Source: Bacillota bacterium (lineage in GTDB: Bacteria > Bacillota > Sulfobacillia > Sulfobacillales > Sulfobacillaceae). From it: a stretch of DNA of 64,000 nt. Under the pieces are notes generated by a model. The model was not told the DNA's origin. It worked only from the letters and a program-made list of their open reading frames with translations, and ran no database searches. The first letter of the stretch is position 1. Each line of letters opens with the position of its first letter. The DNA is taken from assembly GCA_023511625.1 (NCBI GenBank), contig JAIMBD010000013.1, positions 1 through 64,000 on the forward strand, given 5' to 3'. The position numbers and the translations under genes were made by a program. This document shows positions 1-64,000 of this stretch, piece by piece.

Positions 1-347
1 CGCGCGGTGCAGGAAGGGTGGGACCCCGGGTATTTTCGCCGCCGGGCGGCCACGATTGGGCCGCAGACCCAGCAGCTCATCGACGCGATTTTGGAGCGCG
101 CGGCGGTGCCGCAGCAAGTCTTTCGGCGGTGCCAAGGGATTCTGCACCTCGCCCAACGGTACACGCCAGCCATGCTCGAGCAGGCGGCCCAGCGGGCGCT
201 CAGGCAGAGGCCTTCCCCGATGGGGCCGTGCAGGCGTTCTGTGCCGCGCTCGCGGCGGCGCCCGCAGCCGCCCCCGGGCGGCCGCCGCACTCCAACGTGC
301 GGGGGGCGGAGTACTTTGGCGGCGTCACCGCCCCACCCGAATCCTAA
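1..347 (+). pseudogene. istA: IS21-type transposase IstA, 3' fragment (frameshifted)
   Basis: The frame opening at the window edge encodes a stretch like the C-terminus of IS21 IstA transposases (IGPQTQQLIDAIL, then GILHLAQRYTPAMLEQAAQRA). Near base 200 the similarity jumps to another frame, which continues with AVQAFCAAL and ends with HSNVRGAEYFGG, the usual IstA tail, at a stop at 345-347. One uncorrected indel therefore splits the gene. The DDE catalytic core lies upstream of the window. The istB remnant follows 80 bp downstream, as in IS21 elements. Family assignment is from memory of conserved tails; the frameshift is read directly. Confidence 0.7.
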
Positions 348-428
348 AGGCCCGCCGGCTTGCCCGCCGGGGGACACCCCCGGCCGGGCGCGCCGGCCTT
401 CCATCCGTGAGGAGGTGTCTGATCTGCG

Positions 429-1196
429 ATGGAAGAAACCCTCAGTCGCTGACGCCAGATGGGCCCAACGGCCATGGCCGACGAAGTCGTCCGGCAACAG
501 CAAGACCCCACCACCGTCCCCGTAGCCTTTGAAGAACGCTTCGGCTGGGTGGTCGAAGCGGAGTGGATCGCCCGGGCCAATCGCCCATGGGCGCGCCGGC
601 TGCGGGACGCCCACTTGCGCGTCTCCGCCACCCCCGAAGCCATCGACTACGGGGCCCCCCGCCAGTGGAACGCGACCCTCGTGCGCCAGCTGGCCCAAGG
701 CCTATGGGTCGCGCACCATCAAACGGTGTTGATCACCGGCCCCACCGGCGTCGGCAAACCCTGCGTGCTCTGCGCGCTGGGCCATGCCGCCTGCCGCCGG
801 AATTTCCGGGTCCGCTACTACCGCATGCCCCGCCTCTTAGCCGATAGCCTCACGGCCAAACAGCGCGGCACCTGGTTCGCCTGGATCCGGGCCTTGCAGC
901 GGCTGGACCTCCTGTTACTCGACGACTGGGGCTTATACCCGATTACTCTGGACGAAAGCCGCGATTTGCTGGAGCTCATCGATAGCCGGTATGAGCAGCG
1001 CGCGACCGCCATCGCCAGCCAACTGCCGGTCGAGCAATGGTATCCATGGGTTCCGGATGCCACGGTGGCGGATGCGGTCCTCGACCGCTTGGTGCATCAC
1101 GCGCACCGGCTGACCATCCACGGGGAATCGTTGCGCAAGGTGTTGCCGACCTCCTCCATCCAGGCTACAACAGAACCAGAAGCCACCGACGCTTGA
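429..1196 (+). pseudogene. istB: IS21-type helper ATPase IstB, inactivated
   Basis: This AAA+ helper of IS21 transposition has the expected order: N-terminal LRQMG-like helix, FEERFGWVVEAEW, Walker A, LLLLDDWG (Walker B) and the tail VADAVLDRLVHHAHRL. Two defects are visible. The natural start appears to be the ATG at 429 (MEETLSR) after AGGAGGTG, but codon 8 (450-452) is TGA; translation could restart only at 459. Walker A reads GPTGVGKPCV, with proline in place of the Mg-binding Thr/Ser. Both suggest a dead gene. It sits between the broken istA and the terminal repeats of the element. Confidence 0.8.
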
Positions 1197-1231
1197 CCCG
1201 AGGTGGTGGACCCTTTTTCGGAAGGAGTGGC

Positions 1232-1323
1232 GGAAGTCAAATCGGAATGCGTGGTGGAAGTTCAATCGGAAACCGTGGTGGAAGTCAAATCGGAATGCAT
1301 GGTGGAAGTCATCGGAATACGCA
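1232..1323 (+). repeat. Terminal 24-bp tandem repeats, right end of the IS21-type element
   Basis: Three full units (1232-1255, 1256-1279, 1280-1303) and one shortened unit (1304-1323) follow the pattern GGAAGTCAAATCGGAATGC followed by GTGGT. The array ends in GCA, consistent with the CA terminus of IS21-family elements, whose ends carry several short repeats that bind the transposase. Immediately beyond 1323 the sequence becomes coding sequence of a different mobile-element gene on the other strand, so 1323/1324 is the likely insertion junction. A more degenerate unit may precede it at 1217-1231. Confidence 0.7.
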
Positions 1324-1562
1324 GCCAGATCACAGACCTCGTAGTGGGTGGGATTGAGCGGGTGCAAGGCTGCCCGCAGGGCGGTGCTTTTGCCGACGCC
1401 GCTTTCGCCGGTGAGCGCCAAGACGCCGGGGTCCTCGACGACGGCAGCAATCCGGGCCCGGCACTCGACCAATGGGGCGGCGGGAAACCAGTGCTCGACG
1501 GCGATCTGACGGGCGAAAGGGGCGCGGTGGGCACCAAAATATTGCCACCAGGGCATGGTCAT
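1324..1562 (-). pseudogene. ExeA/TniB-like AAA ATPase, truncated by the IS21 end
   Basis: The start ATG at 1562 overlaps the transposase stop (ATGA). The first 80 residues are typical of the ExeA-like helper ATPases paired with Mu/IS481-type transposases: YFGAHRAPFARQIAVEHWF, then Walker A LTGESGVGKSTALRAAL, then HYEVCDLA. After this point (base 1324) the reading frame runs into the terminal repeats of the IS21-type element and translates them as a meaningless FHHAFRFD repeat. The Walker B, sensor and C-terminal regions are gone. The gene is therefore a remnant and the transposase upstream probably lacks its partner. Confidence 0.75.
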
Positions 1563-2932
1563 GGGGTCTCCTCCTCCTGTATCTCGGGGGCAAAGCGCAA
1601 GCCGGGTTGGCGGGCCGCCTGCTGGGCGGCGACCAGCTCTAGATAACTCAAGCCGGGGGTCGGGATCCCCGCTGCCGGCGGGGCCGGGGGCACGGGCGGC
1701 GTGGTCCCGCCTGCCACAAGATGGGCCTCGCCGTAGTACTGGCCGGCATACCAAACCGCCGGCCGCTCCGGTAGGTGGGGGTCGTAGCGGAGCTGGACCG
1801 TGACCTGCACAAGCCCCTCGGGGACCAACCAGGTTCGGCCTTGCCACTGGATTTGGCCAAACTTGTCCACCCGCCGGGTAACCTGCTGCTGGAATGCCAA
1901 CCGCAGCTGCTCCCAGGGCACCGGGCGATGCACGCCGCCGGTTCCCCACCGGGCCAGCGGCGTTTCCCCGGTGACGCGGTGGACCCGGCGATGGTAATGC
2001 TCCTCGCACCACGCCTGAAACCAGGTATTCAATTCCGCCAACGATTGGGCCGGGCGCACCGTCAGTTCGGGCACAAACGAGGTCTGCAGATGCCCCCAGA
2101 ACCGCTCCTGTTTGCCCTTTCCTTGGGGCCGATACGGGCGGCTGTGGAGGAGGCGGATCTGCAAGCGGGCCAAAATCGTCTCCAGGCGCTCGGTGACGTA
2201 AATGGCTCCGTTATCGGCATAGAGGCGCTGGGGGGCGCCCCAGCGCTGCAGGGCCTCCCACAGCACCTGCTCGAGCAAGGCCCCATCGGCCTGCCAGGCA
2301 AAGCGTCCGGCTACAATCCGGCGGGAGTAGTCGTCCAGGAGCACCAGGCAATAGGTCTTCCGCTTGCGGTGAGGGTCATCGGCGGTGGGATCGGGCACAT
2401 ACGGTCCGTCCATCACGTCCGACTGCCAGAGCACCCCGGGGGCGGTGGCCTCCCAGCGGCGAAAGCGGCGGGGGGGCAGCGGGGGCAACTGCCGGCGGGT
2501 GATGCCCGCTTGGCGCCAATGGCGGTAGAGCGTGGCCCGCCGAAGGCCGGCAATGACCGCCGGATCGATGCCGGCCTCCGGCGCCCAGGCCTCCAGCAGT
2601 TTCCGCACCTGCTCGGCGCTGCGGGCGGGCACCGCCCGCTTGAGCGCGACCGCCTGCTCCCAGACCGCAGGGGGAATGGTGCGGCGTTGCCCGACATCGC
2701 TGCGGCGGCGGGGCCGCAAGGCCTCGAAGCCCCCTTGGCGGTAGGCCTGACACCACCGCCGCAGGCTGCGGGCTGAGGGCACCCGCGGGACCCCGTGCGG
2801 CGTGGTCGGGGGCTGTTGGCGCAACCATCGGAGCCAGGCCTGGCGGTCGGTGGGGGTGGCCGCCGGGTCCACCAGCCCACTAATGCACCGGTAGCGGTAG
2901 AGGGCCCACGCTTGGCGTTCGTCGTCGGTCAT
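1559..2932 (-). CDS. DDE transposase of an IS481/Mu-like two-gene element
   Basis: A 457-residue integrase-fold transposase. An N-terminal helix-turn-helix (ARSLRRWCQAYRQGGFEAL, about residues 54-72) is followed by the catalytic core with D172 (QSDVMDG), D240 (YADNGAIY) and E276 (KGKQERFWGHLQ); the last two are 35 residues apart as in the D,D(35)E class. A Mu-type beta-barrel follows (VDKFGQIQWQGRTWLVP). I chose the ATG at 2932 because AAAGGAGG lies 9 nt upstream; an in-frame extension to 2992 is less likely. The frame is intact, but its partner ATPase is truncated, so transposition competence is doubtful. Confidence 0.8.
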   Translation of the reverse strand: MTDDERQAWALYRYRCISGLVDPAATPTDRQAWLRWLRQQPPTTPHGVPRVPSARSLRRWCQAYRQGGFEALRPRRRSDVGQRRTIPPAVWEQAVALKRAVPARSAEQVRKLLEAWAPEAGIDPAVIAGLRRATLYRHWRQAGITRRQLPPLPPRRFRRWEATAPGVLWQSDVMDGPYVPDPTADDPHRKRKTYCLVLLDDYSRRIVAGRFAWQADGALLEQVLWEALQRWGAPQRLYADNGAIYVTERLETILARLQIRLLHSRPYRPQGKGKQERFWGHLQTSFVPELTVRPAQSLAELNTWFQAWCEEHYHRRVHRVTGETPLARWGTGGVHRPVPWEQLRLAFQQQVTRRVDKFGQIQWQGRTWLVPEGLVQVTVQLRYDPHLPERPAVWYAGQYYGEAHLVAGGTTPPVPPAPPAAGIPTPGLSYLELVAAQQAARQPGLRFAPEIQEEETP

Positions 2933-2992
2933 CGGGATGAGCCTCCTTTCCCCATCACCGTAGGAGGAGAAGGCCTTCCGAGCCAGCCCCAA

Positions 2993-3655
2993 TCAGGGTG
3001 GCAGCGCCGCGCGCAGCCGGCGCCCCCAGTGGGTCCGCGCAGGGAACACGTCCGGCGGAAGGGCCAGGGGGGCGATGGTGCACCACACGGCCCAGGCGCT
3101 GATCTGGCGCGCGACCGCGGTCAGTGCCACCCGCTGGACGGTCCAGGCCCAGGCGACGCAGACCCAGGCCCAATCGGCGGAGCGGGCGGTCGTGGGGGGC
3201 CGCCACGTCTGGGGCCAGCTCGGCCACTCCCATCCCCAGGCCTGCCATTGCTGGGCAATACGCTGCCGGCAGATCGCCGCCCGCCCCAGCCACCGCCCCA
3301 CATGCCGTCGCAGCCACTGCCGCGGCCACGCCCCCTGCCGCTCCACGGCGGCCCAGGCCTGGCCGTCGAGGGCAATGGCAACACACAAGGCGTCCAACAC
3401 CCAGACGGCGGCCACTTCGTAGGGGAAGAGCCAGGGGGGAAAGCAGGTCTCCACCGTCCGACAGTCCGGACAGCGCACCCGGAGGAGCCGGAGCCGATCC
3501 AGCCGGCCCGGCGCCCACAACACCCAGCGGGGCCGCCAACTATGGCGCGAACGGCGCCTCCCACACCGCAGACACCGAAAGCCCTCCGCGGCGAGTGTGG
3601 TCAGAAAGGCGACGTAGAGTTGCTCCACGATGCAAAAACTGGCTATACTGTCCAT
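2993..3655 (-). CDS. Zinc-ribbon protein upstream of the transposase (DUF6431-like)
   Basis: This protein carries two CxxC-type pairs near its N-terminus (CLRCGRRRSRHSWRPR and RVRCPDCRTVETCFPPW), followed by a Trp/Arg-rich helical region. Small proteins with such a ribbon are encoded just ahead of transposase-plus-ATPase pairs of this kind (DUF6431-like, from memory), suggesting an accessory or targeting role in transposition. It ends about 60 bp before the transposase start and is probably co-transcribed. The start is uncertain: ATG at 3655 is listed, but 3688 is also in frame and no strong ribosome binding site marks either. Confidence 0.5.
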   Translation of the reverse strand: MDSIASFCIVEQLYVAFLTTLAAEGFRCLRCGRRRSRHSWRPRWVLWAPGRLDRLRLLRVRCPDCRTVETCFPPWLFPYEVAAVWVLDALCVAIALDGQAWAAVERQGAWPRQWLRRHVGRWLGRAAICRQRIAQQWQAWGWEWPSWPQTWRPPTTARSADWAWVCVAWAWTVQRVALTAVARQISAWAVWCTIAPLALPPDVFPARTHWGRRLRAALPP

Positions 3656-3668
3656 GCGCGAGTGCGTG

Positions 3669-3706
3669 AAACCGGCTGAGTCCGCCAAGACTTAGGCAGC
3701 CGGTTT
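3669..3706. repeat. Inverted repeat upstream of the ribbon gene
   Basis: A perfect 10-bp inverted repeat, AAACCGGCTG (3669-3678) and CAGCCGGTTT (3697-3706), encloses an 18-nt loop and is followed on the plus strand by a pyrimidine-rich stretch. It could be a weak terminator or a transposase/regulator site at the edge of the element. No gene on the plus strand ends here, so a site role is slightly preferred. Confidence 0.35.
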
Positions 3707-3810
3707 CTTCTATTTCCCCCCTGGGTGTGACCGCTCTATGCTCCTAGCGAAGCACAGCCACCGCCGCGCCGACAAACGTATAGGGGCAATTTGCCACCCC
3801 CTATCTACCC

Positions 3811-3861
3811 GAGACCGCCCTGGCCCCCTCGGCGACGCCTTCGGAGCCAGGGCGGTGTCTC
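3811..3861. repeat. Strong GC-rich hairpin at the edge of the ISLre2-type remnant
   Basis: GAGACCGCCCTGGC (3811-3824) pairs with GCCAGGGCGGTGTCTC (3846-3861) apart from a 2-nt bulge. It lies in the roughly 270-bp gap between the ribbon gene and the ISLre2-type remnant, where I see no gene. A terminator or an element end is possible; no T-run follows on the plus strand. Confidence 0.35.
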
Positions 3862-3931
3862 TCGTGGTCCTCTCAGGACAAACAGTGTGAGACCCCGTCC
3901 TCTTTTCCCGGCCAAATAAAGTTAGATCCTA

Positions 3932-5042
3932 CACCCCGACCAGGCCTTGGGCTTGCCGCCGCGCGTGCGCATTTCGCCGGGCTTGCAGGCGCTGGCGGTG
4001 CAGTGCGCGCTGGAGACCTCATACCATGGGGCGGCCCGGATTCTTCAGGCCGTCGTGCCGGGCGTCGATGCCATGACGGTGTGGAACACGGCGCAACGTG
4101 TGGGCACGGCGAAACGGCAGGCCCCAGGACACGCAGCGCCACGCCGTCTGGGACTGCGGGGAGGCGCCGACCGGCCTCCGCCGGCTGCGCCCATTGCCGG
4201 TGGAGGGGGATGGCGTCTGGGTGCGGAATCGCCAGGGGGGCGGTCACGAAGTCCAGCGGGCGGTGGCCTACGAGGGGAAGGCCCCCGTCGGCCAGGACCG
4301 CCGCGCCTTGGTGGGGCGGCAGGTCTATGCGGGGGTGGAGGCGCCGCGGCCGTTTGGGGAGACCGCGGTGGCGCGGTGGGGGGAGACCTGGGATTGGGGG
4401 GCGGTCGAGACCACGCACCTCGGGAGCGATGGCGCGGCGTGCAAGCAAGGGGCCCAGTACCTGCCCGGGGCCGTGCATCACCCCGCCCCCTATCCTCTGC
4501 GCCAGGCCCCCGGCACCGCGTGTAGGCAGGACCCCGACTGGCTGTGAGCGGTGGTCGCGGCGCTCACCATCCGGGACGGGGCTGCGGGGGACCGGGCGCC
4601 GACCGACGCCATGGGGCGCCCCCGGGGAGCCACGCGCCAGGCCCTGCGGGGCTTCTGGCGCTATGTGCAACCGCATGGGAAGGACATTACCCAGCCCGAG
4701 ACGCCGTCGTTGGGGGCGATGGAGGGTGAGGTCTATCACCGGGGGGCCCACCGCACAAAGCGGCATGGGGCGCAGTGGAGTGAGGTGGGCAACGACCCCC
4801 TGGTCCGGCTGCTGGCGACCGCGGCGAACGGCACGCTCGGGGAAGCCTGCGCACGGGTTCGGCCAACGCCGGGGGCATGGGCTGGGAACCGGAACAGCGC
4901 GCCCCCCTTGGTACGCCGGGAGCCGGGGGCCAGGGACGGGGCGTGGCTTCAAGCCCCTCTGCGGGCAGTGCAGGGGCCCCATGCCGACCGTCCGTGGGTG
5001 CGCTGGGGACTCCGTGAACTGGCCGGATTAGCCGCCGGCTGA
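3932..5042 (+). pseudogene. ISLre2/UPF0236-type transposase remnant
   Basis: Fragments of an ISLre2-family (UPF0236) transposase are found in different frames. The first (about 3940-4120) reads LGLPPRVRISPGLQAL and AARILQAVVPGVDAMT. After a frameshift near 4100-4150 it continues with VEGDGVWVRNRQGG, AVAYEGKAPVGQDRRALV and VYAGVEAPRPFGE, to a TGA at 4545-4547. The same frame resumes with LRGFWRYVQPHG, GAMEGEVYH and RRTKRHGAQWSE-like motifs to a stop at 5042. The normal N-terminal 100 or so residues are missing. With one frameshift, one internal stop and a truncation, it is dead. Confidence 0.7.
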
Positions 5043-5100
5043 TCCCAATCCGAGCAGTTTCCCTACGCAACCTTGACACGCACAGCAGCCCGGGGTCATC

Positions 5101-5129
5101 TTGTCACCCCTCGTGAAAGGGCGTATGCT
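5101..5129 (+). promoter_or_regulatory. Predicted sigma-A promoter of moaA
   Basis: TTGTCA (5101-5106), a 17-bp spacer and TATGCT (5124-5129) fit a vegetative promoter. Transcription would start near 5136, just upstream of the Moco-type riboswitch, giving an untranslated leader of about 85 nt before the moaA ATG at 5220. Confidence 0.55.
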
Positions 5130-5136
5130 GGCTACA

Positions 5137-5213
5137 AAGCGCGGTCGTGCACCGATTCGGCCCCCCGTCACGAGCCGAAAGGGGGCCCGCCTCCTGCTCG
5201 GCCAGAAAGGAGG
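5137..5213 (+). promoter_or_regulatory. Molybdenum cofactor (Moco) riboswitch candidate
   Basis: The leader contains GAGCCGAAAGGGGGCCCGCC followed by TCCTGCTCGGCCAG. This resembles the conserved core of the Moco RNA motif (GCCGAAAGG, GGC, CGCCTCC, TCGGCCAG) as I remember it. GAGC pairs with GCTC to close the core. The 3' edge runs directly into the AAAGGAGG ribosome binding site (about 5206-5213), so ligand binding could control translation initiation. The gene behind it is moaA, the classical target of this class. The 5' boundary is uncertain. Confidence 0.6.
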
Positions 5214-5219
5214 GTGGCC

Positions 5220-6260
5220 ATGTCTTCAGCGTCTGAGGGCCTGCTGCGCGACCAACTCGGACGGGCCCTTCGGGATCTCCGCATCTCCGTGACCGACCGT
5301 TGCAACTTTCGGTGCGTGTACTGCATGCCAAAGGCCGTGTTCGGCCAACACTTCCGGTTTTTGCCGCGCGAAGAGCTGTTGAGCTTCGAGGAGATTGAAC
5401 GGGTGGCGCGCCTTTTCGCCGAACTTGGCGTGCGCAAGATTCGCCTGACCGGTGGCGAGCCCCTGATGCGGCGCGAACTCGAGCGGTTGGTCGCGAAGTT
5501 GGCCGCCATCCCGGGCATCGAAGACTTGGCCCTGACCACCAACGGCGCCCTGCTGACGCCAGATCGGGCCCGTGCCTTGCGGGAGGCCGGGCTTCGCCGG
5601 GTCACGGTGAGCCTCGACGCCCTCGACGACGAGACCTTCCAGCGCATGAACGACGTGGGGTTTCCGGTCTCGCGCGTGCTGGACGCCATCGAAGCGGCAG
5701 CCCGCGCAGGACTGCGGCCGGTCAAGATCAATATGGTGGTCAAGCGCGGCTGGAACGACCAGGCCATCCTACCCATGGCCCAGCATTTTCGCGGCAGCGG
5801 CCACGTGTTGCGGTTCATCGAATACATGGATGTCGGCACGGCCAACGGGTGGCGCCTCGACGAGGTGGTGCCGGCGGACGAGATCCTAGACCGCATCAAC
5901 CGACACTGGCCCTTGGAACCCGTGCCCCCGGCCCATCCCGGCGAGGTCGCCACCCGCTACCGCTATCGGGATGGAGCCGGAGAGATCGGCATCATCGCCT
6001 CGGTCACGCACCCGTTCTGCCGCGGGTGCACGCGGGCGCGCCTGTCCCCCGAGGGGCAGCTCTTTACCTGTCTGTTCGCCGCCCGCGGGACGGACCTGCG
6101 CCAGCTGCTCCGAAGCGGAGCCGACGACGCCACCCTGATGGCCGCCATCCGCAACACGTGGCAAGGCCGTGCCGACCGCTACTCCGAGTTGCGGCGCCTT
6201 GACACCCCGTCCTTGGTCGGCACCCGGCCCAAGGTGGAGATGTTTCGGATCGGCGGCTAG
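5220..6260 (+). CDS. moaA: GTP 3',8-cyclase MoaA (molybdopterin synthesis)
   Basis: Radical SAM enzyme converting GTP to 3',8-cH2GTP, the first step of molybdenum cofactor synthesis. The N-terminal cluster motif CNFRCVYC gives C28, C32 and C35. The SAM-binding GGEP motif ([13 protein letters not shown]) follows, then the C-terminal [4Fe-4S] site [18 protein letters not shown]. The protein ends in Gly-Gly, as MoaA proteins do. At 346 residues it has the normal length. The ATG at 5220 lies 6 nt after AAAGGAGG. It stands alone, without moaC or moeA nearby, but a molybdate/tungstate transporter is encoded at 21824-24561. Confidence 0.95.
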
Positions 6261-6354
6261 CCGCCCCTTCTGCCTCCCCCGCCTGCACCGTGGGCCGCCA
6301 TCGCCGCTTTGTCCCTCTGCGGTGCTCCCCGCTCTCACCACTGCCCGTTGCAAG

Positions 6355-6382
6355 TTGTTGACAAAAGCGGGGAAAGTATTAT
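6355..6382 (+). promoter_or_regulatory. Candidate kdp promoter
   Basis: TATTAT (6377-6382) is a good -10 element, with TTGTTG 16 bp upstream (6355-6360). A better -35 hexamer, TTGACA (6358-6363), overlaps it but leaves only 13 bp. Transcription from here would begin about 20 nt before the c-di-AMP riboswitch. The exact -35 is unresolved. Confidence 0.4.
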
Positions 6383-6402
6383 CATGCGATTGAAATTGCA
6401 TT

Positions 6403-6556
6403 CGGGCGGACGACTGAATCCGGCCACGCCCGGCCGCGAGACGATCGCGCGGGGCCGGAACGGGGGACCCAGTGGAGGGGGCTTATCCCTGGAAGGCCAG
6501 GGAGGGGAGCACCACCCTAGCCCGGCAGCTAACCCCGTAAGGATGGTGCGCCGAAG
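6403..6556 (+). promoter_or_regulatory. c-di-AMP riboswitch (ydaO/yuaA class) ahead of kdp
   Basis: The leader contains the conserved blocks of the ydaO/yuaA c-di-AMP riboswitch in order: TGAATCC (6415-6421), ACGGGGGACCCA (about 6459-6470), GGGGCTTATCC (about 6478-6488) and CCCTAGCCCGGCAGCTAACC followed by CCGTAAGG (about 6515-6542). A T6 run near 6569 follows. c-di-AMP riboswitches commonly shut off K+ uptake genes when c-di-AMP is high, and here the kdp genes lie directly downstream, so the sequence and the context agree. I could not resolve a terminator stem with confidence. Confidence 0.85.
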
Positions 6557-6616
6557 CTCTGGGTGTGATTTTTTATTTGGCGAGCGGTCCGGGCGCGCCG
6601 GGATCAGGGGGATGCG

Positions 6617-6700
6617 ATGCAGGATCTCGGGGTGATCGGCTTCCTGGCGGCGATGTTCGCAGGACTGTGGGCGCTCCTCCGAGGCGCGCGCAACCTGTAG
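6617..6700 (+). CDS. 27-residue membrane micropeptide ahead of kdpF
   Basis: A short ORF, MQDLGVIGFLAAMFAGLWAL followed by LRGARNL, starts with ATG 6 nt after AGGGGG. It is a single hydrophobic helix with a basic C-terminal end, the general form of KdpF-type peptides. It lies between the c-di-AMP riboswitch and kdpF, so it is the first translated product of the kdp transcript. I do not know a named family for it. It may be a second KdpF-like stabilising subunit or a leader peptide. Confidence 0.5.
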   Translation: MQDLGVIGFLAAMFAGLWALLRGARNL

Positions 6701-6743
6701 GCAGTCCCGCCGCCAATCGGGGCGCAGGAAAGGAGGCCATCGC

Positions 6744-6827
6744 GTGTTGGACTGGGTGCTTTTGGGATTGTCCGGCGCCGTCATGGCGTACCTCTTCTAC
6801 GTCATCCTGCATCCGGAGGAATTCTGA
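6744..6827 (+). CDS. kdpF: KdpF subunit of the K+-transporting ATPase
   Basis: A 27-residue hydrophobic peptide (VLDWVLLGLSGAVMAYLFYV then ILHPEEF). One transmembrane helix ending in a P-E-x-F type tail is the signature of KdpF, the small stabilising subunit of the KdpFABC complex. GTG at 6744 follows AAAGGAGG by 7 nt; the next codon TTG is an alternative start. It is too short for normal gene callers. kdpA begins 58 bp downstream. Confidence 0.8.
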   Translation: MLDWVLLGLSGAVMAYLFYVILHPEEF

Positions 6828-6885
6828 CCGGGTCCGCACCGTCCGGTCGCGGTTCCCGCATCACTGGCTCAAGGAGATGACGTTT

Positions 6886-8577
6886 GTGTCGCTGGACGCC
6901 GCGGCGAGTTGGGTGGCGGTGCTTGCATTCTTCGCAGTCATCTTAAAACCGGTTGGTCGGTACATGGGCCGGGTATTCACCGGCCAGCGCACCCTCTTGG
7001 ACCCCGTGTTCAGCCCCTTGGAACGGCGCTTATGGCGCTGGGCAGGGATCGACCCCCAAGCCTCCATGACAGCCGTCCAATACGGCACTGCCTTATTGGC
7101 GACAAACGCGCTGTGGGCCGTGTTTGCCTACCTCGCCCTGCGGGCCCAGAGTCACCTCCCCTTCAATCCCCAGCACTTCCCCGGGCTTACGCCGCCACTC
7201 GCCTTCAACACGGCCGTCAGCTTTGTCACCAACACCAACTGGCAGGCCTACGCCGGCGAGAACACCCTGAGTTATTTCTCCCAGTTCGGCGTCCTCGGCT
7301 TCCTGCAGTGGGTCAGCCCGGCCGTAGGCCTTGCCGCCTTGGCAGCCTTCCTGCGCGCGTTAGCCGGCCGCTCGCTCGGCAACTACTTCGTCGACCTCAC
7401 GCGCGCCATCACCCGCCTGCTGTTGCCGGCAGCAGTGGTGTTGGCGGTGGTGCTGGCCGCCTTGGGCGTGCCGGAGACCTTGGCCGCATACGTCCACCTG
7501 CATCCCCTGAGCGGCGGCAGCACATGGTTGCCGCGGGGACCCATCGCCTCCTGGGAGGCCATCGAACACTTGGGAACCAACGGCGGCGGATTTACCGCCG
7601 CCAACAGCGCCAACCCCCTAGAAAATCCCTCCCCCCTCACCAACTTGTTGGAGATCGCCGCCATGGGCCTGTTTCCGGTGGCGTCCTTTTACGCCTTTGG
7701 CTACGTCACCGGACGCCCCCGGGCGGCGTGGACCCTCATCGCCGTGGCCGCCGCCTTCTATCTGGCCATGTTGGCCTTGGCGTACTTCCCAGAGGTGGCC
7801 GGAAACCCTGTGCTCAACCGGCTGGGATTGCACGGCACGGCCAATTGGGTGGGAAAGGAGCTGCGCTTCGGCATCGGCGGCAGCGCCCTCTTCCAAGCTT
7901 CGTCGCTGGCCTTCACCACCGGTTCGGTCAACGCCGCGCCGGACAGCATGGTGCCGCTGTCGACCTTAAGCCTCTTCCTCGGCCTCCTTCTCAATATGGT
8001 CTTTGGCGGCGATGGCGTGGGGCTGCTCAACTTTTTAATGTTCGTTATCCTCACCGTCTTCCTTTTGGGCTTGATGGTCGGTCGGACCCCGGAGTTCTTG
8101 GGCAAGAAGATCGAAACCCGGGAGGTGTCGCTCACGGCGTTGGCGTTTTTGGTCCACCCCCTTTTGATCCTGGGCGCCACTGCCCTGGCGGTCTCCCTGC
8201 CAGCGGTCCATGACACCCTCAACCGCGGCCCGCAGGGGTTGACGGAGATCTTATACGGCTTCGCGTCGACGGCCGCCAACAACGGATCGGCCATGGGCGG
8301 GCTGGAGGCGGGCGCGCCGTTTTACCTTTGGGCGACAGGAGTGGTGATGCTGATCGGGCGGTACGTGTCGATCCTGTTGCTCCTTTTGGTGGGGGAGTCG
8401 CTGCTGGCCAAAAAGGCGGTCCCGGAGTCGCCCGGCACGATGCACACCGACACGCCGCTCTTCGGGGGAGCGCTGTTCGGCGCCATCCTGGTGCTCAACG
8501 CGCTGACCTTCCTGCCGGTGATGGCCTTGGGCCCGGTGGCCGAAACCTACCTCTTGGGCGCTCATCGGTTGTTTTGA
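6886..8577 (+). CDS. kdpA: K+-transporting ATPase subunit A (KdpA)
   Basis: The K+-channel-like subunit of the high-affinity KdpFABC pump, related to the SKT/Trk superfamily. It shows the KdpA hallmarks: KPVGRYMGRVFTGQRT after the first helix, SFVTNTNWQAYAGE (first selectivity region), EHLGTNGGGF, LAFTTGSVNAAPDS-like and ASTAANNGSAMGG near the C-terminus. The protein has 563 residues and about ten hydrophobic segments, the family's usual size. GTG at 6886 is chosen because AAGGAG lies 9 nt upstream; the ATG at 6877 directly abuts that site. The operon order kdpF-A-B-C is normal, and regulation is inferred from the riboswitch. Confidence 0.95.
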   Translation: MSLDAAASWVAVLAFFAVILKPVGRYMGRVFTGQRTLLDPVFSPLERRLWRWAGIDPQASMTAVQYGTALLATNALWAVFAYLALRAQSHLPFNPQHFPGLTPPLAFNTAVSFVTNTNWQAYAGENTLSYFSQFGVLGFLQWVSPAVGLAALAAFLRALAGRSLGNYFVDLTRAITRLLLPAAVVLAVVLAALGVPETLAAYVHLHPLSGGSTWLPRGPIASWEAIEHLGTNGGGFTAANSANPLENPSPLTNLLEIAAMGLFPVASFYAFGYVTGRPRAAWTLIAVAAAFYLAMLALAYFPEVAGNPVLNRLGLHGTANWVGKELRFGIGGSALFQASSLAFTTGSVNAAPDSMVPLSTLSLFLGLLLNMVFGGDGVGLLNFLMFVILTVFLLGLMVGRTPEFLGKKIETREVSLTALAFLVHPLLILGATALAVSLPAVHDTLNRGPQGLTEILYGFASTAANNGSAMGGLEAGAPFYLWATGVVMLIGRYVSILLLLLVGESLLAKKAVPESPGTMHTDTPLFGGALFGAILVLNALTFLPVMALGPVAETYLLGAHRLF

Positions 8578-8652
8578 CCGGTGGGTTAGGAGTTTTCAGG
8601 CGCGTCCGCCCGAACCGAGGCGGTGCGCCACCAAGCCAAAGGGGAGACAGCA

Positions 8653-10662
<2,010 letters not shown>

Positions 10663-10706
10663 CCGCGCCGGCAGGCGGTGGGACGACAAGAGGGAGGCGT
10701 GCACCC

Positions 10707-11333
10707 ATGTGGCGTGCGGTCTTGGTGGTTTCGGCAGGCCTTTGGCTGTTGGTAGGTTGGGCCTATCCGCTGGCGATGGTCGGAATCAGTCAAGCGGCGT
10801 GGCCGAACCAAGCCAACGGCAGCATCTTGTACTATCGTGGGAAAGCGGTCGGCACCCCCTTGCTGGGCCAGGCCTTCAACGGAGAGCCGGGCTTCTTCTG
10901 GGGACGTCCCTCGGCCACGGTGAACGCCGCCGGCCAACCCGATCCGTATAACCCCCTCAATTCTGGCCCTTCCAATCTGGGACCCGACAGCCGCGCCCTC
11001 GTGGCCCACGTCGCGCGCCGCATCCACCAATATCTAGAAAGCACCCCGGGTCTGACCGTCTCTGAGATCCCAGCGAGCCTGGTGGAAAGCTCGGGCTCGG
11101 GCCTGGATCCGGACATCTCGCCGCAATCGGCTGCCATCCAGATCCCGAGGGTAAGTCGTGCCACGGGGCTCTCTCCGGCCGTCCTCCGCCAGCTTATCGC
11201 GCAGGCCACCGAGCGCCCCGTCTTCGGCCTCTTCGGGCGGCCCCGCGTCAACGTCCTCCTCCTCAACCTGGAACTGGTGGAGCGCCTCGGACACCGACCA
11301 AAGCTTGCTCGTGGTGGCTTGCCGGCGCGATAG
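10707..11333 (+). CDS. kdpC: K+-transporting ATPase subunit C (KdpC)
   Basis: Single-pass KdpC subunit, 208 residues. A membrane helix (LVVSAGLWLLVGWAYPLAMV) is followed by the family motifs GSILYYRGKAVGTPLLGQAF, FWGRPSA, PYNPLNSGPSNLGP and SGSGLDPDISPQSA, with the C-terminal GRPRVNVLLLNLEL. The ATG at 10707 lies about 9 nt after GGGAGG. No kdpD/kdpE sensor pair follows: the next gene, hemY, is convergent. The c-di-AMP riboswitch may therefore be the main local control. Confidence 0.93.
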   Translation: MWRAVLVVSAGLWLLVGWAYPLAMVGISQAAWPNQANGSILYYRGKAVGTPLLGQAFNGEPGFFWGRPSATVNAAGQPDPYNPLNSGPSNLGPDSRALVAHVARRIHQYLESTPGLTVSEIPASLVESSGSGLDPDISPQSAAIQIPRVSRATGLSPAVLRQLIAQATERPVFGLFGRPRVNVLLLNLELVERLGHRPKLARGGLPAR

Positions 11334-11344
11334 CCCGCATGCCG

Positions 11345-12754
11345 TCACGGCCCGGGCCTAGGCAGGCCGAGATGGGCGAGCACCGCGTCGGCTGCGGCCT
11401 GCCCTTGGCGGATGCAGTCGGGAATGCCCACCCCGTCATACCCAGCACCTGCCAGGTACAGGCCGGGATGCCGGGTCAGCGCTGCACGCAGTTGGTCGAG
11501 CCGTTGCCGGTGGCCGACGGTATACTGGGGCAGAGCCCGTGGCAGGCGAAACACCCCCGTCCACACGGGGTCCCCGCGGAATCGCCCAAGCACCCGTTCC
11601 AGGTCGGCCCGCGCGATGGCCAAAAGCGCCGCGTCGTCCTCGCGCAAGATGTCGGTCCCGGCCCGCCCTAAAAAGACTCGCAGCACCGCGTGCGGAGGCG
11701 GTTCCGGATAGGCCCACTTGGCATGAACGAACGTGCAGGCCGTGATGCGAAGCCCCTCGTCCCGGGGCACGAGAAAGCCGGTGCGGTCCAAGGGGCGCGG
11801 CACGGCGTCGTGGGGCCAGATCATGCCTACCACGGCCAGATTGGTGTAGGGGATCTCCGCCAAAAGTCCGCTCCACGCCCCAAGCCCGTGCAGGATGGCA
11901 GCTGCGGCCCAGGCAGGGGCCGCCACGATCACCGCCTGGGCCACGGTCTCGCCGCCTTCGGAGCGGACCCGCCAGCCGGCCGGCGCGGGCTCAACCGCCA
12001 CGACCGGACGCGACAGCACCACCGGGATCCCCGAAAGCCGGGCGGCCACAGCCCGCACCAGCCCCTCCAGTCCCCCCGCCAACGTCAGAAACGGACTTTG
12101 GGCGGCCGACGGGCGCGGCCGGGCGCGGCGCGCTGCCGCCGCGCCGGCGAGGAGACTGCCTGGCTTGCGGGCCCACTCCAAAAACTGGGGGAAGGTGGCA
12201 GCCGTACTCAGGGTGTTAAGGTCCCCGGCGTAGACTCCGGAGAGCAGGGGTTCGGCTAGGCGGGTTACCACCTCCCGTCCGAAACGCCGGCGCAAGAGCT
12301 CGCCTAAAGCCATGTCGTCGCCTACCGGCACGGGCGGGCGCACGAGGTCGCCGACCGCGCGAAGCTTGCCCCACAGGCTTAACAAGGGAGAGCGCCAGAG
12401 GGGGCCGAGGCGCGTGGGAATACCCGCCTCCAGCCCCTCCGGAATCGGGTGAAGGCGGCCGGCGTGGTAGAGATAGGAGCCGCGGTGCTGCGGGTGGATG
12501 GGGATGAGCTCGCCGCCCAACCCCACGGCCTCAGCCAGCCGTTCGGCTTCGGGCTTGCGCCGAAGGAGCGAATCGGGCCCTCCTTCCACCACCGCCCCAG
12601 CCACGGCGTAACTTCGGATAGCGCCCCCGAGCCGCTCGCTCGCCTCCCAGAGTTCGACCTCGAGCCGCCCGGCCCGGGCCAACGGCTCAAGCCGCCACGC
12701 GGCGGCGAGTCCCGTGATGCCGCCTCCCACCACCACCACCTTGGGCGGGGTCAT
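11345..12754 (-). CDS. hemY: Coproporphyrinogen III oxidase / protoporphyrinogen oxidase (HemY/CgoX)
   Basis: FAD-dependent oxidase that converts coproporphyrinogen III to coproporphyrin III in Firmicutes (CgoX), formerly called protoporphyrinogen oxidase. An N-terminal FAD-binding Rossmann motif (VVVVGGGITGLAAAWRLEPL) is followed by GGAIRSY and, near the C-terminus, LYLAGAGYDGVGIPDCIRQG, the second FAD-contacting region. Length 469 is normal. It overlaps hemH by 4 nt and ends the hemE-hemH-hemY operon, the same order as in Bacillus subtilis. The coproporphyrin-pathway assignment comes from this order and the likely phylum; no HemQ is present in the window. Confidence 0.9.
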   Translation of the reverse strand: MTPPKVVVVGGGITGLAAAWRLEPLARAGRLEVELWEASERLGGAIRSYAVAGAVVEGGPDSLLRRKPEAERLAEAVGLGGELIPIHPQHRGSYLYHAGRLHPIPEGLEAGIPTRLGPLWRSPLLSLWGKLRAVGDLVRPPVPVGDDMALGELLRRRFGREVVTRLAEPLLSGVYAGDLNTLSTAATFPQFLEWARKPGSLLAGAAAARRARPRPSAAQSPFLTLAGGLEGLVRAVAARLSGIPVVLSRPVVAVEPAPAGWRVRSEGGETVAQAVIVAAPAWAAAAILHGLGAWSGLLAEIPYTNLAVVGMIWPHDAVPRPLDRTGFLVPRDEGLRITACTFVHAKWAYPEPPPHAVLRVFLGRAGTDILREDDAALLAIARADLERVLGRFRGDPVWTGVFRLPRALPQYTVGHRQRLDQLRAALTRHPGLYLAGAGYDGVGIPDCIRQGQAAADAVLAHLGLPRPGP

Positions 12755-13656
12755 AAGGCCTGGGCCTCCCGCTCCACCACCGCCGCCAGCACCTCGACAA
12801 AGTCCGGGTCGTCGTTCGGCGCTGCTGCCCGTACGAAGCCCAGCCGCAGCCGCTCCGCGGCCTCACGCGCCTGGATATCCAAATCGTAGAGGGTCTCGAG
12901 GTGGTCCGACACAAACCCCACCGGCACCACCGCCACGGTACCACCGGCACGTCCCCACGCCGGCAACCGTTCCAGGAGGTCGGGCCCCAACCACTCCCCC
13001 GGCGCCCGCGGGCGGCTCTGGAAGGCCACTTCGAAGGCTCCAAGTCGGCTCTGCCGGGCTACCGCCGCCGCCGTGGCTTCCACCGCCGCCCGGTACTCCG
13101 GAGACGGCGCCGGCAGGCTGTGGGCCGTGAAGACCCAGTGCACAGGGCCGGACCCCTGGGGGACTTGGACCGCCAAGCGCTTTACCTGCCGCGCCCACCA
13201 GGCGATGAGCCCGGGCTCAAGATGCCATGCCGCAATGCCCCGCAGCCGAAGAGAAGGGAAACGCTCGGCGGCTTGCCGCACCGCCTCGAGGTACGCGCCC
13301 ACACTCAACGGGTGATAGTGGGGGGCAAGAGCCAGAGCCACCCCTTCGGTGACCCCGTCGCGGGCCATGTCTGCCACCACGTCGGCCAAAAACGGCGGGG
13401 CATGGCGAAACCCGAGGTAGACCCGCCAGCGGCCATCCTCGGCGGCTTGGTTCAGTCGAGCCTCCAACCCCCTGCGCTGCCGTTCGCTGATGGCGACCAA
13501 GGGAGATCCGCCAATGGCGCGATAACGGCTGGCCAGCTCTTCGAGCGCTTCCGGGGACGGCGGCCGACCGTGGCGGATATGGGTGTAATAGGCTGCCAGG
13601 TCCTCCAGGCGCCGCGGGCTTCCGTAGGCCATCAGCAGCACCGCCCGCTCAGCCAT
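12751..13656 (-). CDS. hemH: Coproporphyrin/protoporphyrin ferrochelatase (HemH/CpfC)
   Basis: Ferrochelatase inserting Fe2+ into the porphyrin; coproporphyrin III is the expected substrate in this operon type. Visible motifs are LLMAYGSPRRLEDLAAYYTH at the N-terminus, YRAIGGSPL, LALAPHYHPLSVGAY (the region holding the active-site His) and the C-terminal VPVGFVSDHLETLYDLDI with its conserved Glu. The protein has 301 residues. ATG at 13656 is preferred over 13692 because of GAAGGGGG upstream; it then overlaps the hemE stop by 8 nt. Confidence 0.9.
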   Translation of the reverse strand: MAERAVLLMAYGSPRRLEDLAAYYTHIRHGRPPSPEALEELASRYRAIGGSPLVAISERQRRGLEARLNQAAEDGRWRVYLGFRHAPPFLADVVADMARDGVTEGVALALAPHYHPLSVGAYLEAVRQAAERFPSLRLRGIAAWHLEPGLIAWWARQVKRLAVQVPQGSGPVHWVFTAHSLPAPSPEYRAAVEATAAAVARQSRLGAFEVAFQSRPRAPGEWLGPDLLERLPAWGRAGGTVAVVPVGFVSDHLETLYDLDIQAREAAERLRLGFVRAAAPNDDPDFVEVLAAVVEREAQAL

Positions 13657-14695
13657 GCGCACCCCTGCCCCCTTCGCCGACCGGTCGGGCATGTACCCAA
13701 TCCACCAACCGCCGCAAGATGGCGGGGTCGGTCTCGGGCAGCACCCCGTGACCGAGGTTGAAGATGTGTCCAGGCCGCCCGCCGTTGGCGGCCAAGATGG
13801 CGTCGGCCTTGGCCGCCACCACCGGCCACGGCGCCAGCACCGCAGCGGGATCCAGGTTACCCTGCACGGCCTGTTGGTCGCCGAGTTGGGCCCGCGCCGT
13901 CCCGAGCGGGATTCGCCAGTCGAGCCCGATCACGTCTACTCCTAAGGTGCGAATCCAGGGCAGGAGCGTAGCCGTGCCCACTCCGAAGTAGATGATAGGC
14001 GCGCCCAACGGGCGCACGGCCTGCACGAGCCGCCGCAAGTGCGGCAGCACCCGTTCGGCATAGTCCTCGGGGGCCAAAGCCCCCACCCACGAGTCGAAGA
14101 TCTGCACCGCCGCCGCCCCTTCCCGGATCTGATAGGCCAAAAAGGCGGCCACGGCCTCGCTTAAGCGTTCCAACAGCAGCTGGAACCCTTCGGGATCGGT
14201 CCACATCCAGCGCTTGGTGGCGGCGTAGTCCCGAGAAGGACCGCCTTCGACCAGGTAACTGGCCAGGGTAAAGGGCCCCCCCGCAAACCCGATGAGCGGC
14301 ACCGCCAGGCGCTCGCGGCAACGGTGAATGGCCTCCCCCACAAAGCGGAGGTGGCGCTCCGGCTCAAGGGGGCGGAGCCGCTCCACGTCGGCGGCCCGGC
14401 GGATGGGTGCCGACACCACCGGCCCGGTCCCCTCCCGAATGTCAAAGGCCACCCCCATCGGCTCGAGGGGCACCATGATGTCGGAAAACAAAATCGCCGC
14501 GTCCACCCCCAGGCTCTCCACTGCCCCACAGGTGACCTCGGCGCACAGTGCAGGATCGCGGGCCAATTCGAGCAAGCGGTATCGCGCGCGCAGGCGGCGG
14601 TACTCCGGTTGATATCGCCCGGCCTGGCGCATAAACCATACCGGGGTGACATCCGTCGGCTCTCCGCGGCACGCCCTGAGAAACCGATCGTTCAT
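13649..14695 (-). CDS. hemE: Uroporphyrinogen decarboxylase (HemE)
   Basis: Cytosolic enzyme that decarboxylates uroporphyrinogen III to coproporphyrinogen III. The two diagnostic signatures are present: FMRQAGRYQPEYR near the N-terminus (PVWFMRQAGRY) and the central GFAGGPFTLASYLVEGG. The C-terminus carries FNLGHGVLPETDP. Length 348 is typical. It is the first gene of the hemEHY operon, transcribed from an extended -10 promoter at 14722-14732. GGGGGGGAAAC precedes the ATG. Confidence 0.95.
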   Translation of the reverse strand: MNDRFLRACRGEPTDVTPVWFMRQAGRYQPEYRRLRARYRLLELARDPALCAEVTCGAVESLGVDAAILFSDIMVPLEPMGVAFDIREGTGPVVSAPIRRAADVERLRPLEPERHLRFVGEAIHRCRERLAVPLIGFAGGPFTLASYLVEGGPSRDYAATKRWMWTDPEGFQLLLERLSEAVAAFLAYQIREGAAAVQIFDSWVGALAPEDYAERVLPHLRRLVQAVRPLGAPIIYFGVGTATLLPWIRTLGVDVIGLDWRIPLGTARAQLGDQQAVQGNLDPAAVLAPWPVVAAKADAILAANGGRPGHIFNLGHGVLPETDPAILRRLVDWVHARPVGEGGRGAHG

Positions 14696-14721
14696 GCCGT
14701 TTCCCCCCCGTTGTCCCGCCC

Positions 14722-14732
14722 ATTATAGCACA
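14722..14732 (-). promoter_or_regulatory. Extended -10 promoter of the hemEHY operon
   Basis: Read on the minus strand, TGTGCTATAAT gives a perfect TATAAT with the TGn extension and no recognisable -35. Transcription would start about 20 nt before the hemE ATG. Near-identical elements occur at 42636 and 45969. Confidence 0.6.
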
Positions 14733-14864
14733 GGCCGACGGGCTTCCCTTTCGGCGGCGCGAAGATTGCGGTACATTGATGGGTGTCTGGCAACGGACCC
14801 CAGCCGTTGACGGCAATCGCGGCCGGCGACGACTGGGGCCAATGCGGTCGAGGAGGTGACGGCC

Positions 14865-15896
14865 ATGCGCCGAGGCCTGGCGTGGATTGTGGCCGGGGCA
14901 GCCGCTTGCCTGTTGGCGGCATGCGGCAGCCAAAGCACCCCGGCCGCGCCGCCGGCGCCCCCTTCGCCCTCCGGGTCCCCGACCCCAGCCTCGCCGGTCT
15001 ATCCGGCCCCGCGGCCCAATCCCAAGACGCCCTGGCCTCGCAGCGGTCCGCGCCCACCGTTGACGACGGCCGCCTTCGGCCCGCCCCAGCCGACCGAGAC
15101 GCCGGTGACGACCTGCGTCTTTCTCCACCACGTCCCGCCGCTTGCCGTGGGGTGGACCGGCGTGAAGTTTCCGAGCGTGCCCGGCCCGAACACGCCGGCC
15201 GCACGCTGGGCCCTCTGGCGCTGGACCGGCACGCGCTGGCAGCTGGTAGAGGTGGCCACCACCGACAGTCCCAACTACCTCACCCAAGTCTTGTGCGCCC
15301 CGGCCCCCGACGGCAGCGTCGGCATCGCCAGCGAATGGTCGAGCGGCGGATCGGGCGGGGCCGGCGCCTTTCGCAACTGGACGGCACGCGCCCGAGGCCT
15401 GACTCCGGTCGGAGGGTGGCTCTCGGTGGTCGATCCGAGCCTGACCCAAATCGGTCCCGACCTTTTCCGCGAGGCAGGGGCCCGCGACGCCTACTCCTTT
15501 TTGTGGACCAAAGCCGCCGGTTGGCACCTCGTGGACCTCGGGCTTCGGGCCACCATCCCCGTCCAGGCCGTGCAGTTGGCCTGGACGCTGCGCGACGGTC
15601 GGCCGGTCCTGCTGACTCCCCCGCCGGCCTCGGTGGTGCCCGGCGGCCCCGTGGCCTTTGTTCCGGAAGGGGCCCTGGCCCGGCAGGCTTGGCAGATCGT
15701 TGGGCCCTTCCCCACCTACGCCGCGGCCGACCGCGTGGTCCGGCAAGGTCTCGGCACCGTCTCCATGAGTCAATTTGTCCCGGGGGCCGTGGTCATGCCC
15801 CCGCGCGGCACAAGCTACTGGGTGTTGGCGGTGTGGCCGCCGTACCGTGAGGCGCCAGAAGCGGCGGCCATCGTGCGGCTGGTGGCGGCGCCGTAA
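14865..15896 (+). CDS. Putative lipoprotein of unknown function
   Basis: A 343-residue exported protein with a signal peptide and lipobox (WIVAGAAACLLAACGS; lipidated Cys about residue 19). A Pro/Ser-rich linker (residues 22-60) follows, then a globular domain with several Trp and Cys residues (TTCVFLHH, QVLCAPAPDGSVG). I do not recognise a family. ATG at 14865 follows AGGAGGTGA by 5 nt. It is divergent from hemE and lies 63 bp ahead of the tricorn protease gene, so it could be co-transcribed with it. A surface or sensor role is possible but not shown. Confidence 0.7.
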   Translation: MRRGLAWIVAGAAACLLAACGSQSTPAAPPAPPSPSGSPTPASPVYPAPRPNPKTPWPRSGPRPPLTTAAFGPPQPTETPVTTCVFLHHVPPLAVGWTGVKFPSVPGPNTPAARWALWRWTGTRWQLVEVATTDSPNYLTQVLCAPAPDGSVGIASEWSSGGSGGAGAFRNWTARARGLTPVGGWLSVVDPSLTQIGPDLFREAGARDAYSFLWTKAAGWHLVDLGLRATIPVQAVQLAWTLRDGRPVLLTPPPASVVPGGPVAFVPEGALARQAWQIVGPFPTYAAADRVVRQGLGTVSMSQFVPGAVVMPPRGTSYWVLAVWPPYREAPEAAAIVRLVAAP

Positions 15897-15959
15897 CCGG
15901 TGCCGGCGTCCTGGTCACCCCGTCCGGCATCACGACAATCACAAGGAGGATGGCGCAGG

Positions 15960-18900
15960 ATGATGGCGACGGACAGCACCATCGCCGGGTATTACCGCTA
16001 CCCTACCGTGGCTGGCGAGACGGTGGTCTTTGTCAGCGAAGACGACCTCTGGGCAGTGCCGCGCGCAGGCGGCATCGCGCGCCGTTTGACGACGGGACTG
16101 GGTGCCGTCACGCGTCCGGTCCTCTCCCCTGACGGCCAGTGGGTGGCCTTCACCGGGAAGGAAGAAGGCGACACGGAAGTCTACCTGATGGCTGCCGTGG
16201 GAGGACCCGTCCAGCGGCTGACCTACCTCGGCGCCTCGGTGCAGGTGGTGGCCTTTCACCCCGATGGCCGGGTGGTGTTCGCCAGCAACCACGGCCGTCC
16301 GTTCCGCAACTGGTTTGAGCTGTACGCCGTGCCGCTCGAGGGTGGAGACCCCGAGCCGCTGGGCTTTGGCCTCGCCCATCACGTCGCGTTTGGGCCCCGC
16401 GGCGAGGTGGTGCTCGGGCGCAACACCCAGGACCCCGCGCGCTGGAAACGGTACCGCGGCGGCACGCGGGGCGTTTTGTGGATCGATGCCCAGGGCGACG
16501 GCCGGTTCGAGCGCTTTGCCCTCGACGGCAACCTGACCTGCCCGATGTGGGTGGGCGAGCGCATCTACTTTCTGAGCGACCACGAGGGCGTCGGCAACCT
16601 CTACTCCATCCGCCCCGACGGCCAAGACTTGATCCGCCACACCGACCATCTGACCTACTACGCGCGCAATGCCCAGAGCGACGGGAAGACCATCGTGTAC
16701 CATGCCGGCGCCGACCTTTATCGCTACGACCCCGAAACCGGCCAGAGCGCGCTCATCCCCGTGCGCTTCCACAGCCAGCGCACCGAGCGCCAACGGCGCT
16801 TCGTCTCTGCTGCCCGCTACCTCACCGATTACGCGCCTTCACCCGAAGGCCATCTCCTGTTGGTGGAGACGCGCGGCAAACTCTTTACCCTCGGGCCCTT
16901 CGAAGGGCCAGCAGAACAGTGGGGCATCCCCCAAGGGGTGCGCTACCGCTTAAGCCAATGGGTCCACCGAGACGGGGGCGACGCCCTGGTGGCCGTCAGC
17001 GACGAAGGCGGCGAGGAGGGCGTGGAGCTCATGCTCTTCGGCCCGGTGGCAGAACGCCGGCGGCTGGCCGAGGGCATAGGGCGCGTGACGGAACTGGTCG
17101 CCTCGCCCGACGGGCGCTGGGCCGCGTTCGCCAACCACCGGTTTGAGCTCGGCCTCATCGACCTCGAGCACGGCGGGTGGCGCCGCCTGGACCACACCCC
17201 CTACGGCCCCATCACCGGCCTCGCCTGGTCTCCCGACAGCCGGTGGGTGGCGTACAGCCGCCCAGAGACCGCCAAGACGGCCGCCATCTACCTGGTCGCC
17301 CCTGCCGAAGGCGCGGTGCGGGCGGCCACGCGTCCGGTCTTGCGCGACGTGGCCCCCGTCTTCGACCCCGAGGGCCGATATCTTTATTTCTTAGGCTATC
17401 GGCAGTTCAATCCGGTCTACGACAACCTCCGTTTCGACCTCGGCTTTCCGTACGGTGTGCGCCCCTACGCCATTCCGTTGCGCGCCGATCTCCGCTCGCC
17501 CTTTGACCCCTTGCCCCGGCCAGAGACCAAGGAAGAAGGCGGCGCGAAAGAGGGCGAGACCCCTGCGCCGACAGTGGAGATCGATTGGGAGGGCATCGCC
17601 GACCGGGTAGTGGCCTTCCCGGTGGCCGAAGGGCGCTACCTGCAGATCGAGGCCCTGCCGGGGCGCGTATTCTACACCGTCGAACCGGCCGTGGGCAGCC
17701 TCGGGCACTCCTTTTTCCCCGGCGCCCCCCAAGCCCGCTCCAGCCTCAAGCAGTTTGACCTCAAGACCCTCAAAGAGGAGACGTTGGCCAATGAGGTCAC
17801 GAGCTTTCGCTTGGCGCCGAACGGCTCGGCCTTGGTCATCCGCTCCCGCGACCGGTTGCGGGTGGTCAAGCCGGGCGAGAAGGTGGACGACAAACGCCTG
17901 GCACCGGGACGCGAATCCGGTATCGTGGACCTCGAGCGGATTTCGGTCGAGGTCGACCCCGAAGCCGAGTGGGCGCAGATGCAGCGGGAGGCGTGGCGGC
18001 TGATGCGCGACAACTTCTGGAACGCCGAGATGTCGGCGGTGGACTGGGAAGGGGTGTTCTGGCGCTACGCCGCGCTTTTGCCCCGCGTGGGGTGCCGCAG
18101 CGAGTTCTCGGACCTCCTGTGGGAAATGCAGGGCGAGCTCGGCACCTCGCACGCCTACGAGATGGGCGGCGAGTACCGCCGCGAACCCGACCACCGGGTG
18201 GGACTACTCGGCTGTGTGGGACACTGGTCGGATGCCGACCAGGGGTGGCGGATCGACCACGTGTGGCGCGGCGACAGCTGGCAAGAAGGCGCTGACGCAC
18301 CGGTGGCAGCGCCCGGGGTAAACCTTGGGCCCGGCGACGTCATCGTGGCCATCGACGGCCAGCCTTTGCAACGCCGACTGCCGCCCGGACGACTCCTCGT
18401 CAACAAGGCCAACCGCCACGTGCGCCTGGCGGTGCGCCGGGCCGGCCAAGCGCCTGGCGCGGCGCCCGAATCGGTGGTGGTGCGCACGCTGGAGTCCGAG
18501 GCCAACCTCTGCTACCGCGACTGGGTGCGGCGCAATCGCGAGCGGGTTCACGCCGCCACCGGTGGCCGTATCGGCTACGTGCACGTGCCTGACATGGGAC
18601 CGCGCGGGTTCGCCGAGTTCTACCGCGCCTATCTGGCCGAGTCGACCCGAGAGGGGCTCATCGTCGACGTGCGCTTCAACGGCGGCGGCCACGTCTCTCA
18701 ATTGCTGTTGGAGACCTTGGCGCGGCGGCCCATCGGGTACGACATCCCGCGCCACGGCGTGCCGGAACCCTATCCGGGGGACAGCGTGCGCGGCCCGCTG
18801 ATCGTGCTGACCAATGAACACGCCGGCTCCGACGGCGACATCTTCACCCACGCCGTCCGCCGGCTCGGGCTCGGCCCGGTGCTTGGGGTGCGCACGTGGG

Positions 18901-19196
18901 GGGGAGTGATCGGCATCTGGGCCCGTCACCCGCTGGTGGACGGCACCGTCACCACCCAGCCGGAGTTTTCGTTCTGGTTTGAAGACGTGGGGTATGGGAT
19001 CGAAAACTACGGGGCGTCACCCGACATCGAGGTGGAAAACCGCCCCCAGGACTACCGGGCAGGGGTCGACGCCCAGCTGGAACGGGCCATCGGCGAGGCC
19101 CTCGAACGCCTGCGCCAAAACCCTCCCGTCCTGCCGGAATTTGGTCCTCCGCCGAGCCGAGCCCTGCCCACGGCGCTGCCGCCGCGCCGGGCCTAA
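15960..19196 (+). CDS. Tricorn protease (S41 family)
   Basis: A 1078-residue homologue of archaeal tricorn, a large self-assembling serine protease that cleaves peptides downstream of the proteasome or other proteases. The N-terminal half holds beta-propeller repeats (GAVTRPVLSPDGQWVAFTGK, GLAWSPDSRWVAYSRP). Then come the C1 domain (AEWAQMQREAWRLMRDNFW), a PDZ domain (GDVIVAIDGQPL) and the C2 catalytic domain. The catalytic Ser is probably S957 in NEHAGSDGDIF, with His731 in ELGTSHAYEMGG. Length is close to that of Thermoplasma tricorn (about 1071). ATG at 15960 follows AAGGAGG by 10 nt. Confidence 0.88.
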   Translation: MMATDSTIAGYYRYPTVAGETVVFVSEDDLWAVPRAGGIARRLTTGLGAVTRPVLSPDGQWVAFTGKEEGDTEVYLMAAVGGPVQRLTYLGASVQVVAFHPDGRVVFASNHGRPFRNWFELYAVPLEGGDPEPLGFGLAHHVAFGPRGEVVLGRNTQDPARWKRYRGGTRGVLWIDAQGDGRFERFALDGNLTCPMWVGERIYFLSDHEGVGNLYSIRPDGQDLIRHTDHLTYYARNAQSDGKTIVYHAGADLYRYDPETGQSALIPVRFHSQRTERQRRFVSAARYLTDYAPSPEGHLLLVETRGKLFTLGPFEGPAEQWGIPQGVRYRLSQWVHRDGGDALVAVSDEGGEEGVELMLFGPVAERRRLAEGIGRVTELVASPDGRWAAFANHRFELGLIDLEHGGWRRLDHTPYGPITGLAWSPDSRWVAYSRPETAKTAAIYLVAPAEGAVRAATRPVLRDVAPVFDPEGRYLYFLGYRQFNPVYDNLRFDLGFPYGVRPYAIPLRADLRSPFDPLPRPETKEEGGAKEGETPAPTVEIDWEGIADRVVAFPVAEGRYLQIEALPGRVFYTVEPAVGSLGHSFFPGAPQARSSLKQFDLKTLKEETLANEVTSFRLAPNGSALVIRSRDRLRVVKPGEKVDDKRLAPGRESGIVDLERISVEVDPEAEWAQMQREAWRLMRDNFWNAEMSAVDWEGVFWRYAALLPRVGCRSEFSDLLWEMQGELGTSHAYEMGGEYRREPDHRVGLLGCVGHWSDADQGWRIDHVWRGDSWQEGADAPVAAPGVNLGPGDVIVAIDGQPLQRRLPPGRLLVNKANRHVRLAVRRAGQAPGAAPESVVVRTLESEANLCYRDWVRRNRERVHAATGGRIGYVHVPDMGPRGFAEFYRAYLAESTREGLIVDVRFNGGGHVSQLLLETLARRPIGYDIPRHGVPEPYPGDSVRGPLIVLTNEHAGSDGDIFTHAVRRLGLGPVLGVRTWGGVIGIWARHPLVDGTVTTQPEFSFWFEDVGYGIENYGASPDIEVENRPQDYRAGVDAQLERAIGEALERLRQNPPVLPEFGPPPSRALPTALPPRRA

Positions 19197-20056
19197 AGCC
19201 CGGCCGCGCCGGCGCGCATGGCCGGCGGTAAAAGTTCGGCCAGCAACGGCGGCAAGGCAAAACTGGCGCGGTGCACGGTGGCGTTGTACCACCGCGTGGG
19301 CCAATCCACGGTGCGCCGCGGGACCGCCGGGTCCGGGCCTTTGCTGGCCGCAATGAAGGTGAAAAGCCCGCCGGGGTAGGTGGGCACGATGCACCAGTAC
19401 ACCTTGGCCAGGGGGAAGACCGCCAAGCTGTCCTCTGCCACGTCGCGCACCGTTTCGGGGTTGTAAAACGGGGTCCCCGTCTGCTGGACAAAGATGCCCC
19501 CCTCTGCCAAGGCGCGCGCGACGGCACGGCGGAACGGCGGCGCGTAGAGTAGCCGCCCGGGCCCCTCGCCCTCGGGGTCGGTGGAATCGACTAAAATCAC
19601 GTCGTATCGGTCCTGTGGGTCGAGCTGCTCGACAAACTGAGCCCCATCCCGAAACAGCACCTCGAGGCGGGGATCGGCAAACGAGACGGCGTGGCCTGGG
19701 AGATACCGTTTGGAGACCTCCACCACTTCGGGGTCGATCTCGACCAGCGTCACCCGCTGCACCCAGGGACAGCGCAACACCTCGCGGGCCAGACCCCCAT
19801 CTCCCCCGCCGATGATCAGCACGCGTTCGGGAGCAGGATGGGCGCTCAACGGGACCAACGCCATCATCTCGTGATAGATGAACTCGTCGCCGGCGGTAGT
19901 CTGGAGGATCCCGTCCAAGACCAGCGTGGGGCCGAAGGCCTCGGTCTCCAACACGGCGATGTCCTGAAACCGGGAGCGACCGGTGTACAGCACACGCCGC
20001 ACCTTCCACTCCAGGCGATGACCAGACGAGGCCGTCTCGCTAAACCACAACGCCAC
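19193..20056 (-). CDS. speE: Spermidine/polyamine aminopropyltransferase (SpeE)
   Basis: Transfers an aminopropyl group from decarboxylated S-adenosylmethionine to putrescine or a related amine. Visible family motifs are YTGRSRFQDIAVLET, LVLDGILQTTAGDEFIYHEM, the SAM-binding VLIIGGGDGGLAREVL, VEIDPEVVEVSKRYLP and the catalytic aspartate region VILVDSTDPEG. The GTG at 20056 lies about 10 nt after GAGGAGG and gives a normal 287-residue protein; an upstream ATG (20104) lacks such a site. It ends 4 nt inside the tricorn gene. The arginase at 57535 could supply ornithine for polyamines. Confidence 0.9.
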   Translation of the reverse strand: MALWFSETASSGHRLEWKVRRVLYTGRSRFQDIAVLETEAFGPTLVLDGILQTTAGDEFIYHEMMALVPLSAHPAPERVLIIGGGDGGLAREVLRCPWVQRVTLVEIDPEVVEVSKRYLPGHAVSFADPRLEVLFRDGAQFVEQLDPQDRYDVILVDSTDPEGEGPGRLLYAPPFRRAVARALAEGGIFVQQTGTPFYNPETVRDVAEDSLAVFPLAKVYWCIVPTYPGGLFTFIAASKGPDPAVPRRTVDWPTRWYNATVHRASFALPPLLAELLPPAMRAGAAGL

Positions 20057-20208
20057 CGCTACCAACCCTCCTCTGCGGACCAGGCCGAGCCTTCCCACCG
20101 GCATGCCCGTCCCGACCGATCGCGGAGGGCGGTCGGGTCTCCGGCGCGTGCCGGGTTCCGGCCTCGCCCAATCCTTGCCTGCGCAGGCCCAAAAATGCCC
20201 CGCGCGTT

Positions 20209-20484
20209 TTAGAACGAATGGGTCTGGTAGTATTCGGCGTTGATGCGCGCGTAATCCTTAAATTCCTCGGGCAGCTCGCTCTCCTCGAAGATGGCCTCCA
20301 CCGGGCACTCGGGAACACAGGCGCCACAGTCGATGCAGGTGTTGGGGTCGATGTAGAGCTGGGGGGCCTCATCGAACAAGGGGCCATCGACGTTCTCCAC
20401 CGGGTGGATGCAGTCGACCGGGCAGACCTGCACGCAGCTCTGATCCTTGACATCGATGCAGCGCGCCGTGATCACGTGGGGCAT
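20209..20484 (-). CDS. 7Fe-type ferredoxin
   Basis: A 91-residue bacterial ferredoxin with two cluster regions: CIDVKDQSCVQVCPVDCIHP near the N-terminus (3Fe-4S or 4Fe-4S type spacing) and CIDCGACVPECPVEAIF (4Fe-4S). The acidic C-terminal tail (EESELPEEFKDYARIN) is typical of FdxA-type ferredoxins of Firmicutes and actinobacteria. ATG at 20484 lies 5 nt after GGGAGGG; the longer frame to 20517 is rejected. It is single-copy in the window and has its own promoter. Confidence 0.92.
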   Translation of the reverse strand: MPHVITARCIDVKDQSCVQVCPVDCIHPVENVDGPLFDEAPQLYIDPNTCIDCGACVPECPVEAIFEESELPEEFKDYARINAEYYQTHSF

Positions 20485-20516
20485 GAATGTCCCTCCCTTG
20501 GGTAATTTACTGGTCA

Positions 20517-20525
20517 ATTATAGCA
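20517..20525 (-). promoter_or_regulatory. Extended -10 promoter of the ferredoxin gene
   Basis: TGCTATAAT on the minus strand is an extended -10 element about 33 nt before the ferredoxin ATG. No good -35 hexamer is visible at 17 bp. Confidence 0.5.
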
Positions 20526-20670
20526 GACCTGGCCAGGCTCCAACACGGCGCCGCTCGGCACCTAGGCCAGAGGAGTGGGGCATAGCCATGTAACGGCGGT
20601 ACCGCCACCAGGCATTGCTGGGGGCAGATCAGGCAACCGCCGGACAGCAAGCAGGGGGAGGGTGCTGACC

Positions 20671-21723
20671 GTGGGAAAAGACCGAGGCTGGTGGCGTTTT
20701 GCCCGCGAATACCTCGAAGCCGTGCGCCCGGCTGTGGCCCGAGGACTCGAGCCCATCCGCCGCCGGGCCGAAGCCATCCCCGACCCCCGCCTGAAGGCGG
20801 CTGCCCTGGAATCGCTCCGCACCAAAACGTTCCACTGCGAGGGCGGCGGAGTCTTGGCCGGGCCCAGTCGCGACCCCACGGGCCAGGTCCTGCCGGTGAT
20901 CCTGGCCTACCAGACCCTATGCGACTACCTCGACACCCTCACCGACCGCGGGCCGTCCCGAGACCCCGAGAACCTCCGGGCTTTACACGAAGCCCTGGAA
21001 GACGCGGTCCGGCCCGGCGCCGCCGTGCGCGACTACTACCGGCACCACCCCGACCGCCAAGACGGCGGCTACCTCGTCTACCTGGTCACCACTTGTCAGG
21101 AGGGGCTTGGCGCCCTCGCCGCCTGGCCGGCGCGCGGCGAGCCCCGGGCCCTAGTGTTGGTCCGCGGCTACGCCGCCTTACAGGTGGCCAAGCACGGACC
21201 GGTCGCCCAGCGCCGGGAGCAGCTTTACGCGCTGTGGCGGCAGGGGGGAGCCTTCGCCCGCGACCTGCACTGGTGGGAGTACACGGCTGCCCTGGGCTCG
21301 ACGCTGGCCCTCTTCGTCCTGGCGGCCGAACTCGCCGCCCATCCCCAAGTCTCCGACGACGTCCTCGATGCCTTGGTCGGGCTCTACCACCCCTGGATGG
21401 GGTGCCTCCACATCTTACTCGATTACTGGGTCGACCGGGCCGAGGACGCCCGGTACGGCGACTTTAACTTCGTGGACCAGTACCCCTCCCCGGCCATGGC
21501 CGCGGCCCGACTGGCCGACCTCGTCAGCTGCTGCCTGCAAAGAGCCGACGCCCTGCCCGACGCGGCCTTCCACCGCTACGTCGCCCGCGGACTTGTGGCC
21601 TTCTATCTGGCCGACCGGAAAGTGGGATTTCCACCTTCGGCCGAATCCCGGGCGCTCTTGGTTCGGGGCGGATTTGCCACCCAGGTCATGTGGATCCTAG
21701 CCCATTGGGCTCGCGCGATCTGA
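20671..21723 (+). CDS. YtpB-like tetraprenyl-beta-curcumene synthase (DUF2600)
   Basis: This 350-residue helical protein matches the DUF2600/YtpB family, which cyclises all-trans polyprenyl diphosphates to C35 sesquarterpenes in spore-forming Bacilli. The Asp-rich metal-binding region is visible as YQTLCDYLDTLTDR. Further family segments are KTFHCEGGGVLAG, RDYYRHHPDRQDGGYL, HPWMGCLHILLDYWVDRAED and GDFNFVDQYPS. GTG at 20671 follows GGGGGAGGG with good spacing. It is monocistronic between a divergent ferredoxin gene and the metal-transport operon. The precise product cannot be inferred. Confidence 0.8.
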   Translation: MGKDRGWWRFAREYLEAVRPAVARGLEPIRRRAEAIPDPRLKAAALESLRTKTFHCEGGGVLAGPSRDPTGQVLPVILAYQTLCDYLDTLTDRGPSRDPENLRALHEALEDAVRPGAAVRDYYRHHPDRQDGGYLVYLVTTCQEGLGALAAWPARGEPRALVLVRGYAALQVAKHGPVAQRREQLYALWRQGGAFARDLHWWEYTAALGSTLALFVLAAELAAHPQVSDDVLDALVGLYHPWMGCLHILLDYWVDRAEDARYGDFNFVDQYPSPAMAAARLADLVSCCLQRADALPDAAFHRYVARGLVAFYLADRKVGFPPSAESRALLVRGGFATQVMWILAHWARAI

Positions 21724-21730
21724 ATCTGGA

Positions 21731-21759
21731 TTGACAACTCAAGTTGTCATTCCTAGAAT
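21731..21759 (+). promoter_or_regulatory. Promoter with palindromic operator of the molybdate/tungstate operon
   Basis: TTGACA (21731-21736), 17 bp and TAGAAT (21754-21759) form a near-consensus sigma-A promoter. The spacer and the -35 contain a perfect palindrome, TGACAACTCAAGTTGTCA (21732-21749; 8-bp arms, 2-bp centre). A repressor bound there would block RNA polymerase. The likely regulator is the XRE/binding-domain protein encoded at the operon's end (24575-25648). Ligand control by molybdate or tungstate is an inference. Confidence 0.7.
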
Positions 21760-21823
21760 GAACCCGAGTCTCGCCGGAGGGATGCTTGGCTCCCCAGGCA
21801 ATGCGACAGAAAGGAGCATGTCC

Positions 21824-22792
21824 ATGCGTCGCCGTCTTGCGCCGGCTTTGGCCGGTGCTGCCCTTTGGGCCATAGCGGGCTGCGGCCAAGCGGCCGGCCA
21901 GCCCCCTGCCGAGCCGAGCCCGAAACCCGCCGTGGCCGTCGTCTACGCCGGGTCGCTGGCCTATCTCAACGACCAAGTCATCGGCCCCGCCTTTTCCAAA
22001 GCTACCGGTATCGCCTACCAGGGACGGGGCGGGGGGTCGTTTGCCATGGCCCATCAAATCGCGAGCGGGCTCATCCCCGCCGACGTCTTCGAGAGCATCG
22101 GGCTTTCCCCGATTCAACAACTCGAGCCTGAGAAAACCCGCTGGGCTGTGGAGGTGGCCTCGACTCCCCTGGTCATCGCCTACAACCCCCACTCCCAAGA
22201 CGCCCCGCTCTTCGAAGCCGTGGCCAGCGGCAAGCGCCCACTGCGCGACCTGTTCACCTTCCTCGCCAGCCAGCCGGTTCGGCTCGGCCGCACCAATCCC
22301 GCCACGGATCCGCAGGGACAAGCCTTCTATTTGATGGTAGAATTGGCCACGCGACTCTATCACCTGCCGCCGGACACCGTCCAGCGCATCCTCGGCCCGT
22401 GGGACAACCCGCACCAAGTCTACTCCGAGGAAGGCCTGCCCACGGAGCTTCAGGCGGGCGGCCTGGATTTGGCCTCGGCTTTCCTTCCGGAAGCGGTGCA
22501 ACGCCACCTGCCCTACATCCCGCTGCCGCCGCAGCTGAACTTCTCCGACCCCAGCTTGGCGTCGTGGTATGCCACGGCCAGCCTCACCATCCCAAAGGTG
22601 GGCACTGTGCACGGCGCGCCCTTGGCGGTGTGGGTGACAACCATCGGCAATCGCCCCGCAGGCGCTCGCTTCGTGGCCTTCCTGCTCCGCGACCGCGCCG
22701 CTTTGCGGGCGCAAGGATACCCACCCCTTCCGCCGGTGGTGGCAGGGTCGGCGAACGCCATCCCCCAGGTGGTGGCCCGTGCCCTCCATTGA
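21824..22792 (+). CDS. Molybdate/tungstate ABC transporter substrate-binding lipoprotein (ModA/WtpA-like)
   Basis: Periplasmic-binding-type lipoprotein of 322 residues. The signal peptide ends in a lipobox (ALWAIAGC). The mature part starts with VYAGSLAYLNDQVIGPAFSK, the anion-site entry of WtpA/ModA-type proteins, followed by the GRGGGSFAMAHQI and IPADVFES regions and LGRTNPATDPQGQAFYLM, a WtpA-like second anion contact. This favours tungstate/molybdate over sulfate, but the oxyanion cannot be fixed from sequence. ATG at 21824 is 7 nt after AAGGAG; 21818 is too close. It overlaps the permease gene by 14 nt. Confidence 0.85.
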   Translation: MRRRLAPALAGAALWAIAGCGQAAGQPPAEPSPKPAVAVVYAGSLAYLNDQVIGPAFSKATGIAYQGRGGGSFAMAHQIASGLIPADVFESIGLSPIQQLEPEKTRWAVEVASTPLVIAYNPHSQDAPLFEAVASGKRPLRDLFTFLASQPVRLGRTNPATDPQGQAFYLMVELATRLYHLPPDTVQRILGPWDNPHQVYSEEGLPTELQAGGLDLASAFLPEAVQRHLPYIPLPPQLNFSDPSLASWYATASLTIPKVGTVHGAPLAVWVTTIGNRPAGARFVAFLLRDRAALRAQGYPPLPPVVAGSANAIPQVVARALH

Positions 22793-23558
22793 CCGCCGCC
22801 GGGGCTGGGGGGTGATGGCCGCGTTGGCCGTGGCCGTGGCGCTGATCCCGTTCGCCGTCCTCCTCGTCGAGACGCCGTGGAAGCACCTCGGGGACCTCGG
22901 CGCGGCCGCCGGTCCCGTCGCGGTCACTGCGGCGGCCGGCGGCGTGGCCTTGGCAGTGGTGGTGGGTTTGGGCCTACCTGCTGCCTGGTACCTGGCGCGC
23001 CACGCCTCGACTCCTTTTCGCCGGGTGAGCGAGGCGGCCATGGTGGCCCTCTTGCTGATGCCGCCCTTGGTCTTGGGGTTGGTGTTGGCGTACCTGTTGG
23101 GACCAGACACTCCCGTGGGAGCCTGGCTCCTACGCCTCGGGGTCACCCCCACCAACTCCTTCTTTGCCTTGGTCGTGGCCCAGGTCTACGAGGCCTTCCC
23201 CTATTTCGTCCTCACCGCCTGGGCCGCCTTTACCACAGTGCCCCGCGTCTACGAGGAAGCCGCCGCCAACCTTCGCCCGCACCCGCTCGCGGTCTTCCGG
23301 GAAGTCACTCTGCCCCTGGCCGCCCCTGGTCTCGTCGCCGCGCTGGCCATGGCATGGGCCCGCCTGGTGGGCGCCTTCGGTGCCGTCATCGTGGTGGCGT
23401 ACCATCCGGTGGGCCTGCCGGTGGCGATCTGGATTGGGCTGGAAGAAACCGGCCTGGCTTCTGCCCTGCCGCTGGCCGTGGCCCTGCTGGCCCTCGGGTT
23501 CCCCGTCCCCTTAGCGCTGATGGTCTGGAGGCAGAGCCGTGATCCGCTGGCAGGTTGA
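22779..23558 (+). CDS. Molybdate/tungstate ABC transporter permease (ModB/WtpB-like)
   Basis: A 259-residue inner-membrane permease with about six hydrophobic segments (for example ALAVAVALIPFAVLLVE and MVALLLMPPLVLGLVLAYLL). It carries the ABC permease EAA-loop signature EEAAANLRPHPLAVFREVTL-PLA. Translation could start at GTG 22779, overlapping the binding-protein gene, or at ATG 22815 after GGGGGG. It also overlaps the ATPase gene by 20 nt, indicating one tightly coupled operon. Confidence 0.87.
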   Translation: MPSIDRRRGWGVMAALAVAVALIPFAVLLVETPWKHLGDLGAAAGPVAVTAAAGGVALAVVVGLGLPAAWYLARHASTPFRRVSEAAMVALLLMPPLVLGLVLAYLLGPDTPVGAWLLRLGVTPTNSFFALVVAQVYEAFPYFVLTAWAAFTTVPRVYEEAAANLRPHPLAVFREVTLPLAAPGLVAALAMAWARLVGAFGAVIVVAYHPVGLPVAIWIGLEETGLASALPLAVALLALGFPVPLALMVWRQSRDPLAG

Positions 23559-24561
23559 CCTCACCTGGCCGGTCCGGCTGGCCTTCGATCTGGTCCTCCC
23601 CGACCCCCCGCCGGCCATTGTCGGGCTCATCGGTCCCAACGGGGCCGGCAAGACCACCCTCTTGCGCCATTGGGCCGGTATCGGTGGCGCCGTGCGCGGA
23701 CGCGCCGCCTGGCACCAAGCGCCCCGCCCCGCCGATTGGCGGCTGGTCTGGGTCCCCCAGGCACCGAGCCTGTGGCCGCACCGGCGTCTGGACGCCCAAT
23801 TGGCCTGGGTCTTAGGCCGTCCGTGGCACCAAGACCCAGAGGTGGCGCAATGGGTGGAACGCCTCGGCCTAGGTCCCCACCTCCACCGCTTTCCCCCTGA
23901 GCTCTCGGGCGGACTTGGGCAACGGGCCACGCTGGTGCGAGCCCTGGCCGCCCACCCCACCGTCCTCGCCCTGGATGAGGTCCTGTCGCAGGTCGACGCT
24001 GGGGAACGGGAGCGGATCTGGGAAGGATTGGAAGACTGGGCCCAGGCCCGCCCTGGTCGCCTCGTCGTCATCACCAGCCACCGCTTCGAAGAGGTCCGCC
24101 GCTATTGCGACTACGTCGTGGTCCTGGCCGAAGGGACGGCCTGGGCCGGCACTCCGGACGCCTTGCGGCTGAAGCCACACGTGTGGGCCGTAGGGCAGGA
24201 AGTAGGCTATGCCGGGTTCCTTCCCGATTCCGTCGCGGAGGGAGCAGCGCCGTCCGAAACCCCTGCCCTGATCGGGTCAGCGGGCAGCACCCAGTGGGGC
24301 ATGGCCCTCGACGAGTCGGTCCTCCACTGGCAACCGCCGGGACCCGCGCGGGCAGTGATGGCCCGGGTACGCGCGCTGCGCCCACCCTGGGCCGTGGAAC
24401 TCGAGCTGCCGACCACCCTGGGACGCCGGCGCATGTGGCTTCCCTGGCCCCCGTGGCCCCCGCCACCGCCAGGGGCCACCGTGACGGTCTGGGCCAACGG
24501 CCCGCGCGTCGCGAGCGGCCGCCCCGCAGTGCCGGAAATTCCAAAAGACCCCAACCCCTGA
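23539..24561 (+). CDS. Molybdate/tungstate ABC transporter ATP-binding protein (ModC/WtpC-like)
   Basis: ABC ATPase of 340 residues: Walker A GPNGAGKTTLLRH, a Q-loop WVPQAPSLW, signature LSGGLGQRATLVRALA, Walker B VLALDEVLSQVD and switch His in VVITSHRFEEV. About 110 further residues after the ABC domain resemble a TOBE/MOP-like regulatory extension, as in ModC. The D-loop reads DEVLSQVD instead of the common DEPLSALD, a mild variation. GTG at 23539 overlaps the permease gene. It completes the binding protein-permease-ATPase set. Confidence 0.87.
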   Translation: MIRWQVDLTWPVRLAFDLVLPDPPPAIVGLIGPNGAGKTTLLRHWAGIGGAVRGRAAWHQAPRPADWRLVWVPQAPSLWPHRRLDAQLAWVLGRPWHQDPEVAQWVERLGLGPHLHRFPPELSGGLGQRATLVRALAAHPTVLALDEVLSQVDAGERERIWEGLEDWAQARPGRLVVITSHRFEEVRRYCDYVVVLAEGTAWAGTPDALRLKPHVWAVGQEVGYAGFLPDSVAEGAAPSETPALIGSAGSTQWGMALDESVLHWQPPGPARAVMARVRALRPPWAVELELPTTLGRRRMWLPWPPWPPPPPGATVTVWANGPRVASGRPAVPEIPKDPNP

Positions 24562-24574
24562 AGGAGGTGGTCGC

Positions 24575-25648
24575 ATGTCCCGTCCCCGCGCCCGCTCCTC
24601 GCGCGCGCCGCAGGCCGCCGGCCTAGGCCCCCTCGTCGCCCAGCGGCGCCGGGAACTCGGTCTATCCCAAGTGGCATTGGCCGCACGAGTGGGAATCTCG
24701 CGCCAAAACCTCGCCCTGATCGAAGCCGGAAAGCGTCTGCCCCAACTTCCGGTGGCCCGCGCCTTGGCCCTGGCTTTGGGCCTCGACCTCAACGCGCTGT
24801 CAAGCGCGCTCGAGGCGCCGACGCCGGAGACCTCCCGGTGGCGGTGGCTTTTGGGCCACATCCCCAGCCGGCCCACCCCCGTGGTGTGGAGTTGGGTCGG
24901 CGACCACTTGGTCCTCGCCCCCGCCGCCTGGCTCGCCGTCCCGGGTTCAGCCATGGACGCCTTGTGGGACCCCGTCCCGGGCACCTTGGTCCCGCTCCCC
25001 GGCGCCCCGTCGCCGGCCGACACCCTTTTGGTGGCCGGATGCGACCCCTTGCTTTTCCCGCTGTGGCAAGCCACCCACAACCAGGCCGGTTGGCCCGCAC
25101 TGCGCATCGTCCAGCTGGGCAGCGTCGCGGCCCTGGAAGCCCTCGCGCAAGGCGAGGTGGCCGTGGCCGGCACCCACTTAGCCGAGCCCGACCGGGGCCA
25201 CCTTCTGGCCGGCGAGGAGTGGGTGCGCATCCGGTACCTGCAATGGGAGACAGGTCTTGTGGGCACGGTGTCGGACCGGCCAGAAGCGCTCACGGTGCTG
25301 CGCGAACCGGGGAGCGCCGCGCGGGCCTTGTGGGATCGCCAAGGCACTCCCCTTGGCGGACCCACCGTCGAGGTCGGCTCGCATTTAGAGGTGGCCCGGG
25401 TGGTGGCGCACAATCCGCACGCGCGCGGCGTGTCGCTGGCGCTGTACGCCCACTGGTTGGAATTGCCGTTTACGCTGTGGGCCGTCGAGGCCTTCGAGTG
25501 GGTCACTCGGCGCACGTGGATGGCGCGCGAACCCAGGGTCGCCGCCTTCCTACACTGGCTGTCCTCGCCCACTGTGGCTCGCGAGCTCAGCCGCTACCCC
25601 GGAATCGCTCCGGATGCCCCCGGCCGACTGGCCTCGTCTGGGTCTTAA
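24575..25648 (+). CDS. XRE-family regulator fused to a substrate-binding-like domain
   Basis: Residues about 15-70 form a helix-turn-helix (LGLSQVALAARVGISRQNLA, LIEAGKRLPQLP). Residues about 95-340 resemble the PBP_like domain found in some molybdate-responsive regulators: DTLLVAGCDPLLFPL, LGSVAALEALAQGEVAVAGTH and a C-terminal segment like solute-binding proteins. ATG at 24575 has a perfect AAGGAGGTGGT site. It is the fourth gene of the transporter operon, so it probably senses the same oxyanion and binds the palindrome at 21732-21749. That link is inference. A direct transport role is unlikely, as there is no signal peptide. Confidence 0.75.
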   Translation: MSRPRARSSRAPQAAGLGPLVAQRRRELGLSQVALAARVGISRQNLALIEAGKRLPQLPVARALALALGLDLNALSSALEAPTPETSRWRWLLGHIPSRPTPVVWSWVGDHLVLAPAAWLAVPGSAMDALWDPVPGTLVPLPGAPSPADTLLVAGCDPLLFPLWQATHNQAGWPALRIVQLGSVAALEALAQGEVAVAGTHLAEPDRGHLLAGEEWVRIRYLQWETGLVGTVSDRPEALTVLREPGSAARALWDRQGTPLGGPTVEVGSHLEVARVVAHNPHARGVSLALYAHWLELPFTLWAVEAFEWVTRRTWMAREPRVAAFLHWLSSPTVARELSRYPGIAPDAPGRLASSGS

Positions 25649-25692
25649 GGGCCGTCCCCCGACCTACCGGCGGTGTGCCCGGCGGGTGCCGC

Positions 25693-25929
25693 TCAGTGCG
25701 GGGACAAGCCGCGCTGCACCCGGCTTGTCCCCCGTTCGGCTAGCCCGCAGGAAGCCCCGGTGATGGCCTTGAGCACCTTCTCGTGCTGCCGGGCCACCGC
25801 CGAGCCGGGGGAAACCGGTCCCCGATGATGCTGGCGCAGAAGGCGCGGGAACGCCCGGCCCACCGCCTCAGGGCCGGTGCCCGGTGGCACCCCCAATACG
25901 CGCCGGGGATCGCTTGGGGGTAACGCCAC
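25693..25929 (-). CDS. Short J-domain-like protein without HPD motif
   Basis: A 78-residue ORF begins at GTG 25929, 30 bp after the lipoprotein stop, with a weak GAAGG. Its first 60 residues resemble a J-domain (SDPRRVLGVPPGTGPEAVGR, AFPRLLRQHH), but the essential HPD is replaced by HRG, so it could not stimulate DnaK normally. The last codons overlap the 25700-25732 hairpin. It could be a decayed DnaJ fragment or a small J-like protein; if real, it shares the transcript controlled by the c-di-AMP riboswitch at 26634-26766. Confidence 0.4.
   Translation of the reverse strand: MALPPSDPRRVLGVPPGTGPEAVGRAFPRLLRQHHRGPVSPGSAVARQHEKVLKAITGASCGLAERGTSRVQRGLSPH
25700..25732. terminator. Bidirectional terminator-like hairpin
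   Basis: A perfect 12-bp stem, GGGGACAAGCCG (25700-25711) with CGGCTTGTCCCC (25721-25732) and a 9-nt loop, lies 51 bp after the regulator stop. It also sits at the end of the convergent J-like ORF. It lacks a clear T-run on either strand, so termination efficiency is uncertain. Confidence 0.5.
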
Positions 25930-25959
25930 CTTGGCCTTCAGGGTACCCCATCGCCCCGC

Positions 25960-26466
25960 TCAGCTGTTGACGGCCACGGCCGCCCAGGAGCGGTCTAGCA
26001 CCTGTCCGCTCGGGGTCAGTACGAAGTCGAATTCGGCCTCGTTGGTCGTCGGGTTGAAGTACAGCTTGTCGAATGCCTGGTTGGGCAATGGCGTGATGTA
26101 GAGGTACTCTTCGCCGGGCAAACTCACGGAGGGGTGCGGTTTGGGACGATATCCCATGCGTCGAGCGATGCCGTCGAAGTTGAGAGGGATGAAGAACTCG
26201 ACCCGGAAGCGGGTGGGATCGGCCTGGGAGGGCCCGTACAGGTAACTGCCGGGCAGTGTCCCGCTGCCGACCAGGTTGAGGTTCCCCGTCACGGTAAGCA
26301 TGGCGTCGGCCAAGGTCATGCCAGACGGCGATGGAGACTCGGCCACGGCCCGGACCGGCGGTGGCATGTCGGCAATGCGATGGGGATCCGGGTTGCCACA
26401 GGCAGCGAGCACCAGTCCCACCGCTGCTGCCATCCCCTCCACCGACCACCTGCGCGGGCGCCGCAT
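25960..26466 (-). CDS. Orphan lipoprotein under c-di-AMP riboswitch control
   Basis: A 168-residue lipoprotein: ATG at 26466, 5 nt after GGGGAGGAG, then a signal peptide with lipobox (MAAAVGLVLAACGN). The mature domain has no family I recognise. Visible segments include MTLADAMLTVTGNLNLVGSG, FRVEFFIPLNFDGIARRMGY and YFNPTTNEAEFDFVLTPSGQ. A c-di-AMP riboswitch lies 168 bp upstream on the same strand, so the protein probably takes part in osmotic, K+ or cell-envelope homeostasis. That role comes from the regulator alone. Confidence 0.7.
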   Translation of the reverse strand: MRRPRRWSVEGMAAAVGLVLAACGNPDPHRIADMPPPVRAVAESPSPSGMTLADAMLTVTGNLNLVGSGTLPGSYLYGPSQADPTRFRVEFFIPLNFDGIARRMGYRPKPHPSVSLPGEEYLYITPLPNQAFDKLYFNPTTNEAEFDFVLTPSGQVLDRSWAAVAVNS

Positions 26467-26633
26467 CGCCACTCCTCCCCGCGGGCTGCTCTGATGCCAT
26501 GTGTATGGGCGGGGCCGACGGCGCATCCCCGCCGACGCATAAGCGCCAGGCGGTAAAGATTTCCCCCCGGCGGCTTGGGACGCCCCCCTCAGGGGCTCTT
26601 TCGGCGCAAAGCATCGTCTCCTCTGGTGGCCAG

Positions 26634-26766
26634 ATTGCCTCTGGGATTAGCCACCAGGTTAGGACACGAGAGTGGCCCCTCCCGCCCGAGGATGCGGGAT
26701 TCACCCCGAAAAGGGGTCCCCGGTCGTCGCCCGGCCACTTTGGGTCCCGGCGACGATTCGGCAAGA
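26634..26766 (-). promoter_or_regulatory. Second c-di-AMP riboswitch (ydaO/yuaA class)
   Basis: Read on the minus strand, the region shows the riboswitch blocks in order: TTGCCGAATC, CGGGGACCCCTTTTCGGGGT followed by GAATCC, CCACTCTCGTGTCCTAACC and GGCTAATCCCAGAGGCAAT. The outer TTGCC pairs with GGCAA as in the known P1 stem. The 3' block aligns without gaps to the ACCCGACAGCTAACTCCGGA type block of characterised ydaO RNAs as I remember them. It precedes the lipoprotein gene at 25960-26466. A terminator downstream (26540-26630) is plausible but not resolved. Confidence 0.82.
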
Positions 26767-27362
26767 CCAATCTTCCCCCGGAAGCGGAGGAGTGTCCGAT
26801 CGCCCACGGCCCCGCCCTCTGTGCGGGTACGGCCTCAGTCCCCAAAGGCGGCCTTTGAGCCGAGTCGCCTGCTCCCCTCGCCAGCCCCTCCCCCACCCGG
26901 CGGCGATTCCGACGCCTGACACCGGACCCCGGGTCCTCGCCTCGGCCGGCTGAGCGAAGATCACCGCTCCCCGCGTCCTCGTCGAACCGAAGGCGGCCGC
27001 CAGCCTAGCCGAGAGCGTGCCCCGGCCGGGAGGGACCGCAGACGGCCGGTGCCCCGCCACAAGCCCCGGGGGCGAGGAAGCGCAAGATGCGGCCGCGACG
27101 ACAACGGGTGGGAGGCGACTGGAAGCAGAAGCGCCGCCGCGGGTGCGAGGCGTGACGTCCCGGACGGCGGGCCTTGTGGCGACGGGGAAAGCCGGCGTTT
27201 CGCGAAGTCCAAGGGGCCGAGGGCGCCGACCGCGGCCGGGGCCGTTTTACCCCACCGCGCTTTCGGGTCATTGCCACCTAGACGGGGCCGCGGAAGGAGC
27301 CGACGTGAACGGCACCGGCGGGGCCGCCGGGGCCCACGGCCGAGCCGTCCGGAAAAGTGCCG
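26767..27362. other. About 600 bp without a credible gene
   Basis: GC-rich sequence between the c-di-AMP riboswitch and the glycosyltransferase gene. Open frames on both strands are Arg/Pro/Gly-rich and lack ribosome binding sites. One segment is closed by CCACAAGCCC (27057-27066) pairing with GGGCCTTGTGG (27169-27179), with a single bulge, around a roughly 100-nt interior rich in further short stems. This suggests a structured RNA. I found no match to RNase P, tmRNA, SRP or T-box signatures. The 27300-27350 part includes GC-rich inverted repeats that may end the glycosyltransferase transcript. Confidence 0.4.
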
Positions 27363-28478
27363 TCATAGGCGGATGGTTTGGGCCAACTGGTAGAATTGCA
27401 CGAGCTCCCGGGTCGGCTCGCGCCAACCCCAGCGCTCTGCTTCCTGGCGCGCGCGCTGGCCCATGGTCCGCAGATCCTGGGCCAACAACCGATCCACAGC
27501 CGCCGTCAACGACGCCGGCACCTTGGCATCGAACAGCACTCCGGCGTCGCTGCCGTTTAACAACTCCCGCGTTGGAGGACTGTCGGCTGCCACCAGCGGC
27601 AGGCCCGCAGCCATGGCCTCGAGTAGCACCAGCCCCAAGGTATCGGTGGTCGAGGGGAAGACGAAGAAATCCGCCGAGGCGTAGGCCGCCGCCAACGCCT
27701 GGCCAGTCAGAGGGCCGACGAAGGTGGTGGGCGTGTCGCGAAACAGGGCACGCAGGTCGGCCTCGGCGGGACCGTGCCCGACCAGGGCCAGGTGCAGGTC
27801 TGACCGGCCTTGCACGAGGTGCACCAGCCGCTCGATCCCCTTTTCGCGCGCCAACCGCCCCACATACAGCGCGATCCACCGTGCGGGCCGGCCGCCGGTC
27901 AGGCGCGCGCGCATCGCCGCCTGGCGATGGCGGGGATGAAATTGGTCCAGATCCACCCCGCGCCGCCACAGCCGCACGCGCTGGATGCGATGACGCACCA
28001 AGTCCTCCTGCACCATGCCGGAAGTGGCCAAGTTGACGGCCGCCCGGTTGTGCAGGGCGCGCAAAATCGCCCAAATCAAGGGTTCAAAGAACCCGAGATG
28101 GTAAAAGCGGGCGTAGGTGGCGATGTTGGTGTGGTAGGAAGCCACCAGCGGCAACCGATGGCGCTCGGCCGCCCATACCGCCGCGATGCCGAGGAAGAAA
28201 GGGTTGACGGCGTGCACCACGTCGGGCCGCCAGCGCCCAATTAAGCGCACCACCCGCGGCAACGGCATCCCCCAGGGCTTGCCTCCGTAAATGAACCGCA
28301 CGCTGACGGTGGGGACCCCAAACACGGGGATGCCCTCGAACTCCGGCCCACCGCCCGCCGGCGCCACGATCAACAACTCGTGACCCATTCGCCGCAACTC
28401 CCGGACAGTGGCCGTCAGCCGTGTCACCACCCCGTCGAGCGACGGCCACCAGGTTTCCGTCACAAAGGCTATCCGCAT
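27363..28478 (-). CDS. GT4-family glycosyltransferase (MgtA/SQD2-like)
   Basis: A 371-residue GT-B enzyme. The N-terminal acceptor domain starts MRIAFVTETWWPSLDGVVTR, typical of MgtA- or SQD2-like glycosyltransferases. The C-terminal donor domain has YVGRLAREKGIERLV, the LVGHGPAEADLRAL motif and the E-x7-E-like segment FPSTTDTLGLVLLEAMAAGLPL. Such enzymes add hexoses to diacylglycerol or related lipids, but specificity cannot be read. The ATG at 28478 lacks a strong ribosome binding site; a longer frame starts at 28538. It is monocistronic. Confidence 0.85.
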   Translation of the reverse strand: MRIAFVTETWWPSLDGVVTRLTATVRELRRMGHELLIVAPAGGGPEFEGIPVFGVPTVSVRFIYGGKPWGMPLPRVVRLIGRWRPDVVHAVNPFFLGIAAVWAAERHRLPLVASYHTNIATYARFYHLGFFEPLIWAILRALHNRAAVNLATSGMVQEDLVRHRIQRVRLWRRGVDLDQFHPRHRQAAMRARLTGGRPARWIALYVGRLAREKGIERLVHLVQGRSDLHLALVGHGPAEADLRALFRDTPTTFVGPLTGQALAAAYASADFFVFPSTTDTLGLVLLEAMAAGLPLVAADSPPTRELLNGSDAGVLFDAKVPASLTAAVDRLLAQDLRTMGQRARQEAERWGWREPTRELVQFYQLAQTIRL

Positions 28479-28596
28479 GGAAAAGGTCTGCCCACACCAT
28501 CCTCTTCGCCGACGTCTTCTGTCTTCCAAGCATGGCACACGTCAACCCGGCTGTCCACCGGCCTCGGCCGCCGGTGGGAGGCGAAGAAAATTCCAG

Positions 28597-28625
28597 TTCA
28601 AACCAGGACGATTTTGGTGGATAAT
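28597..28625 (+). promoter_or_regulatory. Promoter of ytxH and the DUF948-like gene
   Basis: TTCAAA (28597-28602), a 17-bp spacer and GATAAT (28620-28625) fit a vegetative promoter. The leader to the ytxH ATG is about 87 nt. Confidence 0.5.
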
Positions 28626-28718
28626 AAGGCGGGAGAATGAATCCGCGCGGCCGTGTGCCGCCGGCTATGAGGGGACAAGCCGCCGCAAGCAGGCGCCCTC
28701 GCGAAAAGGAGGTTTGCC

Positions 28719-28994
28719 ATGAGCGACAGGACCTGGGACCGGATGAGCGGCCTTTTGGTTGGAGCGGCCATCGGTTTCATTGCCGGCGTGTTGATGGCGC
28801 CCTCGTCGGGCCCGGAAATGCGCGAGACCATCCGCAAGCGCACGCAGAGTTCCGTGGGACAGGTGAAGGAAGCCTTGACCGACCTCAAGGACAACCTAGC
28901 CAAGAAGGGACGCGAGATGCTGCAAAACGGGACCGCCGAGATCCGCATCACCGACCCTGATCCCGCGACACCTGAGCCCGACGCCCGGAGTTGA
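28719..28994 (+). CDS. YtxH-domain protein
   Basis: A 91-residue protein with the YtxH layout: a Gly-rich membrane helix near the N-terminus (GLLVGAAIGFIAGVLMAPSS), then GPEMRETIRKRTQSS and an amphipathic, probably coiled-coil stretch to residue 75. The ATG follows AAAAGGAGG. Proteins of this family are membrane-tethered and often stress-induced in Firmicutes; the function is unknown. It lies 4 bp ahead of a DUF948-like gene, a common pairing. Confidence 0.8.
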   Translation: MSDRTWDRMSGLLVGAAIGFIAGVLMAPSSGPEMRETIRKRTQSSVGQVKEALTDLKDNLAKKGREMLQNGTAEIRITDPDPATPEPDARS

Positions 28995-28998
28995 AGGC

Positions 28999-29406
28999 AT
29001 GGGTATCGGAACGGCGCTCACCATCATCGCCATCGCCCTGGCGGTCCTGACCGTGTTGGTCTTGGCCGCCTTTGTCGCGTTTCTGCTCCTGGTGCAGCGC
29101 CTTCTGACCCTGGAGCGCGCCTTGGCCCACGAGATCCAGCGCATCGCCCGCCACCTCGAGGCGGTGGTCAGCGAGGTCCAAGGCACTTCCCGCCGCATCG
29201 GCCACACCGTCGACCGCCTGGAGAGCGTCGCCCAAGGTCTGCGCACGGCGTGGTCGCTGTGGTCGTGGTGGCGCGGGCGCACCGCCTCGCCGGCCAGCCC
29301 GGCATCCCCTTGGTGGTGGGAGGCGGCCCATGCCGGCTGGACTTGGTGGCGCCGCCGCCAACGCTCGCGCCCTAAGCCTCCTGCCTCCCAAAGCCCCAGC
29401 GCCTAA
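28999..29406 (+). CDS. DUF948-like membrane protein
   Basis: A 135-residue protein with one N-terminal membrane segment (ALTIIAIALAVLTVLVLAAF, extending to residue 35) and a following helix (LERALAHEIQRIARHLEAVV) that resembles DUF948/YtxG-type proteins. The C-terminal third is unusual, being Trp- and Pro-rich (AWSLWSWWRGRT, SPWWWEAAHAGWTWWRRR). It is co-transcribed with ytxH. A general stress or envelope role is inferred from family context only. Confidence 0.65.
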   Translation: MGIGTALTIIAIALAVLTVLVLAAFVAFLLLVQRLLTLERALAHEIQRIARHLEAVVSEVQGTSRRIGHTVDRLESVAQGLRTAWSLWSWWRGRTASPASPASPWWWEAAHAGWTWWRRRQRSRPKPPASQSPSA

Positions 29407-29510
29407 CCCCCCAAACGTCTCGCCGCTTGGCGAATGCTATTGTGAAAACGTTGCACCATGTGTGGGGACTGGACCAGATCTGCCCCGCGCACGCAGCAAT
29501 TGCCTTACGA

Positions 29511-29540
29511 TTGACCGTTGGTTTCATACCGTGGTATCTT
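29511..29540 (+). promoter_or_regulatory. Candidate promoter of the PurM-fold gene
   Basis: TTGACC (29511-29516), 18 bp and TATCTT (29535-29540) lie about 46 nt upstream of the ATG at 29587. The surrounding 180 bp is noticeably more AT-rich than neighbouring DNA. Confidence 0.45.
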
Positions 29541-29586
29541 CATTTCAATATGAATTCTGAGTGGACAGGTAGGGGTAGGGACGGGC

Positions 29587-30372
29587 ATGGCGATGCAGGA
29601 CGACGTACGAGGGACCACCAAGACCGTGCGCCAGCTGACGGTCCTGGACCGGGGACAAGGCGAGGGGCTCCTCCTCGCCCATCACAGCGTGGTAGGAGTG
29701 GGGCCGGCCACCCATGACAGCGTGGTGGTGCCGGCCCGCGACGTGGGCTATTTCGCCGCCCGCGCCGTCACCTTCGCGGTGGTGGCAACCGGCGCCGTGC
29801 CCCTGGCCCTGCTTTTCCATTTGGTCCCGGAAGACGCCAAGGTGCTGGCGGCCGTAGAGGAGGGTATTGCCGAATTCTTGGCCGCATCGGAGTTGACCCA
29901 TCTCCCCTGGTCCAAGCCGCTCGAATCGGTCACGGCCCTGCCGGTGACGGCCGTGGGATTGGCCATGGTGGGTTGGTGGGAGGCCACCCGTTTCAAGTTG
30001 GGGCGAGCCGAACGCGGGGACGACTTGTACCTGATCGGCCATCCCTTGCGCGCGCCGCAGCACCGCTACGCGCGGGCCGACACCATCATGCCGTCCACCC
30101 GCCACATCCTAGACCTTTTGCCGCACGCACACGACCTCGTCCCCGTCGGCGTCGAAGGCGTCTTCGCCGCCGCCCAGAGCTTGGCCCAAACGGCCGGGCT
30201 CACCTTTTTCCCTCAGGAACATTTGCCCCCCTGGATGGCCCACCGCCTGCCCTGTCCAGCCGGCGCCATCATCGCGGCCCTGCCCCAAGGCCAAGGGGGA
30301 CGAGCCTATGCCATCCCGGTGCCCGTCATGCACCTCGGCCGATTGGCCGGAGGCGATCAGGCGGGGTCGTAA
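29587..30372 (+). CDS. PurM/AIR-synthase-fold protein, possibly alpha-ribazole kinase-like (CblS)
   Basis: A 261-residue protein. VVGVGPATHDSVVVPARDVG, FAARAVTFAVVATGAVPLAL and AVEEGIAEFLAASEL follow the pattern of the AIR synthase/HypE/ThiL superfamily N-terminal half. The closest layout I can recall is CblS, the alpha-ribazole kinase used for cobalamin lower-ligand salvage. The HPLRAPQHRYARADTIMPST segment follows in the position of the second half. No cobalamin genes lie nearby, so the substrate is uncertain. ATG at 29587 has AGGGG upstream. It overlaps the convergent CopZ-like gene by 16 nt. Confidence 0.5.
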   Translation: MAMQDDVRGTTKTVRQLTVLDRGQGEGLLLAHHSVVGVGPATHDSVVVPARDVGYFAARAVTFAVVATGAVPLALLFHLVPEDAKVLAAVEEGIAEFLAASELTHLPWSKPLESVTALPVTAVGLAMVGWWEATRFKLGRAERGDDLYLIGHPLRAPQHRYARADTIMPSTRHILDLLPHAHDLVPVGVEGVFAAAQSLAQTAGLTFFPQEHLPPWMAHRLPCPAGAIIAALPQGQGGRAYAIPVPVMHLGRLAGGDQAGS

Positions 30373-30557
30373 CCTGCGTCGCGCACGGCCGCCTTCAGCT
30401 CGTCGAGGCTGACGCGGGCCGGATCGTAGTCTACCGTCGCTTCGCCGATGCTCACCGCCGCCGCCTGGACACCAGGCAGAGCCAGGAGCGCTTGACGCAC
30501 CGCCCGGACGCAGTGGTCACACGACATGCCCGCAATGTGCAGCGCCACGTGTTCCAT
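30357..30557 (-). CDS. CopZ-like heavy-metal-associated (HMA) chaperone
   Basis: A 66-residue ferredoxin-like HMA domain with the metal-binding motif GMSCDHCVRAVRQAL (Cys13 and Cys16) and the usual ending VDYDPARVSLDELKAAVRD followed by AGYDPA. Such proteins carry Cu(I) to P-type exporters or regulators. No copA or csoR is in the window. The ATG at 30557 follows AAAGGGGG. A TATAAT at 30630-30635 on the same strand may be its -10. Confidence 0.88.
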   Translation of the reverse strand: MEHVALHIAGMSCDHCVRAVRQALLALPGVQAAAVSIGEATVDYDPARVSLDELKAAVRDAGYDPA

Positions 30558-30795
30558 GGCTTGCCGCCCCCTTTCTCGCTGGGGGGCATAAGCCCCCTCG
30601 GGCCTTCCTGCCCTCGAGTCTGCACCCCTATTATACGCCGACTGTCCGAGGCCGGTCGTAAAGCCGGGCCGGGCCCTGGCTCGGAACGGCCGCCTCCCAT
30701 CCAGGCCCAGGCCAAAAGGCCGTCTTCACCGGGTGCCGCATGCTTTCGCCATCGACTGCCCATACTGCCGTCAAAAGGCTTGGGAGGGAGTTGTC

Positions 30796-32559
30796 ATGGC
30801 TCGGCCCCATCGCCCATCGCCCGCGGCGCGGGACGTGACGGGCCCTGCGACGGCGGCTGTCCCCGCCTGGGCCGAGGCTGCCGTCCGACGCCTCGAAGCC
30901 AGCGAACAGGCGCTGGCGCGTTTAAGTCCCGTCGTCGTGCCCCTCTTGACAGAGGTGGTGTCGTTAAGTCAACGCCTCGAGCAGTGGCTCGATGCCTTGA
31001 CGGCCGACCTTCGGGCACCCCAGGGCAACCTCGATCGCTACGGCGGTAACGTGGAGGCGGCCCACGGGCGCCTTCTGGCCACTGTGGGCACTTCGCCCGA
31101 CGTCATCCTCCGCCGCTTCGGCATCGGCCGCACGCTCCGCTGGCCCGCGCTGTTGGCCTTCGTCGACGGTTTGGTCGATGCGGCCATGATCGACCGCGAC
31201 GTGCTGGGTCCCCTGCAGTCGGCCGAGGCGCTGCCGGTCCACGACCCCCAAAGTCTCTTGAACGCCGTGCAAGAACGGGTGGTAGCCGTTGGTCACGTGA
31301 CGGTCGAGAACGTATGGGATCAGCTGTTGACCAAATTGGTCAGCGGCAACGCGCTGCTGTTCCTAGAGGGGGTTCCCGAGGCGCTGGTCCTGGATACGGT
31401 CAAGTACCCACAACGCAGCGTCGGCCGGTCCCAGACCGAGCCTTCCGTGCTCGGCCCCCAGGAAGCCTTTACCGAGATCAGCCTTACGCAGATGAACCTC
31501 CTGCGCCTGCGCATCCAGTCGCCAGGGCTGCGCTTTACCCCCCTGACGGTCGGCAATCGGTCGCTCACTCAGGTGGTGTTGGTGCATCTCGACGACGTCA
31601 CCAACCCTGCCCTGGTCAGCGCCGTCCTGCAACGCCTCCGCACCATCCGCCGCGACAGCGTCCAGACGGCCAACGAGGTCGCGGAGTACTTGGCCGACCG
31701 GCGTTGGACCCTTTTCCCGCAAACCCGCCAGACCGACCGCGTGGAATGGGTGGCGCGGGAGGTCATGACCGGCAAGGTGGCCGTGCTGGTGGCCAACGAC
31801 CCCTTTGCCATCATCCTCCCCAACACCCTGATGGACTTCTACCGGACGACCCAAGACTACGCCTCTTCCTTCTGGGATACGACGTTGACCCGGATCGTGC
31901 GGCTCGTGGCCCTGTTTGTAGGCATCTACCTGATGCCGCTCTACATCGCGTTGACCTCCGTCAATACCGACCTCATCCCCACGAAGCTGTTGCTGACCAT
32001 CGCCGGGTCCCGGGCCGGGATTCCGTTTCCTCCCATTTCGGAGGTCATCATCATGTGGGTGATCATCGAAGTCCTGCGGGAGGCGTCGGTCAGGCTGCCG
32101 CAACAGATGGCCACGACCTTGGGCACTGTGGGCGCCGTCGTCGTGGGTACCGCCATCGTCAAGGCGGGGGTGGTGGACGATATCATGATCGTCACGGTGA
32201 CGTTGACGGCGCTGGGCCTGTTCACCTCGCCCGCCTTCGAGCTGACGTCGACCTGGCGCTGGCTGTTCTGGGGCTTCATCGCCGCCGCCTATGTCTTCGG
32301 GATCTACGGCATCGTCTTGATGACAGTGGCCGTGCTGACGCACGTCACCTCCCTGGAGAACTACGGAGTGCCTTATTTCAGTCCCTGGGGGCCCCTTCGC
32401 GTCCGCGAGCTCGCCGACAGCTTGGTCCGCCTTCCCTTGCCGTTTCTCACCCGCCGACCCCTCTCGCTGCGCACCGTCGACGCCCGCCTCTCTCACCGCC
32501 GGACCACCCGGCAAGCGGTAGACCTCTACGCCGGCCAGCGCCGGGCCCGTCGGCGATGA
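30796..32559 (+). CDS. gerAA: Spore germination receptor subunit A (GerA family)
   Basis: A 587-residue A-subunit of a nutrient germinant receptor. After a roughly 90-residue variable N-terminus comes the GerA soluble domain (TSPDVILRRFGIG, FVDGLVDAAMIDRDVLGPL, GNALLFLEGVPEALVLD, the signature PQRSVGRSQTEPSVLGPQEA, FTEISLTQMNLLRLRI). Four to five membrane helices follow, including LVALFVGIYLMPLYIALTSV, and PFPPISEVIIMWVIIEVLRE. ATG at 30796 follows GGGAGGGAG. The operon order is A-C-B, with ATGA overlap to gerC. The receptor would sit in the inner spore membrane. Confidence 0.93.
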   Translation: MARPHRPSPAARDVTGPATAAVPAWAEAAVRRLEASEQALARLSPVVVPLLTEVVSLSQRLEQWLDALTADLRAPQGNLDRYGGNVEAAHGRLLATVGTSPDVILRRFGIGRTLRWPALLAFVDGLVDAAMIDRDVLGPLQSAEALPVHDPQSLLNAVQERVVAVGHVTVENVWDQLLTKLVSGNALLFLEGVPEALVLDTVKYPQRSVGRSQTEPSVLGPQEAFTEISLTQMNLLRLRIQSPGLRFTPLTVGNRSLTQVVLVHLDDVTNPALVSAVLQRLRTIRRDSVQTANEVAEYLADRRWTLFPQTRQTDRVEWVAREVMTGKVAVLVANDPFAIILPNTLMDFYRTTQDYASSFWDTTLTRIVRLVALFVGIYLMPLYIALTSVNTDLIPTKLLLTIAGSRAGIPFPPISEVIIMWVIIEVLREASVRLPQQMATTLGTVGAVVVGTAIVKAGVVDDIMIVTVTLTALGLFTSPAFELTSTWRWLFWGFIAAAYVFGIYGIVLMTVAVLTHVTSLENYGVPYFSPWGPLRVRELADSLVRLPLPFLTRRPLSLRTVDARLSHRRTTRQAVDLYAGQRRARRR

Positions 32560-33662
32560 GGCACTGGGGCAAGGTTGTGGTGGGGCTCTCCCTGATGGGG
32601 CTATTGAGCGGGTGCTGGAGCAACCGGCCGGTGGAACGGCGCAACCTCGCCTTGATGTTGGGCGTGGGCCCGGCACCGCACCACCAGATCCGCTTGATCT
32701 TCCAGATCCCCACCCGTTCCGGCTTGACCGGGCTGACCAAAGGCAGCGGTGCCTCCCAAGAGGCCTCGTTTTACCTCATCGAGGGCGTAGGCGCTACCAT
32801 GACCGACGCCTTCGCCCAGGCCCAGGCCAAGACCACCCGCGACCTGTACCTCGGCCAGGTCGAGGTGGTGGCCTTCTCCACGCGCCTCCCTCCCACGGCC
32901 TTTGAACAAGCGCGCAACATGTTCTCGCGCCTGGGGTCGCTGGACAAGACCGCCTACGCCGTGGCCACGCCCTCGGTGCGGCGCCTTCTGGCCCTGCAAC
33001 CCCGCTCGGGGGAGCTTCCCGGCATCATCCTGGCCTCGAACTTCGGCTGCCTGTCGTGCAACGTCGAGCACTTAGAGCGCACCGTGTGGGATATGGAAAC
33101 GGCGCATTACAACCGCGGCATCAACCTCTGGCTGCCACTGTTGTCGGCCGGTCCCCACGGGTTTGAGATCAACCAGATGGCCGTCTACGCCCAGGACCGC
33201 CCGGTGCTGATCTTGACGCCGCCGGAAACCCAAGCTTTGGGCTATGTCATGGGACTGACCCACAAGGGCACGCTCACCTTTCGCTGGGGACCGCACTGGG
33301 TGGCCCTCCGCGCCCTCGACGCCAGGCCGCACTTTGCCATGGCCTGGAAAGACGGGCGACCTGCCATCGCCATCACCCTGGATGTCACCGGATCCCTGGC
33401 CGAGTACCTCCGCGGCGAGTTGACGCCTCCGGTCCTCAAGGCAGTGGAGACGGCCGCAGAAAAGGACCTCGCCCGGCGCGTGACGGCGGTGTTGGCGCGG
33501 CTGCAACAGGCGCACGTCGACCCCGTGGGGTTTGGCCAGTCCTGGGTCTGGTTTCATCCCACGCGGTTCGCCCGCCTGGGCTCGTGGCGCCAGGCCTTCG
33601 CCCACGCCACCATCTCGGTCCAGGTCCACCTGCGCCTGAACGACATCGGGGATCTGACCTGA
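32556..33662 (+). CDS. gerAC: Spore germination receptor lipoprotein subunit C (GerC family)
   Basis: The 368-residue lipoprotein subunit starts inside the gerA stop (ATGA overlap). The signal peptide ends in the lipobox LLSGCWSNRPVERRNLALML, with the W-x-R-E-like start typical of GerC. Later segments include VEGVGATMTDAF-like, LYLGQVEVVAFSTRL, the central domain and the C-terminal Ger(x)C domain (KAVETAAEKDLARRVTAVLA, HVDPVGFGQ). It is lipidated and faces the outside of the inner spore membrane. All three receptor subunits are present and intact. Confidence 0.9.
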   Translation: MRHWGKVVVGLSLMGLLSGCWSNRPVERRNLALMLGVGPAPHHQIRLIFQIPTRSGLTGLTKGSGASQEASFYLIEGVGATMTDAFAQAQAKTTRDLYLGQVEVVAFSTRLPPTAFEQARNMFSRLGSLDKTAYAVATPSVRRLLALQPRSGELPGIILASNFGCLSCNVEHLERTVWDMETAHYNRGINLWLPLLSAGPHGFEINQMAVYAQDRPVLILTPPETQALGYVMGLTHKGTLTFRWGPHWVALRALDARPHFAMAWKDGRPAIAITLDVTGSLAEYLRGELTPPVLKAVETAAEKDLARRVTAVLARLQQAHVDPVGFGQSWVWFHPTRFARLGSWRQAFAHATISVQVHLRLNDIGDLT

Positions 33663-33709
33663 CCCCCGACGCGTCTTAAGACCCACCGCCCCGGCGAGGA
33701 GGCTTAAGG

Positions 33710-34882
33710 ATGCACCCGCGACGACACATCTCCCCGTTTCAGTTCGCCCTCCTGATCGCCGCCAGCTACATGGGGTTCGGCATCTTCCAGTTCCCCCGCG
33801 AACTCGTGCTGCACGCCGGGCCGGACGCTCTTTGGGGGCTCTTGTTGGAATTCGCCTGGGCCCTGGCGGCTTTGTCTCTCTGGTTTCGCGTCAACCGGTT
33901 GCACCCGGACCGCCCCCTCTTTGCCTTTCTCCCCCGCTACCTGCCGCGCTCCCTCACCGACCTTGTGGCAGGAGTCACCGTCGCGCTCCACCTCCTCTTG
34001 GCGGTGGTGGCACTGGCCAACTTCGGGTTCCTCATGCGCACCTATTTTCTTCCCGAGACCCCGCTGTGGGCCATCGACGGCGCTTTCGTGCTCACTGCCG
34101 TCTACATCGCCTGGTACGACATCGCCCCCTTGGCCCGCACCCTCGAAACCGTGTTTACCGTGCCGGCCCTCCTTTCCATCTTTATCGGGCTTTTGCTGAT
34201 CGGCCGCATGCGCTTTGGCTACGCCCTTCTGCCCACCACCAGGCTGTGGATCCTCCCCACGCTGCGCGGGGCGTATTACGACGCCTACCTCTTCTTCGGG
34301 TTCGAGATCACCATGGTCTTGTACCCCCTGGTGCGGGCCGAAGAGCAGGCCACGGCCGAGCGGTACGCGCTGTGGGCCATGGTCATGACCTGCGCCTTCT
34401 TCCTGTTCGGGTATGCCATGGTGCTGGGCGTGGAAGGCCCCTTCTTTCTCGCTCGCATCCAGTGGCCCACCGTCTCTGCCAATCGGCTGGTCGACATCGA
34501 GGGGCTCTTCGTCAACAAGCTCGGGCTTTTGGTGGTGGTGTTATGGGGGCTGATGTTGCTCGCGTTTTTGGCCCTGCGCCTCTGGTGCGTGATCCACGAC
34601 GTCATGCCCTCCTTTGGCAGCCATCGTCTTCCGGCCTACCGCCTGTGGCTCGTGACCGCCGCTGCCCTCACCTTGTCGGCCGCCCTCGCCATCCCCAGCA
34701 TCGCCCCGCTGAGCCAGCTCTTGATGACGGTGGTCCTCCCTGCCATGCTCGGCTACATCCTCGGCCTGCCCCTCTTCATCCTGGCCGCCGCCCGCTTCGC
34801 CCACCGGCGTCGCCCACCGCCGCGGGCACGGCGGCTGACGGGCACCCGCGCCCTTGGACGGCCCCGGTCCCGCCTGGTATAA
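33710..34882 (+). CDS. gerAB: Spore germination receptor subunit B (GerB/spore permease family)
   Basis: A 390-residue polytopic protein of the APC-like spore permease family with about ten membrane segments. It begins ISPFQFALLIAASYMGFGIF followed by QFPRELV, the usual GerB start. ATG at 33710 follows GAGGAGGCTT. The B-subunit is thought to bind the germinant. The last 35 codons contain the promoter of the next operon. The Arg-rich C-terminus (HRRRPPPRARRLTGTRALGR) is basic and probably cytosolic. Confidence 0.9.
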   Translation: MHPRRHISPFQFALLIAASYMGFGIFQFPRELVLHAGPDALWGLLLEFAWALAALSLWFRVNRLHPDRPLFAFLPRYLPRSLTDLVAGVTVALHLLLAVVALANFGFLMRTYFLPETPLWAIDGAFVLTAVYIAWYDIAPLARTLETVFTVPALLSIFIGLLLIGRMRFGYALLPTTRLWILPTLRGAYYDAYLFFGFEITMVLYPLVRAEEQATAERYALWAMVMTCAFFLFGYAMVLGVEGPFFLARIQWPTVSANRLVDIEGLFVNKLGLLVVVLWGLMLLAFLALRLWCVIHDVMPSFGSHRLPAYRLWLVTAAALTLSAALAIPSIAPLSQLLMTVVLPAMLGYILGLPLFILAAARFAHRRRPPPRARRLTGTRALGRPRSRLV

Positions 34883-34883
34883 T
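34854..34883 (+). promoter_or_regulatory. Promoter of the moxR operon inside the end of gerB
   Basis: TTGGAC (34854-34859), 18 bp and TATAAT (34878-34883) with a TGG extension fit a strong promoter. It allows the MoxR-DUF58-transglutaminase operon to be expressed apart from the germination genes. The leader is about 100 nt long. Confidence 0.6.
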
Positions 34884-34992
34884 GGCGACAACGATGGAAG
34901 GCCCTGCCGGCCCGGCGGGGCCTCGTGTCGCAGAGGCCACCCGTCCTGCCGTTTTTGCTGTGGGCCCCTTGTACTTCCGGGAAGGAGGAGCC

Positions 34993-36003
34993 ATGTCCGG
35001 GCACGCGGCGCCATTCGATCCCGGGAATCCCGAGCTCGACCCGGTCCTCGATCAGATGGCAGCGGTGGTCATCGGAAAGCGCGGCGTGGTCGAAGCGGTC
35101 CTGTGCGCCGTGCTGGCGGGGGGGCACGTCCTGTTGGAGGACGTGCCTGGAGTCGGCAAGACCCTCTTGGCCAAGACCTTGGCCCGCTCGTTGGACCTGA
35201 GCTTTGCCCGCGTGCAGTTCACGCCCGACCTTCTGCCGGCGGACCTCGTCGGCTCCCACCTGTGGGACCCGCGGGAGGCGGTCTTCCGGTTTCGCGCCGG
35301 GCCCTTGTTTCACCATCTGGTGCTGGCGGACGAGATCAACCGCGCCTCCCCCCGCACCCAGTCGGCCCTGCTCGAGGCCATGGAAGAAGCCCAGGTCACC
35401 GTCGAGGGCACCACCTACCCGCTACCCCGCCCGTTTTTGGTCATTGCCACCGCCAACGCGCGCACCGACGCCGGCACCTTCCCCTTGCCCGAAGCGCAGC
35501 TCGACCGCTTCCTCTTCCGCCTCCACCTCGGGTATCCCAGTCCGGAAGAGGAGGTCGCGCTCCTGCGCCAAGCGGCCCAGGCGGAAAAAGGGCCGCCTCG
35601 CCCGCTCCTCGGAGTCGAGGCCGTCCTGCGGCTGCAACAGGAGGTGCGGGCCGTGCGCGTGGCCGACGCCATCCTGCGCTACGTAGCCCAGATCGCCCAC
35701 CGCACCCGCACCCATCCCGCCCTGGCGCTGGGCGCAAGCCCGCGCGCAGCCGTGGCGCTCGTGCGCGGAGCGCAGGCGTGGGCGCTGTTGCACGGACGGC
35801 GGTTCGTCGTCCCCGACGACGTGCGCACCCTCTTGCCGTGGGTCCTCGGCCACCGGTTGGTTCCCCGCCCCGAGACTGCGCCCTTCCCCCTCGACCTCGG
35901 CGAAGGGTGGGACGAGGCGGCCGGCGGCTCGCGCAGCTGGACGTCCCAGGTTCTGCGCCAAATCGTGGAGGCAGTGGACCTGCCCGGAGGCGAAGGGCGA
36001 TGA
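34993..36003 (+). CDS. MoxR-family AAA+ ATPase
   Basis: A 336-residue MoxR chaperone-like ATPase. Visible are Walker A EDVPGVGKTLLAKTLA, the RVQFTPDLLPADLVGSHLWD region, Walker B VLADEINRASPRTQSALLEA, sensor 1 VIATANARTDAGTFPLPEAQ followed by LDRF, and the C-terminal lid ALGASPRAAVALVRGAQAWA. ATG at 34993 follows GGAAGGAGGAG. It overlaps the DUF58 gene by 4 nt. MoxR, DUF58 and transglutaminase genes often form an operon for assembly or activation of envelope proteins; the substrate is unknown. Confidence 0.93.
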   Translation: MSGHAAPFDPGNPELDPVLDQMAAVVIGKRGVVEAVLCAVLAGGHVLLEDVPGVGKTLLAKTLARSLDLSFARVQFTPDLLPADLVGSHLWDPREAVFRFRAGPLFHHLVLADEINRASPRTQSALLEAMEEAQVTVEGTTYPLPRPFLVIATANARTDAGTFPLPEAQLDRFLFRLHLGYPSPEEEVALLRQAAQAEKGPPRPLLGVEAVLRLQQEVRAVRVADAILRYVAQIAHRTRTHPALALGASPRAAVALVRGAQAWALLHGRRFVVPDDVRTLLPWVLGHRLVPRPETAPFPLDLGEGWDEAAGGSRSWTSQVLRQIVEAVDLPGGEGR

Positions 36004-37058
36004 ACCGCGTCCGGGTGCCGTGGGCCACGGCCGCCCTGGCCTTGGGCTGGACCGCCTCGGCGGCGTACGCCTGGTGGCAGGGTGGGGCCTTGGCCACCCG
36101 CCTGGCCGCCGCCACCACCCTGCTGGCGATAGGCGGTGCGGCGGGGGCTCTGGCCCCGGCCCGGGCCGTGCGGGTTGAGCGCCGCCTGGAATCGAAGCCC
36201 TTGCGCGCCGGTCAACGTCCCCAAGTGACCCTGCGGACGCGAGTGCCATGGTGGTGGCCCGCCGCCACGGCCGTGGTGGAAGAACCCGACCCCCAAGGAC
36301 GCCACGGGCCGCTGCGCCTTTCGATAGGGTGGCCGCGGGGGCGGTGGATCGAGCGACCGTATCCGCTCCCGCCGCTGCCCCGCGGAATCTGGCGGCTCGG
36401 GCCCCCGCGCTTGGAGTGGAGCGACCTCTTCGGCTTCGTGGTGCGGCGCGCCTCTCTCGCGCTGCCCCCGCTCACCTTGGAGGTGTGGCCCACGGTGCTC
36501 CCCGGCCCTGCGCCGCCCTGGGGAGGGTCGAACCGGGCAGGCTTGGGAACCCCCCGGGGACTTCGGCCCTTTGCCAACGGGGACCGGTTGGGACAGATCC
36601 ACTGGCCCGCCAGCGCCAAACATGGTCGTTGGCTGGTCCGGGAGTTTGACCCGGCCCCTGACGACGGGCTGTGGATCGTCCTCGACGGCCGCCCCGCCCT
36701 GCCCCCGACCTGGTTCGAACTGGCCGTGGACGTGGCCGCCACCTTGACTCACTGGCTTTTGACCCGCGCCATTCCGGTGGGGCTCTGGGAGAAAGGCAGC
36801 GGAGCTCTGGTCCCCCCTGCCACAGGCCCCGCCCATTACCGGCGCCTGATGCGCCTTTTGGCCCGGGCCGACGCCTTGAGCTCGGGCGCCGGCCTCGCCC
36901 CGGGCGTCCCTCCACGCCTCGGCGTGTGGGTCACCGGGCCGAGCGCGGCGGCCAGCGGCCCTCCCGGATGGCAGGGAGCCGTCCTGCGGGTGGGCCGTCC
37001 GGAGATGCAGCGCCTCGAGCAACTGCGGACCTGGGCCAACCGAGGCGGCGCACCATGA
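36000..37058 (+). CDS. DUF58-domain protein
   Basis: A 352-residue protein with two N-terminal hydrophobic segments (ATAALALGWTASAAYAW, LAAATTLLAIGGAAGALAPA), then a beta-rich region and the DUF58 core with GDRLGQIHWPASAKHGRWLV followed by REFDPAPDDGLWIVLDGRP, a vWA-like fold. The start overlaps the moxR stop (ATGA), and its own stop overlaps the transglutaminase start the same way. It is probably the membrane-bound partner of the MoxR ATPase. Confidence 0.9.
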   Translation: MNRVRVPWATAALALGWTASAAYAWWQGGALATRLAAATTLLAIGGAAGALAPARAVRVERRLESKPLRAGQRPQVTLRTRVPWWWPAATAVVEEPDPQGRHGPLRLSIGWPRGRWIERPYPLPPLPRGIWRLGPPRLEWSDLFGFVVRRASLALPPLTLEVWPTVLPGPAPPWGGSNRAGLGTPRGLRPFANGDRLGQIHWPASAKHGRWLVREFDPAPDDGLWIVLDGRPALPPTWFELAVDVAATLTHWLLTRAIPVGLWEKGSGALVPPATGPAHYRRLMRLLARADALSSGAGLAPGVPPRLGVWVTGPSAAASGPPGWQGAVLRVGRPEMQRLEQLRTWANRGGAP

Positions 37059-39073
37059 CCCCCCGGTGGGTGCCGGTCGCGACCGGCGCGCTGCAGGCCT
37101 CGGCCCTGTGGTATCCCTTTCTCACTGCGGCCCGGCCCCACCTGGCCCATCCGCTTGAGGTCGCGGCCTGGCCGGCCCTCGCGCTCGCTGCCGGATCCGT
37201 CCTTCCCCCTGGCCGCCGGCTGGCCGCCCTAAAGCTCCTCCTCGGCCTGGGAGCCCTCTTTTTGGCCGTGCCGGGGAGCACCGTGCACACCGTGGCCACC
37301 GTCCTCGCCCATCCCCGCCCAGCCGCGGCATTGAGCGCATGGCGCCAAGGCGTGGCCACGCTGGCGCTGTTGGGCGCTTTGCTTGCGGCCGTCACCGCCC
37401 TCGTGCGGACCTTCCATCCCGAGCGGGGATGCGACGCGCAGGCCGGCGCGCTTGCCGTCGGCGTCACCCTCCTGGCGTGCCTGCACACCTGGGTCGGCAC
37501 GGCCGTGACGGGGTCGCTGACCCTCTTCCTCGCTACGGGTCTTCTCGGGATGGCGTGGGCGCGTGGGCAAGCGGCGGGCAGTGGAGGTCGTCGTATGCGC
37601 CTGGCGGCGTGGTCTTGGGCTCTCGCCGTGCCGGCTCTGGCTCAAGCGGCCCCGCCGCTTCCCGGCCACGGGCTCGGAACGCCGCTCTCCTTGCCCAACA
37701 CGCCCACGGCCACCGGCCTCGGCATCGGCGCGACGAATATCAACCATCCGGTGACGGTGGTGGACCGGCCCGTCTATTCCATCGCCGGCATCCCCGGCCC
37801 CGGCCTTTGGGCCGTGGCCACCTACAGCCAGTTCAACGGCGTGCGCTGGTCCAACCCGCCGCGACCGCCGGTGCCGTTTGTCAGCGGGGCCCGCCTCCCG
37901 TCCGGCCGGACATGGCCGCCCGCTCCCCTGCAGTGGGTCACCATCACCGTCACGGCCCTCGGCCCCACCCCGAGCCCCGACATCCCCTACCGCGGGCGCC
38001 CGTGGCGGGTCGCCGCGCCCGGCTCCCCCCGAGGGCTCGCCTGGCCAGACCAGGGACATTGGCGTTGGGTGTCGCCGGCACCGGCGTCGTATCTGGAAAC
38101 GATAGCCATCCCCGAGCCTCGTCCCGACGCCTGGGCCCGGGCGCCCTACCTTACGCCCCCACCCGGCTTGAAGGCCGACCTCGAGCTGCCTGCCAACCTC
38201 TCGCCGGCCGTGGTGGCGCTGGCGCACCGGGTGGCCGGGTCGGCCGGTGGGCCCTGGCAGGCCGTCGAGGCCCTGGCTGCCTATCTGGACCGGCACGGGC
38301 GCTACACCTTGGACTTTTCTCCAAGCCGCCACGGCAACGCCGTCAACCGGTTCCTCCTTGTCACCCACGCCGGCTACTGTGACCAGTTCTCCTCTAGCCT
38401 GGTGATGATGGCCCGGGCGCTGGGGATCCCGGCGCGCTGGGTCGTCGGCTACGGGCCCGGCACCTTCGACGCCGCCACCGACACCGAGCTTTTGACCACT
38501 GCCGACGCCCATTCGTGGGCCGAGGTGTGGATCGCCGGGCGGGGGTGGGTCGCCGTCGACCCCACCCCTGCCGTTCCGACGACAGCCGCCGCCCCCGCTG
38601 CTACTCAGACCCCCGGTGCCGGCGGCGCTCCAAAGTCGCCGCTGGCCCCGCCATCCTCCCGGCTGGTGCGAACTCCAAGCCCGGTCTCGCCGCGGACGGC
38701 CCGCCGGCCGTGGCTCGGACCGATGGCGCTTGCCGCCGGCGCCCTCGCCGGCGCGCTGTGGGCTGCATCCTGGCGCCGGACAAGACACGACCTGGCCCAC
38801 CGGCTCCTCCGCCTCGAACGTCAGCTAAAAGGCGGGGGGCATCGCGCAGTCACGCTACGCGAGCAGTGGGCGGCAGTGCCTGACTTAGCCCCGGCCGTGG
38901 CCGTGGTGGAAGCCTGGCGCTGGGGCGGCATCTTGCCTGATCCAGGCCAGTTGGCCCAGGCCGAAGCCGCCGCGGCGCGCCTGAGTCGCTCCCGCTGGCG
39001 GTTTTGGCAAACCCGCAGCCTTGGGCGCCATGCTTACGGCGGCGATGCCGACGGCGGAGAAGGCGCCGTCTGA
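37055..39073 (+). CDS. Membrane transglutaminase-like protein (TgpA-like)
   Basis: 672 residues. About five to six N-terminal membrane helices (residues 1-190) are followed by a large extracytoplasmic domain with the transglutaminase core: Cys442 (HAGYCDQFSSSLVMMARALG), His486 (DAHSWAEVWIAGRGW) and Asp502 (VAVDPTPAV), all intact. A Pro/Ala/Thr-rich linker then leads to one more membrane helix (WLGPMALAAGALAGALWA) and a cytoplasmic tail. It belongs to the MoxR-DUF58-TgpA operon type. It may crosslink or process envelope proteins; the substrate is unknown. Its end overlaps the convergent gene at 39034. Confidence 0.88.
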   Translation: MTPRWVPVATGALQASALWYPFLTAARPHLAHPLEVAAWPALALAAGSVLPPGRRLAALKLLLGLGALFLAVPGSTVHTVATVLAHPRPAAALSAWRQGVATLALLGALLAAVTALVRTFHPERGCDAQAGALAVGVTLLACLHTWVGTAVTGSLTLFLATGLLGMAWARGQAAGSGGRRMRLAAWSWALAVPALAQAAPPLPGHGLGTPLSLPNTPTATGLGIGATNINHPVTVVDRPVYSIAGIPGPGLWAVATYSQFNGVRWSNPPRPPVPFVSGARLPSGRTWPPAPLQWVTITVTALGPTPSPDIPYRGRPWRVAAPGSPRGLAWPDQGHWRWVSPAPASYLETIAIPEPRPDAWARAPYLTPPPGLKADLELPANLSPAVVALAHRVAGSAGGPWQAVEALAAYLDRHGRYTLDFSPSRHGNAVNRFLLVTHAGYCDQFSSSLVMMARALGIPARWVVGYGPGTFDAATDTELLTTADAHSWAEVWIAGRGWVAVDPTPAVPTTAAAPAATQTPGAGGAPKSPLAPPSSRLVRTPSPVSPRTARRPWLGPMALAAGALAGALWAASWRRTRHDLAHRLLRLERQLKGGGHRAVTLREQWAAVPDLAPAVAVVEAWRWGGILPDPGQLAQAEAAAARLSRSRWRFWQTRSLGRHAYGGDADGGEGAV

Positions 39074-39591
39074 TCCAGCCGCTCTTTGAGCGCCTTTAAC
39101 TCCTGACCCAAGCGCTGCATCTCCGACTGGGCCAGGCTCAAAAAGCGGCTCAACTCCTCCTGCCGCTCCGGGGCCAGGTCCATCAGCTGGCGGACCTCGT
39201 TGTAGATGTCCAGGGCTTGGTCGACGTCGCCCCGCAGGCGCTGGATGCGCTCTTCGAGGCGCAGGCGCTCATCGAGGGCCCGGTCCTCGGCCACCAAAGG
39301 CGCCAACATCTGGAGCAGCAAGGGGTCGTCGGTCGAGACCCGGACCGCCACCACGTGGCCCGGATAGCGCCGTGCCGCCTGGATCCACGTGACCGGATCC
39401 GGCACCGGCACCCCGCGAATGAAGCCCTGCCAGGGCGCCACCGGGATCTCGATCCGCCGGTGGGCGCCGATGGCCATGGCCAGCACCCGCTCCTCCCGAA
39501 TCTGGTGAACAAAGGCCACCCGGGTAGGATCGGCCAAAAGATAGCCCAACGCCACCTGGGTCGCCGGGGAATGGACCGTCAACCGCGCCAA
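39034..39591 (-). CDS. Hypothetical protein with C-terminal coiled coil
   Basis: No family recognised. The N-terminal 120 residues look globular (VALGYLLADPTRVAFVHQIR, RYPGHVVAVRVSTDDPLLLQ). Residues about 115-175 are strongly heptad-like (LRLEERIQRLRGDVDQALDI, LAQSEMQRLGQELKALKERL). The start is unclear: TTG at 39591 has no ribosome binding site, and the same frame stays open to a stop at 39634-39636 with coding-like residues (ALDTERILAYLARL), so a non-standard start upstream such as CTG is possible. It overlaps the transglutaminase gene by 40 nt at the 3' end. Confidence 0.6.
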   Translation of the reverse strand: MARLTVHSPATQVALGYLLADPTRVAFVHQIREERVLAMAIGAHRRIEIPVAPWQGFIRGVPVPDPVTWIQAARRYPGHVVAVRVSTDDPLLLQMLAPLVAEDRALDERLRLEERIQRLRGDVDQALDIYNEVRQLMDLAPERQEELSRFLSLAQSEMQRLGQELKALKERLDQTAPSPPSASPP

Positions 39592-39833
39592 ATAGGCCAG
39601 AATCCGCTCCGTGTCCAGCGCAACCCAACCCCTCTAGTGCATGATTTCCCGGCCGGCCCGACCCGGCAGGGGCCTTCGGCCCATATCGTTTCCAGCATAC
39701 CACCTCCTCGGCCGATTGTCCTAAGGTGCACCACCGCGGGGGGCTCGACGCCGTCTTGCGACCTGGTGTAGGGTGAGGGCGGAACGTCTTCGGGCGTTGC
39801 CGAAGGCGGCAAAGAGCAGGGGCACCTTCGGGC

Positions 39834-40268
39834 ATGCCCCAAAAGGCGGGGAATGGCGCGGTGTGGCCAGTGGTGTTGAACCTGCACCTGGGGTTGGCCT
39901 GGGCTCTGTGGGTCGCCAGCGGAGTCATGGCCGGGATCTGGTGGAGGCGGCGAAAAAATTCCGAGGTGCCGGTAAGGATCTGGCAATATCAGGGTATTCT
40001 GCAGGTAGCTGTCCTGCTGCAGGGGGCCTTGGGCTTGTGGCTCTACGAAACCGGACCTCGACCCCGAGATCCCTTGCACGTTCTGTACGGGGTGGTCCTG
40101 GCGGTGATCGTAGTGGTCGAGCGGTCGCTCTTGCCGGCGGGGCGCCTTCGGGCGTTGTGGGAGGCCGACTGGGGGCGCTTTGCCGAAGGGTGGGGCTTTT
40201 TTTGGCTCAATCTCTTGACCTGGCTCGTGGTCAGCCGAGCCATCAGCACTGGGCTTTGGGGAATTTAA
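39834..40268 (+). CDS. Small integral membrane protein, function unknown
   Basis: 144 residues with about four hydrophobic segments (VVLNLHLGLAWALWVASGVM, GILQVAVLLQGALGLWLY, LHVLYGVVLAVIVVVE, FFWLNLLTWLVVSRAIS). The ATG at 39834 has a modest AGGGGC upstream, and a GTG start a few codons later is possible. Polar loops are short and basic. I do not recognise a family. It lies alone between a divergent gene and sirB1. Confidence 0.55.
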   Translation: MPQKAGNGAVWPVVLNLHLGLAWALWVASGVMAGIWWRRRKNSEVPVRIWQYQGILQVAVLLQGALGLWLYETGPRPRDPLHVLYGVVLAVIVVVERSLLPAGRLRALWEADWGRFAEGWGFFWLNLLTWLVVSRAISTGLWGI

Positions 40269-40340
40269 CCAGCAGGAAATCGTGCCGGAAGCGCGAATTA
40301 TACGATGCGATTTCCGCCGTCCATGGGGGAGCGGATTCCA

Positions 40341-40346
40341 TATAAT
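40341..40346 (+). promoter_or_regulatory. Possible -10 element of the SirB1-family gene
   Basis: A perfect TATAAT lies 59 nt before the ATG. No convincing -35 is visible at 16-18 bp. Confidence 0.35.
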
Positions 40347-40404
40347 GGACTAAGACCGGTGTGGCCGTCTCGAGGACACTCTACGACAGGAAGGAGCGAA
40401 GGCC

Positions 40405-41265
40405 ATGCGAACGTTGACCCAAGGGGAGATCAAGGCCTTGATCGTCCTGTTAGGCGATGAAGACATCAAGACGGCCCAAATCGCGCGCAGGGTGTTGATC
40501 GAGGCGCGGCGGGAGGCGCAGCCCTACTTGGAGGCAGTGCGCGACACCCTCGACCCCCACGTCCGCACGCGGGTGTACAGCATCTTGGAGCGCCTGCGCC
40601 TGGACGAACTCGGCGAGCGCTTCCGGGCCTTCGCGTCGGTGCCCTCGGCGTGGCTCGACCTCGAAGAAGGCGCCTTCTTGATCGCCGAGGCAGGGTATCC
40701 CAACATCAACCGCGCGCACTACCGCGCCATGCTTGACCAGATGGCGGAGACCTTCCGGCTTCGGATGGAATCGCAGCCGGGCGGGGGATGGAAGGGCCGC
40801 GAGCTGTTGGAGCGGTTCAACGACTACTTCTTCAACGAGCTCGGGTTTACCGGCAACCAGGAAAACTACTACGACCCCGACAACACCTATATCAACCAGG
40901 TGCTCGATCGGCGGCTCGGCATTCCCATCAGCCTCTCTACGGTCTACCTCCTTTTGGCCAAGCGCCTGCGCCTGCCGGTAGTGGGCGTAGGCATGCCCGG
41001 CCACTTCCTCCTCCAGTACAACGACAGCCTGTACGTCGACGCGTTCCACAAGGGCCAGATCCTCAATCGGGGCGAGTGCGTGCAGTTTCTCATGAACAAC
41101 GGCTTTGGGTTCCACCCGGCGTACTTGAGCCCCACGCCCACCCGCTTCATCTTGGTGCGCATGCTGACCAACCTCATTCAGATCTGCACCACCCAGGACC
41201 CCGACCGAGCCGAATCGCTGGCGGCCTTCCGCGACATGTTGACCCGCGCCCACGTCAATGTCTAA
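40405..41265 (+). CDS. SirB1-family transglutaminase-like protein
   Basis: A 286-residue cytosolic protein of the SirB1 family (transglutaminase-like fold, often with TPR features). Typical segments are LDLEEGAFLIAEAGYPNINR, FNDYFFNELGFTGNQENYYD followed by PDNTYINQVLDRRLGIPISL, VGVGMPGHFLLQY and YVDAFHKGQILNRGECVQFL. ATG at 40405 follows AAGGAGCGAAGG. The family is widespread, but its biochemical role is not established. It is monocistronic and convergent with asd. Confidence 0.85.
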   Translation: MRTLTQGEIKALIVLLGDEDIKTAQIARRVLIEARREAQPYLEAVRDTLDPHVRTRVYSILERLRLDELGERFRAFASVPSAWLDLEEGAFLIAEAGYPNINRAHYRAMLDQMAETFRLRMESQPGGGWKGRELLERFNDYFFNELGFTGNQENYYDPDNTYINQVLDRRLGIPISLSTVYLLLAKRLRLPVVGVGMPGHFLLQYNDSLYVDAFHKGQILNRGECVQFLMNNGFGFHPAYLSPTPTRFILVRMLTNLIQICTTQDPDRAESLAAFRDMLTRAHVNV

Positions 41266-41328
41266 GGTGCCACCGCCTCCGGGAAGCGGGTCGCCCCGGG
41301 GGGATGCCCGCCCCGGAGCGCCGTGGCC

Positions 41329-42402
41329 TTACGACCCAAAAACCCCTTGACTCAAGAGCGCCTCGGCCAATAAGACGGCTCCCTTGCCGGCGCCCATCTT
41401 GGTGTTGTGGGAAACCAGGACGTATTTCACGCCTCCTAAGACCGGTTCCGGTTCGACCCGCCCCACGCTGGTGGTCATGCCGTCACCGAGGTCGCGGTCT
41501 CGCCGCACTTGCGGGCGAAACGGGTCCTCGAAGACATGGATCCACTCTGCCGGGGCCGAGGGCAGGGCCGGGCCGGCAAACGGCCGGTATTCCCGCAGTG
41601 CCGCCTTGACCGCCTCCACCGTGGCCGGGCGCTCGAGGCCCGCAAACACCGCTTCGGTGTGGCCGTCCAACACCGCCGCCCGCGTGCAGATGGCGTTGAT
41701 GGGAATGGAGGCCGGCCGCACCGTCTCGCCTTCGACGCGCCCCAAGATCTTGCCGAGTTCGGCTCGCACCTTCTCTTCTTCCTTGGGGATGTAGGGCAAG
41801 ATGTTGTCCAAGCTGTCCAGCGTCCGCACGCCCGGGCTGCGACCGGCACCGCTCACGGCCTGCATGGAGACCATGAGCACCCGGCTTAGCCCGAAGGCGT
41901 CGGCCAACGGCTTTAAGGTGATGGCCAAGCCGGTGACGGTGCAGTTGGGGATGGGGACCACAAAGCCCTGCCAGCCCCGCCGCCGCTGCTGCACGCGGAT
42001 GAGCTCGGCGTGGTGGTGGTTGACACCGGGGATCATGAGCGGAGTGTCCGGCTCCTGTCGAAACGCGGAAGCGGTGGAGAAGGTGGGAGTAGTGGCGGCA
42101 AACCGCGGTTCCAACTCCCGGGCCACGTCGGATTCCACGGCAGTGAAGATGACGTCCACCGACTTGGGGTCGAAGGCGTCCGACTGCACCACCGGCACCG
42201 CCTCCATGTCGTCGGGAACCTCCGCGCTTTGGGTCCACCGCGACGCGCCGTCCGGCTCCAACAGGGCGCGCCGGTAGTCGGGCGCGGAACGGGAGGACAC
42301 CATCACCGTGACCTCAAACCAGGGATGATGGGACAAGGCCTGCACGAACTGCTGACCGGCCATGCCGGTTGCCCCTACGATGGCTGCCTTCAACTTCTGC
42401 AT
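41329..42402 (-). CDS. asd: Aspartate-semialdehyde dehydrogenase, archaeal/fungal-type
   Basis: 357 residues. The N-terminal NADP-binding motif AAIVGATGMAGQQFVQAL, the catalytic cysteine region VPIPNCTVTGLAITLKPLAD (Cys in PNC) and MQAVSGAGRSPGV match the archaeal/fungal branch of Asd, not the usual bacterial one. ATG at 42402 follows GGAAGGAG, while the in-frame start at 42447 lacks a site. It reduces aspartyl phosphate for Lys/Thr/Met synthesis. This branch also includes malonyl-CoA reductases of some thermophiles, so that activity cannot be excluded from sequence alone. Four 9-bp repeats lie upstream. Confidence 0.82.
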   Translation of the reverse strand: MQKLKAAIVGATGMAGQQFVQALSHHPWFEVTVMVSSRSAPDYRRALLEPDGASRWTQSAEVPDDMEAVPVVQSDAFDPKSVDVIFTAVESDVARELEPRFAATTPTFSTASAFRQEPDTPLMIPGVNHHHAELIRVQQRRRGWQGFVVPIPNCTVTGLAITLKPLADAFGLSRVLMVSMQAVSGAGRSPGVRTLDSLDNILPYIPKEEEKVRAELGKILGRVEGETVRPASIPINAICTRAAVLDGHTEAVFAGLERPATVEAVKAALREYRPFAGPALPSAPAEWIHVFEDPFRPQVRRDRDLGDGMTTSVGRVEPEPVLGGVKYVLVSHNTKMGAGKGAVLLAEALLSQGVFGS

Positions 42403-42481
42403 CGTCTGCTCCTTCCAGAAAGAAAACCCCCGGGCTCCCCGCAGCACCGCCCACCGGATGCCGTCCTTCTGTTGGTGGCGT

Positions 42482-42517
42482 CCGTACGTTCCGCACGTTC
42501 CGTACGTTCCGTACGTA
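42482..42517. repeat. Four 9-bp tandem repeats upstream of asd
   Basis: CCGTACGTT, CCGCACGTT, CCGTACGTT and CCGTACGTA follow each other without spacers, 80-115 bp upstream of the asd start. Each unit contains the near-palindromic TACGT core. This could be a protein-binding array in the asd control region or simple slippage. Confidence 0.6.
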
Positions 42518-42635
42518 TGGTAGCGAAGGGCCGCGCCGGCATCAACCAGGGACGCCGCCGACTCGAGGGCCTGTCCGCAAGGCCACCTTGGTCTCCGAGG
42601 GCGCCCACGCCAACCCTCGCCGCAAGGAGCCGGGA

Positions 42636-42646
42636 TGTGCTACAAT
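42636..42646 (+). promoter_or_regulatory. Extended -10 promoter of the ferredoxin-NADP reductase gene
   Basis: TGTGCTACAAT is an extended -10 with TACAAT. It is nearly the same 11-mer as the hemE and GGDEF-EAL promoters. The start of transcription would be about 115 nt before the TTG start. Confidence 0.5.
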
Positions 42647-42768
42647 CTCGTCTTGGTTTAGCATGGCGGGCTGAGGTCCGCCCAAAGGCCCAATCTGGAC
42701 GCCGGTGGCCTACGCCGGGGGGCTTTGCGTTGCGATCGGCGCCGCGCCTAGTGAGGAGGAGGCCAGGC

Positions 42769-43773
42769 TTGGCACAAGACGCAGTGGATCGGTTTGACCT
42801 CACGGTGATCGGCGGAGGGCCGGTGGGCCTGTTCGCCGCAGCCTTGGCGGGCATGCACGGCATGAAGACCAAGCTGATCGAGGCGTTGCCGTATCTCGGC
42901 GGACAGTTGACGGCCCTGTATCCAGAGAAGTGGATCTACGATGTGGCCGGGTTTCCGCGGGTGTTGGCCAAAGACCTGGTGGAGCACCTCGAGCAACAGG
43001 CGCGCCGCTACCATCCTGCCATCGTACTGGAAGAGACCGTAGACCGCCTGGAGGCCCTGCCTGACGGCGGGTATCGCCTGTACACCGACCGGGCCGCCCA
43101 CGAGACCCGCGCCATCCTCATCACCAGCGGTATCGGTGCCTTTGCCCCCCGCAAGTTGCCGGTTGCCGGAGCCGAACGCTTCGAAGGGCGGGGACTCTAC
43201 TACTTTGTCCCCCCCATGCAGCACTTTGCCGACCAGACAGTGGTGGTCGTGGGCGGCGGCGACTCCGCCTTGGACTGGGCCTTGGCCGCTTCCGAGGTGG
43301 CCAAGTCGGTCTTGTTGGTCCACCGCCGGGACGAATTCCGCGGCCAAGCCGAGACCCTGCGCCAGGTGATGGCGCGGCCCAACACAGCGGTCCGGGTCTT
43401 CACCGAGGTCCGCAACTTGGCCGGAACGAGCCGGCTTCAAGCGGTCGAACTCATCGACCACAAGACCAAGGCCACCGAGTGGGTTACGGCAGACAGCGTC
43501 ATCGCCGCGTTGGGGTTTCATTCCAGCCTCGGGCCCATCAAAGACTGGGGGCTCGAGTTTCACGGGGCCAATATCGTCACCTACGAAGCGGGGCAGACCA
43601 GCCGGCCGGGCATCTACGCCGCCGGCGACGTGGCCTACTATCCGGGTAAAGTGAAGCTCATCGCCACCGGGTTCGGCGAGGTAGGCAACGCCATCGGACA
43701 CATCCGCGGGTATCTCCACCCTGGGCACAAAGGGGGCCTGCCCCACAGCACCAACCTCAAGATGGGCGAATAG
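42769..43773 (+). CDS. Ferredoxin/flavodoxin-NADP(+) reductase, TrxR-like (YumC type)
   Basis: 334 residues with two Rossmann motifs: FAD site LTVIGGGPVGLFAAALAGMH and NADP site VVVVGGGDSALDWALAASEV. It has no CxxC redox pair, which separates it from thioredoxin reductase. Further segments are EALPYLGGQLTALYPEKWIY, GIGAFAPRKLP and IYAAGDVAYYPGKVKLIATG. TTG at 42769 is the likely start, 6 nt after GAGGAGGAGG. It could transfer electrons between NADPH and the 7Fe ferredoxin at 20209. It overlaps the convergent ArsC-like gene by 17 nt. Confidence 0.9.
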   Translation: MAQDAVDRFDLTVIGGGPVGLFAAALAGMHGMKTKLIEALPYLGGQLTALYPEKWIYDVAGFPRVLAKDLVEHLEQQARRYHPAIVLEETVDRLEALPDGGYRLYTDRAAHETRAILITSGIGAFAPRKLPVAGAERFEGRGLYYFVPPMQHFADQTVVVVGGGDSALDWALAASEVAKSVLLVHRRDEFRGQAETLRQVMARPNTAVRVFTEVRNLAGTSRLQAVELIDHKTKATEWVTADSVIAALGFHSSLGPIKDWGLEFHGANIVTYEAGQTSRPGIYAAGDVAYYPGKVKLIATGFGEVGNAIGHIRGYLHPGHKGGLPHSTNLKMGE

Positions 43774-44110
43774 CCGCCAACAAGGCCTCCCACCGGGCGG
43801 GATCGAATCCGACCGCCGTGCCGTGGTCGGTGACCAAGATCGGCCGGCGGATTAAGCGCGGCTCGGCAGCCATGGCTTCAAGCCACGCCGTCGCCGTCGC
43901 CGGCGGAGGATTGAGTTGCTTGGCCTTGGGGCTCTTGGACGAGACCAGCGCCGGCACGCCGCCGGCAAGCTCCGCCAACCGGGAAAGTTCGTCCACTGTC
44001 AGCGGCGCCGCAATCAGGTCGCGTTCCTCAACGGCCACCCCGCGTTGCCCAAGCCACGCTCGGGCTTTCTGGCAGGTGCTTCACCGCTTATACCCGTAAA
44101 ACTGAACCAT
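43757..44110 (-). CDS. ArsC/YffB-like thioredoxin-fold protein with in-frame UGA (candidate selenoprotein)
   Basis: ATG at 44110 opens MVQFYGYKR, then UGA (44083-44081), then STCQKARAWLGQRGVAVEER, and runs 107 codons to a normal stop at 43757. Family members (YffB/YusI, arsenate reductase-like) read YGYKxCSTC here, so UGA replaces the first redox Cys while the second is kept. The rest is intact: AAPLTVDELSRLAELAGG, then the C-terminal RLIRRPILVTDHGTAVGFDP. A hairpin at 44047-44065 lies 15 nt after the UGA. It is 72 bp downstream of the GGDEF-EAL gene on the same strand. AAGGAG is 14 nt from the ATG, rather far. The alternative is a nonsense mutation. Confidence 0.65.
44047..44065 (-). promoter_or_regulatory. 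Candidate bacterial SECIS hairpin
   Basis: In the minus-strand RNA, GCCCGAGC (44065-44058), loop GUG (44057-44055) and GCUUGGGC (44054-44047) form eight consecutive pairs, one of them G-U. The loop starts 24 nt after the UGA, within the 16-37 nt window known for bacterial SECIS elements, and contains G in its first two bases as that model asks. The hairpin lies wholly inside the coding sequence, as bacterial SECIS elements do. Confidence 0.5.
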
Positions 44111-44182
44111 CGCTCGATCGCTCGCTCCTTCCGTCGGGTTGGAATCGCCGTTTTGGGGGCCCGCGCGGCTTTTTGGGTCTCG

Positions 44183-45928
44183 CTACTGCCAGGTGCGGGC
44201 TAAAAGCGCCGGCACTTCTTCGCGGGGCAGCGGCGGGCTGAACCACCAGCCCTGGGCGGCGTCGCACCCCCACGCCCTCAAGGCGTCGCTCTGCTCTCCC
44301 TCCTCCACCCCTTCGGCCACCACCTCCACCCCAAGGGGGTGGCTCATGCCCACGATGGCCTGAATCACCGCCCGCCCGGCCGGGGATTGCCAATCGCGGA
44401 GAAAGCTGTGGTCGATCTTCACGCTGTGGATGGGCAGCCGGTGGACATGGGCCAAAGAACTGTATCCGGTGCCGAAATCGTCTAGGCTCAATCGGTACCC
44501 CGCCTGCGCGATCCGTGCCGCCACCGCCGCCACCGCTTCGAAGTCGGCCAGCGGCGCCGATTCCAGCACCTCGAAGTGCAGCGCCGAAGCCGGAAGGCTC
44601 GGATAGACGGCGCGCACGCTGGAGACGATGCTGAGCCACAGCGGGTCAGTCACGGCCTGGGTGGCCACATTGACCGAGATGAACCCGCTCCACCCCCGCC
44701 CCCGCCACTCGTTTAAGGCGTCTAGCGCCTGGCGCAGGATGACCCCATCGAGAGCCCGCACCAATTCCTGCTGGTGGACGAACGGCAGAAACTCCCCCGG
44801 CAGGTGGACCGTGCCCACCTCGTCGATGTACCGCATCAAGGCCTCAAACCCACGGACGCGCCCGCTGCGGAGGTCCACGATGGGCTGAAAGAAGGCGTGG
44901 ATGCGCCCGGCCTTCAGGGCGTCCCGCAACACCAAGGCCCACTCCTCGGCCACTCCGGTCTCTTGTTCCAGCCGCTCGGCCGCGGCCCAGCCTCGGTTGC
45001 TCCCCTTGGCCCGGTACAGCGCGCGGTCGGCCTGGCCGAGGAGGTCGGCGGCCGCTTCTCCGTCGTGCGGGTAGCGCGCCACGCCCAGCGTGGCCGACAC
45101 CCGCACCGTAATCCCTTGCACGGTGATGGGCGGTTCGATGGCGGCGCGAAATTTACGCATCAGCCCCGGCAGATCAGCGGCGTTGTGGATGCCGGCCAGG
45201 ATGAGCAGAAACTCGTCGCCGCCCCACCGCCCCACCCAATCGGTGCGGCGCAGGGTTTTGGACCAGCGCTGGGCCACGGCCTTGAGCACCTCGTCGCCGA
45301 CGGCGTGGCCAAAGGTGTCGTTGACCGCCTTGAAGCCGTCGAGATCGGCCAAGACCAAGGCAAACGGTTGCTGCTGGCGGAGATAGGCCTGAAGCTGCAT
45401 CTCCGTAGCCAGCCGATTCGGTACCTCAGTCAGCGAGTCGTGGAAGGTAAAGAAGGTGGTCTGGACCGCCGTCAGCGCCATGAGGTCGATAGCCATGCGC
45501 TTGACCACTGTCTCCAACAGCGCTGGACGCGCCGCATCCATCTCGCTGCGCGCCTCGCGCACCTCGCGCAACGCCTCTTGCGTCAGAAGGCCGAAGGCGC
45601 CGATGAACCAATCGCTCGGCACCCCGAGGCGCACATGGCGGCTGCCCACGCGGTGGAGGGCTTGAAGCCGGGTTTCGTCGCCAGGTGGCGCGACGAGTCC
45701 ACGGAGGTACTGGGCCACGAGCGGAGCGAGCGCCGCCGGGCGGGTATGCGCGTGGACGATGCGGGCAAAGAGCGGGACCTCGACCAACCGCCCCACGAAG
45801 CGCTGGGCGACAGCCGGAGCCAAGGTATCCCACGGCAGGCTCTCAAGCCGTGCCTGGTCTGCATCGGTCCACTCCCACCACGCAGTCCACGGCAGCGCGT
45901 GACCACCCAGTTCTGAGGCCAAGGGCAT
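44183..45928 (-). CDS. Globin-coupled GGDEF-EAL protein (c-di-GMP turnover)
   Basis: 581 residues. Residues about 15-175 resemble a protoglobin sensor (FVGRLVEVPLFARIVHAHTR and LHRVGSRHVRLGVPSDWFIG with the likely haem-binding His). The GGDEF domain keeps the active site (RWGGDEFLLIL), and the EAL domain keeps its glutamate motif (GFEALMRYIDEVG) and LDDFGTGYSSLAHVHRLPIH. Both synthesis and hydrolysis of c-di-GMP are possible, with O2 or redox sensing by haem. The start is ATG 45928, or TTG 45922 with better spacing from GGGGAGGG. The ArsC-like gene follows 72 bp downstream. Confidence 0.88.
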   Translation of the reverse strand: MPLASELGGHALPWTAWWEWTDADQARLESLPWDTLAPAVAQRFVGRLVEVPLFARIVHAHTRPAALAPLVAQYLRGLVAPPGDETRLQALHRVGSRHVRLGVPSDWFIGAFGLLTQEALREVREARSEMDAARPALLETVVKRMAIDLMALTAVQTTFFTFHDSLTEVPNRLATEMQLQAYLRQQQPFALVLADLDGFKAVNDTFGHAVGDEVLKAVAQRWSKTLRRTDWVGRWGGDEFLLILAGIHNAADLPGLMRKFRAAIEPPITVQGITVRVSATLGVARYPHDGEAAADLLGQADRALYRAKGSNRGWAAAERLEQETGVAEEWALVLRDALKAGRIHAFFQPIVDLRSGRVRGFEALMRYIDEVGTVHLPGEFLPFVHQQELVRALDGVILRQALDALNEWRGRGWSGFISVNVATQAVTDPLWLSIVSSVRAVYPSLPASALHFEVLESAPLADFEAVAAVAARIAQAGYRLSLDDFGTGYSSLAHVHRLPIHSVKIDHSFLRDWQSPAGRAVIQAIVGMSHPLGVEVVAEGVEEGEQSDALRAWGCDAAQGWWFSPPLPREEVPALLARTWQ

Positions 45929-45968
45929 CCCTCCCCGCGCGGTCGCTGCTGGCTCCCTCATTTGCACG

Positions 45969-45979
45969 ATTTTAGCACA
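45969..45979 (-). promoter_or_regulatory. Extended -10 promoter of the GGDEF-EAL gene
   Basis: TGTGCTAAAAT on the minus strand, about 40 nt before the start codon, is another member of the TGTGCTAnAAT group seen at hemE and the ferredoxin-NADP reductase gene. It argues against the longer ORF start at 45967. Confidence 0.5.
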
Positions 45980-45991
45980 GGTTGGAGCGCT

Positions 45992-47461
45992 TCAAGACCC
46001 CGGTCGAGACCGCCGGGAAGGGGACGGCACGCGAAAGAGCACGGCGAGGCGGCCCCGGTAGAGCACGGGCCATCCGGAAAGCCGCGCCTCTTCCGCCCAG
46101 GTCGACCCGCGCTCCACCAAGGCATAGCGGGCGCCGAGGCGTTGGACCCAGGTCGGAAAGGCGCGATAGCCCGACAACGCCTCGCGGTATTGGGTAAGCG
46201 CAGGACCGTTCGCTGCCCAAAAGTCGAGCCGCCCATCGATCCAGTCAGGGATGCCGGCGTCTTGGAGATAGCCGCCCCAGTTCAAGACGTTGAACACCCG
46301 CTGGTCGATGTGATGGCGCACCATGTACGCGAGGGCTCCTTCAGGCTCGCGCCCGCGGTCGACCCAGGGCCCGAAGACGCCGCCCGGCCCCTTGGGCATC
46401 GCGAACCCGGTCCAGACGACCAGCACCGCCGCCGCGCCCGCCAAAAGGGCCCGGCTGAGCGCGCCCAGACTGAAGGTGGAGCGTACGGGCCCGAAAAGGC
46501 CGACCAGCCCGATGCCGAGGTAGGGGAGAAAGCGCACCCCGAACAGCGCCGCCGCCACGGTCCCGGCCCAGTAGGTCGCCCCCCGAAGGTCCGGCCGCCG
46601 CCCTTGGCTTAGCGCCCCAAGCGGCGCCACCACGGCGCATCCCAAGACCACCGCCGCGAGGTACGGCTGGTGCAGGTTCGGGGATCCCCACTCCGACACG
46701 GCCCCCGTCACTGCCGGGGAGAGCACCATCCACACGGCGTGGCCGACGCCGGCTGCCCCCCACGGATTCAAAAACCCCACCGCTGCTGCGCCGAGCCCGA
46801 GCGCCATTCCCCGCCGCCGGCGGCGCGCGAAGAGCGTCTCCACGGCCACCCACAAGGGCGCGAGCAGCCACGAGCCGTGGACGTTGGCCCAGACCAGCTC
46901 GACTGCCCCCAAGACGCCAAGATTCAAGCCCAGCGCTCGCCGGGACCAGGCGGCGCCATCAAGCCACGGCCGAAGGCGCCAAAGCCCCCCGAGCCACCAC
47001 ACCGCCAAGGGGTAGGCCAGCACCTGGGGGCGAAAGTCCCAGAACTCCAGCGAAGCAAATCCGCCCGCGGCAGCCAAAAGCCCCGCCGGCATGGGGTCCG
47101 CCCCGGCGATGCGCCCCAGCCGGTAGAGTCCTCCGAGAAAGGCCACGATGCACCCGACGATGGCCCCGACGGCCGCTTGCGGGCCGATCTGCCAAAGCCC
47201 CCACAACAGGACGTCCCAGCCCCATTCGAGGTTGATCCACGGCGCGCCGTGAGCATCCCAGGAGAAGCGGTTCCGGGTCAAGACCGCCCGATGGGCCCAC
47301 ATCCAGCGCCCGGCAGCCAGGTGCCAAAAGACGTCGTTGGCCAAATGGCGCGACGCAAGCTCCAGCGTCAAGGCCGCCGCCACCACAGCCATGGCGTAGC
47401 CGGCCCCGCTACGAAATCCCTGCCGGTGCCCCGCCTCCGTTGCCAGTCGACTCCCCTCCAC
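45992..47461 (-). CDS. Polytopic membrane protein, GT-C-like (paralogue of 53795-55276)
   Basis: 489 residues with about ten membrane helices. After the first helix comes DVFWHLAAGRWMWAHRAVLT and a loop ending PWINLEWGWDVLLWGLW; near the C-terminus, RVFNVLNWGGYLQDAGIPDW followed by IDGRLDFW. These blocks define a family found widely in bacteria and described only as membrane proteins with a GT-C glycosyltransferase-like layout. The start may be GTG 47461 or ATG 47392, and neither has a strong site. It is divergent from the tad pilus locus, whose last gene is its paralogue, so a role in pilus glycosylation is conceivable but unproven. Confidence 0.65.
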   Translation of the reverse strand: MEGSRLATEAGHRQGFRSGAGYAMAVVAAALTLELASRHLANDVFWHLAAGRWMWAHRAVLTRNRFSWDAHGAPWINLEWGWDVLLWGLWQIGPQAAVGAIVGCIVAFLGGLYRLGRIAGADPMPAGLLAAAGGFASLEFWDFRPQVLAYPLAVWWLGGLWRLRPWLDGAAWSRRALGLNLGVLGAVELVWANVHGSWLLAPLWVAVETLFARRRRRGMALGLGAAAVGFLNPWGAAGVGHAVWMVLSPAVTGAVSEWGSPNLHQPYLAAVVLGCAVVAPLGALSQGRRPDLRGATYWAGTVAAALFGVRFLPYLGIGLVGLFGPVRSTFSLGALSRALLAGAAAVLVVWTGFAMPKGPGGVFGPWVDRGREPEGALAYMVRHHIDQRVFNVLNWGGYLQDAGIPDWIDGRLDFWAANGPALTQYREALSGYRAFPTWVQRLGARYALVERGSTWAEEARLSGWPVLYRGRLAVLFRVPSPSRRSRPGS

Positions 47462-47501
47462 GTCGCGCCCGCCGAATTGGTCTCAACCCTTGTCTCTGGC
47501 C

Positions 47502-47525
47502 ATATCTCTTTCAATATCTCTTTCA
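47502..47525. repeat. 12-bp direct repeat upstream of the tad locus
   Basis: ATATCTCTTTCA occurs twice in tandem (47502-47513, 47514-47525) and is followed by ATATATCG. The AT-rich block stands out from GC-rich surroundings, lies between two divergent genes, and begins about 60 bp upstream of the putative -35 of the tad promoter. It is a plausible regulator site. Confidence 0.55.
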
Positions 47526-47586
47526 ATATATCGAAGGGGGTAGCTGGATCGCGCGGAAAAAGGCGCGAAATTTGCCGCCACAAGCT

Positions 47587-47615
47587 TTTCAGGCGCCGAG
47601 CGCCTGCCGTAGAAT
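47587..47615 (+). promoter_or_regulatory. Candidate promoter of the tad pilus locus
   Basis: TAGAAT (47610-47615) with a weak TTTCAG 17 bp upstream (47587-47592). The poor -35 fits a promoter needing an activator, possibly at the repeats 60 bp upstream. Confidence 0.4.
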
Positions 47616-47682
47616 GGGAGCCTGGGGGCTTCTTTGGAATCCACGGGAACAGCTTGAGGGAAGCAAATGGGGGGATGGTGTC

Positions 47683-47853
47683 GTGTGGCGCCGAATCCGG
47701 GAGCGGCTGGGGCAGCGGCGCGGGCAGGCGTTGGTAGAATACGTCTTGGTCCTGGCTTTGATCGCCCTCGTAGCCATTGGCGTGGTGACCACGCTTGGCC
47801 AGACCGTCAGCGGTCAGTTGAGCAATATCGTCAGCGGCATTCAACACCAGTAG
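47683..47853 (+). CDS. flp: Flp/Fap-type pilin (class IVb)
   Basis: A 56-residue prepilin: a basic leader VWRRIRERLGQRRG, then QALVEYVLVLALIALVAIGV. Cleavage after Gly14 would leave Glu at +5 and Tyr at +6, the Flp hallmark. It is the structural subunit of Tad pili, used for adhesion and biofilm. GTG at 47683 follows GGGGGGAT by about 7 nt; the longer frame from 47440 is not credible as a pilin. It is the first gene of the tad locus. Confidence 0.9.
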   Translation: MWRRIRERLGQRRGQALVEYVLVLALIALVAIGVVTTLGQTVSGQLSNIVSGIQHQ

Positions 47854-47892
47854 GGACCCCGGGACCACGACCTTAGACTTGGCGATACGGTC

Positions 47893-48552
47893 ATGCGCAG
47901 ACGGTGGAGCGGCGGGTGGGTCTGGGAGATTTTAGCAATTTTGGCCTTCTTCGTGGCGGGATGGCTCACCCTCCGCGCCCTGGCGCTGGTGCCGGCGGCC
48001 ACCGGCGTGCGACCGGCTCCCACCGTGCCGGTGGTGGTGGCCAAGGGGGCCGTTGCCGCCTTCACGCCGTTGGCGGCACCGGAGTTGGCCGTGCGCCACT
48101 TTCCCCCCGCGTTGGTCCCAGCGGGGGCCGTAGCGGACCCGGCTACGGTGGTAGGGCGCGTCTCCACTGTGCCCTTGGCGCCGGGCCAACCCGTCTTGGC
48201 CGAAGACCTGCTCGACCCCGGCCAGGCCCCGCTGCCTACGGTGCTCCTCTCTGCCGGCGAGCGCGCCGTCACTGTGGCCTTGGGGCCGGCTCAGGACGCC
48301 GGCGGGTGGCTTCGGCCGGGAGAGACGGTGGCACTGTACGACGTCACTGCCAAAGGCGCTGCAGAGATCACCGGGGCGGCCCGGGTCCTTTCCATCAACG
48401 GGGCCCTGACCACCACCACCGCCACGCCGCCGGGACAGGCCGCGCTGGTTACCTTCGCAGTGCCCAAGGCGACCGTCGCCCCGGTGCTGGAAGCCGCCCA
48501 GGCTGGCGCCCTGACGGTGGTGTTGACGCCGGCCACGGGCCCTGTGCGCTGA
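47893..48552 (+). CDS. cpaB: Tad pilus assembly protein CpaB (RcpC), SAF domain
   Basis: 219 residues: one N-terminal membrane helix (EILAILAFFVAGWLTLRAL), then a SAF/CpaB domain (VPVVVAKGAVAAFTPLAAPE, GRVSTVPLAPGQPVLAEDL) and ERAVTVALGPAQDAGGWLRP GETVALYDV. In diderms CpaB acts in the periplasm; in this presumably monoderm cell it would sit outside the membrane. It lies 39 bp after flp and 30 bp before cpaE, in one operon. Confidence 0.88.
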   Translation: MRRRWSGGWVWEILAILAFFVAGWLTLRALALVPAATGVRPAPTVPVVVAKGAVAAFTPLAAPELAVRHFPPALVPAGAVADPATVVGRVSTVPLAPGQPVLAEDLLDPGQAPLPTVLLSAGERAVTVALGPAQDAGGWLRPGETVALYDVTAKGAAEITGAARVLSINGALTTTTATPPGQAALVTFAVPKATVAPVLEAAQAGALTVVLTPATGPVR

Positions 48553-48582
48553 GGGGACTGGGTTTTCGTTCGGGGAGGCGGG

Positions 48583-49740
48583 ATGGTGCGGCTGCAGATG
48601 GCGTTGGCGCTTTCCGCCGACCTTTTGCCGGCAGTGGTGCGCTGGGCGGCCCAATCGACAGATCTGGCCGTGACAGCGGCCTCTCCGGACTTGCGGGGAG
48701 CCCTGGAGGGGGCAGGGCCACCGCCCGACCTCGTGGTGGTCGACGACGTCGTCCTGCGAGAGAATCCGGGGTGGATCGGGCGGTTGCGCGAGCAGGGGTT
48801 GACGGTGGTGGTCTTGGGGGCCGAGGAGGCGGAGGCGTTCCGCCGGGCCTTGGCGGCGGGCGCCGTCGACTTCATCCGCCGCGACGCCTGGGCTCAAGAG
48901 CTGCCGGCAGTGGTGGAGCGGATCGTCGCGGCGCGCCGTCCCGAGCCGCGGCCGCTTTTGGCCGTGTTCTCCCCTAAAGGCGGCGTCGGCAAGAGCACCT
49001 TGGCCGCAAACCTGGCCTGCGCCGCCGGCGGGCGCACCGGAGCCAAGGTGGCGCTGGTCGACTTCGACCTGCAGTTCGGCGACCTCGCCACCTTGTTGGG
49101 CATCGAGCCCCGCGCCACCGTAGCCGACGCCGCCCGCCTGCCAAGCCTCACCCAAGACGCCTTAAGCCGCCTGCTCCAGCCGGTGGAAAAAACCGCCGTC
49201 TCCCTGCTGGCCTCGCCCCTCAACCCTCTGGAGGCGGAGGAGATCACGGCCGCGCGCGCCGTCGAGATTCTCGACGCTTTGAGGCGGGCGTACGAGGTGG
49301 TGGTGGTCGACACTGCCCTGGGGTACACCGATGTCAACGTCGCCGCCTTGGACGTGGCCGACCTCATCCTGGTGGTTCTCACGCCCGACGTGGTGACGGT
49401 GCGCTCGGTGGTGCGCGCGTTAGACCTTTTTCGCGACGGGTTCCAATATCCGCCCGAGAAGGTGCGCCTGGTCCTCAACCGGGACGGCACCGGGCTCCGT
49501 CGCGACGAGATCGCCGAGGCCTTAGGCCGCCCGATCGACTTCGGGCTGCCATCGGACGGAGCGTGGCCGGTGCGTGCCGCCAACCAGGGCACGCCCTTGT
49601 GGCTCATGAACCGCCAAAGCCAGTTCGTACGAGCCACCGAGCGCATCGCGGAAGCGCTCTTCCCTCGCCCGCAACCCGCCCGGCGCCCGCGAGCCCTCGC
49701 CCGCCGTCTGCCCCCCTTGTCGCTGACCGGAAGGGGATGA
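48583..49740 (+). CDS. cpaE: Tad pilus assembly ATPase CpaE (TadZ-like)
   Basis: 385 residues. A receiver-like N-terminal domain (residues 1-110; PPDLVVVDDVVLRENPGWIG, AAGAVDFIRRD) is followed by a MinD/ParA-type ATPase: deviant Walker A VFSPKGGVGKSTLAANLACA, ALVDFDLQFGDLATLLGIEP and VVVVDTALGYTDVNVAALDV. TadZ/CpaE localises the pilus machine at the membrane. ATG at 48583 follows GGGGAGGCGGG. It ends 3 bp before the cpaF start codon. Confidence 0.9.
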   Translation: MVRLQMALALSADLLPAVVRWAAQSTDLAVTAASPDLRGALEGAGPPPDLVVVDDVVLRENPGWIGRLREQGLTVVVLGAEEAEAFRRALAAGAVDFIRRDAWAQELPAVVERIVAARRPEPRPLLAVFSPKGGVGKSTLAANLACAAGGRTGAKVALVDFDLQFGDLATLLGIEPRATVADAARLPSLTQDALSRLLQPVEKTAVSLLASPLNPLEAEEITAARAVEILDALRRAYEVVVVDTALGYTDVNVAALDVADLILVVLTPDVVTVRSVVRALDLFRDGFQYPPEKVRLVLNRDGTGLRRDEIAEALGRPIDFGLPSDGAWPVRAANQGTPLWLMNRQSQFVRATERIAEALFPRPQPARRPRALARRLPPLSLTGRG

Positions 49741-49743
49741 GCC

Positions 49744-51066
49744 GTGCCGCTCAAAGACCGCATCCAAGGCAAGCCGGCCGCGCAGGCCTACCGGGCCATG
49801 CTGGAGCGGCAGCTCGGCCCGGCAGAGCGCGAGCGGCTCTCCCGCCAGCAGATAGAGACGCTGCGCACGCGGGTGCAGGAGGCCCTGCTGCGGAAGATCG
49901 ACGTGCCCGAGCGGGCCGATCGCAACCGGTTGGCCCAGGTCATCGGCGAAGAATTGGACGCCGACCCCACCATCAGCCCGGGCTTGCGCGACTACTTGCT
50001 CCAAAGCTTGGTGGACGAGATCTCCGGATACGGCCCCATCCAACCCCTCATGGAGGACCCCGCCGTGACCGAGATCATGATCAACGGGCCAAAGACCATC
50101 TACGTCGAGCGCAGCGGGCGGGTCGAAAAAACGGGGCTGGCGTTTCGCGACGAAGAGCACCTTGGGGTGGTGTTGGAGAAGATGTTGGCCTTCACGGGGC
50201 GGCGGCTCGATGAGTCGAGCCCCTTGGTGGACGCCCGCCTGCCCGACGGCAGCCGGCTCAACGCCGTCATCCATCCGATTTCGGTCATCGGTACGGTGGT
50301 GACGATCCGGAAGTTCTCGCGCGACCCCCTGACGCTCGCCCACCTCTTGGCCAACGGCACCTTGAGCCCGGCCATGGCCGCGTACCTGGAGTGGGCCGTG
50401 CGCGGCCGCTTAAACGTCGTCATCTCCGGGGGCACCGCCAGCGGCAAGACCACCACCTTGAACGCCATCTCTGCCTTCATCGGCCCTGAAGAGCGCATCG
50501 TCACCATCGAGGACGCCGCCGAACTGCGCCTGCAGCAAAGCCACTGGGTCCCGCTCGAGGCGCGCCCGGCCAACGCCGAAAACCGCGGCGAGGTCACCAT
50601 CCGCACCCTGGTGCGCAACGCCTTGCGCATGCGCCCAGACCGCATCCTGGTAGGCGAAGTGCGCGGCGCCGAGGCGTTGGACATGTTGCAGGCCATGAAC
50701 ACGGGACACGAGGGCAGTCTGACCACCTTGCACGCCAATTCGCCCCGCGATGCCTTAAACCGGCTCGAGACCATGGTCCTCATGGCCGGCATGGACCTGC
50801 CCCTCGTAGCCGTCCGCCAGCAGATCGCGGCGGCAGTCGACGTCGTGGTGCAGCAGGCGCGGATGCCCGACGGCTCGCGGCGCATCGTCTCCATCGCCGA
50901 GGTGCAGGGACTCGATGCCGGCAACATCTTGATGCAGGAGTTGTTCCAGTACCGCTGGGACGCCGCAGGCGGCCGCTTCCGCGCCACCGGCGTCGTGTCC
51001 CGCTTTCTCGACAAGATGCGCACGCACGGCGTGGAGCCCTCGCCGGCCATCTTCCGAGAGGAGTAG
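49744..51066 (+). CDS. cpaF: Tad pilus secretion ATPase CpaF (TadA)
   Basis: 440-residue hexameric motor of the GspE superfamily. The N-terminal domain (SLVDEISGYGPIQPLMEDPA, VTEIMINGPKTIYVE) is followed by Walker A VISGGTASGKTTTLNAISAF, the Asp box IVTIEDAAELRLQQSHWVPL, and Walker B/His box RPDRILVGEVRGAEALDMLQ then HEGSLTTLHANSP. It drives pilus extension and probably retraction. The start is GTG 49744, immediately after the cpaE stop. Confidence 0.95.
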   Translation: MPLKDRIQGKPAAQAYRAMLERQLGPAERERLSRQQIETLRTRVQEALLRKIDVPERADRNRLAQVIGEELDADPTISPGLRDYLLQSLVDEISGYGPIQPLMEDPAVTEIMINGPKTIYVERSGRVEKTGLAFRDEEHLGVVLEKMLAFTGRRLDESSPLVDARLPDGSRLNAVIHPISVIGTVVTIRKFSRDPLTLAHLLANGTLSPAMAAYLEWAVRGRLNVVISGGTASGKTTTLNAISAFIGPEERIVTIEDAAELRLQQSHWVPLEARPANAENRGEVTIRTLVRNALRMRPDRILVGEVRGAEALDMLQAMNTGHEGSLTTLHANSPRDALNRLETMVLMAGMDLPLVAVRQQIAAAVDVVVQQARMPDGSRRIVSIAEVQGLDAGNILMQELFQYRWDAAGGRFRATGVVSRFLDKMRTHGVEPSPAIFREE

Positions 51067-51074
51067 GTGCCATC

Positions 51075-51956
51075 ATGCACGCATGGGACGTCCCGCTGAC
51101 CTGGGCCGCCGCCGGCTGGTGGGCCTTTGCCTTCGTCCTCGTCGCCTTGACCTGGCACCGGCGCCGAGAGGCCCGGCGGCGAACGGCGCGCCTTCAGCGC
51201 ATGGTGGGCCCGCGGGCGCCCAAACCGGCGCCACCCCTTATCCGTGTGGCCGGCACCCGGTGGCGCCTGCTCCCCGCGAAGTACCGCTACGTCGTGCCGC
51301 CGATGCTGGGAGCCTTGGTGGCCGCCGCCGCGTGGCACCGCCTGTGGGCGGCCGGGGCGGGGCTTGGCGCGGGGCTGGCGCTGCCCTCCCTCTTGACGCG
51401 GTGGCATCGGGCCCGGCGCCGGCGCGACCTCCTGCGCGCCCTGCCAGGCTTTTTGGAGACGTTGGCGGGCGGACTTCGCGCCGGAGCCACCGCTCGCCAG
51501 GTGTTTCGGATTTACGCCCAGGAGCAGTCGGGCCTGCTCGCAGCCCTGGTGGCCGACGCCTTGTCGCGCGAAGAATTGGGCTTAGGGCTGGACGCGGTGT
51601 TCACCGACCTTGGACGGCGGGAGTCTTTGCCGGCCCTTCGTTGGCTTGGGACCGCCATGGCAGTGCAGCGCCAGACCGGCGGATCTTTGGCCCGCCTGGT
51701 CGATGCGGTGCGGGAGGCCTTGCACAACCAAGAGACGTTGCAGCGAGAGGTGCGGGCACTGACGGCCCAAGGCCGGGCAAGCCTCGCGGTCCTGAGCGCG
51801 CTCATCCCCCTGGTGGCCGCCACAGTGGGCTTCCTCGACCCGGGGTATTTAAAACCGCTGGCCACCACGCCCACCGGCCACCTGTTGGTGGGCTATGCCG
51901 CGGCATCGATGGGGGTGGGACTGTGGCTCATCTCGCGCTTGGTCCGGCGCGTCTGA
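51075..51956 (+). CDS. tadB: Tad pilus platform protein TadB
   Basis: 293-residue inner-membrane protein with a T2SSF (GspF) domain. An N-terminal helix (AGWWAFAFVLVALTW), two central helices (PPMLGALVAAAAWHRLWAAG), the cytoplasmic LRALPGFLETLAGGLRAGAT and LGLGLDAVFTDLGRRESLPA segments, and two C-terminal helices match TadB. ATG at 51075 follows GAGGAG. It pairs with TadC, whose gene starts 2 bp after its stop. Confidence 0.9.
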   Translation: MHAWDVPLTWAAAGWWAFAFVLVALTWHRRREARRRTARLQRMVGPRAPKPAPPLIRVAGTRWRLLPAKYRYVVPPMLGALVAAAAWHRLWAAGAGLGAGLALPSLLTRWHRARRRRDLLRALPGFLETLAGGLRAGATARQVFRIYAQEQSGLLAALVADALSREELGLGLDAVFTDLGRRESLPALRWLGTAMAVQRQTGGSLARLVDAVREALHNQETLQREVRALTAQGRASLAVLSALIPLVAATVGFLDPGYLKPLATTPTGHLLVGYAAASMGVGLWLISRLVRRV

Positions 51957-51958
51957 AC

Positions 51959-52852
51959 ATGCCGCCGGCCCTACTCTGGGCTCTCGGGTGGCTCCTGGCT
52001 GGCCTCGGGGCCGGCGCCATGGCTTGGCACCGGCGGCTTCAAGCGGCCCGGCGGGCGCGCCTGGTCCGCATGCGGCCCCAAACGCCGGCGCCTCCGGCGG
52101 CTTTGCATCCGGTTCGCTGGGACGACGGGTTTGCGTGGCTGGGCCACCGGTTGTCCTCGCCCAAGACCCGCGAGCGCTGGCGGGCGCGGCTCGAGGCGGC
52201 CCAGTTGCCATGGTCTCCGGAGGCGGCGATCGGGATGTGGGTCGTGGCCATCGTCGCCGCCACGCTCGGCCTCGAGGCGCTGGCCGTCTTCGCCCGGCTG
52301 CCCGCGGTCGACCGCCTGCTCTTTCCCGCGGTGGGAGGCGGCGTCGCCTACCTTTTTGGGCCGGCGCACCTGCGCACGCTCGCCGACCGCCGGCGGCAGG
52401 AATTTGCCGAGGCGTTCCCGGACGTCCTCGACCTCTTGGCCGTCAGCCTGGCCGCCGGCTTGACCTGGGAGGCTGCCTTGGGCTACCTCATCCCAGAACT
52501 CGAGGGCACCGTCCGCCACGTCCTCGACCTTTTGTGGCAGGATTTGAAGCTTGGCCTAAGCCGCCGGGAGGCCCTCGAGCGCCTGGCCCGACGCACGGGA
52601 CTGGAGGCAGTAGAGCGGGTGGCCACACTCGTCATTCAAGCCGAGCAGCTAGGCTCGAGCCTCTACGAGGCCTTGACCCGCGAGGCCGAGGGCCTGCGCG
52701 CGGCGCGACTGAGCCAGGCCCGCGAGCGCGCGACCCGCTTGCCGGTACAGATGACCATCCCCATCGTCTTCTTCTTGCTCCCGGCCCTGTACGTGGTCCT
52801 TTTGGGGCCGGCGGCGCTGAATGTCTTGAAAACCTTGGCAGGGGGAGGCTGA
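51959..52852 (+). CDS. tadC: Tad pilus platform protein TadC
   Basis: 297-residue T2SSF-domain membrane protein. The characteristic TadC stretch is FAEAFPDVLDLLAVSLAAGL TWEAAL, then LGLSRREALERLARRTGLEA and VIQAEQLGSSLYEALTREAE. Helices at 1-20, 100-145 and the C-terminus (TIPIVFFLLPALYVVLLGPA) anchor it. ATG at 51959 is almost contiguous with tadB. Together with TadB it forms the membrane platform on which CpaF acts. Confidence 0.9.
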   Translation: MPPALLWALGWLLAGLGAGAMAWHRRLQAARRARLVRMRPQTPAPPAALHPVRWDDGFAWLGHRLSSPKTRERWRARLEAAQLPWSPEAAIGMWVVAIVAATLGLEALAVFARLPAVDRLLFPAVGGGVAYLFGPAHLRTLADRRRQEFAEAFPDVLDLLAVSLAAGLTWEAALGYLIPELEGTVRHVLDLLWQDLKLGLSRREALERLARRTGLEAVERVATLVIQAEQLGSSLYEALTREAEGLRAARLSQARERATRLPVQMTIPIVFFLLPALYVVLLGPAALNVLKTLAGGG

Positions 52853-52859
52853 CCAGGCC

Positions 52860-53777
52860 ATGGCAACAGTCGAGTGGCCGGCACCGGTCCGGGTGATGGA
52901 CACGGTCTGGCAACGGTTAAGGGGGATGATCGGGCGGCCGCGCGACGCCACCCTGTACGTCTTCCCCGGTACCCGTGCCATCCACACCTTCGGGATGGCC
53001 TATCCCATCGACGTGGCCTTCTTGGCAGAAGACGGCACCATCCTCTCGGTGGTGCGCGGGTTAAAACCCTGGCGCCTGAGCCCGTGGGTGGCCCGCGCGG
53101 CGGTGGTGGTCGAGGGTCAGGCCGGGCTTTTGGCCGAGTGGACGCCCGGACGTCGGGTCGCCCTACCGGCCCCGTTCCGACGCCCGTCCCCCCGGGCCGG
53201 GCAGGCCCTGGTCGAGTTCGCCCTCATCCTTCCCGTACTCTTGGCGCTGGTGTTGGGCGGGATTTCGCTCCTTTTACTGACGGAGGCCGCCGGCGCCGTA
53301 CAGGCGGCAGCCATCGCAGGAGCCAACGCCCTGGCCAACCCCTCCACGGCTCAGGAGGTGGGGTCGATCATCTGCAGCACGGTGGCGACCGGCCTGAGTG
53401 TCAATCCCGCCGAGGCAAGCTACCAGATCGTGCCCACTTCCTTTAGCTCCTTCAACGACGGGAGCGGAGGCGGCGGCGACGGGCAGGGCGGCTGGCTACT
53501 GTCCGGTCAGTGCCCGTGTGCTTCGAACTCCTCCTGCCCCACGCCCGGTCCCATTTCCCACCCCATGACGGTGACGGTCATCCTGTGCTACACTCCCGTG
53601 GTGCCCCTCCCTGGCCTTCCCTCCCCGATTGCGTTGACCCGCAGCGCCCCCGCCGTGCCGGAAGGCAGGTTCCCCCACTGGTCGAAGGCCGGGCTCGGAA
53701 ACGACTTCGGGCACGGGTCCGGCCCCAGCCCTGGCAGCGGCAGCACCAGCCCGATCGGCTGCCCACCACAGGCGTAA
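52860..53777 (+). CDS. DUF192-TadE fusion (pseudopilin with N-terminal DUF192 domain)
   Basis: 305 residues in one uninterrupted frame. Residues 1-105 form a DUF192 domain (RVMDTVWQRLRGMIGRPRDA, GMAYPIDVAFLAEDGTILSV). Residues 110-145 are a class III prepilin signal, PRAGQALVEFALILPVLLAL, typical of TadE, with predicted cleavage between Gly114 and Gln115. The remainder is a Gly/Ser/Cys-rich pseudopilin body (GSGGGGDGQGG, QCPCASNSSCP). Cleavage by prepilin peptidase would leave DUF192 in the cytoplasm and place TadE in the membrane. ATG at 52860 lies just after tadC. An internal start for TadE alone is not supported by a ribosome binding site. Confidence 0.8.
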   Translation: MATVEWPAPVRVMDTVWQRLRGMIGRPRDATLYVFPGTRAIHTFGMAYPIDVAFLAEDGTILSVVRGLKPWRLSPWVARAAVVVEGQAGLLAEWTPGRRVALPAPFRRPSPRAGQALVEFALILPVLLALVLGGISLLLLTEAAGAVQAAAIAGANALANPSTAQEVGSIICSTVATGLSVNPAEASYQIVPTSFSSFNDGSGGGGDGQGGWLLSGQCPCASNSSCPTPGPISHPMTVTVILCYTPVVPLPGLPSPIALTRSAPAVPEGRFPHWSKAGLGNDFGHGSGPSPGSGSTSPIGCPPQA

Positions 53778-53794
53778 AGCCCAGGAGGAGGCAA

Positions 53795-55276
53795 ATGACC
53801 GTGGCGTCCACCGATGCGCGCGAAACCCCTTTCCCTGGTCCCCTGCAGCCGGGTGCCGCTCGGGCTCTGGGCCAGGGAACCACCGCGGCCGCCGTCGGCG
53901 CGGCCACGGCCGTCACCGTGGCCTGGTTGTGCCGCCTCCGCCTGGCCGGCGATGCCTACTGGGATCTGGCCGCCGGGCGCTGGATGTGGGCCCACCGCGC
54001 GGTGTTGAAGACTAATCCCCTCTCCTGGGTGGCTCCCCACGCCCAGTGGATCAACACCGAATGGCTGTGGGGGGTGATCCTTTGGGGAGCGGCCCATTTC
54101 GGCCCCCTCGGCCTCATCGCCCTAGGCATCGTGGGCGCGCTGGCCTTCTACCTGGCCCTGGCGGCCCTTGCGCGCCGGCTCGACCTCGGCCCGGTGGCCA
54201 CCGTCGTCCTGTTGTGGTGGAGCGTCTGGGTCTCTTTACCGGGTTGGAAATTTCGCCCCCAGGCCTGGGGCTATCCGGCGGCGGCCTGGGCCTTTGTCCT
54301 CATCCAAGGGCTCGCGACCGAAGCCGGAGCCCCGGCCCGCGTCTGGTTCGCCCGCCAGCGATGGCGCCTCGGCGGCCTGGTGGTCCTGGTCTGGTTCTGG
54401 TCGCAATTTCACGGGTCTTGGATCTTGGCGCCGCTGTGGCTCCTATGGGAAGCGGCATGGCGCCGGGAGGGGCGTTGGGCGCTCGTGGCGCTGGCGTCGG
54501 TGGCCGCCGCGGCCCTTGGCCCTTTCGGGTATGCCGGGGTGGTCCACGCCTTCGCCGTGGCCGGCTCGCCGGAGATCGCCCGCACCATCGCCGAATGGGC
54601 TTCGCCTACCCTGCACAATCCCGCCGAGGCCGTCACGCTGGTCCTCTACGTCTTCGGAGGTCAACTGTGGCTCGCCCGGCACGGCTCGTGGCGGCGCTGG
54701 GCGTACTGGGCAGGGTTTGCCGCGGCTTACTTATGGGCCGTCCGCTTTGGCCCGTACCTTGCGCTGGGGGCGGCCATGGCCCTGGCGGGGGCGCGGGAAG
54801 GCATCTGGGGACTGTCCCTAAGCCGCACCTTCCGCGGCACGGTCGCCACGGCCGGCGCGGCGGCTCTGGTGCTGGGCGCGCTGTCCTTTCGCGGCGGCAA
54901 CCTGGCCACGGGCCCCTTTGTCTCCCGCCAACGCAATCCGGTGGCGGCCGTCACCTTCCTCTTGCGCCACCACCTGACCCGACGGGTCTTCAACGCCTAC
55001 GGTTGGGGCGGGTATCTCGCCTACCGCGGCATCCCCGATTGGATCGACGGCCGCGCCGATTTCTGGCTCGGCGTCAACCACGACTTCCAGGCGTACGCCG
55101 AGGTCCTCGACGGGCAGCGCTCAGCCTCGAGTCTCGTCACCCACGCCGGAGCCGCCGTGGCCCTGGTGCCTCCCGCCTCGGTGTTCGCCATCGAGCTCGA
55201 GTCGGCAGGCTGGCGACCCATCTGGCACGACCGCGTGGCTGTGGTCCTCTTGCCGCCCCCAAAGGGCGGGCAATGA
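53795..55276 (+). CDS. Polytopic membrane protein, GT-C-like (paralogue of 45992-47461)
   Basis: 493 residues, the same length class and motif order as the protein at 45992-47461: AYWDLAAGRWMWAHRAVLKT, QWINTEWLWGVILWGAAHFG, FHGSWILAPLWLLWEAAW, RRVFNAYGWGGYLAYRGIPD followed by WIDGRADFWLGV. About ten membrane helices. ATG at 53795 follows AGGAGGAGG, 17 bp after the DUF192-TadE gene, so it belongs to the tad operon. A lipid-linked sugar transferase acting on pilins is one possibility; no catalytic residues are proven. Confidence 0.68.
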   Translation: MTVASTDARETPFPGPLQPGAARALGQGTTAAAVGAATAVTVAWLCRLRLAGDAYWDLAAGRWMWAHRAVLKTNPLSWVAPHAQWINTEWLWGVILWGAAHFGPLGLIALGIVGALAFYLALAALARRLDLGPVATVVLLWWSVWVSLPGWKFRPQAWGYPAAAWAFVLIQGLATEAGAPARVWFARQRWRLGGLVVLVWFWSQFHGSWILAPLWLLWEAAWRREGRWALVALASVAAAALGPFGYAGVVHAFAVAGSPEIARTIAEWASPTLHNPAEAVTLVLYVFGGQLWLARHGSWRRWAYWAGFAAAYLWAVRFGPYLALGAAMALAGAREGIWGLSLSRTFRGTVATAGAAALVLGALSFRGGNLATGPFVSRQRNPVAAVTFLLRHHLTRRVFNAYGWGGYLAYRGIPDWIDGRADFWLGVNHDFQAYAEVLDGQRSASSLVTHAGAAVALVPPASVFAIELESAGWRPIWHDRVAVVLLPPPKGGQ

Positions 55277-55335
55277 CGGCCGAGCCCCGCAGCCGGGATG
55301 ACCTGCGGGGCTCAGATGGCCAGGGATGTTTGCGC

Positions 55336-56298
55336 TCACTCGCCGAGGCTGTGCAACAAGGCCGCCTTTTGCACCCAGAGGCGATTTTCCGCTTGGTCAA
55401 AGACCGCCGACTGCGGGCCCTCGAGGACCTCTTCGGTGACCTCCTCCCCCCGATGGGCAGGCAGGCAGTGAAGAAAGAGGGCGTCGGGCTTGGCCCGGGT
55501 CATGAGGTCGGCGTTGACCTGGTAGGGCCCGAGCGAAAGCCGCTTGGCTTCCTGATCCACCTGCCCCATCGACACAAAGACGTCGGTGGCCACCGCATCG
55601 GCGCCGGCTACGGCCTCTCTGGGGTCCTCGACCACCTGGACCGATCCGCCGGTCAACAACGCCTCCTTCTCAGCCCACTGCACCAGCGTCGGATCCGGGG
55701 CGTAGGCCGCCGGGCTCGCTACCACCACGTGCATGCCCAGTTTGGCCCCCACCACCACGTAGGAATGGGCCATGTTGTTGCCGTCCCCCACATAAGCCAA
55801 CTTCAAGCCGGCGAGGTGGCGCTTGTGCTCCCAAAGGGTCAAGGCGTCGGCCAACGCTTGAAAGGGATGAATGCGGTCCGTCAGGGCGTTGAACACCGGC
55901 ACCGACGCCCAGCGGCTAAACTCCTGCAAGGTCTCGTGGCGCCGACAGCGGATGACGATGCCGTCGACGTAGCGCGACAGCACCCGCGCCGTGTCCTTGA
56001 TCGGTTCGCCCCGCCCGAGCTGGCTGTCCTCCCAGCCCAAGACGACCGGCGCCGCGCCTAAGGATTCCACGGCCACCTGGAACGACACCCGCGTGCGGGT
56101 GGACGGCAATTCAAACAACAGGGCCACGCTCTGTCCGGCCAAGGCGTAACGGATCTGGGCCACCTTGGGGTTGGCTTTGAGCCAGGCCGCTGTTGTCAGC
56201 ACCTGTTTGATCTCGTTCGGGGTCCATTCTTGTAGGGTCAGGACCGAGCGGCCGTGCAACCCGGCCGAGCTCTCCATCAGTCGCTCCACCAACCCCAC
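55336..56298 (-). CDS. argF: Ornithine carbamoyltransferase (ArgF)
   Basis: Forms citrulline from ornithine and carbamoyl phosphate. Carbamoyl-phosphate motif FELPSTRTRVSFQ (most family members have FEK here, so Lys is replaced by Leu), TDRIHPFQALADALTLWEHK, GDGNNMAHSYVVVGAKLGMH and the ornithine motif HCLPAHRGEEV are present. Length 320 is normal. GTG at 56298 follows AAGGAGG. A putative arginine box overlaps its promoter. No other arginine-synthesis genes adjoin it, whereas arginase lies 1.2 kb upstream, so it could work in synthesis or catabolism. Confidence 0.87.
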   Translation of the reverse strand: MGLVERLMESSAGLHGRSVLTLQEWTPNEIKQVLTTAAWLKANPKVAQIRYALAGQSVALLFELPSTRTRVSFQVAVESLGAAPVVLGWEDSQLGRGEPIKDTARVLSRYVDGIVIRCRRHETLQEFSRWASVPVFNALTDRIHPFQALADALTLWEHKRHLAGLKLAYVGDGNNMAHSYVVVGAKLGMHVVVASPAAYAPDPTLVQWAEKEALLTGGSVQVVEDPREAVAGADAVATDVFVSMGQVDQEAKRLSLGPYQVNADLMTRAKPDALFLHCLPAHRGEEVTEEVLEGPQSAVFDQAENRLWVQKAALLHSLGE

Positions 56299-56315
56299 CG
56301 CCTCCTTGGCGAATG

Positions 56316-56344
56316 GTTATACCATACCACGTATTTTTATGCAA
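56316..56344 (-). promoter_or_regulatory. argF promoter with possible ARG box
   Basis: On the minus strand, TTGCAT, a 17-bp spacer and TATAAC form the promoter. TGCATAAAAATACG (56343-56330) overlaps the -35 and the spacer and matches the Bacillus-type arginine box core TGAATAAAAATTCA at 11 of 14 positions. ArgR/AhrC control by arginine is therefore plausible. The promoter overlaps the last codons of the upstream amidohydrolase gene. Confidence 0.5.
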
Positions 56345-57497
56345 GTCCCTGCCTCATCCCGGATCCGGCACCGCTTCCCTCTGCCAGGGCAGCCAAGACG
56401 CCGCGGTATAGCACTTCGACCCCCATGGGCAGAGCGGCTTCGTGCAGTCGAAAGCGGGCCGAGTGATGGGGATGGGCTTGTCCCTCCGGTCGGGCCCCGA
56501 GAAAGCAGTACGCCCCTGGCCGCACTCTGAGGTAATAGGCAAAGTCTTCGCCGGTCAGTTTGGGCTCGGCCGCCACCACCTGAAACCGGTCGCCGAGCGC
56601 TCGTTGCCAGCGGTCCACCACCGCCTGGTGGTTGACCACCGCCGGATAGCCGCGCTCGTAGCGAAAGGTGGCTCGCGCGCCGTAAAGCGCCGCCACGCCC
56701 TCCACGGCGCGCCGGACCTCGGTCTCCACCAACGCCTGCACAGCGTCTGACAGCGTGCGGACGGTGCCACTGATCTCGGCATGGTCGGCGATGGCGTTGA
56801 AGACCCGGCCCGCGTGGAGCGTCCCCACGCTGACCACGGCCGGCTCCAGGGGCGGCACGCGCCGCGAGACCACCGTCTGCAGATGCAGCACCGTCTCGGC
56901 GGCGATGACGACGGCGTCCTGGGTCTCGTGCGGCGCCGACCCATGCCCTCCCTGCCCTTCGATGCGGGCGAAAAACTGGTCGGCGTTGGCCATGATGGGA
57001 CCGGCCCGCATGGCCACTACCCCCAACGGGTCGGTGGCCCAAAGGTGCAGGCCCAACACCTCGTCCACGCCCTCCAGCGCGCCTTCGGCGATCAGGCGCA
57101 GCGCGCCGCCCGGCGGCCGTTCTTCGGCGGGTTGGAAGAGCAGGCGCACGCGGCCCGGAGGCGGTTCGGCGCACAACCGCTCGGCCAAGGCCAACAAGAT
57201 GGCCATGTGCCCGTCGTGGCCACAGGCGTGCATGCGGCCGGGATGGCGCGAGGAGAACGGTTCTCCGCTCTCCTCGTCAAGCGGCAGGCCATCCATATCG
57301 GCACGCACCGCCACGGCGCGGCGGCCCTGCCCCGCGATCTCCGCCACAAGCCCCGTGCCGGCCACCGGTTTCCACTCGATGCCGAGTTTGGAGAGGGCAG
57401 TCTCCAGATAGGCCTGGGTTTCGTGCTCTTCAAATCCTAATTCCGGGATTTCGTGCAAGGCGCGCCGATGGCGCACCACCTCGGTCTCCCATCCCAT
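56337..57497 (-). CDS. M20-family amidohydrolase (amino-acid deacylase type)
   Basis: 386 residues of the M20D peptidase/aminoacylase family. Metal and catalytic segments are RRALHEIPELGFEEHETQAY, VAVRADMDGLPLDEESGEPF, MHACGHDGHMAILLALAE and LLFQPAEERPPGG, with the dimerisation-domain segment GGHGSAPHETQDAVVIAAET. It could be an N-acetyldiaminopimelate deacetylase (DapL pathway), hippurate hydrolase or N-acyl amino-acid amidohydrolase; sequence alone does not decide. It lies between arginase and argF on the same strand. Confidence 0.85.
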   Translation of the reverse strand: MGWETEVVRHRRALHEIPELGFEEHETQAYLETALSKLGIEWKPVAGTGLVAEIAGQGRRAVAVRADMDGLPLDEESGEPFSSRHPGRMHACGHDGHMAILLALAERLCAEPPPGRVRLLFQPAEERPPGGALRLIAEGALEGVDEVLGLHLWATDPLGVVAMRAGPIMANADQFFARIEGQGGHGSAPHETQDAVVIAAETVLHLQTVVSRRVPPLEPAVVSVGTLHAGRVFNAIADHAEISGTVRTLSDAVQALVETEVRRAVEGVAALYGARATFRYERGYPAVVNHQAVVDRWQRALGDRFQVVAAEPKLTGEDFAYYLRVRPGAYCFLGARPEGQAHPHHSARFRLHEAALPMGVEVLYRGVLAALAEGSGAGSGMRQGLA

Positions 57498-57534
57498 GTG
57501 CGTCCCTCCCGGCCCCGCCCCGGCGGGGTGCTGC

Positions 57535-58434
57535 TCAGACGATGCGGCTGCCCAAGGCTGAAGCGATGAGCTCGGCGGCCAACCGGCCGGTGCGGTTGTG
57601 CTCGTCCAAAATGGGATTGACCTCCACCATCTCCAAAGAGGTCAGGATGTCGGCCTCGGCCACGAGTTCCAAGGCCAAATGGGCCTCGCGCTCGGTCAGC
57701 CCCCCGCCCCAGGGCGTGCCGGAGCCGGGCGCATACAAGGGATCCACGGCGTCGATGTCAAAACTTAAATGCACCCCATCGGTCCCTTGGCTCACGATTT
57801 CCAGTGCCCGCGCCATCACGTCCCGCATGCCGTAACGGTCGACCTCGTGCATCGAGAAGATGGTGGCCCCGCTCTTTTTGAGCTGCACCGCCTCGGCCGG
57901 ATCCAGCGCCCGTACCCCAATATAGACGATCTTGCGCGGATCCACCGTGCGCCCGGAAAAGTTTTGCCGCAATTTGGGATGGCCGAGGCCGACCATGGCT
58001 GCAACCGGCATGCCGTGCACGTTGCCGGACGGGGTGGTCTCTTCGGTGTTGAAGTCGCCGTGGGCGTCAAACCACAGGATGCCGAGGCGCGGCAGGCGGC
58101 GCAACAGACCGGCCACGGTTCCCATGGCAATGCTGTGGTCGCCGCCCAGCACCAGGGGGAAGGTCCCGTCCCCCAGCGCCCGCTCCACCGTGCGCGCCAA
58201 GACCCGGTTGACCTTGACGATCTCGTCGATGTACTTCATCCGCTCGTGCCGGGGATGACGGCTCTCTGGAACCGGCACCGTGACGTTGCCGACATCCTCC
58301 ACCCGATGCCCGATCTGGCGCAGGCGCTCGTGCAGGCCGGCGTAACGGATGGCGCTCGGCCCCATGTCCACTCCGCGCCGGTCGGCCCCGTAATCCAGCG
58401 GCACCCCGATGATGCGCACCGTCTTGGGATCCAT
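57535..58434 (-). CDS. rocF: Arginase (RocF)
   Basis: Mn-dependent ureohydrolase cleaving arginine to ornithine and urea. Ligand motifs are complete: GGDHSIAMGTVAGL, WFDAHGDFNTEETTPSGNVH and SFDIDAVDPLYAPGSGTPWG. The SGNVHGMP and GSGTPWGGGLTERE segments point to arginase rather than agmatinase. Length 299 is normal. ATG at 58434 is preferred: GGGAGG is 7 nt away, while ATG 58440 abuts it. It lies 37 bp ahead of the M20 gene. Ornithine could feed SpeE-linked polyamine synthesis or argF. Confidence 0.92.
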   Translation of the reverse strand: MDPKTVRIIGVPLDYGADRRGVDMGPSAIRYAGLHERLRQIGHRVEDVGNVTVPVPESRHPRHERMKYIDEIVKVNRVLARTVERALGDGTFPLVLGGDHSIAMGTVAGLLRRLPRLGILWFDAHGDFNTEETTPSGNVHGMPVAAMVGLGHPKLRQNFSGRTVDPRKIVYIGVRALDPAEAVQLKKSGATIFSMHEVDRYGMRDVMARALEIVSQGTDGVHLSFDIDAVDPLYAPGSGTPWGGGLTEREAHLALELVAEADILTSLEMVEVNPILDEHNRTGRLAAELIASALGSRIV

Positions 58435-58476
58435 CTCCATCCCTCCCCCGGCATAATGTCGCCGGCGACCGCCCCC

Positions 58477-58482
58477 ATTATA
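58477..58482 (-). promoter_or_regulatory. -10 element ahead of rocF
   Basis: TATAAT on the minus strand, 43 nt before the rocF start. The -35 region is GC-rich and poor. It lies 30 bp after the cwlD stop. Confidence 0.4.
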
Positions 58483-58511
58483 GCCCGCAAGCGGCCGGAG
58501 CCACCGCACGG

Positions 58512-59270
58512 CTAGCGGCGCATGAGCTCGGTGGGCGGCGGGGCCTCCAGCAGGTCCTGGGGCCAATGCGCGCGCAGAAACCAGCGCTCCACGCCAAGGA
58601 AGATGGCCCAAGTCAACCGGCGCTGGTACTCGGGGTCGAGGAGCTTCTGCTCCTCGGCCGGGTTGGTGATGAAGCCCACTTCCACGTTGACGGCCGGCAT
58701 CTTGGCGTGGCGCAAGACGTACTGGTCGATGCGCTGCACCTGCCGTCGACTGCCGGTCAAATACTGCAGCTCCTCTTGAATGGATTGGGCCAAGTGATAG
58801 CTCGGCGCCCCGGCCCAATAAAATGTTTGCGGCCCATGCCAGACGGCTGCAGATGCGTTACAATGGATATCGATGAGGACGTCGGCGTCGGTGGAGTTGA
58901 TGTACACCATTCGACTCTGGACGCGGTACTTGCGCGTTTTCGGGATGTCTTGAGGCTTGGACCAGGTCATCAGCACCCGGGCTCCGGCTTCTTCCAGCCA
59001 CCGGCGCAGCGCCAAGGCTATCTGTAAGTTGATGGTGGCCTCGTCGGCTTGGCGGCCGATGCTTCCCGGATCAAAGCCGCCGTGGCCGGGGTCGATGACT
59101 ACGGTGCGCCCAGCCAGCAAGTGCCCCGCGGGAAGCGAGCCCTGCCAGGCAGCAGGAGCCGCTTGCACCACCTGCCACGAGGTCAGGAGGGTAGCCCAGG
59201 CCGCGATCAACGCCAACGCCGAGCGGAGCGGTCGAGCGGAAATGGATGGGATCCCGGGGAAAGATTTCAT
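58512..59270 (-). CDS. cwlD: N-acetylmuramoyl-L-alanine amidase CwlD
   Basis: A 252-residue Amidase_3 protein with a signal peptide (SALALIAAWATLLTSWQVVQA). Zn ligands: His in VVIDPGHGGFDPGS, Glu in DEATINLQIALAL, His in VLIDIHCNAS, and the catalytic Glu in VNVEVGFITNPAEEQ. CwlD with PdaA makes muramic-delta-lactam in spore cortex, needed for germination. The length and single domain match CwlD better than vegetative amidases. ATG at 59270 follows GGAGGG. With the gerA operon it supports a spore-forming host. Confidence 0.87.
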   Translation of the reverse strand: MKSFPGIPSISARPLRSALALIAAWATLLTSWQVVQAAPAAWQGSLPAGHLLAGRTVVIDPGHGGFDPGSIGRQADEATINLQIALALRRWLEEAGARVLMTWSKPQDIPKTRKYRVQSRMVYINSTDADVLIDIHCNASAAVWHGPQTFYWAGAPSYHLAQSIQEELQYLTGSRRQVQRIDQYVLRHAKMPAVNVEVGFITNPAEEQKLLDPEYQRRLTWAIFLGVERWFLRAHWPQDLLEAPPPTELMRR

Positions 59271-59326
59271 CGCGTTTCCCTCCGCAGCCTATTCTATGTC
59301 GTCCATCCTGCGGCGATGACAAGCTA

Positions 59327-59355
59327 TTGAATGAACATGCAATCGGTTGTATAAT
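59327..59355 (+). promoter_or_regulatory. Promoter of the glutamate synthase gene
   Basis: TTGAAT (59327-59332), 17 bp and TATAAT (59350-59355) form a near-consensus sigma-A promoter. The leader is about 125 nt; I see no recognised riboswitch in it. The region diverges from cwlD. Confidence 0.65.
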
Positions 59356-59487
59356 TTTTGCGGTGTTTTTTGCCCACACCGAGCGCGGCTCGGCCCCGCG
59401 ATGCAGTAGGGCACCGGTGCGCCGACACCGGGCCTCGGGCCGTGGAGAGGAGGCCGGGGCCCGTTGACAAGGAGGGGTATTTGGTTG

Positions 59488-62400
59488 ATGCGATCCAGCG
59501 CACTCACGCCGTTTATCGGTTCGGAACACGACGCCTGTGCCCTGTTTGCCGCGGTGTCTAAGAGGGCGCCGACGGGCGGGGATCCGTCTTTGTGGGAGCT
59601 CGCGCTGGACAGCCTCCACAAAATGAGCCACCGCGCGGGCTGGATTCGCGGCGTGAGCGACGGGTCGGGGCTGGAGGCGGACATCCCGCGGGCGGCATGG
59701 CAACGGCGTCTGGACCGCTCTCACGCCGGCTATTCCGCCTGGGCGCCGAATTTCTGGGTGCTGGAACTGGTGGTGTCGCCGAGCCAGCTCAAGTTGGTCG
59801 AGCGCAACGTGCGCACGTTGGCCCCGTATTACGGGTTTTCGGTGTTGCTGCTGGAACCGGAGTCGGAAGGCCGCGACCAATTCCTCATCTCGTTCGCCCT
59901 GTGGCAGGAGCGGTTAGATGCGGGGACCGAGTTTGCCTTCTTGAACCGATTGGAGCAAGAGTTCCCGGGCCAAGTGGCGTCGTTCAGCCCCCACACCATG
60001 GTGTGGAAGGTGGTGGGCAGCCCAGACGACCTCACGGCCATGTTGAACGCCTATCCCGGATACCAGCCGCGGGCACTCATGGCCCACAACCGGTTCTCCA
60101 CCAATACCGAGCGCGACTTGCGGCGGGTCCAACCGTTTTTGCACCTTGCCCACAACGGGGAGATCAACACCATCGACCGCCTGATGCGCGAGTTGGAGGA
60201 GCTCGGGGTACAGCCCCTGTACGACGGCAGCGACTCCCAGAATCTGGATCGCGCCCTGACCTACCTGCTGTACGGGCTTGGCATGCCGCTGCCGGAGGCC
60301 TTGCGGTTCCTGGTGATGCCGTCGCCGGCCATGATGCGCCAACTGTCGCCCGCCGACCAGGAGGATTGGCTGCGGTTGCGCCAGGCCATGGGACCGCTGG
60401 CCCAAGGGCCGGCGGCGCTGTTGACCCGGCACGGCAACGTGCTGGCGGCGGCCGTGGACGCCCTGGGCCTACGCCCCTTGTGGCTTCTGGAGACGGCCGA
60501 GCTTTGGGCGTTAAGCTCGGAGCCGCATGTCATCGACCCGACCGAATGGGTGGCGGAACCCAAACTCATTGGGCCTGGCGAGATCGTGGCCCTATCCTGG
60601 GAGGCCGAAGGACCGGTCACGGTCTACACCAACCAGGACATCACTGCCGCTGCCCTGCGCCGCTTCCGCGGCGTGGCCATCCAGCCGCGCTGGGAGCCGG
60701 CGGGCGCGCGGACTGCCGATGTTGCCCCGTCCTGGCGGTACCTCGCCGACGGGTGGCGGAAGGACGACGTGCAGCTGGTGGAAACCTGGTACCAGGAGCA
60801 TCGGGAGCCCATCGGGTCGCTCGGCTTTGACGCGCCATTGGCGGCGTTGGACGAGGACAACGTCCAAAACGTGGCCGACTACCTCCAAGAGGTGGTGGCG
60901 GTGGTGACCAACCCCGCCCTCGACCGCGAACGCGAGGCAGAACATTTCTCCCTGCTCACGTACCTGGGGCCGCGCCCGGCGCTCGATCGGCTGGAGGAGC
61001 CGGTGGGCCGCGGGCTTTGGCTGCCGCACCCCTGGCTCGGGGAAGACGACCTGCGCGCGGTAGTGTCACACTTTGGTGAACGGGTCACTCGGCTGACCCC
61101 GAACCAAAAGCCCGGCGAGACCGAATTGGAGGCCGTCGAGCGGATCGCCCAGGCCGCCGTGGCGGCCGTCTTGGGCGGGGCCCACCTCCTGGTCCTGGAC
61201 GATGCCACGGCCTACGCCGAGGGGGTAGCCTTAGACGTGCATCTGGCCATCGCCGGCATCGATCGCGCCCTGCGCAGCCAGGGGCTTCGGCGCAAGGTCG
61301 GTCTGGTGGTCCGCTCGGGGATGCTGCGCAACCTGCACGACCTGGCCTTGGCGTTGGGGCTGGGGGCCGACGCACTCGACCCTTACCTCATCTGGCAACT
61401 CTGCCCGCCTGACCAAGCCGTGCGCGACGTGTTTTACGTCCTATCCAGCGGGCTGGAGAAGGTGCTGTCTACCACCGGGTGCCACGAGCTCGACGGGTAT
61501 GGGCGCTCGTTTGCGGGCATTGGGCTGCCGCGAGAAATCGGCCAGCTGTTAAACGTGCCCACCTATTTCGCGCCCGACCTTTCCGCGTGGAACGAACACC
61601 GCGCCCTGGTCGCCGAAAAGCGGTTACAGGCGGAAGCCGAGGCCGTTCCGGGCAAGGAGCCGCGCCTGCCCCGTTTCAGCCACCGCAACAACCGGCTGTT
61701 CAAGTCGATCGGGGCCCTGGCGGAGGGGAAGATCGACGCCAACACGTACGAGGACCACGCCTTTAAGTGGGCCCAGGAGATGCCCATCAACATCCGGCAC
61801 GTCTTGTCGGTGAAGTACCCCAAGGCGCCCACGCGCAAGCAACCGAGTAAGGTCGACATTTCCATCGACGGCTATGATTTGCCCTTCGTCATCGCCTCCA
61901 TGTCCTATGGGTCGCAGGGCGAGACTGCCTTCCGGGCATACGCCGAGGCCGCCAAGGCCCTCAACATGCTGGCCATGAACGGCGAGGGCGGCGAGATCCG
62001 GGACATGTTGGGCCGGTACTACCGGTGGCGCGGGCACCAGATCGCCTCGGGGCGGTTTGGCGTCAACACCGCGCTGTTAAACGGCGCGCGGTTTTTGGAG
62101 ATCAAAATCGGGCAGGGAGCCAAGCCGGGAGAAGGCGGGCACTTGCCGGGCAAAAAGGTGTCGGAGAAGGTGGCCCAGGCGCGCAACGCCTTGCCGGGCA
62201 TCGACCTCATCTCCCCCAACAACAACCACGACCTGTACTCCATCGAGGATCTGGCCCAGCTGATCTTCGAGCTCAAGACGGCCAACCCCGATGCCAAGGT
62301 CGTGGTGAAGTGCCCGGTGGTCCCGAACATCGGCACCATCGCCGTGGGCATCGTCAAGGCCGGCGCCGACGTGGTCACCCTGTCGGGGTTTGAAGGCGGC

Positions 62401-63759
62401 ACGGGGGCGGCGCGCCTGCACGCCTTGCGCCACGTAGGGCTGCCGGCAGACGTGGGCGTGCCGCTGGTGCACGCGGCCCTGTCGGCTGCGGGACTGCGCG
62501 ACCAGGCCGAGATCTGGTGCGACGGCGGCATGCGCAGCGCCGAAGACGCCCTCAAGATGATCCTCTTGGGAGCCAACCGGGTCGGGTACGCCACCTTGGC
62601 CATGATGGCGCTCGGTTGCACCGCCTGCCGCGGCTGCCAGCTCGACACCTGCCACGTCGGCATCACCACGCAAATCGAGACGGTAGAGGAGGCCCGCGAG
62701 CGCGGCCTGAAGAAGTTTGAACCCCAGGTGTTGGACGTGGCCGTCGAGCACTTGGTGCGCGTCTTCCGGAGCATGGGCCAGAGCCTGGCCGGATACGTGG
62801 AGCAACTGGGGGAGACCCGCCTGCAAAACTTGGTGGGGCGCTGGGACCTTTTGCAGCAGGAACACTACTACTCGGTGGTCAATGTGGTGGGCTACCTGGA
62901 TCAGCTCCAGGAGGCCCTGCAGCGCGCCGTACGGGCCGAGTCGGCGGTCTTGGTGGCCACGGGCACCGATGCCGTGCCGGCCTCCATCAGCCCCCCGAGC
63001 CCCAACCAGCGGGCCATCGGCACCGGTCTCGCCCATCGTGGCCACGCGCCTGCTGGCCCTATCGCCGTCAACCGGGTGGCCGGCCAAGGCTTTGGGGCCT
63101 TCAACGGGCGCGGGCTTTCGCTGGTGGCCCTGGGCGGGGCTCAGGACGGCGTGGGCAAGAGCGCCATGGGCGGCGAGATCGTGGTGCTCAAGACCCAGAA
63201 CCAATCCGGCACCGTCGTGGGCGGGTTCTGCGGCAAGTCGCTGGCGTACGGCGCCCAGGCCGGCACCTTCATCGTGCAGGGTCAGGCCGACGCGCGGGCC
63301 GGTGTGCGGTTGGCAGGGGCCAATGTCGTCATCCTCAACGACGTCCCTGACCAAAGCCTGTGGTCCTGGGTCAACTGGGGTCCTGCCGCCATCAAGGGGT
63401 TTGGGTTTGAGTACATGACGCGCGGCGTGGGCATCATCCTCGGCGACCCCGGACCGTGGCTGTGCGCAGGCATGACCGGCGGAGTCCTCTACCTGGAGCT
63501 GGACCCCGATCGGGGCCTGACCTTGTCGGTACTGCAAGACCGGTTGGCCACCAACGCCAAGATCCAGTGGCGCCCCTTGGAGGCCCCCGACATCGCCACC
63601 GTGCGGCGGCTTTTAGGCCTCGCCCAAGAGCGCACCCGCGAGACGGCCAGTCCCGCGCTCCAAGCCAAACTGGCCCGCTTGTTGGAGGACCCGGCCCGCT
63701 GGATGATCAAGGCGGTGCCGGAAGGCATGCAAGCCGATCCCAACGTTTCGACGGAGTGA
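59488..63759 (+). CDS. gltB: Glutamate synthase large subunit (GltB)
   Basis: 1423 residues. N-terminal class II glutaminase (likely nucleophile Cys in EHDACALFAAVSKR; HNRFSTNTERDLRRVQPFLH LAHNGEINT), central domain, FMN-binding synthase domain (SYGSQGETAFRAYAEAAKAL, MNGEGGEIRD, GEGGHLPGKKV, TLSGFEGGTGAARLHALRHV), the 3Fe-4S motif GCTACRGCQLDTCHVGITTQ, and the C-terminal GXGXG domain. It makes glutamate from glutamine and 2-oxoglutarate. ATG 59488 (or TTG 59485) follows AAGGAGG. No gltD is adjacent, so the electron donor may be ferredoxin or an unlinked GltD. Confidence 0.93.
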   Translation: MRSSALTPFIGSEHDACALFAAVSKRAPTGGDPSLWELALDSLHKMSHRAGWIRGVSDGSGLEADIPRAAWQRRLDRSHAGYSAWAPNFWVLELVVSPSQLKLVERNVRTLAPYYGFSVLLLEPESEGRDQFLISFALWQERLDAGTEFAFLNRLEQEFPGQVASFSPHTMVWKVVGSPDDLTAMLNAYPGYQPRALMAHNRFSTNTERDLRRVQPFLHLAHNGEINTIDRLMRELEELGVQPLYDGSDSQNLDRALTYLLYGLGMPLPEALRFLVMPSPAMMRQLSPADQEDWLRLRQAMGPLAQGPAALLTRHGNVLAAAVDALGLRPLWLLETAELWALSSEPHVIDPTEWVAEPKLIGPGEIVALSWEAEGPVTVYTNQDITAAALRRFRGVAIQPRWEPAGARTADVAPSWRYLADGWRKDDVQLVETWYQEHREPIGSLGFDAPLAALDEDNVQNVADYLQEVVAVVTNPALDREREAEHFSLLTYLGPRPALDRLEEPVGRGLWLPHPWLGEDDLRAVVSHFGERVTRLTPNQKPGETELEAVERIAQAAVAAVLGGAHLLVLDDATAYAEGVALDVHLAIAGIDRALRSQGLRRKVGLVVRSGMLRNLHDLALALGLGADALDPYLIWQLCPPDQAVRDVFYVLSSGLEKVLSTTGCHELDGYGRSFAGIGLPREIGQLLNVPTYFAPDLSAWNEHRALVAEKRLQAEAEAVPGKEPRLPRFSHRNNRLFKSIGALAEGKIDANTYEDHAFKWAQEMPINIRHVLSVKYPKAPTRKQPSKVDISIDGYDLPFVIASMSYGSQGETAFRAYAEAAKALNMLAMNGEGGEIRDMLGRYYRWRGHQIASGRFGVNTALLNGARFLEIKIGQGAKPGEGGHLPGKKVSEKVAQARNALPGIDLISPNNNHDLYSIEDLAQLIFELKTANPDAKVVVKCPVVPNIGTIAVGIVKAGADVVTLSGFEGGTGAARLHALRHVGLPADVGVPLVHAALSAAGLRDQAEIWCDGGMRSAEDALKMILLGANRVGYATLAMMALGCTACRGCQLDTCHVGITTQIETVEEARERGLKKFEPQVLDVAVEHLVRVFRSMGQSLAGYVEQLGETRLQNLVGRWDLLQQEHYYSVVNVVGYLDQLQEALQRAVRAESAVLVATGTDAVPASISPPSPNQRAIGTGLAHRGHAPAGPIAVNRVAGQGFGAFNGRGLSLVALGGAQDGVGKSAMGGEIVVLKTQNQSGTVVGGFCGKSLAYGAQAGTFIVQGQADARAGVRLAGANVVILNDVPDQSLWSWVNWGPAAIKGFGFEYMTRGVGIILGDPGPWLCAGMTGGVLYLELDPDRGLTLSVLQDRLATNAKIQWRPLEAPDIATVRRLLGLAQERTRETASPALQAKLARLLEDPARWMIKAVPEGMQADPNVSTE

Positions 63760-63766
63760 CGGTCCC

Positions 63767-64000
63767 CTACCGATCAGACCCGGCCAGATACCGACGGGCC
63801 AAGGCCCACAGCCGATCCCGCCGGTTCAAGGCCGGGTCTTGGCTTACCGCCGCCCAAAGCTGCGCCGTCAGACGGCCGAGCGCGGCCCCTTGGACGCCCA
63901 GGACGGCCCCGAGTTCTCCTGGCGAGACCGCCAAAGCCAGGGGATAGAGCGACTCTTCGACCCCGTGGGCCCGAGCCCAGTCGGCCAAGATCCCCCAGCC
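63767..64000 (-). CDS. CCA-adding enzyme / tRNA nucleotidyltransferase, C-terminal fragment
   Basis: The frame is open at the window edge and encodes the last 77 residues of a protein ending PLALAVSPGELGAVLGVQGA, LGRLTAQLWAAVSQDPALNR and RDRLWALARRYLAGS. This resembles the tail of bacterial CCA-adding enzymes or poly(A) polymerases (GxxLGxxLxxLxxxVxxxxxxN pattern). The catalytic head domain is outside the window, so the call rests on the tail alone. It is convergent with gltB, 7 bp away. Confidence 0.5.
   Translation of the reverse strand, partial: GWGILADWARAHGVEESLYPLALAVSPGELGAVLGVQGAALGRLTAQLWAAVSQDPALNRRDRLWALARRYLAGSDR

Follow-up and report, generated by a model that had tools for sequence, protein, structure and literature searches.

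Selenoproteins of the ArsC family have been predicted repeatedly from genomic and metagenomic data. A Sargasso Sea sequence with a UxxS motif was predicted as the selenoprotein "arsenate reductase" (PMC1088965), the 2006 set from complete genomes, including that of Desulfotalea, comprised ArsC-like selenoproteins (PMC1794560), and an ocean survey predicted a pfam03960 group with UxxS and a cd03032 group with UxxC, designated as "arsenate reductase 2" (PMC2398784). A 2026 catalogue lists ArsC-family selenoproteins under TIGR00014 (UxxS) and NF041106 (UxxC, "arsenate reductase-like") (PMC13188914). Sulfobacillus has been reported to possess Sec-containing formate dehydrogenases (PMC4378227) and the peroxiredoxin PrxU (PMC7409299). 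In the part of the literature covered, we found no paper naming the Sec protein described here in Sulfobacillus.

Among the closest known systems, Spx and YffB have Cys where the protein studied here has a predicted Sec. YffB is an ArsC-family protein that has been proposed as a thiol reductase, with a proposed dependence on glutathione. The cd03032 subfamily in CDD is presumably the Spx-type one.

Here we describe an ArsC-family gene with an in-frame UGA, located in a 64,000-nucleotide stretch of DNA (the window). Its product, hereafter the window protein, shares with the previously predicted selenoproteins the PF03960 fold, the Sec in place of the catalytic Cys and the bSECIS directly downstream. 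In contrast to the catalogued sets, it scores below the cut-offs of both TIGR00014 (39.8 vs 106 bits) and NF041106/ArsC_rel_Se_1 (27.4 vs 85), and it passes none of the current selenoprotein models that we scanned. The Sulfobacillus-order form further differs from the predicted sets in its order-wide fixation as the sole family member and in its partner residue, which is C, S or A. Because of the scores below the two cut-offs, this form is a new subfamily of an already known, predicted kind, with the cd03032 reads compared by description only. The sequence-only reading of the window had called the gene a candidate new selenoprotein. All computational checks that it had suggested were positive, and none of the outcomes that it had named as refuting turned up; its assignment as a selenoprotein stood, whereas a new kind did not, given that such proteins have been predicted since 2005-2008 (PMC1088965, PMC1794560, PMC2398784). 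What is new lies in the details: nearly the whole order has this form fixed as its only ArsC-family protein, a third of the orthologues have lost the partner Cys, the gene is linked to fur, and the SECIS covariation is of good quality.

The UGA-containing gene and its distribution

When read through the UGA, the minus-strand frame gives MVQFYGYKR-U-STCQKARAWLG and continues for 107 codons past the UGA with no other internal stop, as the sequence-only reading had it (Table 1). The product matches Pfam ArsC (PF03960; 4.2e-15, 56.3 bits against a gathering cut-off of 24). Homologues have either UGA or Cys in the column concerned, which bears out the earlier placement of the UGA at the redox Cys of an ArsC/YffB-like protein. 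The UGA-interrupted gene almost certainly yields a full-length small redox protein with Sec in its active site. Gene calling that treats every UGA as a stop would truncate it.

Table 1. Position of the predicted selenoprotein gene, its elements and its neighbours in the window
Feature	Position	Strand	Remarks
Pyridine-nucleotide-disulfide oxidoreductase (thioredoxin-reductase-like), convergent	42010..43773	+	Pfam Pyr_redox_2; NCBIfam TRX_reduct below cut-off
ArsC-family selenoprotein gene (predicted)	43757..44110	-	ATG 44110-44108; 117 residues via one UGA; terminal TGA 43757-43759
bSECIS hairpin GCCCGAGC-GUG-GCUUGGGC	44047..44065	-	Apical loop GUG 44057-44055; supported by published limits, fold and covariation
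UGA codon 10, predicted Sec	44081..44083	-	At catalytic Cys position (Spx C10, ArsC C12); UGA in 36/36 order orthologues, Cys in phylum homologues
AAGGAG, possible ribosome-binding site	44125..44130	-	Read off the sequence; 14 bases 5' of ATG, a long spacer
Protoglobin-GGDEF-EAL protein, upstream neighbour	44183..45967	-	72 bases from the selenoprotein ATG; Pfam Protoglobin, GGDEF, EAL

Orthologues were searched for in 61 genomes, 42 of which belong to the order of the window (the Sulfobacillus order). An orthologue is present in 36 of these 42 genomes, at 43-59% protein identity, and every one of the 36 has the single TGA at the same codon and none has Cys there. All 36 carriers possess selA (33 genomes) or, in the remaining three, which are draft assemblies, selD. 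No orthologue was found in six order genomes: two from genus g4, three whose assemblies are 59-63% complete, and G035. Neither selA nor selD exceeded the cut-off in the two g4 genomes. G035, assembled as a single contig, is the sole complete genome of the order in which SelA and SelD are present together with zero ArsC-family proteins.

The Pfam ArsC query gave exactly one match over the cut-off in 30 of the 33 order genomes, always to the UGA form; that is, the Sec form is the sole PF03960 protein in 30/30 positive genomes. In nearly the whole order, to which the acidophilic, metal- and sulfur-oxidising genus Sulfobacillus belongs, the ArsC/Spx family is represented by the Sec version alone. 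Sec and Cys forms alternate at this column outside the order, with three switches between the two required on the tree. Throughout the phylum, selA is present in 34/34 genomes with the Sec form vs 16/46 genomes with the Cys form only (Fisher p = 1.2e-10). An apparent TGA in one further genome, G129, was rejected as a Sec form: the site is Cys, the TGA is the end of the frame, and the genome has no selA. A contig-level genome scan matched four relatives, all of them distant, and plasmid records matched only homologues of <60% identity, such as Spx.

Selenocysteine machinery and the hairpin downstream of the UGA

The genome of the window, a 40-contig draft of 97% completeness, encodes SelA, SelB (over the cut-off), SelD and tRNA-Sec, and hence the full set of components named in the sequence-only reading. 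Its selD has an in-frame UGA (TGA) of its own, so that SelD itself needs UGA readthrough. In the same genome, selA lies directly after apparent hemA-hemB-type haem-synthesis genes, as read from translations (locus L002 on contig C16, about 3994-10678).

The hairpin following codon 10 starts 15 nt and its loop 23 nt past the UGA, and its stem of 8 bp includes one G-U pair. The position, length and GUG loop given in the sequence-only reading were thus confirmed, whereas its description of the stem as perfect was not. Published limits for a bSECIS are a loop of 3-9 nt, a stem of 4-16 bp, a G within the first two loop positions, a distance of 16-37 nt from the UGA and a free energy of <= -7.5 kcal/mol; the hairpin lies within all of them, with 3 nt, 8 bp, G in first place, 23 nt and -12.8 kcal/mol. 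Folded alone, it reached -14.3 kcal/mol, and 0 of 200 dinucleotide shuffles were equally stable. Synonymous recodings of the same peptide did not give an equally stable hairpin in any of 150 cases, so the hairpin exceeds chance. The fold of the whole 54-nt region did not discriminate by itself from synonymous recodings (z = -0.39 for the window), since pairing is already promoted by the conserved codons for ARAWL; tests specific to the hairpin and to covariation took its place. An Rfam scan returned only a mir-49 match, far below the gathering score, which we took as chance.

At least seven of the eight pairs are formed in 29/52 Sec genes vs 0/18 Cys genes, and the GUG loop is kept in 48 of the 52 Sec genes. 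Across 45 Sec sequences, changes on both sides of the stem numbered 35, against 11.3 for shuffled data, and covariation scored 0.278 vs at most 0.090 with the partner strand slid; as the shuffles leave sequence relatedness in place, these counts are strong support, not proof. The pairing is visible at the codon level: lysine (AAR) or AGR-coded arginine goes with UCG-coded serine, and CGN-coded arginine with GCN or GGN. Under a strict perfect-stem rule, 24/36 order members pass vs 4.7 expected from synonymous recodings, as do 8/37 Sec homologues outside the order (0.7 expected) and 1/19 Cys genes (0.5 expected). Two genomes (G017 and G029) keep the stem with a bulge. The orthologue set is good covariation material for a SECIS model of this lineage.

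ArsC-like proteins with UGA in the same column were also observed in other Bacillota branches (e.g., L118-L142), with a different and often shorter hairpin (e.g., AAGCCAAGGAUUGGCUU). These differing hairpins hint at a second SECIS type.

The UGA could instead terminate translation, in a pseudogene or through a sequencing error, so that nothing or only a 93-residue downstream ORF is made. UGA is indeed a stop in table 11, and an ORF starting from GTG at 44038 exists. However, none of the 36 orthologues has TAA, TAG or Cys in place of the UGA, the flanking residues are conserved in frame on either side, the SECIS covaries and the genome has a complete Sec system. Since the orthologues with UGA include those of finished chromosomes (S. 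thermotolerans Kr1 and S. acidophilus), sequencing error is excluded, and we regard termination as extremely improbable. On the sequence data, there is very little doubt that the UGA at 44083-44081 would be decoded as selenocysteine. In the proposed mechanism, the organism's own SelA/SelB/SelD/tRNA-Sec system would decode the UGA, the bSECIS hairpin would direct Sec insertion, and the product would be a thioredoxin-fold protein of 117 residues with Sec at the catalytic position. Overall, a full-length Sec protein of the ArsC/Spx/YffB family, made by the native Sec system under the direction of the bSECIS, is very probably the best explanation of the locus.

Fold, active site and proposed function

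An AlphaFold2 model built from 63 aligned sequences had a pLDDT of 92.8, and the solved structures nearest to the predicted fold are those of Spx, YffB and other ArsC-family proteins. Spx/MgsR gave the best fold match (B. subtilis Spx, PDB 3gfk; TM 0.85, 27% identity). YffB (PDB 1rw1) shares the fold to a similar degree (TM 0.84, 29% identity) and is similar in length, and one catalytic residue suffices for it.

The match to Spx raises the question of whether the window protein is a transcription regulator under redox control that binds the alpha C-terminal domain of RNA polymerase and replaces Cys-Spx. The best matches in sequence as well as in fold are Spx structures, and the protein, as the sole member of the ArsC family in the order, is in Spx's place. 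We compared 35 aligned rows using the residue roles of PMC2801614: all rows agree at the R92 position, and G52, which is required for polymerase contact (PMC2801614), is kept in 29/35 rows. In contrast, the partner Cys C13 is present in 22 rows and missing in 13, K62 occurs in 0/35 rows with Pro in 33, the R60 position is occupied by K, R or T, and the C-terminal tail of Spx, some 15-20 residues, is missing. Scores for the Spx subfamily tend to lie far under the cut-offs. With TIGR01617 (arsC_related, the Spx/MgsR subfamily model; cut-off 75.05 bits), the window protein fell just short at 73.6 bits and the same-genus relative reached 85.9. These data speak weakly for Spx membership, and a seleno-Spx appears unlikely to us. 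A Sec-based redox switch on RNA polymerase, with Sec as the sensor residue and in place of Cys-Spx throughout the Sulfobacillus order, would be decidedly doubtful. Our search of the literature on Spx with selenocysteine found nothing relevant, nor did one on the family models. The gene set offers a test of whether Sec ever serves in an RNA-polymerase regulator.

Arsenate reduction is the other function that the family would suggest. The three arginines that bind the anion in ArsC are R60, R94 and R107; in the window protein one of them is replaced by Lys and another lacks a counterpart, which argues against arsenate as the substrate, as do the TIGR00014 scores of the Sulfobacillus-family relatives scanned (27-44 bits), which like the 39.8 bits of the window protein lie far from the equivalog cut-off of 106. 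The loci read showed no recognisable ars genes next to the gene, and nearly all these genomes have proteins of the phosphatase-like fold that some arsenate reductases use. On the other side are the ArsC fold and family of the protein, the earlier prediction of Sec-containing ArsC proteins under the name arsenate reductase (PMC1088965) and a gap that such an enzyme might fill: two papers report S. thermotolerans with arsR and ArsA/ArsB and without arsC (PMC6803676, PMC7409299), yet the genome matched to this species carries the UGA-split ArsC-family gene. A selenocysteine arsenate reductase that fills this gap is improbable in our view, and the sequence evidence for arsenate reduction is weak. 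Neither role, regulator or arsenate reductase, is favoured.

We lean instead towards a catalytic monoselenol, as opposed to a regulator that binds RNA polymerase. The motif of the order orthologues is UxxC in 23, UxxS in nine and UxxA in four, and 13/36 orthologues, among them the one from G001, the nearest relative, do not have any Cys. This rules out an internal Se-S bond as the mechanism common to all, and a lone selenol that works with an external thiol is the most likely one. In this scheme, the Sec selenol would act as the only nucleophile in a small oxidoreductase of the cytosol and would attack an oxidised substrate, either a mixed disulfide or an oxyanion; a thiol system would then regenerate the selenol, and would have to be external given the 13 Cys-free orthologues. 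BshC, which acts in bacillithiol synthesis, was not detected in any of 29 order genomes searched, which makes bacillithiol unlikely as the reductant. The orthologue set is well suited to the question of why Sec was kept while the partner Cys was lost.

Genomic neighbourhood and further UGA-containing genes

The sequence-only reading had taken the globin-GGDEF-EAL gene upstream as a hint at a redox link. The gene is real, and its domains were confirmed by Pfam in the window (Protoglobin PF11563 at 3e-13, GGDEF and EAL), but the hint did not hold: among the contexts read, this arrangement, with a spacing of about 72 bases, occurs only in the window and in the same-genus relative G001, and most relatives have a gene of the Fur family immediately upstream. 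The globin-GGDEF-EAL neighbour is thus a local arrangement, not evidence of function. A Fur-type gene lies upstream, within 40 bases or with an overlap of a few bases, in 12 of the 16 order genomes read besides the window and G001. This neighbour was read from the sequence, and the Fur family was confirmed by models in four genomes (G005, G023, G014 and G037); with simple ORF calling, it was not clearly shown in G034, G040, G041 and two class-level relatives. Judged by position alone, the recurrent proximity to fur may point to a function in iron or oxidative stress.

On the other side of the gene, the convergent oxidoreductase gene runs 17 bases into the 3' end of the selenoprotein gene; its domain begins at about residue 262 of a long ORF, and its start is uncertain. 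Further along, a conserved protein beginning MRTLTQGEIKALIVLLGDDDIKTA is encoded at 40405-41265 (+) of the window, and in many relatives, judged by eye, it follows the selenoprotein gene within about 1.2-4 kb on the downstream side. By the same inspection, several relatives have molybdenum-cofactor genes nearby.

Other genes with in-frame UGA codons were observed in the order. G001 encodes a second, distant ArsC-like protein of 36% identity, whose motif is UGAC and whose gene has the same GUG hairpin (L064:6652-7002, contig C7); the same search did not find such a protein in the genome of the window. G041 encodes a short glutaredoxin-like protein with an active-site UGA (L073:3270-3485, contig C40), and its Cys version is present in the genome of the window (L072:3510-3734, contig C37 of G000). 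Two matches to PF01451, the low-molecular-weight-phosphatase type, contain one in-frame TGA each (G011:C51:703-978 and G017:C1:433863-434258) and represent further selenoproteins or broken genes.
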